From an uncultured Bacillota bacterium (GTDB lineage: Bacteria > Bacillota > Dehalobacteriia > UBA7702), in NCBI GenBank assembly GCA_902796855.1, contig CADBQN010000004.1, positions 1 to 37,576 of the forward strand: a stretch of DNA of 37,576 nt, read 5' to 3'. The notes under the pieces were generated by a model. It was not told the DNA's origin, ran no database searches, and saw only the letters and a program-made list of their open reading frames with translations. The translations under genes were made by a program, and so were the position numbers. The first letter of the stretch is position 1. The number at the start of each line of letters is the position of its first letter. Positions 1 through 37,576 of this stretch are shown in pieces.

Positions 1-44
1 ATTCTAACAAAGGAGATTGCTTTTTGCTAAAGCTTTTTTATCCT

Positions 45-61
45 CACCAGCTCCGCTGGTG
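45..61. repeat. short inverted repeat at window start
   Basis: The arms CACCAGC (45-51) and GCTGGTG (55-61) form a 7-bp hairpin with a 3-nt loop. It lies beyond the mtbC terminator, in sequence with no gene. It resembles in form the first hairpin at the right end of the window, but with only a few matching bases. It could be a remnant of a small insertion element or a terminator of a gene lying outside the window. Confidence 0.35.
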
Positions 62-83
62 GTTATATATCGCTTAAGCTGGA

Positions 84-118
84 CAAAAAAAGCCTTTCCC
101 CGAAAAACGGGGAAAGGC
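84..118 (-). terminator. intrinsic terminator of mtbBC
   Basis: A perfect 11-bp stem (92-102 with 108-118) around a 5-nt A/T loop is followed, reading the minus strand, by a run of seven T (85-91). It lies about 30 nt past the mtbC stop codon, so mtbB-mtbC form a transcription unit that ends here, without mtbA or a reactivase gene attached. Confidence 0.9.
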
Positions 119-149
119 AGAACCCGCGGAGAACATCGGCAGACGTTTT

Positions 150-797
150 TTACTGCGTCAGCAGTTCCAGCACTCTGTCGACGGCTTCGGCGGCGTCTTC
201 GGCATAGGACGTGGCGCCGATCCGCTTGGCCCAGCGCTTCGTCACCGGCGCGCCGCCGACCATCGTTTTATACTTTTCGCGGATGCCGCGGTTCTTTAAT
301 TCTTCTTCCAGATTTTTCTGCTGCACCATCGTCGTTGTCAGCAGCGCGGAGGTGCCGATGATATCGGCGCTGTTCGCTTCGGCCTCATCGACGATGGTCT
401 TTACCGGCACGTCGCGGCCGAGGTCGATGACGTTGATGCCCTGAGTCCTCAGGAGGGATACGACGATCCCCTTGCCGATATCGTGAACGTCTCCCTCCAC
501 GGTGGCCAGCACCATCGTGCCTTTGACGGCGCTCTCGCTCCCGTCGGCGGAGAGCTCGTCGATGTAGGCGCTCATATCCTTCATGATATCCGCCGCCATG
601 ATCAGCTCCGGCAGGAACAGCTCCCCGCGGCCAAAGCCGTCGCCGACCTCGCGGATGCCGGCGCTGAATCCCTCGGACAGCAGTTCGATCAAGTTCATAC
701 CTTCTTTCTGCGCTTTTCGCACCGTTTCTTTTCCCGCTTCGGCGTCGCATTGTTTAATCGCGGAAATCGCGTCTTTGATCAAAGCTTCTTTACTCAT
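150..797 (-). CDS. mtbC: dimethylamine corrinoid protein MtbC
   Basis: This 215-residue protein is a methyltransferase-associated corrinoid protein. It carries the methyl group on Co(I)/Co(III)-cobamide between a methylamine:corrinoid methyltransferase and a downstream acceptor enzyme. The N-terminal helical cap (about 1-90) is followed by a B12-binding Rossmann domain with the DxHxxG signature GDVHDIG (His105 is the predicted lower cobalt ligand), then an SxL-type loop (TSALLTT) and a GG motif (VGGAPVT). The length matches MtbC/MttC/MtmC family members, which are about 210-220 residues. The ATG at 797 follows an AGGAG ribosome binding site and lies 36 nt after the mtbB stop, so the two are co-transcribed. 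Pairing with mtbB makes MtbC the best name; sequence alone does not fully exclude MttC or another methyl-donor specificity. It is cytoplasmic. Confidence 0.87.
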   Translation of the reverse strand: MSKEALIKDAISAIKQCDAEAGKETVRKAQKEGMNLIELLSEGFSAGIREVGDGFGRGELFLPELIMAADIMKDMSAYIDELSADGSESAVKGTMVLATVEGDVHDIGKGIVVSLLRTQGINVIDLGRDVPVKTIVDEAEANSADIIGTSALLTTTMVQQKNLEEELKNRGIREKYKTMVGGAPVTKRWAKRIGATSYAEDAAEAVDRVLELLTQ

Positions 798-833
798 TTT
801 CTCATCTCCTAAATCAATGTTTTCCGCACTTCC

Positions 834-2225
834 TCAAAGGGAAGCCCAATTTCTGAACTTCGAAACGGAGTTAATTTCAATATCGAGAAGTTCGGCGATC
901 CGCGCCTTGGCCAGCAGCGCTACGGCCGATTCGGGCCGGGCGTTGGTTTCGCCGATGTTCAGTTCGTTGCGGATATCCCGCATCACGGAAGAATCGTGGA
1001 GATCTTCCAGACTGATTTTCAGCCGATCCGCCACGTATCGCTTCGCGTCGTCAATTTTCAGTTTCTTCGCCATCTGCGCCCGGGCGACCAGATCTCCGGC
1101 CGTCCGAATACCGCTCATGCCGGCGGAAACTTCGTGGTTGATGGGCATTCCGTAGCAGTCGCCGACGCCGATCTACAAGCCGTCGGCGTGGGCAATTTCC
1201 ACCAGGGCTTTATCGGCCCGGGAGGCGGCGTCCAGAGGGACGGAATCCGTCAGCGGCATGGCGCAGACGCCCATGCCGACATTGGGATGAATCGGGATAT
1301 CACTCACTTCGGCACAGGCCTTGATGAAGGTGACGACCCGGGCGATGTTCCAGGGGAAGGACATGCTGCTGTTGGTGTTCACGGTGGGGCCAAAGATATC
1401 GACGCCGGCCTTTTCCGCAACTTTTACCTGCTCATGGGGGTAGAGCCCGGCCAGGCGCTGTCCCTCAAATTCCAGCTCACCGTGCATGCCCAGATAGAAC
1501 TCACCGGCCATACCCGCTTCCACCGGAAAATCAGGATGCATTTCCTTGATTTTTTTCACGGCCTTAAAGGCGGCGAGGGCGTCGGCGTCGCCGGAAGCCC
1601 CGACGGTATCCAGATTGATGCCGTCCGCTCCGGCCTCATACATCCGGTGAGCGACGGTGACAATGTCTTTTACGGCGTGTTCCACGGCGATTTCCTGAGC
1701 TTCCCGGGCTTCGTCGATCTTCCCGGCGGGGAGGAGCTCCGCCCAGTTGCCGACGGGGCCGTCGGGTTTGGTGTAGAGCCCCAAATTGGGCATGGCGCCG
1801 TAAAACACGGGGATGATCGTATTGAGCTGAGCGTGGTGCATGGCACAGACCTCATCGTGGATGATGGGTTTGATGGGTTTAAAGCTGTAGTCGATGTGGG
1901 CCAGCTCCGCCGTGTCCATGCAGAGGATTTTTTCGTCGATCATCAGCGCCGTCGTGCGGTCGATGGAAACGCCGCAGCGGGTGGAGACTTTGAGCGTCCC
2001 CTCGTCGTTGGTCACGACGACTTCCTTCCCCGGGTCCACGGTGACAAATTTCTGCGGCATGGTGCAGATTTCCAAAAGATACTCCCGCTCGTCCGCGGCG
2101 AGGGGCGGGATTTTTCCGCGCTCCGCGGCGTCTTCCGTCCCCAAATCAATTTCCTCGCGGATCTCAGCGGCGGTCATGGTGTCGCCGTAGCCGTCGCCAT
2201 AGCGAATAAAGTATTTCTCTGCCAT
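834..2225 (-). CDS. mtbB: dimethylamine:corrinoid methyltransferase MtbB with in-frame amber (pyrrolysine) codon
   Basis: It transfers a methyl group from dimethylamine to the corrinoid protein MtbC. The frame opens with ATG at 2225 behind a strong GAGGAGGT site 6 nt away. It reaches TAG at 1173-1175 (codon 351) and continues in the same frame for 112 sense codons to TGA at 834. The total is 463 residues, close to the archaeal MtbB length of about 467. The sequence around the amber, ADGL-TAG-IGVGDCYGMP, continues into SAGMSGIRTAGDLVARAQ, as expected for this family, where pyrrolysine sits at about residue 356 in Methanosarcina. A conventional annotation would report a 350-residue protein plus a separate 104-residue fragment. 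The gene is followed by mtbC and preceded by a MerR regulator. The known family (MtbB) and the codon position are established knowledge. Decoding as pyrrolysine here is inferred, since no pyl genes are in view. Confidence 0.93.
1173..1175 (-). other. in-frame UAG, predicted pyrrolysine codon
   Basis: The codon TAG on the minus strand interrupts mtbB at codon 351. The flanking codons on both sides encode conserved methyltransferase sequence in one frame, and no other stop occurs in the 464 codons. The TAG matches the active-site pyrrolysine of MtbB in place and context. No ribosomal SECIS-like element was needed for this reading, and I could not recognise a clear PYLIS stem by eye. Confidence 0.9.
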
Positions 2226-2382
2226 GGTAATACCTCCTCATCAAAAAATCTCATACGTGTTCCTGAAATCTCTTTTCTCTTTTTTCTTTGCGGTTTTTAC
2301 TGCCGCAGTGTCTCCGCGGGCGCTTCGAACAGCGGAACGTGATTTCTCTTTTGATTCCTGTCAAGGCCCTTTTATCATATAA

Positions 2383-2399
2383 AAAATATCTGATATTTT
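2383..2399. promoter_or_regulatory. AT-rich palindrome upstream of mtbB
   Basis: AAAATATC (2383-2390) and GATATTTT (2392-2399) form a perfect 8+8 bp palindrome around a single T. It lies 158 nt upstream of the mtbB start in a 317-nt gap (2226-2542) between mtbB and the MerR gene that otherwise holds only the merR terminator and the mtbB leader. A TTGACA on the minus strand at 2359-2364 lacks a convincing -10 at the usual distance. The palindrome could be an operator or a weak terminator. Confidence 0.4.
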
Positions 2400-2485
2400 A
2401 TTAAAGCGTACCACAGCGGAAAAGATAAATGCTTGTAATTTCTTTTGAATCTTTTTGCGAATTCTTCACGCCAACGGAAAACGAC

Positions 2486-2517
2486 AAAAAAGAAACGCGG
2501 AACCGTAACGGTTTCGC
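2486..2517 (-). terminator. intrinsic terminator of the merR gene
   Basis: The arms 2497-2505 and 2509-2517 pair with one mismatch around a 3-nt loop. On the minus strand a T-rich run follows (A tract at 2486-2491 on the plus strand). It lies 26 nt past the merR stop and separates that gene from mtbB. Confidence 0.7.
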
Positions 2518-2542
2518 GCTCAAAGATACTTTATCTTCAGTT

Positions 2543-3331
2543 TTAACAGCGGTTTCCTTCTCCCTTCGGCGTCAAAAAGACTTCGTAATAGCGGACAGGG
2601 TGCTCCCAATCGCCGGTGGAGAGGATATACGACACGTAGCAGGGAAATTCCACATCAAAGCCGTGCTCCGCGGCGCGGGAGCGGGCGAGTGACGCGGCGG
2701 CCTCGTTATCGAAATCCCCGGGGACGCGGACGGTGACGGCGACGGTCTCAAAGGAAGGGATCAAATCGCACTCAAGGGAGCGGTCCTCCGGCGCGACGCA
2801 GCCGATGTCCTCGTCGTAGATCATGCAGACGCTCAGCGACGGCCAGCCGCGGCTGTCGCTCTCGCCGCCGCGGAGGGAAAAGGGATTCGCCACCGTGAAG
2901 GTGCTGCGCTGCCGGTCGTAAAAGGAATCGATGCGGAAGAGATGGAGGTCGCCGCTTTCCACCCGGCGCGGCGGCTGATCCCAGCGCGCCGCCTTTTCCA
3001 GCATCCGCTTATAGTAGCGCCAAAAACCGAGGCGGCGGGTTTCCTTCTCGATCCGCGCCATCGTCTCCCGTTCCTGGCCGCGCACCATCTCGTTGATGCT
3101 CTCAAGGCTGTCGGAGTGTTTGAGGCGGTAGATATCGCTGACGCTCATATCGAGGCTGCGGTGGTAGCTGATGCTCCACAGCTTATAGACATCGTCGTCG
3201 GTGAAAGTCCGATAGCCGTTCTCCTCGTTCTTCGACACGGAAAAGAGGCCCTTGCGCTCGTAAAAGCGAATGGCCGAGGAGGAGATCCCCAATTTCTGCG
3301 CGACTTCCTTGATCTTATACGTTTCCGACAT
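2543..3331 (-). CDS. MerR-family transcriptional regulator with C-terminal effector-binding domain
   Basis: The N-terminal winged helix-turn-helix (about residues 1-75) has the MerR features KIKEVAQKLGISSSAIRFYE and the NGYRTFTDDDV wing. It is followed by a dimerisation helix with many charged residues (to about 125). The remaining 135 residues look like a GyrI/SOUL-type small-molecule-binding domain. There is no cysteine cluster typical of metal sensors, so a drug- or metabolite-responsive activator of the TipA/BmrR kind is more likely. The ATG at 3331 has GGGGG 7 nt upstream; a GTG one codon earlier is possible. It follows the Gdx exporter by 24 nt in the same direction, so it may be co-transcribed with it and control it. 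It also lies directly upstream of mtbB, which it could regulate; the sequence does not decide between these. Confidence 0.82.
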   Translation of the reverse strand: MSETYKIKEVAQKLGISSSAIRFYERKGLFSVSKNEENGYRTFTDDDVYKLWSISYHRSLDMSVSDIYRLKHSDSLESINEMVRGQERETMARIEKETRRLGFWRYYKRMLEKAARWDQPPRRVESGDLHLFRIDSFYDRQRSTFTVANPFSLRGGESDSRGWPSLSVCMIYDEDIGCVAPEDRSLECDLIPSFETVAVTVRVPGDFDNEAAASLARSRAAEHGFDVEFPCYVSYILSTGDWEHPVRYYEVFLTPKGEGNRC

Positions 3332-3355
3332 CACATTTCCCCCGTTTTTTCGCCG

Positions 3356-3685
3356 TCACTGGCCCGTCAGGTTGAGGCCGATGATCCCGGCAATGATGAA
3401 AAAGAGAAACACCAGCCGCAGGACGCTGACGGGCTCATGATAGACGAGGATCCCCAGCACCACGGCGCCGACGGCGCCGATGCCGGTCCAGACGGCGTAG
3501 GCCGTGCCCACCGGCAGCACTTTGGCGGCGGTTTCGATCAGATAGACGCTCCCCGCCATACAGGCGAGATTGAGGACGGAGGGCCAAAGCCGGGTAAAGC
3601 CCTCGGTGAGCTTCATCGTCCCCGCCCAGGCGACCTCAAAACAGGAGGCCGTGAACAGCAAAATCCAGGCCACAGTGGTACTCAT
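3356..3685 (-). CDS. gdx: SMR-family exporter, Gdx (SugE) subtype
   Basis: This is a 109-residue membrane protein with four transmembrane helices, of the small multidrug resistance family, which work as dual-topology dimers. The essential acidic residue of helix 1 is present (SCFEVAWA, Glu17). The helix 3 signature LPVGTAYAVWTGIGAVGAV and the GFTRLWPS segment are typical of the Gdx/SugE guanidinium/H+ exporters rather than EmrE/QacE drug exporters. No guanidine riboswitch was seen in the 49 nt before the gene, which sits just behind smpB. A MerR regulator follows 24 nt later, so regulation by that protein instead of an RNA is plausible. The subtype assignment is from sequence motifs; substrate is inferred. 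Confidence 0.88.
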   Translation of the reverse strand: MSTTVAWILLFTASCFEVAWAGTMKLTEGFTRLWPSVLNLACMAGSVYLIETAAKVLPVGTAYAVWTGIGAVGAVVLGILVYHEPVSVLRLVFLFFIIAGIIGLNLTGQ

Positions 3686-3734
3686 TTGTTTTTTCGCTTC
3701 CCTTCACTGTGAAATAGGCCTTTTAAAGACCTTT

Positions 3735-4214
3735 TTAATGATAAAAGTCCTTCACCGCCCGGTCAATGCGGCGGTCAGCGTCCTTTTTCGCCATGGCGTC
3801 CCGCTTGTCGTAGAGCTTTTTCCCTTTGGCCAGGGCCAGCTCCACTTTGGCGATGCCCCTGGTGAAATAGACCCGCAGCGGGATCAGCGTCAGCCCTTTT
3901 TCCTTGATGGCGCTGTGGAGCTTGCGGATCTCCTTTTTGTGGAGAAGGAGTTTCCGCTCGCGCTTCGGGTCGGGGTTGAAGCGGTTGCCGAAGTCATAGG
4001 GGCTGATGTGCATCTCACAGAGAAGGCACTCGCCGTTTTCGATCCGGGCGTAGGCGTCGTTGATGTTGGCCTTCGCCTGGCGCAGCGACTTCACCTCGGT
4101 ACCGGTGAGGGCGATGCCGGCCTCGTAGGTCTCGAGAATCTCATATTCATGACGGGCCCGGCGGTTCGTCGCCACGGCGCGCGCGCCGGTCTTTTCCGTT
4201 TTTTTCTTAGCCAT
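3735..4214 (-). CDS. smpB: SsrA-binding protein SmpB
   Basis: SmpB delivers tmRNA to stalled ribosomes in trans-translation. The 159-residue sequence has the family core ([21 protein letters not shown], then [19 protein letters not shown]) and the conserved [21 protein letters not shown] block, and ends with the basic tail [19 protein letters not shown]. The ATG at 4214 is preferred over ATG at 4220 because the AAGGAGGA site ends 6 nt before it; the 4220 ATG overlaps the rnr stop but is too close to the site. The gene follows rnr, the standard arrangement, where RNase R degrades mRNA released by tmRNA. No ssrA gene was seen nearby. Confidence 0.95.
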
Positions 4215-4216
4215 GT

Positions 4217-6367
4217 TCATTCCTCCTTCGCGGTTTGATCGCGGAATCCGAGAAACGTAAAATCGATGAGCCGCTCGTCGACGTTGACGCGGCTGACGGC
4301 GACGCGGACGGCGTCGCCCAGGCGATAGCAGACGCGGCTCTTTTTCGCCAGCAGCGTTTTGGTATGGTGATGGTACTCGTACTCGTCCATTTCCAGGTCG
4401 GAAACGTGGACGAGGCCGTTCACCGTGTTTTCCAGCTCCACAAAGAAGCCGTAAGAGGCGACGCCGGAGATGACGCCGTCAAATTCCTCGTCGATCCGGG
4501 AGGCCATATACAGGGCCATTTTCGCCTCAAGGGCTTCCCGCTCGGCGTCCTCGGCGGTTCGCTCGGCGCCGCTGCTCTGAACGGCGGCGTCGCCGAGACG
4601 GCGCGCGAGGCGGCCGCCGTCGTCGTCAAAGGAACCGCGCTCCATGGCCAGCGCCGCTTTGACGACGCGGTGCACGCAGAGGTCGGGATAGCGGCGGATC
4701 GGCGAAGTGAAGTGGCAATAGCACTTTGAGGCCAGGCCGAAATGGCCGCGGTTCTCCGTGGTATAGACGGCGTGGCTCATCGTCCGCAGCGTCATCATTT
4801 CCAGCAGGCCCTGTTCCGGGCGGCCTTCGATCTTCGCCAGCAGCTTCTGGAAGTGGGCGGGGCGAACGTCGTCGCTCCGGCGGCTCAGCGTGTAGCCAAA
4901 GGGCGCGATGAGCGCCGCCAGCTCCAGCGTCTTTTCATCCTCGGGGCGGTCGTGGACGCGGTAGATCAAAGGGATATCCCTGTAAAAGCAGTGGGCGGCG
5001 ACGGTCTCGTTGGCGGCGATCATACACTCCTCGATGATCCCCTCGGCCCGGTCCTGGCGGCGGCGGACGATGTCCACCGTCTCACCGTTTTCGTCGAGAA
5101 CGGCTTTGGCCTCGGCAAAATGGAAGGTAAGGGCGCCGCGCCGCTCCCTTCTTTTGTTCAGGGCTTCCCGGAGGCGGTCAAAATCGAAGAGCAGACCGCG
5201 GATATCGGCAAACCGCTCCGACAGAGTTTCGTCACCGCGGAGCACGGCGTTGACGTCGTCATAGGTCATGCGGTAAGCGGAACGGATCACCGACTCAAAG
5301 AGCCTGTGGCGCAGGACGCGGCCTTTTTCGTCGATCTCCATCTCACAGCTGAGGGTCAGACGGTCCACGCCGGGGTGAAGACTGCAAATGCCGTTGGACA
5401 GCGCCGGCGGCAGCATCGGCAGCACCCGGTCGGGGAAATAGACGCTGGTGCCCCGCCGGTAGGCCTCTTTATCCAGGGCGGAGCCGGCGGTCACGTAGTG
5501 GCTGACGTCGGCGATGTGCACGCCGAGAAGAAAGTGACCGTTGGCGGCGATTTCCAAAGAAACGGCGTCGTCGAGATCGCGGGCGTCGGCGCCGTCGATG
5601 GTCATCAGCAGCCGCTCTCTGAGGTCGACCCGACCTTTGAGATCCTCTTCCGCCGGTTCGGCGCAGAGGGCGGCGGCGCGGAGGACTTTCTCCGGGAATT
5701 CCTCCCGCAGCTGGTATTTGCGGATCACCGTCTCCATGTCGGTGCCCGGCTGGTTCCTGCGGCCGATCACCTCTTTGACGGTACCTTTCAGCGGCGCGTT
5801 CCCCTCGGGCCAGGACGTCACCCTGACGACGACCACGTCGCCGTCGTCAGCGCCGCCGGAGCGGCTTTTCGCCACGGCGACCTCGCGGAAGACACGCTTA
5901 TCCTCGGGAGTGACGACGCCGCCGCCGTTTTCCCGGCGGAAAACGCCGATGATCTCCCCGTTGGCCCGGTTCAGGATCCGGACGACCTCCCCTTCGTCCT
6001 TGCCGTTGACAAAGCGCTGTTCCTGAACGACCCGGGCCAGCACCCGGTCGTTGTGGAGAGCGCCGCGGAGCCCGTCGGCGGGGAGGAAGATATCCCCCCG
6101 GTTCTTCTCGTCGGGGATGAGAAAGGCGTAGCCGCCGCTTTTGCCCTCCACTCTGCCGGAGACGAGGCCCATGTGACGGCAGAGACCGTACCGCTTTTTG
6201 CGGCTGAGAACGACGGAGCCGTCGAGCTCCATGTCGCGGAGCGTCCGGAAAAAGGCGGGGAGCTCCCCTTCGGCCACGTCCATGGCGGCGGCGAGATCCT
6301 CGGCGCGCAGCGGCTGGTAGTCCTTTTGATCCATATATTCAAGAATGTCCCGTCGCAGTTCTCTCAC
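4217..6367 (-). CDS. rnr: ribonuclease R
   Basis: RNase R is a 3'-5' processive exoribonuclease that also degrades structured RNA. The 716-residue protein carries an N-terminal winged-helix region (about 1-60), cold-shock-like domains (about 65-200), the RNB catalytic domain and a C-terminal S1 domain (from about residue 624, [16 protein letters not shown]). The metal-binding aspartates lie in [17 protein letters not shown] near residue 255-270. The protein is somewhat short of the E. coli enzyme but typical of Bacillota. The start is GTG at 6367, immediately after the thiI stop, with only a weak GGAAG site, suggesting translational coupling. It is followed by smpB with an overlap of stop and start in the leader (4217-4219). 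Confidence 0.95.
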
Positions 6368-7549
6368 TCAGACTTCCGTTTCCTTTCTGATATGAAGCAC
6401 GTAACTCTTCGCCAGCGCCTCGTCGATGAGGCCCTCCACGTCGAGGTTCTTTTCCATTTCCAGACAGTCTTCCAGTTTCGGGCGGATCTTGGGGTATTCC
6501 GGCAGGAAGATCGTGCAGCAGTCCTCATAGGGGCGGATGGAAATATCAAAAGTGCCGATCCGCTGGGCGACGGCGACGATCTCTTCCTTGTCAAAGCAGC
6601 AGAGGGGCCGCAGCACCGGCATGGAAATGGCCTCGTTGATGGCGTACATGCTCTCCACGGTCTGACTGGCGACCTGACCGACGGACTCCCCGGTGAAGAT
6701 GACCTTCGCCTTCCGTTCCTCGGCCACCCGCTGGGCGATGCGGTACATAAAGCGGCGCATCATCGTGATGGTATATTCCTCCCGGCATTTTTCCCGGATG
6801 ACCATCTGGATATCGGTAAAGTGGATGACATGGAGTTTGACGCCGGCGTTGGCGTATTTCGACAGCACCTCGGCGAGATCCACCACCTTTTCCTTGGCGC
6901 GCTCGCTGGTATAGGGGAAAGAATGGAAATGGATCATTTCCACCTTGACGCCGCGCTTCATCGCCAGATAAGCGGCGACGGGGCTGTCGATGCCGCCGGA
7001 GAGCATGACCACGCCTTTGCCGCTGGTGCCCACCGGGAGCCCGCCGGCCATGGGGATCTTTTCCCCGTAGACGTAGACGCCTTCCCGGCGCACCTCGATA
7101 TCGACGCGGGCATCGGGACAGCGGACGTCGACCGTATATTCCTTCCCCATCCGGGGCAGGACCATCCCGCCGATGGTCTTGCTCAGCTCCGGCGACGTCA
7201 GCGGAAAGCTCTTGTCGCTGCGGCGGCTCTCGAATTTAAAGGTGCCGCCCCGCGGCAGAGAGGCGCGGAGCACCGCCTCGGCGGCGTCGGCAATGGCGGA
7301 GAGCTCACCGTCTCTGGCGCACTCGATGACGGGGCTGACGGAATAGAGGCCGAACACGTTCCGAAGTTTGGCCACCGTTTCCTCAAGGTCGTCATCGAGG
7401 CGTACCCACAGCCGCCCCCAGGTGCTCAGCACTTCTTTTCCCGGCAGGGCGCGGCGGATGTTGTCTTCCAGTCTGGAAATGAACTGGCCCTTGTTTTTGC
7501 CTTTTAAGCCCAGTTCACCGTAACGCAGTAACAGTAATTTATACATCAT
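6368..7549 (-). CDS. thiI: tRNA 4-thiouridine synthase ThiI (no rhodanese domain)
   Basis: ThiI adenylates tRNA U8 and forms s4U; in some organisms it also feeds sulfur to thiamine. The 393-residue protein has the N-terminal ferredoxin-like and THUMP region (about 1-170), then a PP-loop ATPase with VMLSGGIDSPVAAYLAM near residue 183. The C-terminal rhodanese domain of the E. coli enzyme is absent, as in Bacillus. That group uses a dedicated cysteine desulfurase, and the gene starts overlapping the stop of the nifS-type gene (7546-7549), which fits. The first ATG at 7549 is placed 6 nt after a GAGG site. Confidence 0.95.
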   Translation of the reverse strand: MMYKLLLLRYGELGLKGKNKGQFISRLEDNIRRALPGKEVLSTWGRLWVRLDDDLEETVAKLRNVFGLYSVSPVIECARDGELSAIADAAEAVLRASLPRGGTFKFESRRSDKSFPLTSPELSKTIGGMVLPRMGKEYTVDVRCPDARVDIEVRREGVYVYGEKIPMAGGLPVGTSGKGVVMLSGGIDSPVAAYLAMKRGVKVEMIHFHSFPYTSERAKEKVVDLAEVLSKYANAGVKLHVIHFTDIQMVIREKCREEYTITMMRRFMYRIAQRVAEERKAKVIFTGESVGQVASQTVESMYAINEAISMPVLRPLCCFDKEEIVAVAQRIGTFDISIRPYEDCCTIFLPEYPKIRPKLEDCLEMEKNLDVEGLIDEALAKSYVLHIRKETEV

Positions 7550-8700
7550 TTCTTTCCTCTCATCATTCGGATCATCGCCGCGCCTTCGGCGACGGCTTTG
7601 GCCACGGTCTCCATCTCTTCCGCCGCCGTCTCGTCACCAAAGCTGAAGCGCAGGGAAGCGTCGCGCTCCGCGGCGGCGAGGCCCATGGCGGTCAGCGTCT
7701 CGCTGGTCTGTTTGCCATTGTTGTGGCAGGCGGAGCCTTGGGAAACATAGATGCCCTTCCCCTCCAGAAAGTGAAGGAGCACCTCGCTTTTGACGCCGGG
7801 GAACCGCAGGTTCAGGATGTGGGCGGCGGTATCGCCGCCGCCGTTCACGCGAAAATCGACGCCTTCCCGCTCCAGCGCGGTGAGGAGCGCTTCCCTGACC
7901 CGGGCGATTTTTTCGTTCTTTTCTTCTCTGTTCTCAAGTTTCTTTTTCGCCGCCAGGCCGAGGCCGCCGATGAAGGCGAAATTCTCCGTTCCGGCCCGAA
8001 GGCCCCGCTCCTGACCGCCGCCGTAGATCAGCGGCGGCAGACGCAGCCCCGCCCGGACATAGAGGGCGCCGACGCCTTTGGGAGCGCCGATCTTGTGGCC
8101 GCTGAGGGAAAAGGTGTCGACGCCGGTCTTTTTCAGATCAATGGGGATCCGGCCGTAACCCTGGACACCGTCGACGTGAAAAACGCAGTCGGGGTTGGCC
8201 CCGTGGACGATGTCGGCGATCTCTTTCAGCGGAAAGACGGTGCCGACCTCGTTGTTGACCATCATCACGGCGCAGAGCTGGGTATCGGGACGCGCCGCCG
8301 CCCGCAGCGCTTCCAGATCGAGGCGGCCCGCTTTGTCGACGCCGATCCGCGTCACCTCAAAGCCGTGCTCCCGCTCTAAATAGTCCATGACCCGCAGGAC
8401 CGAGGGATGTTCCACAGCGCTGCAGATCAGGCGGCGTCCGCGCCGGCGGCGGCTTTCGGCGACGCCGCGGAGGACGGTGTTGTTCCCCTCGGAGCCGCAG
8501 GAGGTAAAATAGATTTCCTCCTCGGCGGCGCCGAGACTCCCGGCGATGATCCGCCGGGCCGTCCGCATGATCTTTTCCGAGGCGATGCCGAGATCGTAGA
8601 GGGACGAGGGATTGCCGAAGCCTTTTTTCATTGTGTCACAGATAAACGCCAGCACGTCCCCGTCCACGGGGGTGGTGGCGGAATGATCGAGATAAATCAT
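7546..8700 (-). CDS. cysteine desulfurase (NifS/IscS family), partner of ThiI
   Basis: This is a PLP-dependent class V aminotransferase-fold enzyme that removes sulfur from cysteine and passes the persulfide on. The 384-residue sequence shows the start YLDHSATTPVD, the histidine of SAVEHPSVL, the aspartate in HVDGVQGYG, the PLP lysine in SLSGHKIGAPKG (about residue 204) and the persulfide-forming cysteine in SQGSACHNNGKQTS (near residue 323). The position just before thiI, with overlapping ends, indicates a dedicated sulfur donor for tRNA s4U like B. subtilis NifZ; IscS-type Fe-S cluster assembly is possible but iscU is not adjacent. An ATG at 8700 starts it; a TATAAT on the minus strand lies about 70 nt upstream. 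Confidence 0.92.
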   Translation of the reverse strand: MIYLDHSATTPVDGDVLAFICDTMKKGFGNPSSLYDLGIASEKIMRTARRIIAGSLGAAEEEIYFTSCGSEGNNTVLRGVAESRRRRGRRLICSAVEHPSVLRVMDYLEREHGFEVTRIGVDKAGRLDLEALRAAARPDTQLCAVMMVNNEVGTVFPLKEIADIVHGANPDCVFHVDGVQGYGRIPIDLKKTGVDTFSLSGHKIGAPKGVGALYVRAGLRLPPLIYGGGQERGLRAGTENFAFIGGLGLAAKKKLENREEKNEKIARVREALLTALEREGVDFRVNGGGDTAAHILNLRFPGVKSEVLLHFLEGKGIYVSQGSACHNNGKQTSETLTAMGLAAAERDASLRFSFGDETAAEEMETVAKAVAEGAAMIRMMRGKK

Positions 8701-8773
8701 GGTTCGCTCCTTTGGGAAGGCGGACGAAGAAAATCCTCCCCGGTCACAGTCATATCCTTTTTCTCCATTATGG

Positions 8774-8779
8774 ATTATA
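8774..8779 (-). promoter_or_regulatory. -10 element before the nifS-thiI-rnr-smpB unit
   Basis: TATAAT is read on the minus strand about 70 nt upstream of the nifS-type start, inside the 209-nt gap downstream of ctpA. The -35 region is T-rich with no clear TTGACA. The genes nifS, thiI, rnr and smpB are packed with almost no gaps behind it, so it may drive all of them. Confidence 0.5.
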
Positions 8780-8821
8780 TCACAAATGAACGGCGGAAAA
8801 AAGCCCCCGGGAAAACAAAGC

Positions 8822-8854
8822 GGTCTGAAAACCGGTTCTCCCGATTTTCAGACC
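8822..8854 (-). terminator. bidirectional terminator-like hairpin after ctpA
   Basis: The arms 8822-8831 (GGTCTGAAAA) and 8845-8854 pair perfectly, with further partial pairing inside. T-rich sequence follows in both directions. It sits 55 nt past the ctpA stop. Confidence 0.7.
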
Positions 8855-8909
8855 TTCTTTTTCGTTTTCGCGGCCCGGAAAAGCGTCCAAGCGATCGGCG
8901 CGTCCCCGG

Positions 8910-10082
8910 TTAAAGCTGCGCCAGCAGCGTATCCATGGCCTTTTGCAGCTGATTGTCGGCGGCGGGGTCGAGGGAATAGATAACGCTGACGTCGTCGCTG
9001 TTCAGCGCTTCTTCCACATCGGGCTCGACGCCGATTTCGTGGATCTTGTGCTGATCGGGGCTGAGGTACTCCGCGGTGGTCACTTTCACCGCGGCGCCGT
9101 CGGCGAGGTTATAGACCGTCTGGATGATGCCCTTGCCGAAGGTCGTGACTCCCACCAGCGTCGCCCGGCCGTTGTCCTTGAGCGCCCCGGAGAGGATCTC
9201 CGCCGCCGAGGCGCTGTTTTCGTTGATCAGCACCACCAGCGGGTAGGAGCAGGGATTGGCGTTCTCCGCGTCGTAAACGGTCTCGCCGGATTTTTCCTCC
9301 ACCCAGAGCACGTGATCGCCCTGGCTCAAAAACATATCGGCGACCTGGAGCACGGCGCCGACGCTGCCGCCGGGGTTATTGCGCAGATCCAGAAGGATGC
9401 CGCGGATATTCCCCTCCTTCTCCAAAGAGCGGAGGTTCTCTTCCAGCTCCGCCGGGGTGTTCTCGGCAAAGGAGGAAAGGCTGATATAGGCGATGCCGTC
9501 CTGACCGTCGAGGAAGCGGCTCTCCACGGTGGGGATATCGACATGGGCGCGGTCCAGCTCAAAGCTGAGGATCTCGCCGTCGCGGCGGATCTCCAGCGTA
9601 AAATGGCTTTCCTCGCCCTTTTTGATGAGGGCGGATATCTCCTCGGCGTTGACGCCGGCCATGCTCTCACCGTTGACAGAGACGATCTCGTCGCCGGCGA
9701 GGATCCCGGCCTCAAAGGCGGGGGAGCCTTTGATCGGCGCCATGACGACGGTATACTCGGCGTCGTTCTCCGTCACCAGATAGATGCCGAGGCCCTCGTA
9801 GGAGCCGTTGTATTCTTCCATCAAATCGCTGTATTCCTCAGCGGTGAGGTAATAGGAATAGGGATCGTCCAGCTCGTCGATCATGCCGCCGATGGCGCCC
9901 TCGGCCTTTTCCGAGGCAGAAAGCGACTTCAGGCTGGCGTGGTCGAGGATGCTGACCGTTCGGAGCACGTTGCCGACGTTGGCGATATTAAAGAAGAACA
10001 TCGTCGCCAAAAGGAACAGCGGCAGGATCACGCCGATGAGCAGACCGGCGATCAGCCCCTTGCCGAAGGTTTTGTTTTTCAA
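8910..10082 (-). CDS. C-terminal processing protease, S41 family
   Basis: This is a membrane-anchored serine protease of the CtpA/CtpB type. The 390-residue protein has an N-terminal transmembrane segment (about 9-32), a PDZ domain (about 90-165) with the segment GSPAFEAGILAGDEIVSVNG, and the S41 catalytic core with Ser in NENSASAAEILSG (about 288) and Lys in FGKGIIQT (about 314). The likely start is TTG at 10082: AAGGAG lies 7 nt before it, whereas the upstream in-frame ATG at 10133 adds an untypical sequence and sits close to a hairpin. It follows the M23 hydrolase, ftsX and ftsE, so it may process or regulate peptidoglycan hydrolases at division; that role is inferred from context. Confidence 0.9.
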   Translation of the reverse strand: MKNKTFGKGLIAGLLIGVILPLFLLATMFFFNIANVGNVLRTVSILDHASLKSLSASEKAEGAIGGMIDELDDPYSYYLTAEEYSDLMEEYNGSYEGLGIYLVTENDAEYTVVMAPIKGSPAFEAGILAGDEIVSVNGESMAGVNAEEISALIKKGEESHFTLEIRRDGEILSFELDRAHVDIPTVESRFLDGQDGIAYISLSSFAENTPAELEENLRSLEKEGNIRGILLDLRNNPGGSVGAVLQVADMFLSQGDHVLWVEEKSGETVYDAENANPCSYPLVVLINENSASAAEILSGALKDNGRATLVGVTTFGKGIIQTVYNLADGAAVKVTTAEYLSPDQHKIHEIGVEPDVEEALNSDDVSVIYSLDPAADNQLQKAMDTLLAQL

Positions 10083-10140
10083 ACGAATCACTCCTTCCGT
10101 GAAGTATATGCCCCCCTCACCGCCGCTATACAAAAGGAAT

Positions 10141-10161
10141 CCGTGGGAAGGTCTCCCACGG
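10141..10161 (-). terminator. hairpin between the M23 hydrolase gene and ctpA
   Basis: An 8-bp stem (10141-10148 with 10154-10161) with a 5-nt loop is followed on the minus strand by a modest T-rich stretch. It lies 68 nt past the M23 stop codon and 58 nt before ctpA, and may lower expression of the downstream gene. Confidence 0.5.
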
Positions 10162-10228
10162 AAATCCGGTCTGTCAAGGAGTCAAAAAGCGAGAGCGGCG
10201 CGGCGTTTCGCGGGGCGCTCAAAGGAGG

Positions 10229-11401
10229 TCACTGGGAAATATAGCCCCAGGGGCTCACCGGGCTGCCGTTGACGCGCACCTCAAAGTGGAGGTGGTTCCC
10301 GGTGCTGGCGCCGGTGGAGCCGACGCCGCCAAGGCGCTGACCGCGGGAAACGGTCTGCCCGACGGAAACGTTGATCGACGACATGTGCCCGTAAAGGGTG
10401 CTGATGTTGCTGCCGTGGGCGACGATGACGTTATGGCCGTAACCGGTGGAAAGGTTCTGGACCCGAATGACGGTGCCGCTTTCGGCGGCGAGAATCGGCG
10501 TCCCCGCCGGGGCGGCGATATCGACGCCGGCGTGGAGTCTTCTCGTCCCGGAAATCGGGTGGATGCGGTAACCGAAGTTAGAGGAGACCCGTCCCTGAAT
10601 CGCCAAAGGCCAGCCGAAAACACCGGAGCCGGTGTAGGTGTAGGCGACATCCGTCGAGGACAGCGAGGCGTAATAGGAATTGATCTCCGCGGCGATGGAG
10701 GCGGATTGTTTTTCCATTTCCTCCAATTCCTCTTCCAAAACGGCTTCTTCGCTTTCAAGCTGATCCAGGAGGGCCATTTTGGCGTCGACCTGTTTTTCGT
10801 ATTCCGCTTCCTCGGCCTGTTTCCGTTCCTGGAGGGCGAGGATCTGATTTCTCGTCGTTTCCAGCTCTTTCAGTTTTTCCTCGGCGAGGACCTTGTTTTC
10901 CTGAATCGTCGTGATGATGTTCTGATCCTGTTCCACGATTTTGGAGAGGAAGATAAAGCCGGAAATAAAGTCTTCCACGCTTTCGGAGCTGAAGATCACG
11001 TCGAGATAGGAGACGTCGCCGTTGCGGTAGATGGCGCAGACCCGGGTCCGCAGTTCCGCCTGAGAGGCCTCAAGCTGGGCCTTGATGTTTTCATACTCAA
11101 TCTGCTGATTGGCGAGGTTTTCCTCGGCCACGGCGAGATCGTGGGTGATCTGGTCGATCTCCTTCTGGACGGCGTCCAGGTTGGCGTTGATGGTATCCAG
11201 CTGTTCCTGGGTGGATTTCTGAGAGGACTGGTTCGTTTCCAGTTCGGATTTCTTGTCCTTGATCTGGGAGTCGATGTCCTCTTTCTTGTCCTTCAGCTCG
11301 TCGACGTCGGCGGCGTAAACGGCGCCGCTGACGGCGATGACCGCCGTCAGAACGAGGACGAGGAGAAGCGTCATTTTCCTGGTGTGCTTTTTCATAAACA
11401 T
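10229..11401 (-). CDS. EnvC-like peptidoglycan hydrolase or activator, M23 family
   Basis: The 390-residue secreted protein starts with a signal peptide (basic KKHTRK, a hydrophobic core, cleavage near AVYAAD at about 31). A long coiled coil follows (about 32-245), rich in E, K and Q. The LytM/M23 zinc peptidase domain is at the C-terminus, with the ligands in HAGVDIAAPAG (about 288) and GNHLHFEVRVN (about 367), plus the typical LYGHM. Both HxGxD-type and HxH ligands are intact, so it could be catalytically active, unlike EnvC itself. It directly follows ftsX, and FtsEX is known to activate such coiled-coil partners (EnvC, PcsB, CwlO), so the two are predicted to act together in cell separation. 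The first ATG at 11401 is 5 nt from AAGGA. Confidence 0.9.
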   Translation of the reverse strand: MFMKKHTRKMTLLLVLVLTAVIAVSGAVYAADVDELKDKKEDIDSQIKDKKSELETNQSSQKSTQEQLDTINANLDAVQKEIDQITHDLAVAEENLANQQIEYENIKAQLEASQAELRTRVCAIYRNGDVSYLDVIFSSESVEDFISGFIFLSKIVEQDQNIITTIQENKVLAEEKLKELETTRNQILALQERKQAEEAEYEKQVDAKMALLDQLESEEAVLEEELEEMEKQSASIAAEINSYYASLSSTDVAYTYTGSGVFGWPLAIQGRVSSNFGYRIHPISGTRRLHAGVDIAAPAGTPILAAESGTVIRVQNLSTGYGHNVIVAHGSNISTLYGHMSSINVSVGQTVSRGQRLGGVGSTGASTGNHLHFEVRVNGSPVSPWGYISQ

Positions 11402-11423
11402 AACTTTCCTTCCGGGCGAAACA

Positions 11424-12326
11424 TCACTGTTTTTTCGCGCGTTCCTTCAGGTAAACGTTGAGTGACAGCAGCGAGCCGGCGGAGCCCAGCAAAACGCCGA
11501 ACAGCAGCATAAAGCCGAAGATATAGAAGAAATCGGTGTTGACGCGGACGAGGCTCATAAAGACCAGCACGGAGCTGAATTGATCGATGAACAGGGTATA
11601 GGCGCCGTAGAGCAGGGCCACGGCGATGATGCCGCCGAAAAGCCCCATGACCATCCCGGCGATGCAGAAGGGCCAGCGGATATACCAGTTGGAGGCGCCG
11701 ACATAGCGCATGATGATGATTTCCGATTTGCGGCTGGCCACGGTGACCTTGATGTTGAAGGCCACGATGACGATGGAAGCGACGACGAGGAAAAGGATGA
11801 GGGCGATGCCGAAGTAGCGGATCCATTTCAGCATCTGAAAGAGGTTGTCCACGGTATCGTCGCCGTACTGCGCCTCGGCTACGCCGTCGAGGGCTTCCAG
11901 CTTCTCGGCGACGGGCGCCACGTCATCGGCGCTGTCCGCCGTCACCATATAGGAATCGGGCAGCGGGTTCCGACCGAGACTGCTGAGGAGCGTTTCTGGC
12001 GTTTCTTCCAACTGGGTCGCCATATTGGCCAGCGCCTCTTCTTTGGAGATAAAGGTCACATCGTCGACGCCGTCGATCTCACGAATCGACGTCACCAGCG
12101 CCGAGGCGGTCTCGGCGGGGAGATCTTCTTCCAAAAAGGCCTGGATCTCAACGGTGGACTCGATGTCGTTGGCGAATTTATTGATGTTCAGCACAATGAC
12201 GCTGAACACGCCGCAGACAAAGAGGGTCAGGGCGATGGTGGCGATGGAAGCGATGGTCATCAGGATATTTCGCCGCAGGGACTGGGAAGCCTCGACGAAA
12301 AAGCGGCTAAACGAGCGCAATTTCAT
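11424..12326 (-). CDS. ftsX: cell division protein FtsX
   Basis: FtsX is the permease-like subunit of the FtsEX complex, which couples ATP hydrolysis to peptidoglycan hydrolases at the septum. The 300-residue protein has a transmembrane helix near 25-48, an extracellular domain (about 50-165) and three C-terminal transmembrane segments (from about 165), the FtsX topology. The ATG at 12326 is chosen: GGAGG lies 8 nt upstream and the sequence MKLRSFSRFF follows. It overlaps the last 20 nt of ftsE. An upstream frame start at 12368 would add an unusual extension. The M23 hydrolase gene follows after 22 nt. Confidence 0.95.
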   Translation of the reverse strand: MKLRSFSRFFVEASQSLRRNILMTIASIATIALTLFVCGVFSVIVLNINKFANDIESTVEIQAFLEEDLPAETASALVTSIREIDGVDDVTFISKEEALANMATQLEETPETLLSSLGRNPLPDSYMVTADSADDVAPVAEKLEALDGVAEAQYGDDTVDNLFQMLKWIRYFGIALILFLVVASIVIVAFNIKVTVASRKSEIIIMRYVGASNWYIRWPFCIAGMVMGLFGGIIAVALLYGAYTLFIDQFSSVLVFMSLVRVNTDFFYIFGFMLLFGVLLGSAGSLLSLNVYLKERAKKQ

Positions 12327-13005
12327 GATAGCCACCTCCCTCCTCATCGTAGATGATGCGTCCCTCATGGAGCATGATGACGCGTTTTCTCATTTCATCG
12401 ACGATATCCTGAGCGTGGGTCGCCATGACGACGGTGGTGCCCTTGTCGTTGACGCGTTTCAGCACTTCCATCAGTTCTCTGGCGTTCTGCGGGTCGAGAT
12501 TGCCGGTGGGTTCGTCGGCGATGAGAATGGCGGGGCGGTTCACCAGCGCTCTGGCGATGGCCACGCGCTGCTGTTCGCCGCCGGAGAGTTCCGAGGGGAA
12601 GCTCCCGGCTTTATCGGAGAGGCCGACGACTTCCAAAATCTCCGGAACGCGCTTGCGGATGTCTTTCCGTTTGCATTCCGTCACTTCCATGGCGTAGGCC
12701 ACGTTGGCAAACACCGTTTTCTTCGGCAGCAGGCGGTAATCCTGGAAGACGAGTCCCATGGAACGGCGGTGACGCAGCAGCTCCCGGCGTTTGATCTTTC
12801 TGAGGTTGCGGCCGTTGACGATGATCTTTCCGTCGGTGGCCACTTCCTCCCGGAACAAAAGCCGGATCAGCGTGCTTTTACCGGCGCCGCTGGCGCCGCA
12901 CAGGAAAACGAATTCGCCGGCTTCTATTTCCATGGAAACATGGTCAAGGGCGAGCTGTCCGTTATCGTATTTCTTGGACACGCCCTTCAGGCTGATCATT
13001 TTCAC
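12307..13005 (-). CDS. ftsE: cell division ATP-binding protein FtsE
   Basis: This is the ATPase of FtsEX. In 232 residues it has Walker A GASGAGKST (37-45), Q-loop, signature LSGGEQQRVAIARA and Walker B ILIADEPTGNLDP. The GTG at 13005 is 7 nt after AGGAGG and preferred over the ATG two codons later, which is further away. It is the only gene in the window whose stop codon is TAG (12307-12309). If UAG were read through as pyrrolysine, the protein would gain 43 residues, ending at TAA 12178-12180 inside ftsX in another frame; the extension is rich in His, Arg and Pro and does not look like folded protein. The end at HEIALV fits FtsE. Confidence 0.95.
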   Translation of the reverse strand: MKMISLKGVSKKYDNGQLALDHVSMEIEAGEFVFLCGASGAGKSTLIRLLFREEVATDGKIIVNGRNLRKIKRRELLRHRRSMGLVFQDYRLLPKKTVFANVAYAMEVTECKRKDIRKRVPEILEVVGLSDKAGSFPSELSGGEQQRVAIARALVNRPAILIADEPTGNLDPQNARELMEVLKRVNDKGTTVVMATHAQDIVDEMRKRVIMLHEGRIIYDEEGGGYHEIALV

Positions 13006-13037
13006 ACACTTTCCTCCTAAAATGTTCGGTATTACCC

Positions 13038-13064
13038 TTCGCCGGCGGCGCGCCGCGGCGAAGC
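13038..13064. repeat. GC-rich inverted repeat in the ftsE leader
   Basis: The 8-nt arms CTTCGCCG (13038-13045) and CGGCGAAG (13057-13064) can pair across an 11-nt GC-rich centre. It sits between the promoter and ftsE start, in the transcribed leader, without a T-run. Function unknown. Confidence 0.45.
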
Positions 13065-13118
13065 GCTCACGGCGGACTCATTTTACGAAAGCCGCCGGAA
13101 CAATAAAGATTCATGGTA

Positions 13119-13147
13119 ATTATAACACACAAATAACGAATTGCCCA
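13119..13147 (-). promoter_or_regulatory. promoter of ftsE-ftsX-M23-ctpA
   Basis: TATAAT (minus strand, 13119-13124) is preceded by a TG extended -10 and, after 17 nt, by TGGGCA (13142-13147, four of six matches to TTGACA). It lies about 115 nt upstream of the ftsE GTG. The rest of the gap between ftsE and the plus-strand flavoprotein gene (13006-13327) holds the divergent promoter and no gene. Confidence 0.65.
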
Positions 13148-13258
13148 TGGAAAAACATTCTATTTCACGGAATTTTGCCTTTTTTCGATAAAAAAGCCGC
13201 CGGATTTGGCGGTGATTTCACTTTTTGTTCACGAAAATTCCATTTGCCTCAAAACCAC

Positions 13259-13287
13259 TTGACTTTTCTTTCGATAAAGAATATCAT
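13259..13287 (+). promoter_or_regulatory. promoter of the flavoprotein gene
   Basis: TTGACT (13259-13264), a 17-nt spacer and TATCAT (13282-13287) form a near-consensus housekeeping promoter that ends about 40 nt before the ATG at 13328. Confidence 0.75.
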
Positions 13288-13327
13288 TTTTATAGATATT
13301 GTCCCATGAAGGTAAAAAGGAGTTTTC

Positions 13328-13876
13328 ATGAAATTTTTAGCTTTATACGCCAGCCCCCATCAGGGGCGAAGCAATTCGGCCTATCTTCTCGACGTCATCA
13401 TCGACGAGATCCTCAAAAGCGATGAAAACACGGCAGCCAAGTGCGATCTGACGAAAATGCGCATCGGCGCCTGCATCAACTGCGGCGTCTGCCGCCGTCC
13501 CGACCGGACGGGCTGCTTTCAAAAAGACGACATGACTCCCATCGCCGAAGCCATCGCCGAGGCAGACTATATCTTCATGGCCTCGCCGCTCTACTGGTGG
13601 AACGTCAGCGCCCATCTGAAATGCTGCATCGACCGGTTTTACGGCATCCCCTTCGATCATTTCAAAGGAAAGACGATCCACCTGGTCATGACGGGGGAAT
13701 CGAAACCCGATAACGAGGGTTACGCCATCGTCGAGCGCTCCCTGACCAACGTCTGCAATTACATCGGCGCCCGGTTCGAGGGCTTTTTCGCCGGGGCTTC
13801 CACCAACACGATCCCGGCCTGGAACAACGATCAGCTCATCGCCGACGCGAAGGCCATCGGCCGCCGTTTTATCTGA
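13328..13876 (+). CDS. NADPH-dependent FMN reductase / iron-sulfur flavoprotein family protein
   Basis: This 182-residue flavodoxin-fold protein starts with the FMN phosphate-binding loop ASPHQGRSNSAYLLD (about 8-22). A compact cysteine motif follows, with CINCGVCRRPDRTGC near 50-64, which in iron-sulfur flavoproteins binds a cluster. ASPLYWWNVSAHLKCCIDRFYG is the conserved segment of the NADPH-dependent FMN reductase family. The substrate cannot be read from the sequence; it could be a quinone or FMN reductase or an electron-transfer flavoprotein. The AAGGAG site is 7 nt before ATG. A zinc-ribbon membrane protein gene follows 19 nt later, so the two probably form an operon. Confidence 0.85.
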   Translation: MKFLALYASPHQGRSNSAYLLDVIIDEILKSDENTAAKCDLTKMRIGACINCGVCRRPDRTGCFQKDDMTPIAEAIAEADYIFMASPLYWWNVSAHLKCCIDRFYGIPFDHFKGKTIHLVMTGESKPDNEGYAIVERSLTNVCNYIGARFEGFFAGASTNTIPAWNNDQLIADAKAIGRRFI

Positions 13877-13895
13877 CAAAAAGGAAACAGAACCC

Positions 13896-14426
13896 ATGAA
13901 ATGCAATCACTGCGGTTATGACGTCCCCAGGGGCATCGATTTCTGCACCAACTGCGGGGAGCCGATGCCGAAAATCAAAGAAGAGGCGCCGCAACTCCGA
14001 CAGGAACCAAAGGAGACCGCCGACATCAGCAAAAAGGAATTCATCAGCGGCTACGTACCCCACTCGGCGCGGCTCGCCGTGCACACCGGCGCGATCCTTT
14101 CCTACCTCTATTCCCTGCTCTACCTCGTCATCGTCGCCATGTCCGTCACCATCGACGGGATCACCGGCCGCAACATGCTTTTTTTGGCGGCCATCCTCCT
14201 CCTGACGCTGCTGACCCTGGGTTTCCACATCAAAAAGAGCGTCCTCTGCGCCGTCGTCGTCACGCTGACCGCGACGCTCTTCACCATCTACTGCATCGCC
14301 GTCTTCCACGAGGTCACCGTCATCTGGATCTGCGCCGGCGGCTTAGCCACCTACGGCACGGCAAAGATCAGCGGTCTGTGGAACCAATACAGCCGCACCA
14401 AACAGCTTCCCAAAAGAATCGACTGA
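13896..14426 (+). CDS. zinc-ribbon membrane protein of unknown function
   Basis: The 176-residue protein starts with a zinc ribbon, CNHCG and CTNCG near residues 3-21, a charged linker (about 25-50), and about four hydrophobic segments between 58 and 165, which place it in the membrane with the ribbon likely in the cytoplasm. Function unknown. The ATG is 19 nt past the flavoprotein stop (AAGGAAAC upstream is a plausible ribosome binding site). Other zinc-ribbon membrane proteins occur at 36.1 and 37.0 kb, but their C-termini are of a different type. Confidence 0.75.
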   Translation: MKCNHCGYDVPRGIDFCTNCGEPMPKIKEEAPQLRQEPKETADISKKEFISGYVPHSARLAVHTGAILSYLYSLLYLVIVAMSVTIDGITGRNMLFLAAILLLTLLTLGFHIKKSVLCAVVVTLTATLFTIYCIAVFHEVTVIWICAGGLATYGTAKISGLWNQYSRTKQLPKRID

Positions 14427-14431
14427 ACGGA

Positions 14432-14457
14432 AAAGAGCAGCCGCACGGCTGCTCTTT
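14432..14457. terminator. convergent terminator between the plus-strand pair and the SLH gene
   Basis: A long stem (14432-14442 with 14447-14457, perfect over 11 bp) with a 4-nt loop is followed by T-rich sequence on both strands. It lies 6 nt past the zinc-ribbon stop and 25 nt past the stop of the minus-strand SLH gene, so it can serve both. Confidence 0.7.
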
Positions 14458-14481
14458 CCCGTTTCATAAGGAGATGAGAGG

Positions 14482-17400
14482 TTATTTCAAATCACGATAG
14501 AGGAATGTCACTATCTGCGCTCGCGTACAAACCGTTTCGGGGCTGAACGTTGTCGGGGTCGTTCCGTTGGTGACGCCCTTTTCCACGGCCCACAGCACTG
14601 CTTCATAATAGAACCGGTCGGGGGAAACATCCGCAAATGGATTTTCGGTACTGCCGGGAGAAGGCATCTTTTCAAAACGATGCAGGAAAGTTACAACCTG
14701 ACCGCGCGTACAGCCCGAATCGGGGCTGAACGTCGTTGCCGTCGTTCCCTTGGTGATATCCTTTTCCACGGCCCACAGCACCGCTTTATCATAGTAGGCG
14801 CCGATGCGCACATCGCTGAAAGGATTTTGATCGCTCGTCGGTTCCGGGCTTCCCGCCGCGCGCCACAGGAAGGTCACAACCTGACCGCGCGTACATGTCG
14901 CGTCGGGACTGAACGTCGTTGCCGTCGTTCCCTTGGTGATATTCTTTTCCACGGCCCACAGCACCGCGTCATAGTAGAATCTGCCCTCCCGTACATCGGA
15001 GAAGGGATTTCTTTTATCCTTTTGCAGTTCGGTATAGGTGTCTTCCGCGGCTTTCAGCACTGACTCGTTGTCAACGAGTTTCTTCTGATCTTCCGTCAAC
15101 TGTTCATATGCTTCTCTGGCTTTTTGAATCGCCTCACCGCTGTCGCCCGTCACAGTGCCGATGGCTTCAATGAGTTCTTTCACTTTATCCGGCGTTGGCA
15201 GAGCAGAATTCTTTAATTCATTATAAGCTTTTTCTGCCGCCTCCAAAACCTTGATATTATCGACAAGTTTCTTTTGCTCCGCGGTCAGTTTGTTATAGGC
15301 GTCGCGGGCTTTCTGAATGGCGTCGCCGCTGTTCATCGTTACCGTGCCGATGCTGCCAATGAGATTCTTTACTTTGTCCGCGGCTGCCTTATCCGCCGCC
15401 GCTTTGTTTTTCAGATCGGCATAAGCTTTCTCCGCCGCCTCCAGTACCTTGATATTATCAACAAGTTTCTTTTGGTTCGCGGTCAGTTTGTTATAGGCGT
15501 CGCGGGCTTTCTGAATGGCGTCGCCGCTGTTCACCGTTACCGTGCCGATACCGCCAATGAGATTCTTTACTTTGTCCGCCGCGGCTTTATTCTGCAGATC
15601 GGCATAGGCTTTCTCCGCCGCCTCCAAAACCTTGATATTATCAACAAGTTTCTTTTGCTCCGCAGACAGATGATTATAACCTTCCCGAGCTTTTTGGAGA
15701 ATCTCCCCGCTGTTCAGCGTCACCGTACCGATGGCGTTAATAAGCACTTTCACGGCTTCAACCTCAGCGTCACCGCTGTAGCCGCTTTCATAGAGAAGCA
15801 CCTGGGTCTTTTTCGCGCCGCAGACCTTGCAGACATAGGTTACGACTCCGTTCGCCGACGGCGTCGCTTTTTTCGTAACGGTACCGTCATCCCACTCATG
15901 CGGTTCCGATTCCGTTACACCGCATTCGGAACAAGTGTGAGTATGAGCCCCCGCACCGTTATCTTTCCAGGCAGAGAATTTATGTTTCGTATGTCCCGAG
16001 GAAGGCAATTCGGAGGTGGGAGGCGAGACGGACTCTTTCGCCGGCAAAATACGGAAAAAGAGAATTGTTCCCCACGTTTCCCCACTGGAAAAAGTCGTCA
16101 CAATCTGCGCCGAATAAGTGTCAGATGCTTCCTGCTGTTTCACCGTACCGGTAATGCGTCCCAGACTATCCATCGTCAGACCGGCCGGAAGCGGCATACT
16201 CTTGCGGACTTCCATTTTTGTAACAGTATGCTTCGTCGTATGCTGTTTCGGACAATTCACGCTGTACTGCAGCTGAATATTGACTTTTTCGCCCTGAGTC
16301 ACTTCAAAATTGGTCTTCTGGAAGCTCACGGAATCATGAGGAGATGTAAGGGGTGTATAGTTACCATACGTATATGACAAAATAAGACCCTTCGTCGTCA
16401 GATTGGCATTATTCGGCGCGTTGTAATCCGTACGTTTCTTCCCGTCGATTGTCCAAGGGAATTCTTTATTGCTGTTGTATTTAAAACTGTATTTTCCGAA
16501 ATCCGAGACAACAACTGTTATTTTGTAGGAAGGATTGTGAGAAATGAGAATACCGCTGCTGTTCACACCGGTCCATTCAATGTTCGTAATCTTTGCCCGA
16601 GGATCGTTTAGTTTTAAATCATTTACAGTAGGGGCTTTATCCCCGAGATACAGGTCGCCGATTCCGGTGATATCCAAAGACGTGATATACCCCGGCGGAG
16701 TCCCCGATGAGATGGTCACCCTAAATTCGCCGCTGGATATGGTATTCTGAACGTTGCCGGCAGTCACCGTTATTTTGCAGACGTAGGTACCGGCGTCAGA
16801 GGTGTTCACCTTCCCGATGCAAAGCGAATCCCCGTAAAACGCGTAATGATTGTTGGCGGAAATGAGCGTCCCGTTCTTATACCATTTACGCGATATCGTT
16901 GATCCGTAGCTTTGCAGATTGTCAACGGCAGTTATGTAAAGATTTTCCCCGACATAACCGGTAATATATTGAATCTGATTGCCGTTTTCGAACGTCGGCA
17001 TATAGTTTACTTCCGCTTCCGCACATTTTTTTGATCCGCGTTGATTTTTAAACATACAGTAAAAAGATGCAACATCATTCACAGGTACGGTAAGTGTCGC
17101 GACACCGTTATTAAAAGAAGTACATTCAAAACGTTTTGAGCCTTCGGGGCCGCTCCGAACCCACCATGCTTCGGTGGCGTTTTTCGCTTTGGCGGTCAGC
17201 GTTACATTAGCTCCTTTTTTCGAAGCGATCTGCGGTGTCGGTGAAGAAAGAATTTCTACGGGATCCTGATTGACCGCACGAACCCACATCGTGGCCGACC
17301 GTTCTATCCGATAGGTTTGAACACCGATATATGTTTCTACAGCTGATCCTCTTACCAAGTAGAGATTATCATTCAGCATTTTATCCGTCAGCCCGGGAAT

Positions 17401-18648
17401 GGTTGAGAGATCCGCGATGGAAGAAGCGTTTTTTAATGTGCCCAACACCGAATAACCGGTGGCCGCATTGTAACTGTAGACAGTATAATCATAAGTCAAG
17501 GCATAGTAACCGCCGGTAATCGCCGCGGTATCCTTAAAACTCTGCGTTCCTTTTGTCTCAAAAACGAGCTGCTTTGCGGTTTTTGGATTCAGGACCGGTG
17601 GATTTCCGTTGGGATCAGCGACACATTTAAGCGTTGTTTTATTGGAAGTCGGCAGAATATTGATTTTTTCTCTTGCCTTATCCGCGGCGCCATCGGCGAT
17701 TTGGGTTTCGTTAAGAAGTTTTTTCCCTTTAAAGATTTGACAATTTTTCGTCGTCGCTCTGACGGGCACGCCGGCAACACCCGTTTCATAATGACGGGTC
17801 ACATTGAGTCCATCAAAATAAGTTGCGACGGGCAAGTCCTGCCTTGAGGGATGAAATATCCCCGCTTTGATGGAAATATTTACGTTAGAGCCAATTTGCA
17901 GAACATCAGCCTGGCCCTTTCCATAAAAGCAGCCGTCGTTGATAATCAACGTTCCGCCATCAGCATGAACAGCGGCGGCGGCGGAAAAAAGACCGTAGTT
18001 TTCCTTATATATATAACCGCGCCCCTGCAGAAGACCGCCGTTAATTGTTGTCGTCCCGCTTTTCTGGACAAGAGCGAATCCGTTTACCTGACGCCACGCA
18101 TTTTTAAAGCCAAAATGAATCCCCAGGTTGTCTTTTCGGGAACGACCGGCTTCCAGTGTTCCGGAATTCACCGTCAATGTCCCACCGTTATTCTCGACGA
18201 TATGACGTTTTGTATCGCCGCCGGAATAGATTCGGCCGTCATAGTTCATCCAACCTTCTTTCTTTTGGGAGCTGTCTTTGATTGTCAATGAAGTTCCGGC
18301 ATTGATTTGAAACAACGTGGTGTCTCGCAGGGAGGCTTCATCATAACTTACTTTAAGATCATGCCCGTTCAGATCAATGGTTTTTTTGCCCTTACCGAGA
18401 ACACACCAGTAATGGACGAAGTCGAAGCTTTGATCACCGGAAGAAGACTCGATACCAATACGTCCTTTTAAATTTTTTGTCAGTGTTATGTTAACATCAC
18501 CGTCTTTTTCCATCCATGATTTAAAGGTCGTAATATTATCGACACTCAAATTAGTTGCTGCGGTCACCGGAACGGTGACGGCAAACATCAAACACGTTAT
18601 TGTCACTAACATCAAAAGCAGAGATATAAATGATTTTTGTATTTGCAT
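14482..18648 (-). CDS. large SLH-domain surface protein
   Basis: The 1388-residue protein has a signal peptide (to about 30, VTAA), then a region to about 330 with strand repeats rich in Gly/Asn (e.g. GGTLTVNSGTLEAG) that suggest a beta-helix. Immunoglobulin-like segments follow (about 477-535; 580-630 with DAGTYVCKI), a putative-Ig segment (about 810-850, PLPAGLTMDSLGRITG), a Cys/His zinc-like stretch (about 900-940), four tandem three-helix repeats (about 964-1205) and three SLH domains (about 1213, 1273, 1334) that bind secondary cell wall polymer. It should be displayed on the cell surface. Base composition is visibly lower in GC than its neighbours, pointing to possible transfer or different selection. 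Function is unknown; adhesion or S-layer association is inferred. Confidence 0.9.
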   Translation of the reverse strand: MQIQKSFISLLLMLVTITCLMFAVTVPVTAATNLSVDNITTFKSWMEKDGDVNITLTKNLKGRIGIESSSGDQSFDFVHYWCVLGKGKKTIDLNGHDLKVSYDEASLRDTTLFQINAGTSLTIKDSSQKKEGWMNYDGRIYSGGDTKRHIVENNGGTLTVNSGTLEAGRSRKDNLGIHFGFKNAWRQVNGFALVQKSGTTTINGGLLQGRGYIYKENYGLFSAAAAVHADGGTLIINDGCFYGKGQADVLQIGSNVNISIKAGIFHPSRQDLPVATYFDGLNVTRHYETGVAGVPVRATTKNCQIFKGKKLLNETQIADGAADKAREKINILPTSNKTTLKCVADPNGNPPVLNPKTAKQLVFETKGTQSFKDTAAITGGYYALTYDYTVYSYNAATGYSVLGTLKNASSIADLSTIPGLTDKMLNDNLYLVRGSAVETYIGVQTYRIERSATMWVRAVNQDPVEILSSPTPQIASKKGANVTLTAKAKNATEAWWVRSGPEGSKRFECTSFNNGVATLTVPVNDVASFYCMFKNQRGSKKCAEAEVNYMPTFENGNQIQYITGYVGENLYITAVDNLQSYGSTISRKWYKNGTLISANNHYAFYGDSLCIGKVNTSDAGTYVCKITVTAGNVQNTISSGEFRVTISSGTPPGYITSLDITGIGDLYLGDKAPTVNDLKLNDPRAKITNIEWTGVNSSGILISHNPSYKITVVVSDFGKYSFKYNSNKEFPWTIDGKKRTDYNAPNNANLTTKGLILSYTYGNYTPLTSPHDSVSFQKTNFEVTQGEKVNIQLQYSVNCPKQHTTKHTVTKMEVRKSMPLPAGLTMDSLGRITGTVKQQEASDTYSAQIVTTFSSGETWGTILFFRILPAKESVSPPTSELPSSGHTKHKFSAWKDNGAGAHTHTCSECGVTESEPHEWDDGTVTKKATPSANGVVTYVCKVCGAKKTQVLLYESGYSGDAEVEAVKVLINAIGTVTLNSGEILQKAREGYNHLSAEQKKLVDNIKVLEAAEKAYADLQNKAAADKVKNLIGGIGTVTVNSGDAIQKARDAYNKLTANQKKLVDNIKVLEAAEKAYADLKNKAAADKAAADKVKNLIGSIGTVTMNSGDAIQKARDAYNKLTAEQKKLVDNIKVLEAAEKAYNELKNSALPTPDKVKELIEAIGTVTGDSGEAIQKAREAYEQLTEDQKKLVDNESVLKAAEDTYTELQKDKRNPFSDVREGRFYYDAVLWAVEKNITKGTTATTFSPDATCTRGQVVTFLWRAAGSPEPTSDQNPFSDVRIGAYYDKAVLWAVEKDITKGTTATTFSPDSGCTRGQVVTFLHRFEKMPSPGSTENPFADVSPDRFYYEAVLWAVEKGVTNGTTPTTFSPETVCTRAQIVTFLYRDLK
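15050..15770 (-). repeat. four tandem repeats of about 190-200 bp inside the SLH gene
   Basis: The segments, each containing an IGTV-SG motif followed by a YxxLTxxQKKLVDN helix, recur four times. Two inner copies share an almost identical stretch of over 50 bp (about 15288-15340 and 15479-15532). The last linker in the third copy has an extra AAADK duplication. Such near-identity allows copy-number changes by recombination. Confidence 0.8.
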
Positions 18649-19125
18649 AAGTTATTCCTCTCTTTTTTAAGATTGCCTTCTCATTCATACCCGCGCAGAT
18701 TACAGTAATCATCGACGGAAAACAGGTTTTTTTCATAGCATTAAAATCAACGTCACAAAAACGCTCAGCATACTTTTCGGAAAAAATGATTTCGTACCAA
18801 AGACTCCTTTCTCCATAAAACACGCGGGTTCCTCTTTTCCTGAGATTTTCCTTTATACATCATAAACGATTCATATATACCTATTACTAACAATCAAAAA
18901 ACTCATTTTTGTTAGATGAAAGACAACAAAACGTTCATACTGCGTTTTTTTACAAAAAAAGAAAACCGCGTCAAAAAGCGGTCAAAAAAAACTAAAAATT
19001 TTTTAAGAAAGTAAAAAAGCAGTCTCTGAATCATCTGTTAAATCCGCACTTCCCCGGAATCACGATATAATTCAGGTAAAACGAATCAGCAATCAAAAAA
19101 ACCGCCGTCCGGCGGTTTTTTTGAT
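18649..19125 (-). other. AT-rich leader region of the SLH gene
   Basis: The gap between the prfB terminator and the SLH gene contains no convincing gene. It is markedly AT-rich, with T-runs, a weak hairpin (about 18967-18983) followed by T-rich sequence on the minus strand, and possible -10 sequences (TATGAT near 18860). A clear -35 partner is missing, so the SLH promoter was not placed. Confidence 0.5.
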
Positions 19126-19126
19126 T
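19091..19126 (-). terminator. intrinsic terminator of secA-prfB
   Basis: A perfect 17-bp palindrome, arms 19091-19107 and 19110-19126, with GC-rich core and A/T-rich base; it reaches the prfB stop codon. The T-run on the minus strand makes it a strong terminator. Confidence 0.9.
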
Positions 19127-20233
19127 TAAATTTCACTGTCCACGGTGGCTTTCAGATAGCCGAAGATAAAGTCGTCGAGATCGCCGTCCATGACGGCGTC
19201 GACGTTGCCCACTTCCACGGAAGTGCGGTGATCCTTCACCATCTTATAGGGCGCGAAAACGTAGGAACGGATCTGGCTTCCCCAGCCGATTTCCTGATGT
19301 TCCCCGCGGATGCCCTGCATCTCGTCTTCCTGCTGCTGACGCTGGCGGTCCAGAAGTTTCGCCTTTAAGAGCTTCAGCGCCTTGTCGAGATTGGCGTGCT
19401 GGGAGCGCTCGTCCTGACAGGTGACGACGATCCCCGTTTCGTAGTGGGTCAGGCGGATGGCGCTGTCGGTCTTGTTGATATGCTGGCCGCCGGCGCCGCT
19501 GGAACGGAACGTGTCCTTTCGGTACTCGTCTTCCTTCAGCTCGATTTCGTCATCAAACTCCACCTGGGGGATGACGTCCAGCGAGGCGAAGGAGGTGTGG
19601 CGGCGTTTCGCCGCGTCGAAGGGAGAAATGCGGACGAGACGATGGACGCCTTTTTCCGCTTTCAGATAGCCGTAGGCGTTCACCCCTTCCACGCCGAAGG
19701 TCACGCTCTTCGTCCCGGCTTCTTCGCCGGGGAGCATATCGATGACATCCACCTTAAAACCGTGTTTCTCACAGTAGCGGGTATACATGCGGTAGAGCAT
19801 GCCGGCCCAGTCCTGGGCCTCCACGCCGCCGCTGCCGGCGTGGATCGACAAAATGGCGTTGTGGCCGTCGTACTTGCCGTTTAAGAGCGTTTCCAGTTCC
19901 AGAGCGTCCACGGCCTTTTCACAGTCGGCGCACTGGGCGGCGACGTCGCCTTCCAGGCTTTCGTCATTCTCGTCCACCGCCAGCTCCCAGTAGGTCTCCA
20001 CGTCTTCCAGCTGGGCTTCGACTTTGAGATACTTTTCTTCTTTGTTTTTCAGCGCCGTCGTTTCCCGCAGCACCGCCTGGGCGGCGTCGCGGTCGTCCCA
20101 AAAACCGGGATCGGCGGCTTTGGCTTCAAGTTCCTCGATTTTTTGTCTCAGGCCGGGCAAGTCAAAGTGCATCCCTCAGATCTGCCAGCCTGCGTTTCAT
20201 TTCGGATAGATTCTGCTTTAAATCCATCAGCAT
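19126..20233 (-). CDS. prfB: peptide chain release factor 2, programmed +1 frameshift
   Basis: RF2 reads UAA and UGA and releases peptide chains. The start is ATG at 20233 behind AAGGGG, 13 nt after the secA stop. The first 23 codons end at an in-frame TGA (20162-20164), in the context CTT TGA C, with an AGG-GA internal Shine-Dalgarno a few nt upstream. A +1 shift on CTTTGAC joins the rest (GAC at 20161), for 368 residues in total. SPF (RISPFDAAKRRH) and GGQ (SGAGGQHINKTDS) motifs are intact. This is the classic autoregulated frameshift of prfB. The usual annotation from the in-frame ATG at 20172 would miss the N-terminus. secA precedes it, as in most Bacillota. Confidence 0.95.
20161..20176 (-). 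promoter_or_regulatory. prfB +1 frameshift site
   Basis: The slip sequence is CTT TGA C (20161-20167 on the minus strand) with AGG (20174-20176) acting as the stimulating Shine-Dalgarno-like sequence. When RF2 is low, ribosomes pause at UGA and shift forward by one nucleotide. Confidence 0.9.
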
Positions 20234-20246
20234 GGTCAATCACCCC

Positions 20247-22874
20247 TTAATTTTGCTGCCTTCCGCAGCATTTTTTATATTTTTTACCGCTGCCGCAGGG
20301 GCAGGGGTCGTTGCGACCGACGGTCTTTTCCTTTCGGATCGGCTTTTTCGCCGTGTCCCCGCCGTCGCCGTCGCGGTTGACACGGACATTTTTCACATTG
20401 ACGGCGGCGGGCTGTTCCTCGATGCGGGCTCTCAGCACAAAGCGGATGACGTCGCGGCGGATGTCGTCGATCATCTGCTGGAACATATCGAAAGCGGCAT
20501 ACTTATATTCCACCAGCGGGTTCTTCTGGCCGATGGCCTGAAGGCCGATGCCGGTGCGGAGCTGGTCCATGGCGTCGAGGTGATCCATCCACTGACGGTC
20601 GACGACACGGAGGAGGACATAGCGGGAAATATTTTCCAGATTATCGGCGCCGAGCTCTTCCTCTCTCGCGTCAAAGCAGGCGCGGGCGTCGCTTTTCAGC
20701 TTCGCGCGCAGTTCCTCGCCGCTGAGTTTTTCCCATTCTTCCAAAGATTCCTTATGGTTCGGCAGGAAGAGGGCGGCGTCTTCCAACAGCTGGTTCAGAT
20801 TCCATTCCTCAATCTGCGGCGAGCCGCCGGCGGCGCTGTCCACGGCGCCGTCCACGACCTGGTCGAGCATCTCAAGGACGTTCTCGCGGATGTTCTGCCC
20901 GGTGAGGACCTTGCGGCGTTCGCCGTAGATGACCTCGCGCTGCTGGTTCATCACGTCGTCGTAATCGAGGACGTTCTTTCTCGTTTCAAAGTTGTTGTTT
21001 TCCACCCGTTTCTGGGCGTTCTCAATGGTCCTCGACACCATTTTCGAGTCGATGGGCATCGTATCGTCCATGCCGATGCGGTCCATGATCGAGGCCATGT
21101 TGTCGCCGCCGAAAACGCGGATCAGATCGTCTTCCATGGAGAGGAAGAAACGGCTCATGCCGGGGTCGCCCTGACGGCCGGAACGGCCGCGGAGCTGGTT
21201 GTCGATGCGTCGGCTCTCGTGGCGTTCCGTCCCGATGACGTAAAGCCCGCCGGCGTCAACGACTTTTTTCTTTTCCTCGGCGCACTGCGCCTCATATTTC
21301 GCCAAAATGCCTGCGTAATCGGCTTCTTCCCGCTTTTTCTCGCTCATGGCGGCAAGCTCCGCCCGGGCCAGGGCCTCGGGGTTGCCGCCGAGAAGAATGT
21401 CGGTGCCGCGGCCCGCCATGTTCGTGGCGATGGTCACCGCGCCGAAGCGCCCGGCCTGGGAGATGATCTCCGCTTCTTTTTCATGGAACTTGGCGTTCAG
21501 CACGTTATGCGGGATGCCGAACTTTTTCAGCGCCCGGCTCAGTACTTCGGATTTCTCAATGGAAACGGTGCCGACAAGGACGGGACGGCCCACGGTGTGA
21601 GCGGCTTTGATGTCCTCGATGATGGCGTCGATCTTCCCGCCGACGGTGCGGTAGATCACGTCGGCCTCGTCCTTGCGGATCATTTCTTTATTGGGCGGCA
21701 CCTCGACGACGTCCATGCCGTAAATTTTCGTAAATTCGCTCTCTTCGGTCTTGGCCGTGCCGGTCATGCCGGAGAGCTTTTCGTACATGCGGAAATAGTT
21801 CTGGAACGTGATCGTCGCCAGTGTCTGGCTTTCCCGCTCGATCTTGACGTTTTCCTTGGCTTCCAGCGCCTGATGGAGCCCGTCGCTGTAGCGCCGGCCG
21901 AACATGAGGCGGCCGGTGAACTCATCGACGATGATGACCTCGCCGTCTTTGACGACGTAATCCCGGTCTTTTTTAAAGATGGCCTTGGCCCGGACGGCGT
22001 TGGTGATGAGGTGGCTCCACTCGTTGTTCTCGTCGGCGTAGAGGTTCTCGATGCCGAGCTGGGACTCGACCTTGGCGATGCCCTGTTCGTTCAGGGCGGC
22101 GCTTTTCGTCTTTTCCTCCACCATGTAGTCGCTGCCCTCGGAAAGGCGGGAGACAATTTTGGCGGCGGTATAGTAGTTTTCCGTCGGCTTTTCGGCCTGA
22201 CCGGAAATGATCAGCGGCGTCCGCGCCTCGTCGATGAGGATGCTGTCCACTTCGTCGATGATGGCGTAAAAGAGATCCCGCTGCACCATGGCGTCTTCAC
22301 GGACAGCCATGTTGTCCCGGAGATAGTCAAAACCGAACTCATTGTTGGTGCCGTAGGTGATGTCCGCGGCGTAAGCCGCCTTTTTCTCGTCGTAGTCGAG
22401 GCCGTGGATGTTGAGGCCCACCGTCAGACCGAGAAAGCGGAACACCTCGCCCATCCATTGGCTGTCGCGGGTCGCCAGGTAGTCGTTGACGGTGATGACA
22501 TGGACGCCGCGGCCGGCGATGGCGTTGAGGTACGCCGGGAGCGTCGCCACCAGCGTTTTCCCTTCACCGGTCTTCATCTCGGAGATGCGGCCGTCGTGGA
22601 GCACCATGCCGCCGATGAGCTGAACGTCGAAATGGCGCATCCGCAGCACCCTTTTGGACGCTTCCCGCACCACGGCGAAAGCCTCGCAGAGCAGGTCATC
22701 GAGAGTCTCCCCGGCGGCGAAGCGGCTTTTGAACTCCGCCGTTTTCCCGGTCAGCGCCTCATCGGAAAGGGCGGAAATTTCCGGTTCCAGCCCGTTGATG
22801 AGCTCCACCTTCCGGCTGTACTTTTTGATATCTTTCGCGTTGTCGTCAAACAGATTTTTCAGTGCTTTGAACAT
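20247..22874 (-). CDS. secA: preprotein translocase subunit SecA
   Basis: SecA is the ATPase that drives post-translational secretion through SecYEG. The 875-residue protein has Walker [12 protein letters not shown] (about 105), the [14 protein letters not shown] helicase motif II, the preprotein cross-linking and helicase domains, and a C-terminal zinc-binding tail [16 protein letters not shown] for SecB or lipid contact. The ATG at 22874 is 14 nt from GGAGGG, which is longer than usual, but no closer in-frame start exists. It lies between hpf and prfB on the same strand; its own extended -10 lies upstream. Confidence 0.97.
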
Positions 22875-22946
22875 AAAATACGAACAATCCCTCCATTTTC
22901 CATCGATTTAGAACCAAAGCGGATTTCGTCTTTTGCCTATTTTACT

Positions 22947-22952
22947 ATTATA
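22947..22952 (-). promoter_or_regulatory. extended -10 promoter of secA-prfB
   Basis: TATAAT preceded by TGG on the minus strand is an extended -10 about 72 nt before secA. The -35 would overlap the hpf terminator and is not consensus. Confidence 0.6.
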
Positions 22953-22964
22953 CCATACTCCGCC

Positions 22965-22995
22965 AAAAAAAGGGGCCTTCGCGGCCCCTTTTTTT
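22965..22995 (-). terminator. intrinsic terminator of hpf
   Basis: A 13-bp stem with AAAAAAAGGGGCC and GGCCCCTTTTTTT arms around a 5-nt TTCGC loop. It is 33 nt past the hpf stop and ends in T's on the minus strand. Confidence 0.88.
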
Positions 22996-23027
22996 TGTTT
23001 TATTGTCTCGTTTTAAATGTTATTTTG

Positions 23028-23552
23028 TTATATTTCGGGAACGATCAGGCCGTATTTTTCGTCGTTGCGGACGTAGACCACGTTGATATCCCCGTTGTTT
23101 TCGCTGTTGGCGAAGACGAAAAAGCTGTGTCCGAGCATATTCATCTGCATGATCGCTTCGTCCACGGTCATCGGCTTCACGTTGAAATGCTTCGTGCGCA
23201 CCAGTTCGTCGGTGACTTCTTCCGGCGCCGTCATCACGACATCGGCCAGTTTTTCCCGATCCTTCTTCGTCTTCCGCTGCAGTTTTTCTTTATATCTCAC
23301 CAGTTGTTTTTCCAGCTTATCCACGACGATGTCAATCGCCGCGAAAGAATCCTGAGCGTATACTTCAGCACGGAGCAAATAACCTTTGACCGTCATGGTC
23401 ACTTCGGCCTTCTGTTTGCTTTTTCTGTCGACCAGCGTTACCGTGGCTTTGTCCACATCCATGATGCGGTTGAGGCGGCTGAGCTTCTTTTCGGCATGTT
23501 CTTTCAGGGCGGGGGTTACCTCAATGTTCTTCCCTTTGTAGTTGATATTCAT
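23028..23552 (-). CDS. hpf: ribosome hibernation-promoting factor, long form
   Basis: This is a 174-residue HPF of the long type, which by itself produces inactive 100S ribosome dimers. The N-terminal S30AE domain (about 1-100: GKNIEVTPALKEHAEKKL) binds the 30S decoding centre. The C-terminal domain (about 118-174: KHFNVKPMTVDEAIMQMNML) mediates dimerisation. The ATG at 23552 has AAGGAG 8 nt upstream. It has its own upstream AT-rich region and terminator, so it appears separate from secA. Confidence 0.95.
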   Translation of the reverse strand: MNINYKGKNIEVTPALKEHAEKKLSRLNRIMDVDKATVTLVDRKSKQKAEVTMTVKGYLLRAEVYAQDSFAAIDIVVDKLEKQLVRYKEKLQRKTKKDREKLADVVMTAPEEVTDELVRTKHFNVKPMTVDEAIMQMNMLGHSFFVFANSENNGDINVVYVRNDEKYGLIVPEI

Positions 23553-23676
23553 AGAACCACTCCTTCCTTACGCCAGAAATTTAGGTTGTATTTATAATAA
23601 TTCTATCCTTTCTCAAAAAACCCTTGTTTTTTTCTGCTTTTTCTTTATAAAAATAAAAAAGAATTGGGCCGCGGCG

Positions 23677-23697
23677 AAAAACCGCCGTCCGCGGCGG
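23677..23697 (-). terminator. intrinsic terminator of ppa
   Basis: The 6-bp GC stem (23682-23687 with 23692-23697) with a 4-nt loop is followed on the minus strand by five T. It lies about 18 nt past the ppa stop codon. Confidence 0.85.
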
Positions 23698-23714
23698 GGG
23701 AAAGGCCGCTCCGT

Positions 23715-24251
23715 TCAGCGGCAAAAGCTCTCAATGTAGTTTTCCACACAGTGAGCGATGATTTCCTCGGCCTTTTTGTGATCGTATACGCCTTCCACCT
23801 TGACGGATTTTTCCTTTTCCAGGTTCTTGTAAACGGAAAAGAAATGAACCATCATTTCGTAAATGTGGGAGGGCAGCTCGTCGATGTCGTGATAGCCGTT
23901 GTACATCGGGTCGGCAAAGGGAACGGCGATGATCTTTTCGTCGAGGCGGCCGCCGTCCTCCATCATAATGACGCCGATGGGATAACAGCGCACCAGCGTC
24001 AGGGGGCGGATCGTCTCACTGCAGACGAGGAGGACGTCGAGGGGGTCACCGTCGTCGGCGTAGGTCCTGGGGATAAAGCCGTAGTTCGCCGGATAGTGGG
24101 TCGAGGTGTGCAGAATACGGTCGAGAATCAGCGCGCCGGATTCCTTATCCAGCTCATATTTGGATTTTGTCCCCTGCTCGATCTCGATGACGGCGAGAAA
24201 ATCGGCGGGCTTCACCCGCTGGGGACGGATATCGTGCCACAGATTGGACAT
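23715..24251 (-). CDS. ppa: inorganic pyrophosphatase, family I
   Basis: This enzyme hydrolyses pyrophosphate to orthophosphate and pulls biosynthetic reactions forward. The 178-residue sequence contains the family I signature DDGDPLDVLLV, the basic segment EIEQGTKSKYELD and the HYPANYGFIP motif. It lacks the DHH domain of the Bacillota family II enzyme. The start ATG at 24251 follows CCTGGT; a GGAGGGA ribosome binding site is 9 nt upstream. Confidence 0.95.
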   Translation of the reverse strand: MSNLWHDIRPQRVKPADFLAVIEIEQGTKSKYELDKESGALILDRILHTSTHYPANYGFIPRTYADDGDPLDVLLVCSETIRPLTLVRCYPIGVIMMEDGGRLDEKIIAVPFADPMYNGYHDIDELPSHIYEMMVHFFSVYKNLEKEKSVKVEGVYDHKKAEEIIAHCVENYIESFCR

Positions 24252-24293
24252 CTTTTTTCCCTCCTGGTTTCACTTTTAATATGTAGGGATTTT

Positions 24294-24299
24294 ATTGTA
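24294..24299 (-). promoter_or_regulatory. extended -10 of ppa
   Basis: TACAAT with TGG immediately upstream on the minus strand, 43 nt before the ppa start. A weak TTGTGC -35 is 17 nt away. Confidence 0.55.
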
Positions 24300-24351
24300 C
24301 CACACCGCCGCCGTCAGCACAAGGCGAATGTTGGAAAATCTCATTTCCTTT

Positions 24352-24469
24352 TGTGGATAATGTGAATAAAATTGTTCAAAACCTGCTCAGAGCCCTTTTC
24401 TTTTCCACAGAATACCCTAAAATAACCCACATTCGGCGCAAATCCAACATATTTTGAAATTTATCCTCA
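24352..24469. promoter_or_regulatory. cluster of DnaA-box-like 9-mers between ppa and comFC
   Basis: Two perfect matches to the DnaA box TTATNCACA lie back to back on the minus strand (24352-24360 and 24361-24369, TGTGGATAA and TGTGAATAA on the plus strand). Two one-mismatch matches lie on the plus strand, TTTTCCACA (24401-24409) and TTATCCTCA (24461-24469). All four are within 118 nt of AT-rich intergenic sequence. Gene orientation does not switch here, so a replication origin is unlikely; a titration or regulatory site is possible. Confidence 0.5.
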
Positions 24470-24497
24470 GCGGTGTTTTTCCCGCCGGAAGGAAAAC

Positions 24498-25217
24498 TCA
24501 GACCTGGGATCTCCCGGCGGCAAAGGCGCCGACGGCCGCCCGTTCCGCGCCGGCCTCCTTCAGCGCGCGGACGCACTCCAGCGACGTCGCGCCGGTGGTG
24601 ACGACGTCGTCCACGATGAGGATCCGCCGCCCCGCCGCCTTTGCCGGTTCCGGTACGACGAAAGCGCCTTTGACGTTGACCAGACGCTGCCGGTAAGGGA
24701 GCGTCGTCTGACTCGGCGTATCGACAACACGGCGCAGGAGCCGCTCAAAGGGGAGGTCCATCCCCTCGGCGATGGCCCGGGCCAGATCCTCGCTTTGGTT
24801 GAACCCGCGCTGTTTTTGCTTTTTGCCGTGGAGCGGCACCGCCGTGACGACGTCAAAATCACCGTCGATCTCGCTGAGGCGGAAAAAGAGCCGGGCCATG
24901 GCGAAAACGAGATCCCGCCGCCCGCCGTATTTGACCTTTTTCACCAGGGCCGCGGCGGCATCCTCATAGGGGACGGCGGCGAAAAGACCGTTTTTCGGAA
25001 AGCGGCGCGGTTCCATATAGCAGTGGGGGCATTCCCGGAACGTCCCGGGATAGAACCGCCCGCAGCGGCCGCAAAAGCACAGCCGCTCCCTCCGCGCAAG
25101 GATCTCCCCGTAACATTCGGCGCAGAGGCCGGGATGACGGCGGTCGCTGCCGCCGCCGCAGAGGACACAGCGGGTCGTCGGCCAGAAAAACCGTTTGAGC
25201 CGTTCTCCCGCTTTCAT
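24498..25217 (-). CDS. comFC: ComF family protein (amidophosphoribosyltransferase-like)
   Basis: This 239-residue member of the ComFC group is needed for DNA uptake in competent Bacillus-type species, though its biochemical role is unsettled. It starts with Cys pairs (RCVLCGG, CAECYG; CFCGRCG, CPHCY) forming zinc ribbons (about 15-70), then a PRTase domain with the PRPP loop ILIVDDVVTTGATS (about 190-205). The ATG at 25217 is preferred to 25274: AGGAG is 8 nt before it and it overlaps the upstream stop as ATGA. No comFA is adjacent; the gene heads nothing but ends the tightly packed row of small genes. Confidence 0.9.
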   Translation of the reverse strand: MKAGERLKRFFWPTTRCVLCGGGSDRRHPGLCAECYGEILARRERLCFCGRCGRFYPGTFRECPHCYMEPRRFPKNGLFAAVPYEDAAAALVKKVKYGGRRDLVFAMARLFFRLSEIDGDFDVVTAVPLHGKKQKQRGFNQSEDLARAIAEGMDLPFERLLRRVVDTPSQTTLPYRQRLVNVKGAFVVPEPAKAAGRRILIVDDVVTTGATSLECVRALKEAGAERAAVGAFAAGRSQV

Positions 25218-25888
25218 CTTTCCCGCTCCTTTTGCCGCCGCTTTTTCCGGGGGAAGAAAGACACGGTCTTCCATTCCTTATGGGTATACCCCTTTTCCTC
25301 GGCGCGGCGGGAGAGATAATCGGGATAGGGATAGACCGTCAGCAGCTCGTTCTCATCGGCTTTCGCGCGCAGAACAGCGTCGAGAGAGGCGAGGGCCGCG
25401 TTTTCCTGCAACATCCTTTCCCAGGCCGCGGCGTTTTCGGCGCCGCCTTCGGCAAAGCGGTGCAGACAGGCGCCGAGGAAGTCCTCTTTCAGATACCCGG
25501 AAAAGGGACCGGTGAGGAAGGCGGCGAGGAGCGGCGCGCTTTCCGCGCCGCCGTCGGCGGCGGCAAGCAGAGCGCCGCGGATCAGCAGCGGCTTTTCCCG
25601 CTGGAACAGACAGTCCCGCAGCACCGGCAGATTCTCCTTTGAGGGATGGCGGCAGAGGACGGAAAGCCCCCTCAGCTGCCATTCCCGCTCCGTATCGGAG
25701 ACGATCAGTTCCCGGACGGCCGCCAAGACCGCTTCGCCGCCGGTCTTTTCCGCCACGAGAAAAGCCTTGGAGCGGAGCAGATAATCTTCCTCCGCTTTCA
25801 GGCGGGAACAGAGAAAGGCGCTGTCTGCCTCAGACAGCGCCCCCGTCGCCATTTCATTCAGTTTTGCCGTCGTTTCTTTCGCGTTCAT
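25214..25888 (-). CDS. helical protein of unknown function (HEAT-like)
   Basis: This 224-residue, Ala/Leu/Glu-rich, wholly helical protein has repeat pairs of helices resembling HEAT/armadillo scaffolds (for example ENLPVLRDCLFQREKPLLIR). The tail is basic (KRRQKERER). There is no signal peptide or membrane segment. I do not recognise a family. It starts with ATG right after the TAA of the upstream Ntn-like gene and its stop overlaps the start of comFC, so translation is coupled across the row. A scaffold or assembly role is a guess only. Confidence 0.7.
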   Translation of the reverse strand: MNAKETTAKLNEMATGALSEADSAFLCSRLKAEEDYLLRSKAFLVAEKTGGEAVLAAVRELIVSDTEREWQLRGLSVLCRHPSKENLPVLRDCLFQREKPLLIRGALLAAADGGAESAPLLAAFLTGPFSGYLKEDFLGACLHRFAEGGAENAAAWERMLQENAALASLDAVLRAKADENELLTVYPYPDYLSRRAEEKGYTHKEWKTVSFFPRKKRRQKERER

Positions 25889-26608
25889 TTATTGGGGCTC
25901 CCTCAATGTTTTCCGCCGCACCCACTCGGCGCCGGAACGGCGCAGGACGAGAAGATCGATCTCACCGCCGACGGTCTTGGGCCGCAGCTGAAAGCGCATC
26001 GTCCCGACGGTGGTTCGAACGGCGAAGTCGGCGAAGTTCACGGCGTCCTGGAGCGTAAAGACATTGACGCCGAGGGGAAAATCGGGCAGCTGGATCATAT
26101 CGCCGCGGGGCGTGCGCATCGAGACCGGGGAAAAGAGCCGGGCGAGGATATCGCCTTCTCCGTCCCAGACCAGCTGTTTCGCCGAGCGGTCCTCGATGAT
26201 TTCCTGCTTCGGCACAACGCGCCAAAAGCGGAACCCGGCGGGGTCGCCATCGCCGTCAAAACCGCAGATATGAAAAATCGTCGCCGGGACCTTCGACAGC
26301 GTGCGGATATAGCCGCTGAGAAGGGACGGCATGGCGCTGACGGGGGTCAGCTCCGAGATTTTTTCCTTTACAAAGAGTTCCAGGAAATGGCTGACGCTTC
26401 CGTCCTCAATGGCCATTTCCCCGCAAAAAGAGATCCCCGCGCCGTTGGGCGCGAGAAAGACCTTCGTATACGTATCGGAAAAGTGACTGATGCCGCCGGA
26501 TATCGGGTTCGGCGACGCTTCTCCCTTGGGGTGGACGTGCATGCTGACGCGGCTGTCCGCCGCCATGACGATCCCCTCGGGGACTTTTACGGTAACAATC
26601 AGGGACAT
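25889..26608 (-). CDS. proteasome/HslV-like Ntn-hydrolase fold protein
   Basis: The 239-residue protein begins MSLIVTVKVPEGIVMAADSR. Removal of the Met would expose Ser1, and counting from it Asp17 lies in AADSR, the same position as Asp17 in the proteasome beta subunit. A lysine in TYTKVF (48 from Ser1, with an insertion relative to Lys33) and a GISFCGEMAIEDG loop follow, as in HslV/20S beta subunits. The usual ATP-dependent partner HslU is absent and the protein is longer than HslV. The ATG at 26608 has AAGGAG 6 nt upstream; the longer ORF start at 26692 adds a sequence with no such features. Function unknown; N-terminal serine peptidase activity is a testable inference. Confidence 0.75.
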   Translation of the reverse strand: MSLIVTVKVPEGIVMAADSRVSMHVHPKGEASPNPISGGISHFSDTYTKVFLAPNGAGISFCGEMAIEDGSVSHFLELFVKEKISELTPVSAMPSLLSGYIRTLSKVPATIFHICGFDGDGDPAGFRFWRVVPKQEIIEDRSAKQLVWDGEGDILARLFSPVSMRTPRGDMIQLPDFPLGVNVFTLQDAVNFADFAVRTTVGTMRFQLRPKTVGGEIDLLVLRRSGAEWVRRKTLREPQ

Positions 26609-26648
26609 GGTTTCTCCTTCATCACGTTTCACGCCGCGGCGCATTTTT

Positions 26649-27059
26649 TTAAAGCCGCTCCCATTCCTCCTCGGTGAGCGACCAGGAGACACGGCCTGCC
26701 GCCGTCTCTCCCCGCCGAAAACCGCAGCGCAGCAGCGTTTTCACGGCGGCGGTGTTCTCTTCGGCGCAGAAGGCGGTCACCCGCTCCCGGCCGATGAGGC
26801 CGAAAAGGGCGCAGAGCGCCAGCGTCAGACCGTCGCTGCCAAAGCCCAGATCCCGCTCGGTGGGAAGGATCTCCATCATCAGCTCCTCCCCGGGACAGAG
26901 TACGACGCCGATCACGGCCCGGGAGGCCTTTTTCACCAGGGCGAAGCAGCCCTCTTTGCCGCCGTAATCAAAGGCGGCGGCGGAGAGGCCGCAGTCGGCG
27001 GCGGTATCACGCCGCGTCAGGGAGCGCAGGATCACTTCGTCGGTCTCAAGGGCGATCAT
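26649..27059 (-). CDS. GNAT family N-acetyltransferase
   Basis: This 136-residue protein has the GNAT pattern: a central strand, then the acetyl-CoA loop region RDLGFGSDGLTLALCALF (about 70-88) and the C-terminal VTAFCAEENTAAVKTLLRCGF segment (about 95-115), which is the typical late helix and strand (N-x-x-A/S-x-x-x-L-x-x-C-G-F). The substrate is not evident. It overlaps the stop of the DUF2284 gene as ATGA, and ends 40 nt before the Ntn-like gene. Confidence 0.8.
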   Translation of the reverse strand: MIALETDEVILRSLTRRDTAADCGLSAAAFDYGGKEGCFALVKKASRAVIGVVLCPGEELMMEILPTERDLGFGSDGLTLALCALFGLIGRERVTAFCAEENTAAVKTLLRCGFRRGETAAGRVSWSLTEEEWERL

Positions 27060-27622
27060 AGCGTCAGCGGCTCCCTGGTGAAAACGGCGCCGATGAACGA
27101 GAGCCGGCCCGGCAGACGCTCATTGCTCCACTCCAGTTCAAAGCCGAGAAGCTCCTCGGTAGTGCGGGCCACGTCAAAGCCGTAGCTCTCCAGCGAAGAG
27201 CGCATCCGGTCGGGATGACGGCAGGGCTTGCCCGTAAGCCTGGCGCAGTATTCACAGAGGTAGCAGCGCCCGCCGTAAAAGGCAAGGGCGCCGGGGCTTT
27301 GCTGTTCCAAAGCGAGGATCACCGGATCGATGAAACGGCGGCAGTCCTTTGTGATCAGTTCCGCCATTTCCCCGATGGTCACCGGGTCGGTGATCAGCTC
27401 CCGGAGCGCCGGGTTGACGGTGGCGCGGACGCCGACGATATAGGCGTAACGATATCCCGCCAGCGCCTCGGTGGTATCAAAATCAAAGGGCGGACAGCAC
27501 CAGAGATGATGGTACCTGGGGCAGACTTTGCAGTATTCGATGAACTGCGCCGGATCCCGATAATCGCGGCAGTAATCCGCGGCGGGAAGGACGACGGTTT
27601 TGATTTCCGGTTCGTAAAGCAT
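27056..27622 (-). CDS. DUF2284 family metal-binding protein
   Basis: This 188-residue cysteine-rich protein has a C-x2-C...CPP motif (CKVCPRYHHLWCCPPFDF, about 32-48) and a second cluster CYLCEYC with PCRHPDRMRSSLE (about 117-140), which define DUF2284; such proteins are predicted to bind metals or Fe-S clusters. ATG 27622 has GAGGGAG 8 nt upstream and lies downstream of a clear promoter (27665-27693). The frame start at 27751 would include an untypical N-terminus. Function unknown; it heads the row of overlapping genes that ends with comFC. Confidence 0.85.
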   Translation of the reverse strand: MLYEPEIKTVVLPAADYCRDYRDPAQFIEYCKVCPRYHHLWCCPPFDFDTTEALAGYRYAYIVGVRATVNPALRELITDPVTIGEMAELITKDCRRFIDPVILALEQQSPGALAFYGGRCYLCEYCARLTGKPCRHPDRMRSSLESYGFDVARTTEELLGFELEWSNERLPGRLSFIGAVFTREPLTL

Positions 27623-27664
27623 GGTTATTGCTCCCTCAAAAAAAATGATCCTCAGACTGTTTTT

Positions 27665-27693
27665 ATCATACCGCATTCGCGCCGATTTTTCAA
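27665..27693 (-). promoter_or_regulatory. promoter of the DUF2284-GNAT-Ntn-HEAT-comFC row
   Basis: TTGAAA (27688-27693), a 17-nt spacer and TATGAT (27665-27670) on the minus strand form a near-consensus promoter 43 nt before the ATG at 27622. It overlaps the intergenic region after the AraC gene. Confidence 0.75.
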
Positions 27694-27707
27694 GAGGCGC
27701 CGCGCCT

Positions 27708-28601
27708 TCAGACCGTTCCGTTTTTGCGGAAATTCGCCGGCCCGTCTTCATACCGGTCCCTGACGGGAACGCAGATATCCATCACCACGTCCTTGCTGCG
27801 GAGGCCGCCGTAATCGGCGCTGTAATATTCGTAGGCCACGCCGTCATCGTCAAAGACGTAACGGCCGTTCTCGTCGAGCCAGCGGCCGTAGATATAGCGC
27901 CAGCCGCGGCGGATTTCCGCGGCGAACGAAGCGTTGTCGGCGGAAAGATCCGCCGGAGCCGTCGTGAAGACGGCGTAGAGGCCGCCGGGGAGGACACGGC
28001 GGAACATCCCTTCGGGGATGTCGACCTCGCCGTAAACCACGGGGCCGTAAAAATAGCAGAGCTCCCCGGTGCGCGACAGCGGGCGCTCCCAGAGGGCCGC
28101 TTCCTCACTGCTGCCCCGGGCCACCCGGGCGTAATCCTCGTCGCTGACGACCTGAAAGTGATTTCCGTGCCAATAGGCGCCGACGGCTTCCTCGTCGATG
28201 TCGCCGCCGGGAAAGATCGGATAGCCGACCATCACCCGCTCCGGCAGCTCCTTCAGGGCGACGGTGATGCCCTCGCCGCTGTAACGGCGGCGGAAATCCG
28301 AGGCGCTGACGCCATATTCCTTTTTAAAGGCTCTGGAAAAACCGCTGACGGTGTCGAACCCCGCCTCAAAGGCGACGCTCGTCACCAAATCACCGGCTTT
28401 CAGCTTTTTCCCCGCCTCCTGCAGCCGGCGGCGGCGGATATAATCCCCCACGGAGCAGCCGCTGCAGACGGAAAAGACATGACAAAAATGATGGAAGGAA
28501 TAGCCGCAGTATTCGGCGAGCTCCCGGAGGGAGAAGTCCTCCTCAAGGTGTTCCTCAATATAACTGAGACAGCGCTCCATCATTTCGGCGTATGTGATCA
28601 T
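27708..28601 (-). CDS. AraC-family transcriptional regulator with GyrI-like effector domain
   Basis: The 297-residue protein has the two AraC helix-turn-helix motifs at the N-terminus (about 8-105: LRELAEYCGYSFHHFCHVF and VTSVAFEAGFDTVSGFSRAF) and a GyrI-like (effector-binding) domain over 115-290. This Rob/SoxS-like order, HTH first and GyrI domain last, is common among Bacillota sensors of small molecules or drugs. The start ATG at 28601 lies 8 nt after GGGAGG. Its target is unknown; neighbours are DUF2284 and aquaporin. Confidence 0.9.
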   Translation of the reverse strand: MITYAEMMERCLSYIEEHLEEDFSLRELAEYCGYSFHHFCHVFSVCSGCSVGDYIRRRRLQEAGKKLKAGDLVTSVAFEAGFDTVSGFSRAFKKEYGVSASDFRRRYSGEGITVALKELPERVMVGYPIFPGGDIDEEAVGAYWHGNHFQVVSDEDYARVARGSSEEAALWERPLSRTGELCYFYGPVVYGEVDIPEGMFRRVLPGGLYAVFTTAPADLSADNASFAAEIRRGWRYIYGRWLDENGRYVFDDDGVAYEYYSADYGGLRSKDVVMDICVPVRDRYEDGPANFRKNGTV

Positions 28602-28663
28602 CGTTTTCGCCTCCCTCGCGGCGGCCGTTCAAAGGCGTTTTTCCTCCCGGCTCTTTCGCAAAA

Positions 28664-28696
28664 CATCCCGCCGCGCTGCGCACAGCGGGCGGGATG
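28664..28696 (-). terminator. intrinsic terminator of aqpZ
   Basis: The outer arms CATCCCGCC (28664-28672) and GGCGGGATG (28688-28696) enclose a second short stem (28675-28686). Four T follow on the minus strand. It lies 16 nt past the aquaporin stop. Confidence 0.75.
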
Positions 28697-28711
28697 ACGT
28701 GTTTTCCCAAT

Positions 28712-29413
28712 TTATTCGGCGTCTTCCGAACCATTGAGGAATTTCCAGACCAAAGCGGCCAGCATACCGCCGATGAGAGGCGCGACGATGAAGATCCAGA
28801 GGCTGGAAAGCGGATCGCCGTTGCCGTTCATCGCGGCGACGATGGCGGGGCCGATGCTTCTGGCGGGGTTCACCGAAGTGCCGGTGAGACCGATGCCGAG
28901 AATGTGAACGAAGGTCAGGGAGAGACCGATGACGAGACCGCCGAAAGAGCCGTGACCGGCTTTTTTCGAGGTGACGCCAAGGATCGTCATGATAAAGATA
29001 AAGGTCAGGATGATTTCAACGAGGATCCCCGCGCCGATGCTGCCGTTGACGCCGGCGAGACCGTTGCTGCCGAAACCGCCGGTCATGTCTTCCACACCGC
29101 CAAGGGAGAAAACGGCCATCAGCAGCAGGGCGGCGCAGAACGCGCCGATGATCTGGGCGATGACGTAACCGATAAAGTCTTTCACTTCCATACCGCCGTT
29201 CATCAAAACGGCGAGGGAAACGGCGGGATTGATGTGGCAGCCGGAGATGTTGCCGATACAGTAAGCGCAGGCGACGATGGAGAGACCAAAGGCCAGGGCC
29301 GTCAGCAGATAGCCGGCGCCGTTCGCGGCGTCGCAGCCGACGAGCATGGCCGTACCGCAGCCCATAAAGGTGAGGACCGCCGTACCGATAAATTCCGCGA
29401 TGTACTTTTTCAT
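28712..29413 (-). CDS. aqpZ: aquaporin Z
   Basis: This 233-residue, six-helix MIP channel for water has two NPA loops, HINPAVSLA (NPA at about 62) and SVNPARSIG (about 182). The selectivity-filter residues fit AqpZ: a Phe in the LAFGLS helix, a His in TFVHILGIG, and the Arg right after the second NPA. The narrow, His-containing filter argues against a glycerol facilitator. The start ATG has AAAGGGA 8 nt upstream, and is preceded by the rbr terminator. It is in the inner (cytoplasmic) membrane. Confidence 0.92.
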   Translation of the reverse strand: MKKYIAEFIGTAVLTFMGCGTAMLVGCDAANGAGYLLTALAFGLSIVACAYCIGNISGCHINPAVSLAVLMNGGMEVKDFIGYVIAQIIGAFCAALLLMAVFSLGGVEDMTGGFGSNGLAGVNGSIGAGILVEIILTFIFIMTILGVTSKKAGHGSFGGLVIGLSLTFVHILGIGLTGTSVNPARSIGPAIVAAMNGNGDPLSSLWIFIVAPLIGGMLAALVWKFLNGSEDAE

Positions 29414-29516
29414 TTTTCACATCCCTTTCTGAAATAAAAAAACCGTAAAAATGCGTTTTCTAATGTATAATCTGTAGAAATCCTTCGGGAAATGCATTGA
29501 ACTCCCTGTATAAAGC

Positions 29517-29547
29517 GCCGGGCAGCCCGAAAGAGAGACTGCCCGGC
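29517..29547 (-). terminator. terminator of the rubrerythrin gene
   Basis: GCCGGGCAG (29517-29525) and CTGCCCGGC (29539-29547) form a perfect 9-bp stem with a 13-nt loop. The T-tract is modest. It is 66 nt past the rubrerythrin stop. Confidence 0.6.
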
Positions 29548-29612
29548 ACAAATCACAAATACCGGCGGACCGTCGCGGCGGACGCTCCGGCGCGGTTTTT
29601 ATCCGATTTAAC

Positions 29613-30143
29613 TCAGCGAACTTTTCTTTCGAAATAGGACTGACCGTGGGCGCAGACGGGGCAGACTTTCGGGGCGTTCTTGCCGACGTATTCATGACCG
29701 CAGTTCCGGCAGACCCAGGTCACTTCTTCGCTGTCGTTGAAAACAGCGTCTTCTTCCACGGCGGCGAGGAGTCTCTTATATCTGGCTTCGTGGTTCTTTT
29801 CGATGGCGGCGACGCCTTCAAAGAGGACGGCGACATCTTCAAAGCCTTCTTCTCTGGCTTCTTTGGCCATACGGGGATACATTTCGGTCCATTCGCCGTT
29901 TTCACCGGCGGCGGCGGCTTTCAGGTTGTCGGCGGTGGAGCCGATGCCTTCCAGTCTCTTGAACCAGATTTTGGCGTGTTCCTTTTCGTTGTTGGCGGTT
30001 TCCTCAAAAATCGCGGCGATTTCTTCAAAACCTTCTTTTTTCGCTTTGGAAGCGAAATAGGTGTATTTGTTTCTGGCCTGAGATTCCCCGGCGAAAGCTT
30101 CCATCAGGTTGGCTTCGGTTTTGGTTCCGGCGTATTTGCTCAT
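29613..30143 (-). CDS. rbr: rubrerythrin
   Basis: This diiron peroxidase protects anaerobes from hydrogen peroxide. The 176-residue protein has a ferritin-like domain with Glu and ExxH ligands (EAFAGESQARNKY and EKEHAKIWF; EKNHEARY) and a C-terminal rubredoxin-like domain with two CxxC pairs (CRNCGHEY, CPVCAHGQ) that binds one Fe. The ATG is 8-9 nt after GGAGG. It has its own promoter (30215-30243) and a stem in its leader. The gene supports an anaerobic lifestyle. Confidence 0.95.
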   Translation of the reverse strand: MSKYAGTKTEANLMEAFAGESQARNKYTYFASKAKKEGFEEIAAIFEETANNEKEHAKIWFKRLEGIGSTADNLKAAAAGENGEWTEMYPRMAKEAREEGFEDVAVLFEGVAAIEKNHEARYKRLLAAVEEDAVFNDSEEVTWVCRNCGHEYVGKNAPKVCPVCAHGQSYFERKVR

Positions 30144-30184
30144 AATTAAACTACCTCCGTAAAAATAAAAAATGGGTGCGGCAT

Positions 30185-30197
30185 CGTCTTAAAGACG
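30185..30197. repeat. short inverted repeat in the rbr leader
   Basis: CGTCTT (30185-30190) and AAGACG (30192-30197) pair around one A, lying between the rbr promoter and start. It may be an operator or 5' mRNA stabilising hairpin; the role is not known. Confidence 0.4.
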
Positions 30198-30214
30198 CCT
30201 GTTTCGTTGGCTCC

Positions 30215-30243
30215 ATTATATCAAAGAAACGGAGCGCTGTCAC
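30215..30243 (-). promoter_or_regulatory. promoter of rbr
   Basis: GTGACA (30238-30243, five of six) and TATAAT (30215-30220) on the minus strand are separated by 17 nt. The promoter is 71 nt upstream of the rubrerythrin ATG. Confidence 0.8.
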
Positions 30244-30343
30244 TGAAAAATCGGGAAAAAACAAAAATTTTTCATAACCCGTTAAATTCTTCCCCGGCAA
30301 AAAGACAAACCGCAAAGGGAAAAACAAAGGGAAATCGCCGCTG

Positions 30344-30949
30344 TCAAAGCGCCTCACCGCCGAGAGGGCGCAGGTTGTGGCCGGTAAGCACCGCGTAACC
30401 GTCGTTGATGTCGCAGACGCTGTACGTCCCCTGACCAAAGGAGAACCGCCAAAAGGCCTCGGGCGCGGCGTCGAGAAGGCAGACCATCAGCTGGCGCAGG
30501 ACGGCGTGGTGGGCGACGACGAGGGCGCGCTCCCCTTCAAACGCGAGGACGCGCTCTTCGTAAAACCGCCGCACCCGCCGGGCGAGGTCGTCAAAGCTTT
30601 CGCCGCCGGGCGGCACGGTGAAGCGCCAGTCGTCGCACCAGCGCTGAAAGAGAGCGTCGTCCTTCAGCTCCCGCCAGGTTTTTCCCTCCCAGCCGCCGAA
30701 GGCGACTTCCGCCAGGCGGCGGTCGGTCTCCCGGGGAGCGCCGTTTTCGCCCAGCGCCAGAGCGGCGGTATCCGCCGCCCGTTTCAGCGGGCTGACCCAG
30801 ACGGCGTCCAGGGCCATCGGCTCAAAAAAGGGGCGCAGGGAACGGGCCTGTACCTCCCCGGTTTCGGTGAGAGGACAGTCGGTGCTGCCGTAATAGACCT
30901 TTTTTTTGTTCAGCGTCGTCTCGCCGTGGCGGATCATGTAGAGCTTCAT
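30344..30949 (-). CDS. cobC: histidine phosphatase, probable alpha-ribazole phosphatase CobC
   Basis: This phosphoglycerate-mutase-like enzyme probably dephosphorylates alpha-ribazole-5-phosphate in the late cobamide pathway. The 201-residue sequence has the catalytic RHGE near the start (His8), the GSTDCPLTETGEVQA loop, a PPGGES motif near 115 that is common in CobC, and the second histidine in VVAHHAVLRQ (about 145). The start is 7 nt after the cobU stop with AGAAGGA as ribosome binding site. The link to cobU and cobT raises the confidence; phosphatases of this family are otherwise hard to assign. Confidence 0.8.
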   Translation of the reverse strand: MKLYMIRHGETTLNKKKVYYGSTDCPLTETGEVQARSLRPFFEPMALDAVWVSPLKRAADTAALALGENGAPRETDRRLAEVAFGGWEGKTWRELKDDALFQRWCDDWRFTVPPGGESFDDLARRVRRFYEERVLAFEGERALVVAHHAVLRQLMVCLLDAAPEAFWRFSFGQGTYSVCDINDGYAVLTGHNLRPLGGEAL

Positions 30950-30956
30950 ATCCTTC

Positions 30957-31520
30957 TCACCCCTTGATCTTCACGGGGATGCCGCAGGTGACGAAATAGA
31001 CTTCGTCGGCGGCTTTCCCCAGGGCCTGATTGACGCGGCCCAGGGCGTCGCGGTAAAAGCGGGAGATCGGGTATTCCGGCACGAGGCCGAGACCCACCTC
31101 GTTGGTGACGAGGATGAGGTCGCAGGCGAGGTCGGGGAAGGAAGCGATCAGCGCTTCCACCTCCGCAGCGAGGACTTTTTCGGCCTCGAGCATTTCCTCA
31201 AAGGGAATGTCCGGCCGCTGCATGGCGGGGATATCGAAAATGATGTTGGTCGACATGATCGTCACGCAGTCCAGCAGTATGGCGTCGCGGCCCCGGGAGC
31301 GCTCCGGCAGCACGGCGCCGAGGCCGCTGTACTGTTCCAGTGTGTCCCAGGTTTCAGGGCGGCGCTCCCGGTGGCGGCGGATGCGGTCCTTCATTTCCTC
31401 GTCGATGGCTTTGGCCGTGGCGACATAGAGGATCTTATCCCCTTTGGCGGCGGCGAGTTCCTCGGCGAAGGTGCTTTTGCCGCTGCGGGCGCCGCCGGTT
31501 ACGAGCGTGACCTTACTCAT
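30957..31520 (-). CDS. cobU: adenosylcobinamide kinase/guanylyltransferase
   Basis: CobU activates adenosylcobinamide to AdoCbi-GDP for joining to the lower ligand. The 187-residue protein starts with the P-loop VTGGARSGKSTFAEE and has the nucleotide-accepting histidine in RIRRHRERRPETW (about 48). TNEVGLGLVPEYPISRFYRD is the conserved C-terminal segment. The ATG at 31520 is used: GGGAGG lies 6 nt before it, whereas the ATG at 31526 directly abuts the site. It overlaps the cobT stop by 8 nt. cobS is not next to it in the window. Confidence 0.95.
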   Translation of the reverse strand: MSKVTLVTGGARSGKSTFAEELAAAKGDKILYVATAKAIDEEMKDRIRRHRERRPETWDTLEQYSGLGAVLPERSRGRDAILLDCVTIMSTNIIFDIPAMQRPDIPFEEMLEAEKVLAAEVEALIASFPDLACDLILVTNEVGLGLVPEYPISRFYRDALGRVNQALGKAADEVYFVTCGIPVKIKG

Positions 31521-32601
31521 CCTCATCCTCCCGAATATCGACGAACTCGCTGCTGTCAATGGTGGCTTCGGCAAAGGTCGCCATGGAGTTGATCATCGCC
31601 AAAGCGCAGTCGATGACATGGAAAGCGATGGGGCAGCCGCTGCCTTCCCCGAGGCGCATATCCAGCATCAGCATGGGTTTTTTGCCGAGGGCGTCCATCA
31701 TGGCGGTAAAGCCCGGTTCCGCCGAGGCGTGGGAAGTAATCATATAATCGGCGCAGTCCGGGCAGAGCCGGGAGGCGGCGAGGGCGGCGGCGGCGGAGAT
31801 GAAACCGTCGATGACGACGGGGAGCCGCCGGGCGGCGCAGCCGAGGTAAACGCCGACGAGCGCGGCGATATCGAAACCGCCTACTTTGGCGACGACGTCG
31901 ATGGGATCGTCCTTATCGGGCTTGTTCACCGCCAAGGCGCGGTTTAAAACGTCTTTTTTGTGCTGATGGGCCTCGTCGGTGAGACCGGCGCCTTTGCCGG
32001 CGGCCTCGTCCATGGTAACGCCGGACAGCGCCACCAGAACGCAGGCGCTGGAGCTGGTGTTGGCCATTCCCAGTTCTCCGGTGCCGATGAGCTGATAGCC
32101 CTGATCGGCGAGGTCGTTGACGACCTCGATCCCGACCTCAATGGCTTTCACGCAGTCTTCCCTGGTCATGGCGGGGCCTTTGGCGAAGTTGGCGGTGCCG
32201 TGGGCGATTTTCCGGTCGAGGACGCCGTCGATCTTTTCGTCGCTGTTGATGCCGACGTCGACGAGAACCACGTCGGAACCGGCTTCCTTCGCCATGACGG
32301 TCATGCCGCTGCCGCCGGCGGCCATGGCTTTGGCCATCAGCGTCGTCACTTCCTGGGGCGCCACGGCGACGCCTTCGGCGTGAACGCCGTTATCGGCGCA
32401 CATCGCGACGATGCAGCGTTTTTTCAGTTCGTTGCCTTTGACTTTGCCGGTGATCCCGGCGATCCAGGCGGCGATGGTCTCCAGCTTGCCGAGGCTGCCG
32501 ATGGGTTTGATCAAACCGTCAACGTAGGCGGCGGCTTCCCGCTGGACTTCTTTATCGATGGGCTGAATCTTTTCCAGTGTTTCTTTGAGCAACTGAGACA
32601 T
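31513..32601 (-). CDS. cobT: nicotinate-nucleotide:dimethylbenzimidazole phosphoribosyltransferase
   Basis: CobT makes alpha-ribazole phosphate, the lower-ligand nucleotide of cobamides. The 362-residue sequence shows KPIGSLGKLE at the N-terminus, CADNGVHAEGVAVAPQEVT, GELGMANTSSS and the catalytic glutamate in RLGEGSGCPIA (about 320). The start is ATG 32601 with AGGAGG 7 nt before it; the longer frame upstream runs through the riboswitch terminator and is not translated. It is preceded by a cobalamin riboswitch and followed by cobU and cobC. Confidence 0.95.
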   Translation of the reverse strand: MSQLLKETLEKIQPIDKEVQREAAAYVDGLIKPIGSLGKLETIAAWIAGITGKVKGNELKKRCIVAMCADNGVHAEGVAVAPQEVTTLMAKAMAAGGSGMTVMAKEAGSDVVLVDVGINSDEKIDGVLDRKIAHGTANFAKGPAMTREDCVKAIEVGIEVVNDLADQGYQLIGTGELGMANTSSSACVLVALSGVTMDEAAGKGAGLTDEAHQHKKDVLNRALAVNKPDKDDPIDVVAKVGGFDIAALVGVYLGCAARRLPVVIDGFISAAAALAASRLCPDCADYMITSHASAEPGFTAMMDALGKKPMLMLDMRLGEGSGCPIAFHVIDCALAMINSMATFAEATIDSSEFVDIREDEDE

Positions 32602-32619
32602 TTTGTACCTCCTAAATGT

Positions 32620-32651
32620 AAAAAGCCGCGTCTCCGGCAACGGGACGCGGC
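32620..32651 (-). terminator. riboswitch-linked intrinsic terminator before cobT
   Basis: GCCGCGTC (32625-32632) and GACGCGGC (32644-32651) form a perfect 8-bp stem with 11-nt loop. On the minus strand it is followed by five T, 18-25 nt before cobT. It is the expression platform of the cobalamin riboswitch: cobalamin binding should favour termination. Confidence 0.85.
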
Positions 32652-32694
32652 ATATAAAATAGACCATTCCATCCCGGCTCTTCCTTCCCGAGCT

Positions 32695-32880
32695 CCGGAA
32701 TCACATGGCAGGTTTCCTGACTTGAGCTTCATCTTACTTTCCGGCCTTCTCCACGCAATACGTGCGCCAATGGCATGTTCGGATTTCATCTTCTCTCACA
32801 GTAGCGGGTGCTGTAACGGATTTCAACCGTTTTTCCTTTTACCCGGAGGGCCACCCCTCCGGCACCGTCCTTATGAAATT
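32695..32880 (-). ncRNA. cobalamin riboswitch
   Basis: On the minus strand the region from about 32880 to 32695 contains the hallmarks of the RF00174-type aptamer: an ACGGTTGAAATCCGTTACAG block followed by CACCCGCTACTGTGAG (about 32797-32833) and the B12 box, AGTCAGGAAACCTGCCA (about 32711-32727). It is positioned between the promoter (32887-32914) and the terminator in front of cobT. Exact ends were not folded by computation. Confidence 0.93.
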
Positions 32881-32886
32881 ATCTCT

Positions 32887-32914
32887 ATTTTAGCATACTT
32901 TTCCCGTTTGTCAA
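32887..32914 (-). promoter_or_regulatory. promoter of the cobalamin riboswitch and cobT
   Basis: TTGACA (32909-32914) and TAAAAT (32887-32892), 16 nt apart with a TG extended -10, on the minus strand. It begins the cobTUC transcript. Confidence 0.85.
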
Positions 32915-32936
32915 CCGGGAAAAAGGGAAAAAGCCT

Positions 32937-33677
32937 TTACCGATTGGTGAACCGGGCAAGAAAGTCCTTTGTTTCTTCCCGTTCGGGGCGTTCCATGATC
33001 TGCTCCGGAGCGCCCTGTTCCCAGATGACGCCGTCCTTCATAAAGACGATCTCCGAGGAGACGTCCCGGGCGAAGGCCATTTCGTGGGTGACGATGAGCA
33101 TCGTCAGGCCCTCTTTGGCCAGGGCCGACATGACTTCCAGAACGTCGCCGACCATCTGGGGGTCGAGAGCGCTGGTGGGCTCGTCAAAGAGGAGGATCTC
33201 CGGTTCCATGGCGAGGGCCCGGGCGATGGCGACGCGCTGTTTCTGGCCGCCGGAAAGCTGTTTCGGTTTGGCGTTGATGTAGGGCGCCATGCCGACTTTG
33301 TCGAGGTAGAAGAGGGCTTTTTCCTTTGCCTCGCTCTGACCGCGGCGCAGCACCTTTTTTTGGCCGATCACGCAGTTGTCGAGGGCGGTCATGTTGTTGA
33401 ACAGGTTAAAGCTCTGGAACACCATCCCCACTTTGGCGCGGTACCCCGAAACGGAGAACCCCTTTTTCGTGATGTCGTCGCCGTGGTAGAGGATCTGCCC
33501 CGACGTCGGCGTTTCCAGCAGGTTGATGCAGCGGAGCAGCGTCGATTTCCCCGAGCCCGAGGAGCCGATGATGCTGGTGACGTCGCCGGGACGGACGGAA
33601 AAATCGATGTCCTTCAGAACCTCGTTCTTCCCGAAGGTCTTGACGAGGTGATTGACGGTTAAAATCGGTTCGCTCAT
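32937..33677 (-). CDS. polar amino acid ABC transporter ATP-binding protein, probable lysine uptake
   Basis: This 246-residue ATPase of the HisP/GlnQ class has Walker A IIGSSGSGKSTLL (about 37-49), signature LSGGQKQRVAIARA and Walker B ILLFDEPTSALDP. It should energise the permease encoded 3 nt upstream. The ATG at 33677 lies 8 nt after GGGAGG. The whole transporter follows a lysine riboswitch, suggesting lysine as substrate, although the protein family covers many polar amino acids. Confidence 0.93.
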   Translation of the reverse strand: MSEPILTVNHLVKTFGKNEVLKDIDFSVRPGDVTSIIGSSGSGKSTLLRCINLLETPTSGQILYHGDDITKKGFSVSGYRAKVGMVFQSFNLFNNMTALDNCVIGQKKVLRRGQSEAKEKALFYLDKVGMAPYINAKPKQLSGGQKQRVAIARALAMEPEILLFDEPTSALDPQMVGDVLEVMSALAKEGLTMLIVTHEMAFARDVSSEIVFMKDGVIWEQGAPEQIMERPEREETKDFLARFTNR

Positions 33678-33680
33678 CGC

Positions 33681-34469
33681 TCACACCTCCCTTTTTGTCG
33701 GCACATGATAGTTGGTCAGCCCCGAAGTATGGGTCAGCGTATCGGTGGTGGCCAGGTCAAAGCTGTCGTCGCCGTCGAGTTTTCTTTCGAGGCGGCGCAG
33801 GAGGAACGAAGCGGTCAGCGTCATCGTCAGGTAGATCGCCATGACGATGCTGGCGGACTGGAAGTAGAGATAGAGCGCGCCGACAACGCTTTTATGGACA
33901 AAGAACAGGTCGGTGATGCTGATGACCGACAGCACCGACGTATCTTTGATGTTGATGATGAAGTTGTTGCCGATCTGGGGGATGATATTGCGGAAGGCCT
34001 GGGGCAGGATGACGTGGAGCATCGTCTGGACGTGGGTCATGCCGATGGCCTTGGCGCCTTCGGTCTGGCCGCTGTCGATGGAGAGGATGCCGCCGCGGAC
34101 GGTCTCCGCCATGTAGGCCCCGGTGTTGATGGAAACGATGAAGAACGCCGCCACCCACATGGACATGGAAATATCAAAGACCATGCGCATGCCGAAATAG
34201 ATGAACACGGCCTGGACGATCATGGGCGTGCCGCGGAACACCTCGACGTAAACGCGGAGGATGACACGGATGACCTTTAAAACGGCCTTTTTAAAAACGG
34301 AATCGTTCTTCGCCACGGGAATCGTCTGGATGATGCCGACGATGAAGCCGATGACGCAGCCGATGACGGTCCCGACAAAGGAAATCACCAGCGTGCGGTA
34401 AGCCCCCCAGAGATAGGAGGTGCCGTAGATATCCCAGCACGTGGCGACGCCGGATAAAAACTCTGACAT
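33681..34469 (-). CDS. polar amino acid ABC transporter permease, probable lysine uptake
   Basis: This 262-residue inner-membrane subunit has about five transmembrane segments and the HisM/GlnP-type EAA loop GAKAIGMTHVQTMLHVILPQ (about 150-170). The conserved VEVFRGTPMIVQ segment is present. The C-terminal end (DSFDLATTDTLTHTSGL) is longer than usual. ATG 34469 follows a GGGAG site about 12 nt away. A hairpin lies in the 146-nt gap to the binding protein and may reduce expression relative to it. Confidence 0.92.
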   Translation of the reverse strand: MSEFLSGVATCWDIYGTSYLWGAYRTLVISFVGTVIGCVIGFIVGIIQTIPVAKNDSVFKKAVLKVIRVILRVYVEVFRGTPMIVQAVFIYFGMRMVFDISMSMWVAAFFIVSINTGAYMAETVRGGILSIDSGQTEGAKAIGMTHVQTMLHVILPQAFRNIIPQIGNNFIINIKDTSVLSVISITDLFFVHKSVVGALYLYFQSASIVMAIYLTMTLTASFLLRRLERKLDGDDSFDLATTDTLTHTSGLTNYHVPTKREV

Positions 34470-34564
34470 AATGATTGATTCTCCCTTCAGGCAGTCTCAG
34501 AGGCGCTCTTTTCCCAAAACACGTCTGAGATCGCCCGAATTGTTTTTTGTATAAAAGAGGGAAG

Positions 34565-34594
34565 AGGGCGGCCGAGACAAACGGTCAGCCGCCC
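34565..34594 (-). terminator. intraoperonic hairpin between the binding protein and permease genes
   Basis: GGGCGGC (34565-34571) and GCCGCCC (34588-34594) pair; T-rich but interrupted sequence follows on the minus strand. Partial terminators at this position usually keep the binding protein more abundant than the membrane parts. Confidence 0.55.
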
Positions 34595-34615
34595 TTGTTT
34601 CTCAAAAAGCGTGGA

Positions 34616-35467
34616 TCAGTCTTCGCTCAAAGGCTGAACGGCGATGGCTTCTTTCATCATTGCTTCGTAATCATCGACGGTCATGTCGGCGAGGACACCG
34701 TTGATGGCGTCGAGAAGTTCCGTGTTGCCTTTCTGAACGGAGATCCCGAGGTTGATTTCCTCATCGGAAACTTCAAAGTCGTTGTCGCTTTCGCTGAAAT
34801 CGAGGATGACCATATCATCATAGACGGCGGTGGCGGCAAGGGCCGTGGGCATATCGGTCACGACGATGTCAACGGCGCCGGAATCGAGAGCGACCAGCAT
34901 GGCGGGAGCCGTTTCCTGAGCAGCGAGGATGTTGGCGTCGGGAATCTGCGGCAGGCAGATATCATACCAGATGGTGCCGAGCTGGGAAGTGCCGGTGGCG
35001 CCGGCGAGATCATTGATCCCCTGGGCGTTGGCGTATTCGCTGTCGGCTTTCACCAGGGTGACGATGGAAGCGTAGTAATAAGGTTCGGAGAAATCAACGA
35101 CCTGGAGACGTTCGGAGGTGATGGACTGACCGGCGATGACGGCGTCCACGTCACCGGACTGCAGGGCGGGGATCAGGGAATCCCAGTCCAGTTTGACGAT
35201 TTCGAGGTCGCGGCCGAGGGCGTCGGCGATTTTCTGCGCCATCATGACGTCGTAACCGTAGGCGTAGTCGGAGCTGTCGGCGATGGGCACGGCGCCGTTT
35301 TCGTCGCTTTCCTGAGTCCAGTTATAGGGGGCGTAGCCGCATTCCATGGCGACACGCAGCGGCGCGTCACCGCTGTCAGCAGCGTCGCCGCCGCCGGAAG
35401 AAGATCCGCAGGCCGTAAGGGACAGCAGCATCAAAGCCGCCAGAAGGATGGATGTGATTTTTTTCAT
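34616..35467 (-). CDS. amino acid ABC transporter substrate-binding lipoprotein, probable lysine
   Basis: This 283-residue family 3 solute-binding protein has a lipoprotein signal peptide ending in LSLTAC (Cys at about 20), then a Ser/Gly linker and two lobes with the usual start VAMECGYAPYNWTQ. The ATG at 35467 follows AAGGAAG by 4-5 nt. The lysine riboswitch and its terminator lie directly upstream, which supports lysine as the ligand; family 3 also binds Arg, His, Gln and others. Confidence 0.92.
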   Translation of the reverse strand: MKKITSILLAALMLLSLTACGSSSGGGDAADSGDAPLRVAMECGYAPYNWTQESDENGAVPIADSSDYAYGYDVMMAQKIADALGRDLEIVKLDWDSLIPALQSGDVDAVIAGQSITSERLQVVDFSEPYYYASIVTLVKADSEYANAQGINDLAGATGTSQLGTIWYDICLPQIPDANILAAQETAPAMLVALDSGAVDIVVTDMPTALAATAVYDDMVILDFSESDNDFEVSDEEINLGISVQKGNTELLDAINGVLADMTVDDYEAMMKEAIAVQPLSED

Positions 35468-35493
35468 TTTTCTTCCTTTCCTGTTTTGAGCAC

Positions 35494-35519
35494 GAAAAAA
35501 TGAGAAGTTAAAACTTCCC
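35494..35519 (-). terminator. lysine riboswitch terminator
   Basis: GAAGTT (35504-35509) and AACTTC (35512-35517) with flanking GU/GC pairs form an 8-bp hairpin followed on the minus strand by TCATTTTTT. It lies 27 nt before the binding-protein ATG and is the expression platform of the upstream riboswitch. Confidence 0.7.
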
Positions 35520-35574
35520 ATTGATGATGCGTCTGACGGCGACTTTGCTTTTAAGAAAACGCTGACTCGCCCAG

Positions 35575-35810
35575 TGCTTCCTTAGTCTCAGACCGTTTGG
35601 ATAGCGCTTCACCAAAGTGACAGTGCATTGCATATGCTGCAATACCCCAGCGGCATGATCCGGGCAAACCATACGGCTTCGGCAATTTCCCTTTTCCCTC
35701 CGCCGGTGCCCGCCGTCGCGGAAAGCGCCGCCGGAGCAAAGCCCGGCTTTTCGCCTTTCCCAGGAGCTACTTGTGAAAATCGCGCCTCTATCTTAACTCA
35801 AAACGATATA
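35575..35810 (-). ncRNA. lysine riboswitch (L box)
   Basis: Minus-strand reading from about 35800 shows the lysine aptamer core: AGATAGAGGCGCG then ACAAGTAG (35770-35795), GGGAAAGGCGAAAAGCC, AAATTGCCGAAGCC (about 35672-35690), a GCTGGGG loop, GCAATGCACTGTCAC and GAAGCGCTATCC (about 35595-35640). The TTGACG/TAAGAT promoter precedes it and a terminator follows. Both ends are estimated by eye. It regulates the transporter operon by lysine concentration. Confidence 0.9.
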
Positions 35811-35819
35811 ATTTCGTTC

Positions 35820-35848
35820 ATCTTACCACTATTTGCCGAAACCGTCAA
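35820..35848 (-). promoter_or_regulatory. promoter of the lysine-riboswitch operon
   Basis: TTGACG (35843-35848) and TAAGAT (35820-35825), 17 nt apart on the minus strand, each five of six matches to consensus. The transcript would begin near 35812, just before the L box. Confidence 0.78.
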
Positions 35849-36035
35849 GGCCTTTTCGCGAAAAAGAGCAAAAAAGACAAGAAAAGCCAAAGGGATCGCC
35901 GGGCCTTCCCTCTCCCGGACCGGACGGAAAGACCGAAGCAAAAAAGGTCTCCCAAACACCGTGTTTTTTCTGTTTTTTTGGATATTATTTCCGTTTTCGA
36001 AAAAACAGGTAGACATTTGTCGAATTAAATGATAA

Positions 36036-36041
36036 TATAAT
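36036..36041 (+). promoter_or_regulatory. -10 element before the first zinc-ribbon gene
   Basis: TATAAT on the plus strand about 75 nt upstream of the ATG at 36116. TAGACA (36010-36015) is 20 nt away, too far for a standard -35. The rest of 35849-36035 has no gene. Confidence 0.5.
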
Positions 36042-36057
36042 GATTAAGAATGCACCC

Positions 36058-36083
36058 GGGGAAACGGCAAAAGCCGCTTCCCC
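36058..36083 (+). repeat. leader hairpin of the first zinc-ribbon gene
   Basis: A stem of GGGGAA and CGGC paired with GCCG and TTCCCC, interrupted by single bulges, with an AAAA loop. It lies in the transcribed leader. It has no T-run, so it is not a simple terminator. Confidence 0.5.
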
Positions 36084-36115
36084 TCAATCTGTTCAAGTTG
36101 AAAAGGAGAACAACA

Positions 36116-36523
36116 ATGAAGTATTGTGTATCATGCGGCCAGGAAATCGCTGACGACGCGGCGTTCTGCACCAACTGCGGCGCCCCGCAAAGCACGCAGG
36201 AACCGGTTCAGGAAGCCGCCAAAGCCCAGCCTCAGCCCCAGCAGCAGGCTCAGCCTCAGCAGCCCCAGCAGCCTCAATTCCAGCAGCAGGCCCCCTATCA
36301 GCAGCCCGCTCAGAACAACGTCAACGATAAGGGCGGCTTCGGCTGGGGTCTTCTCGGCTGCTGCATCCCCATCGTCGGCCTCATCCTCTTCCTCGTATGG
36401 AAAGGCGACAAGCCCCAAACGGCCAAAGCCGCCGGGATCGGCGCCCTCGTCGGCGTCGGCGTCAGCATCATTTTCTACATCATCAGCTTCGTCGCCGGTC
36501 TCGCCGGTACCGCGATGTATTGA
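36116..36523 (+). CDS. zinc-ribbon membrane protein with Gln/Pro linker
   Basis: The 135-residue protein begins with a zinc ribbon (CVSCG and CTNCG, residues 4-22), then a Q/P-rich flexible linker (about 30-75) and the C-terminal block DKGGFGWGLLGCCIPIVGLILFLVW...KPQTAKAAGIGALVGVGV with two membrane segments. ATG 36116 has AAGGAG 7 nt upstream. The same C-terminal block recurs in the gene at 36956, so they are paralogues. Function unknown. Confidence 0.82.
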   Translation: MKYCVSCGQEIADDAAFCTNCGAPQSTQEPVQEAAKAQPQPQQQAQPQQPQQPQFQQQAPYQQPAQNNVNDKGGFGWGLLGCCIPIVGLILFLVWKGDKPQTAKAAGIGALVGVGVSIIFYIISFVAGLAGTAMY

Positions 36524-36531
36524 TCTGAACA

Positions 36532-36897
36532 TTGAAAGCGTTTCTCTGCCGCTGGCTGCCGATTTTTTTCGGCTGCCACTGCCGGCCGGACCGATCCTTC
36601 CGCTACCGCGGCAGGCCCTTTCCGATCTGCGCCCGCTGCACCGGTGAGCTCGTCGGCATGATCGCCGCTGCGGCGGTGTTCGGGTTCTTCCGGCCCGCTC
36701 CGTGGGCCGCGGCGCTGACGCTGATCCCCCTCGTCATCGACGGTTTCGTTCAGCGGCAGACGTCCTACGAAAGCACGAACCCGCGGCGGTTCTGGACGGG
36801 ATGTCTGTTCGGCTACGGCTTTCTCACGCTGATTTTCATGAGCCTTGTCTGGGTCTATCAATTGGGAAGAAGCGTCGGCCTGGCGTATTTCCGTTAA
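36532..36897 (+). CDS. DUF2085 family membrane protein
   Basis: This 121-residue protein shows the DUF2085 pattern: GCHCRPDRSF near 14, then FPICARCTGELVG, followed by a hydrophobic segment, DGFVQRQTSYESTNPRRFWTG and a final membrane segment. The conserved Cys/His residues suggest metal binding or a redox function, but no role is known. The start is taken as TTG at 36532, 8 nt after the previous stop; no good ribosome binding site is seen, so translation may be coupled or begin elsewhere. Confidence 0.75.
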   Translation: MKAFLCRWLPIFFGCHCRPDRSFRYRGRPFPICARCTGELVGMIAAAAVFGFFRPAPWAAALTLIPLVIDGFVQRQTSYESTNPRRFWTGCLFGYGFLTLIFMSLVWVYQLGRSVGLAYFR

Positions 36898-36955
36898 GGA
36901 ACGGCGCCGCGTCTCCGCCATGACGGCAATTCTGTTTTAAAAGGAATGAATGATT

Positions 36956-37474
36956 ATGAAATACTGCGTATCCTGCGGCCGCGAACTGAATGACGACGCG
37001 TTCTTCTGCGTCAGCTGCGGCGCGGCCCAACCCGGAATGAAAAAGGAACAGCCCGCTCCGGCGGAACAAGCCGCCGAGGAAGCGACGGCGGAACAGCCCG
37101 CCGAGGAAGCGACGGCGGAACAGCCCGCCGAACAGCCCGCGGCGGAACAAACCGCCGAACAGGCGCCGACGGCGCCTCCCCGCCAAGAACAGCCGCAGCA
37201 GCCGCAGCGGCAGACAGCGCCGCTGAATCCCCAGCCGCCGGTACGGACCGTCCCCGCGGAAGAGGACAAAGGCGGTTTCCTCTGGGGGGTTCTGGGGTTC
37301 TTCGTTCCCGTCGCCGGCCTCATCTTATTCCTGATCTGGCGGGATGAAAAGCCGAAAACGGCCAAAGCCGCCGGGATCGGCGCCATCGCCAGCGTCGCCG
37401 CCGGCATCGTGCTGGCCATTCTCTACGTCGTCCTCATCGTGTTCCTCGTCACCATCGCCGGCGTCTCTCTCTGA
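36956..37474 (+). CDS. zinc-ribbon membrane protein with Ala/Glu/Gln repeat linker
   Basis: The 172-residue protein has the N-terminal ribbon (MKYCVSCGRELNDDAFFCVSCG), a linker of tandem EEATAEQPA-type repeats (about 30-70), then DKGGFLWGVLGFFVPVAGLILFLIW...KPKTAKAAGIGAIASVAAG with two membrane segments. It is a paralogue of the gene at 36116. ATG 36956 gives the same N-terminus as that gene; an ATG at 36950 is also possible, with AAAGGA nearby. The repeats are low-complexity and AT-poor. Function unknown. Confidence 0.82.
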   Translation: MKYCVSCGRELNDDAFFCVSCGAAQPGMKKEQPAPAEQAAEEATAEQPAEEATAEQPAEQPAAEQTAEQAPTAPPRQEQPQQPQRQTAPLNPQPPVRTVPAEEDKGGFLWGVLGFFVPVAGLILFLIWRDEKPKTAKAAGIGAIASVAAGIVLAILYVVLIVFLVTIAGVSL

Positions 37475-37500
37475 CGCCGCGAGCAAACTGACAATCAAAA

Positions 37501-37566
37501 CCACCGGCTAAGCCGGTGGTATGCACACCGCCTTCAAGGCGGACGGACAGCAGCATCTAAAGATGC
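37501..37566 (+). mobile_element. three small hairpins, possible IS200/IS605-type end
   Basis: Three perfect hairpins occur in 66 nt: CCACCGGC/GCCGGTGG (37501-37519), CCGCC/GGCGG with TTCAA (37528-37542) and GCATCT/AGATGC (37553-37566). Chains of small subterminal hairpins are typical of IS200/IS605-family ends or their associated RNA regions. No transposase gene is visible before the window ends, so this is a suggestion only. Confidence 0.35.
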
Positions 37567-37576
37567 GTTGAAAAAG

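Follow-up and report, generated by a model that had tools for sequence, protein, structure and literature searches.

A dimethylamine methyltransferase operon with an in-frame TAG, very probably read as pyrrolysine, in an anaerobic bacterium

The window analysed here (the whole stretch of 37,576 nucleotides, from a draft assembly of 84 contigs that is 98.4% complete) carries close to one of its ends an operon on the minus strand. Its genes and signals, together with the gene that lies upstream of them, are as follows:

92 to 118, minus strand: strong terminator-like hairpin after mtbC (an 11-pair stem, then 7 T), the end of the mtbB-mtbC operon
150 to 797, minus strand: mtbC-like gene for the cognate corrinoid protein, with B12-binding domains, directly downstream of mtbB
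834 to 2225, minus strand: mtbB, dimethylamine:corrinoid methyltransferase by its family matches (TIGR02368, PF09505), 463 residues with the TAG predicted to be read as pyrrolysine (residue 351)
1076 to 1175, minus strand: match to PYLIS_2 (Rfam RF02509, the mtbB pyrrolysine insertion sequence), 65.4 bits with a gathering threshold of 36, beginning exactly at the TAG
1173 to 1175, minus strand: in-frame TAG, codon 351, in the motif DGL-O-IGVGD, at the pyrrolysine position of MtbB
2543 to 3334, minus strand: gene for a MerR-family regulator (PF13411, PF00376), upstream of mtbB

The mtbB frame opens with an ATG at 2225, which is preceded by the ribosome-binding-like GAGGAGGT, and closes with a TGA ending at 834. 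The TAG is its single interruption; around it the translation reads ADGL-O-IGVGDCYGM, and after it come 112 more codons. An initial annotation had described just such a frame, open across codon 351 into 112 further codons, and this description proved correct on the minus strand. The coordinates that it gave (1173-2225), however, stop at the TAG and cover only the N-terminal part, and the whole gene occupies 834-2225. As the same annotation had stated, standard gene calling splits mtbB into two short proteins, one of 350 aa (1173-2225) and the other of 104 aa (834-1148). A plus-strand reading of 1173-2600 was rejected, since it yields an unrelated frame. The position of the MerR-family gene suggests that it may regulate the mtbB-mtbC operon.

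Judged by its sequence the gene is a member of the MtbB family. The Pfam model PF09505 (Dimeth_Pyl) gives one match that covers residues 4-459 and passes across the TAG (620 bits, cut-off 25), and the NCBIfam equivalog TIGR02368 (dimethylamine--corrinoid methyltransferase) matches over the full length with a score of 502 bits, where 369 are required. PYLIS_2 matches other MtbB genes as well, and because this model was built on conserved mtbB coding sequence, its match here supports the identity of the gene more than an RNA mechanism. The AlphaFold model of MtbB has a mean pLDDT of 80, with residues 354-367, just after the TAG, falling below 50; a Foldseek search with it retrieved generic TIM barrels, with a TMq of at most 0.40 among the matches listed, and the predicted structure thus carries no weight for or against the assignment. 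A sequence search of the PDB found no MtbB relative. The mtbC-like protein scores 216.6 bits against 215.3 for TIGR02370, the pyl_corrinoid subfamily, and 209.5 bits for the MtbC equivalog, whose cut-off is 350.

How much does the open frame beyond the TAG say about its decoding? By shuffling, such a frame would arise by chance with a probability of about 0.012 in this window of 57% GC, where 13 of the 248 TAG trinucleotides are followed by at least 112 open codons; only the mtbB TAG also has at least 300 open codons before it. Taken alone, the open frame is only modest evidence. Homology provides strong evidence for readthrough, in the form of a Pfam match that runs through the TAG, an invariant alignment column and purifying selection downstream. 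In an alignment of 31 MtbB genes (the six of this genome together with genes from the same class, a Desulforhopalus, an Actinobacteria MAG and Methanohalophilus) a single column holds TAG in all 31, the archaeal genes included, and the codon thus lies where the initial annotation had placed it, at the pyrrolysine position. The post-TAG codons of mtbB are under purifying selection in four close pairs, at ratios (dN/dS 0.005-0.11) similar to those upstream. The downstream and upstream values are 0.019 and 0.024 for the pair L005-L039, 0.005 and 0.012 for L002-L041, 0.081 and 0.050 for L003-L040, and 0.109 and 0.047 for L003-L038. Such low values past the TAG in related pairs imply that the post-TAG part is translated and needed. 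For the window gene and its nearest relative (L017, 72% identity) the downstream dN/dS is 0.20, and the two are too distant for an upstream dS.

These results bear directly on the possibility of genuine termination at the TAG, with mtbB either a pseudogene in decay or truncated in a regulated way. In formal terms the codon terminates the frame, standard callers divide the gene there, and a few real TAG stops do seem to exist in the sampled DNA: over about 117 kb, TAG closes 11 of the 96 predicted ORFs, of which 8 are pyrrolysine methyltransferases with coding extensions, so that with the methyltransferases set aside 3 of 88 ORFs (3.4%) may have a true TAG stop. Nonetheless, the purifying selection that acts beyond the TAG in related copies, the recurrence of the same TAG column in 31 genes, a frame otherwise undisrupted and a complete pyl set in the assembly make this explanation highly improbable.

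The initial annotation had proposed that the rest of the genome be searched for the genes of pyrrolysine synthesis and charging, the absence of which would have undone its reading. The predicted set is complete in the assembly (pylT, pylSc, pylSn, pylB, pylC and pylD) and forms a cassette on another contig (C5), at the locus designated L009:

L009 9259 to 10170: pylSc (320 bits, cut-off 178)
L009 10259 to 11071: pylD (205 bits, above the NCBIfam equivalog cut-off)
L009 12254 to 12326: pylT with a CTA anticodon, detected by ARAGORN
L009 12398 to 13468: pylB (458 bits, above the NCBIfam equivalog cut-off)
L009 13465 to 14634: pylC (371 bits, above the NCBIfam equivalog cut-off)
L009 14718 to 15530: pterin-binding methyltransferase gene, between pylC and pylSn
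L009 about 15547 to 15924: pylSn (131 bits, cut-off 51)
L009 16104 to 17444: glutamate dehydrogenase gene, the last in this order, after pylSn

PylSc and PylSn are separate genes on the same contig, about 5.4 kb apart, and the best match of PylSc is to the crystal structures of bacterial PylSc, 3dsq and 2zni (317 bits). The tRNA-Pyl folds with the unusual features for which this tRNA is known, a 6-bp anticodon stem, a 3-nt variable loop and one base between the acceptor and D stems; although ARAGORN detects it, an Rfam scan of the cassette found no family there. The order pylSc-pylD-pylT-pylB recurs in three relatives of the same family. Among the loci compared (L057-L062) the arrangement differs by family, being pylSc-pylD-pylT-pylB-pylC in the family of the host (f1) and pylT-pylSc-pylB-pylC in a second, Dehalobacterium-like family (f2). 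The gap between pylD and pylT (L009 11072-12253) is of about 1.2 kb and contains a repeat in two copies and a 151-aa frame without a family match; in the relatives L060-L062 it is merely about 60-180 bases.

The TAG might also be a sequencing or assembly error, as the initial annotation had itself allowed, or the contig might be of archaeal origin and misplaced in the bin. The assembly is indeed a draft and mtbB does lie near a contig end. An error can be ruled out in practice, however, because the same TAG is present in five more MtbB genes on other contigs and in independent genomes. An archaeal origin is contradicted by the bacterial-type secA, prfB, ftsE/ftsX, smpB and rnr on the mtbB contig, and by a pyl cassette whose split PylSc/PylSn is of bacterial architecture and whose gene order is common to the three family relatives. 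We regard either version of this explanation as having a vanishingly small probability.

The genome has six MtbB genes, each with one TAG (the copy on contig C17 is cut by the contig end), and the window copy shares 46-62% identity with the other five paralogues, both before and after that codon. There are, in addition, 18 genes of the MttB superfamily, 10 of them with one TAG and 8 without, and one gene of the MtmB family without TAG. The putative pyrrolysine proteins thus number 16 in 2.1 Mb. The TAG-less MtmB-family gene (L037 1534-2880; genome C44:12667-14034) encodes a tryptophan aligned with pyrrolysine 202 of Methanosarcina MtmB (1L2Q), and its contig also has a RamA-type gene with a pterin-type methyltransferase-like frame in front of it. 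In a RamA-type gene on C44, selenocysteine was rejected as a reading of the in-frame TGA, which ends a full-length frame of 630 residues and is a normal stop. There are three activase genes of the RACo/RamA type in the genome, so that the search for ramA that the initial annotation had recommended also gave a positive result; one RACo gene shares its contig (C16) with acetyl-CoA synthase.

Within the class, MtbB is present in 8 of 43 genomes, and the TAG is there in all copies for which the match extends to the site (L043 and L052 are N-terminal fragments). A pylS gene was found in all but one of these 8 and in none of the 35 others; the exception, the draft genome G007 (L046), has a TAG-MtbB and no pylS match, which could reflect either a missing contig or a loss of decoding. 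Two single-contig genomes of the class, of 6.4 Mb and 3.8 Mb, have 7 and 2 TAG-MtbB genes respectively, and both have pylS. The window MtbB falls in a clade with full support whose sole other member is from a rumen MAG, RUG11133, titled 'Selenomonas'; no orthologue was found among the MtbB genes of two congeners, a genome of the same family and four relatives in the class. RUG11133 (L017, L066) also has pylS, and its locus, as read from the sequence, has mtbC-mtbB followed by an ammonium-transporter-like gene. If bin and title are right, pyrrolysine occurs in a Selenomonas-like genome.

The gene, the position of its TAG, the selection past it, the complete pyl set and the partner genes can all be read from the DNA, and their best explanation is very probably an mtbB-mtbC operon whose UAG is decoded as pyrrolysine and whose products would act in an MtbB-MtbC-tetrahydrofolate pathway. 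From the known families we infer the insertion of pyrrolysine, the use of dimethylamine as substrate and the direction of the pathway. The host would be an anaerobic bacterium of the Wood-Ljungdahl type whose methylamine methyltransferases carry pyrrolysine at UAG codons. Two lysines would be converted to pyrrolysine by PylB, PylC and PylD, the split synthetase PylSc/PylSn would charge the tRNA-Pyl with its CUA anticodon, and at UAG codon 351 the ribosome would insert pyrrolysine and not terminate, giving the MtbB of 463 residues. In the active site of the MtbB barrel the pyrrolysine would activate dimethylamine, from which a methyl group would pass to the Co(I) of MtbC, the corrinoid being kept reduced by a RamA-type protein. 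The methyl group would then be transferred by a pterin-binding methyltransferase to tetrahydrofolate and enter acetyl-CoA synthesis or oxidation. This methyl-acceptor enzyme is probably the pterin-binding methyltransferase of the pyl cassette, instead of or besides an MtbA of the archaeal type.

The decoding could be the same and the substrate nonetheless another, if the window MtbB demethylates some secondary or tertiary amine other than dimethylamine. It is one of six diverged paralogues in a genome of 2.1 Mb, it stands in its own clade with RUG11133 as the only companion, and the non-pyrrolysine MttB superfamily is known for substrate diversification (PMC9768040). In opposition, the protein scores above the dimethylamine equivalog cut-off, its gene is paired with a corrinoid gene, as would be expected of mtbB, and the gene of its closest relative lies beside the ammonium-transporter-like gene of RUG11133. 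On balance a different substrate seems unlikely to us, although it deserves to be taken seriously, and dimethylamine is retained as the predicted one.

Pyrrolysine-containing MtbB has already been published for bacteria, and the window gene adds one more instance, which is right and well supported. An in-frame TAG is known in the dimethylamine methyltransferase of marine Deltaproteobacteria, whose genomes are reported to contain as many as five copies of TMA methyltransferase (PMC8318568). The MtbB of one of these, Desulforhopalus (L018), is 55% identical to that of the window and shares the in-frame TAG; the host of the window gene belongs to another phylum and has 10 TAG-MttB and 6 TAG-MtbB genes. 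In 'Candidatus Formimonas warabiya' DCMF, where the pyl set is complete, 23 of the 96 genes for methylamine methyltransferases, which include mtbB, code for pyrrolysine enzymes (PMC6778437). Seven pyrrolysine MttB proteins were found in its proteome, and its non-pyrrolysine MtmB resembles the TAG-less MtmB-family protein described above (PMC9768040). DCMF and Dehalobacterium formicoaceticum are probably of the same class as the host, but the host has a genome three times smaller, its pyl genes follow the order of the first family and not of the second, and the MtbB clade of the window is absent from them. Bilophila likewise combines a split pylS with a TAG-containing methylamine methyltransferase and an MtmB-like gene without TAG, but its pyrrolysine protein is MttB and it has no dimethylamine methyltransferase gene (PMC7593587). 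The archaeal MtbB of the Methanosarcinaceae (Methanohalophilus, L019-L021) is about 49% identical to the window protein and has the same length, the same TAG column, a PYLIS_2 match and a place in a corrinoid methyl-transfer system. It differs in that the host here is bacterial with a split PylSc/PylSn, and in that the methyl acceptor here is probably tetrahydrofolate, via the pterin-binding enzyme, and not coenzyme M via MtbA. What is noteworthy in the present genome is the number of paralogues, together with an MtbB subtype common only to the host and the rumen 'Selenomonas' MAG.

Several other elements of the window were observed, all on the minus strand. The gene for release factor 2 (prfB, 19126-20233) shows the classical +1 programmed frameshift: its short leading frame ends in CTT TGA C, at codon 24, and the main frame follows. 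The interval 14482-18648 encodes a protein of 1388 aa that combines Ig-like domains with three S-layer homology repeats. A lysine riboswitch (35594-35798) precedes an amino-acid ABC importer (33-35.5 kb), and a cobalamin riboswitch (32690-32884) precedes cobT/cobU-like genes. Pyrrolysine is made from lysine, and the cofactor is a corrinoid; the riboswitches may be connected with the pyrrolysine and corrinoid system, though by association only.

It is conceivable, and we put it forward tentatively, that this lineage has turned the pyrrolysine MtbB into an expanded family of six diverged paralogues, each devoted to a different N-methylated amine. Were the paralogues indeed to differ in substrate, bacterial pyrrolysine chemistry would reach beyond mono-, di- and trimethylamine. 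Standard annotation would split the genes of all the putative pyrrolysine proteins, hiding much of the methylamine metabolism of the organism. With 16 or more such proteins encoded in its 2.1 Mb and TAG stops nearly absent from the sampled DNA, this anaerobe would offer a practical natural system for the question of how bacteria balance amber decoding against termination.

Follow-up and report, generated by a model that had tools for sequence, protein, structure and literature searches.

Avoidance of TAG stop codons is real and family-wide in a group of Bacillota whose genes indicate pyrrolysine decoding, whereas a sister family carrying the same decoding genes uses TAG as freely as relatives that lack them. 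In stretches from 12 genomes, with genes called by codon use, TAG ends 23 of 505 genes (4.6%) in the first family (f1, genomes G000 to G003), 98 of 503 (19.5%) in the pyrrolysine gene-bearing sister family (f2; G004, G006, G008, and G010) and 82 of 412 (19.9%) in relatives without a PylS match (G005, G007, G012, and G016). By Fisher's test, f1 differs from the relatives without pyl (p = 2e-13) and from f2 (p = 7e-14), and f2 does not differ from the relatives without pyl (p = 0.93). Since f2 has pyl genes and nevertheless ends 19.5% of its genes with TAG, pyl genes alone do not cause the avoidance.

The window is the whole stretch of 37,576 nucleotides that was analysed (contig CADBQN010000004.1 of assembly GCA_902796855.1), from an uncultured bacterium of the class Dehalobacteriia; its genome is G000, which forms genus g1 with G001 and G002. 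The original prediction, that selection acts in this genome against a UAG made ambiguous by pyrrolysine, is right in its observation and partly supported in its interpretation, which is worth following because the pyl-bearing sister family shows no avoidance.

Stop Codon Use in the Window

The stop tally of the window was reproduced with an independent, home-made caller based on codon use, which is uncalibrated against an annotated genome. Its 37 rows correspond to 36 genes when mtbB (834-2225), called in two pieces on either side of its TAG, is counted as one, and these end in 14 TAA, 21 TGA, and one TAG (ftsE), the same numbers as first reported. Apart from this stop, the tally contains a single TAG, which lies inside mtbB in the following setting:

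834-2225, minus strand: mtbB, dimethylamine methyltransferase with one in-frame TAG (TIGR02368, 502.4 bits, residues 1-459 of 463 when read through)
1173-1175, minus strand: the mtbB TAG, read as pyrrolysine and not as a stop, on the read-through profile match
1076-1175, minus strand: PYLIS_2 element of mtbB (RF02509, 65.4 bits)
150-797, minus strand: methyltransferase-cognate corrinoid protein adjoining mtbB (TIGR02370, 216.6 bits)

The window also holds a cobalamin riboswitch (32690-32884, minus strand, 94.2 bits) and a lysine riboswitch (35594-35798, minus strand, 82.7 bits); pyrrolysine is made from lysine, and the methyltransferases use cobalamin as their cofactor.

One TAG among 36 stops gives a binomial p of 0.003 against an expectation of 20%, and of 0.057 when the intergenic TAG share of G000 itself (12.1%) serves as the expectation. 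Taken alone, the window count is therefore weak evidence of avoidance, and it is the wider genome sample that decides.

TAG Ends Across the Families

The sample of G000 covers 331 kb (L003 to L022 plus the window). With three pyrrolysine methyltransferase sites removed, genuine TAG ends number 10 of 295 (3.4%), well below the intergenic share (p = 1.1e-7), so that the statement that only ftsE uses TAG holds for the window and gives way in the genome, where nine other sampled genes end likewise. The other f1 genomes have 7 of 137 (5.1%, G003), 1 of 29 (G001), and 5 of 44 (11.4%, G002). Counts in f2 are 22/135 (G006), 32/154 (G010), 8/38 (G004), and 36/176 (G008), and in the relatives without a PylS match 29/149 (G005), 12/61 (G012), 22/106 (G007), and 19/96 (G016), which places the 3.4% of G000 against 19.5-20.8% in the four pyl-lacking genomes. 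When the count is restricted to genes that have a homologue in at least one other genome of the sample, TAG ends are again rarest in f1, with 11/222 against 63/261 in f2 and 27/163 in the relatives lacking pyl; pyrrolysine sites were left in here.

Base composition does not account for this pattern. The GC content of G003 is 44.2%, like that of the relatives, and this genome is still TAG-poor, so GC is not the cause and a GC effect was rejected. In the sample, TAG use was neither normal for the GC content nor equally rare in relatives lacking pyl, the two outcomes that the original prediction had named as counting against it. Gene ends were also compared with the intergenic TAG share of the same genome: G003 has 5.1% against 16.6% (p = 4e-5) and G000 3.4% against 12.1%, no difference was seen in the seven other genomes tested, and in the relatives TAG gene ends match an intergenic share of about 18-21%. 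Similarly, TAG is rarer among first stops in f1 (23/505) than among the next in-frame stops outside called genes (25/246; p = 0.004), with no such difference in eight other genomes (180/915 vs 131/611; p = 0.40); for G000 alone the same comparison gives p = 0.076.

Before pooling, 11 TAG-ended ORFs matching mttB or mtbB references were dropped (three from G000, one from G006, two from G010, and five from G008), and pyrrolysine mtmB genes were left in the count. Four of the dropped f2 rows (L052:15440-16858, L067:13027-14781, 11447-12943, and 4219-4656) probably do end in a genuine TAG stop. Two of them match no reference but one that may itself be an adjacent regulator gene, a third is a full-length homologue without an inner TAG and the fourth a C-terminal mttB part; as they were probably dropped wrongly, TAG in f2 is slightly undercounted. 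Two TAG-ended calls that look antisense, L109:3-524 (G001) and L113:1075-1347 (G002), were kept and count against avoidance. All 26 TAG-ended calls in f1 were inspected singly. Three are known methyltransferases, and new pyrrolysine proteins were rejected, none being found among the 26.

Pyrrolysine Decoding in the Two Families

Profile matches and in-frame TAG codons indicate that G000 decodes pyrrolysine. Both parts of the split pyrrolysyl-tRNA synthetase lie on contig C5 (PylSc, TIGR02367, 320.3 bits; PylSn, TIGR03912, 131.3 bits), and PylD matches its profile with 200.6 bits. PylB and PylC were found by profile in G003 and G006, and the pyl stretch of G000 ends before their position. ARAGORN reports tRNA-Pyl(CUA) in six of seven pyl stretches, including those of G001 to G003; the stretch of G000 takes in PylD but ends short of the site equivalent to pylT in G003. 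A single in-frame TAG occurs in 16 methyltransferase genes of G000: exactly one inner TAG in 10 of 18 mttB-family matches and one in each of six mtbB matches, the single mtmB match having none.

All four f1 genomes sampled carry pyl genes, and cause and lineage are thus inseparable within f1. The sister family very probably includes Dehalobacterium (D. formicoaceticum) and strain DCMF ('Ca. Formimonas warabiya'). One of its members, G008, has PylSn and both mtbB and mttB with in-frame TAG and lacks a PylSc match, probably through an assembly gap; it was grouped with the pyl-bearing f2 genomes on the former features. The number of pyrrolysine genes was rejected as a divider of the families, as it does not separate them: G010 of f2 has at least 13 mttB, seven mtbB, and one mtmB with TAG. 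In 299 genomes drawn from the phylum, PylS exceeds its cut-off in 18, scattered over families, of which 16 lie outside f1.

The order of the pyl genes differs by family (L006, L033, L109, and L116 in f1; L042, L052, and L122 in f2). In G003 it runs PylSc-PylD-tRNA-PylB-PylC-methyltransferase-PylSn, with no mttB adjoining in the stretch read. In f2, with profiles run in G006, it runs tRNA-PylSc-PylB-PylC and then PylSn; immediately after PylSn, G006 has a corrinoid protein gene and an mttB that contains an in-frame TAG. The tRNA-Pyl of f1, at 73 nt, is one nucleotide longer than the 72-nt form of f2. These gene orders would fit, loosely, an uncoupled expression of pyl in f1.

Competition at UAG as the Proposed Explanation

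The reading to which we give somewhat better than even chances is that in f1 UAG still works as a terminator but is avoided, with competition between Pyl-tRNA and release factor 1 (RF1) purging UAG stops. Charged tRNA-Pyl would be present under most growth conditions and would compete with RF1 at every UAG, and genes ending in UAG would thereby often give extended proteins. Selection would then swap UAG for UAA or UGA, with a few UAG ends, including that of ftsE, being tolerated. In g1, a second shortage of TAG and CTA at the DNA level would add to the effect.

Several observations speak against this model. The sister family equals or exceeds f1 in pyrrolysine genes and shows no avoidance, so that selection against UAG is not supported as a general rule for pyrrolysine-decoding genomes; TAG is scarce in all frames in g1, and G002 has 11.4% TAG ends, in 44 genes only. 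Essential-looking genes keep TAG: the other TAG-ended genes of G000 include S15-like, RimP-like, and AroQ-like proteins (named by eye). TAG-ended genes do not have nearer back-up stops, the median distances being 42 vs 26 codons in G000 and 17 vs 11 in G003. Behind one TAG-ended gene of G000 (L007:3027-3761, plus strand), 804 codons stand open in frame, for the most part on the strand opposite another gene; readthrough at this site would carry a high cost, and the gain of 804 residues argues against efficient readthrough.

In G003, an in-frame GTG stands immediately after the TAG of L029:3496-4926 (minus strand) and starts a frame of 425 codons resembling an FAD oxidoreductase (by eye), so that readthrough would fuse two enzymes. 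The long extensions at this site and at L020:6128-6712 (before an MntP-like gene, by eye) were rejected as such, as they look like the next gene in frame.

A Shortage of TAG at the DNA Level in the Genus

A rival explanation is that mutation, repair or restriction depletes TAG and CTA in the DNA itself, lowering TAG in all frames, with pyrrolysine as a bystander. This is partly true for the genus of the window and adds a complication to the selection claim, as part of the rarity there is not about stops. Out-of-frame TAG stands at 0.20 of expectation in G000, 0.34 in G001, and 0.44 in G002, compared with 0.65-0.77 in nine other genomes. At codon junctions in the G000 sample, T|AG was counted 13 times where codon-order shuffling predicts 313, the mirror CT|A 45 times against 279 and T|GG 209 times against 928. 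Elsewhere, T|AG junctions number 2 of 52 expected in G001, 36 of 108 in G002, and 168 of 406 in G003, the last being like the relatives. The depletion at the G000 junctions is strand-symmetric, and the bias of g1 is therefore at least partly at the DNA level. CTAG is scarce in many bacteria, and it is nearly absent from the intergenic sample of G000 (two seen, observed/expected 0.05). Second in-frame stops in f1 are also poorer in TAG than those of the eight other genomes (25/246 vs 131/611, p = 8e-5).

As the whole explanation, however, a DNA-level shortage is rather unlikely. G003, within f1 and outside g1, has out-of-frame TAG (0.65) and intergenic TAG (0.76) as in the relatives, and yet only 7 of its 137 genes end in TAG against an intergenic 16.6%. 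Even in G000, the 3.4% of first stops lies well under the intergenic 12.1%. We read the data as two layers, a stop-specific avoidance throughout f1 and a DNA-level shortage of TAG and CTA in genus g1.

Release Factors and Chance

UAG is read by RF1 only, and release factor 2, reading UAA and UGA, is encoded in the window:

19126-20172, minus strand: prfB, release factor 2 (TIGR00020, 497.4 bits; cut-off 370)

Full reassignment of UAG with loss of RF1 was rejected, as prfA is above the cut-off in all 17 genomes searched, including G000, with the PxT and GGQ motifs intact in every one. A weak or scarce RF1 in f1, which would make UAG disfavoured regardless of pyrrolysine, is improbable. Twelve alignment columns of RF1 are specific to f1 and would fit it, but several of these changes are conservative (Lys/Arg, Tyr/Phe, Leu/Met), and RF1 exceeds the cut-off in all four f1 genomes with both motifs retained. 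Chance or an ordinary GC effect, for which the p of 0.057 in the window could be cited, is very improbable, being contradicted by 505 sampled genes in four genomes, one of them with a GC content of 44%.

The UAG Stop of ftsE

The single TAG-ended gene of the window overlaps its neighbour as follows:

12307-13005, minus strand: ftsE, GTG start, UAG stop (TIGR02673, 283.5 bits; cut-off 264.85)
12307-12309, minus strand: UAG stop of ftsE; the FtsE profile ends before it, and relatives end there with TAA or TAG
11424-12326, minus strand: ftsX, ATG start, TGA stop, overlapping ftsE by 20 nt (NF038347, 310.6 bits)
12178-12306, minus strand: hypothetical readthrough tail of ftsE, 42 codons followed by TAA, not conserved (12 codons in G001)

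The ATG of ftsX at 12326 is preceded by GGGAGGTGG, and the ftsE TAG (12309 to 12307) falls within the FtsX codons TTT AGC (Phe6 Ser7). The overlap of 20 nt proved exact, as did the extension by 43 residues to 12178 that readthrough would give, namely 42 sense codons plus the UAG residue, with TAA at 12180-12178. The original prediction also held that the UAG cannot change unless ftsX changes too. A one-step change to UAA would indeed alter FtsX Ser7 to Asn, which may slow replacement without forbidding it, but G003 has exactly this arrangement (TTT AAT, an ftsE stop of TAA and Asn in FtsX), and the stop site can thus change.

Comparison with relatives indicates that the ftsE UAG is a genuine terminator. 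Loci were available for 30 of 50 ftsE matches, and in these 30 genomes, G000 included, the gene ends 13 times in TGA, 10 times in TAG, and seven times in TAA; TAG and TAA are frequent here because FtsX codons in the overlap determine the letters of the stop. The 10 TAG-ended copies comprise two in f1 (G000 and G001), one in another pyl-bearing genome (G053), and seven in genomes without a PylS match. A special role for this UAG was accordingly rejected, the tail being unconserved and TAG common at this place in relatives, and the ftsE end is, as far as such comparison tells, one of a handful of ordinary leftover UAG ends and not unique. Programmed pyrrolysine readthrough to an extended FtsE is barely credible: it would be favoured by the occurrence of UAG in a genome with pyrrolysine, by the 42 open codons behind the stop and by the TAG that also ends ftsE in G001, but the tail is 42 residues in G000 against 12 in G001 and is ftsX in another frame, G003 has TAA, TAG-ended ftsE occurs in the seven relatives without a PylS match, and no PYLIS element in Rfam reaches threshold at ftsE, mtbB being the positive case in the window.

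Comparison With Known Systems and Implications

The published picture, according to the part of PMC4153887 drawn on here, is that archaea purge UAG and that bacteria keep 20-30% UAG ends and regulate by substrate. The same portion gives about 4-5% TAG ends for Methanosarcina, 1.6% for 'Ca. M. alvus', 11.3% for M. luminyensis and 20-30% for Acetohalobium arabaticum and other pyrrolysine bacteria, and links low TAG use with pyl genes that are expressed constitutively and high TAG use with regulated ones (PMC4153887). In A. arabaticum, UAG is decoded as pyrrolysine only during growth on trimethylamine (PMC8211752).

As in Methanosarcina and 'Ca. M. alvus', on the same partial account, f1 combines few TAG ends with pyrrolysine in methylamine methyltransferases. 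These organisms are archaea, whereas f1 consists of bacteria with a split PylSn/PylSc and a bacterial RF1. Unlike the archaeal case, f1 is adjoined by a pyl-bearing sister family without TAG avoidance, and extra pyrrolysine proteins as in 'Ca. M. alvus' were absent from the f1 sample. A. arabaticum shares the bacterial split PylS and the pyrrolysine methyltransferases with f1; with its 20-30% TAG ends and trimethylamine-regulated pyl, as far as the excerpted source goes, it is matched in stop use by f2 and not by f1. In the samples, f1 falls with UAG avoiders of the archaeal type (TAG ends of about 5% or less and below pyl-lacking relatives), having 23/505 against 82/412. A literature search, mostly at title and abstract level and with few subscription papers, found no case of UAG avoidance in bacteria.

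It is conceivable, at somewhat less than even chances, that f1 took up the archaeal solution independently, with pyrrolysine mostly switched on and UAG purged, and that f2 keeps about 20% UAG with presumably inducible decoding. A parallel with the gut archaea of PMC4153887 would arise if f1 proved to live in the gut, which is only a lead. If true, about 5% TAG ends in f1 beside about 20% in f2 would show that domain does not dictate the strategy, and a single bacterial class would hold two families that form a natural pair with contrasting strategies. Such a matched pair would help to learn what drives the loss of UAG, be it the frequency of Pyl-tRNA, the number of pyrrolysine genes or the habitat.
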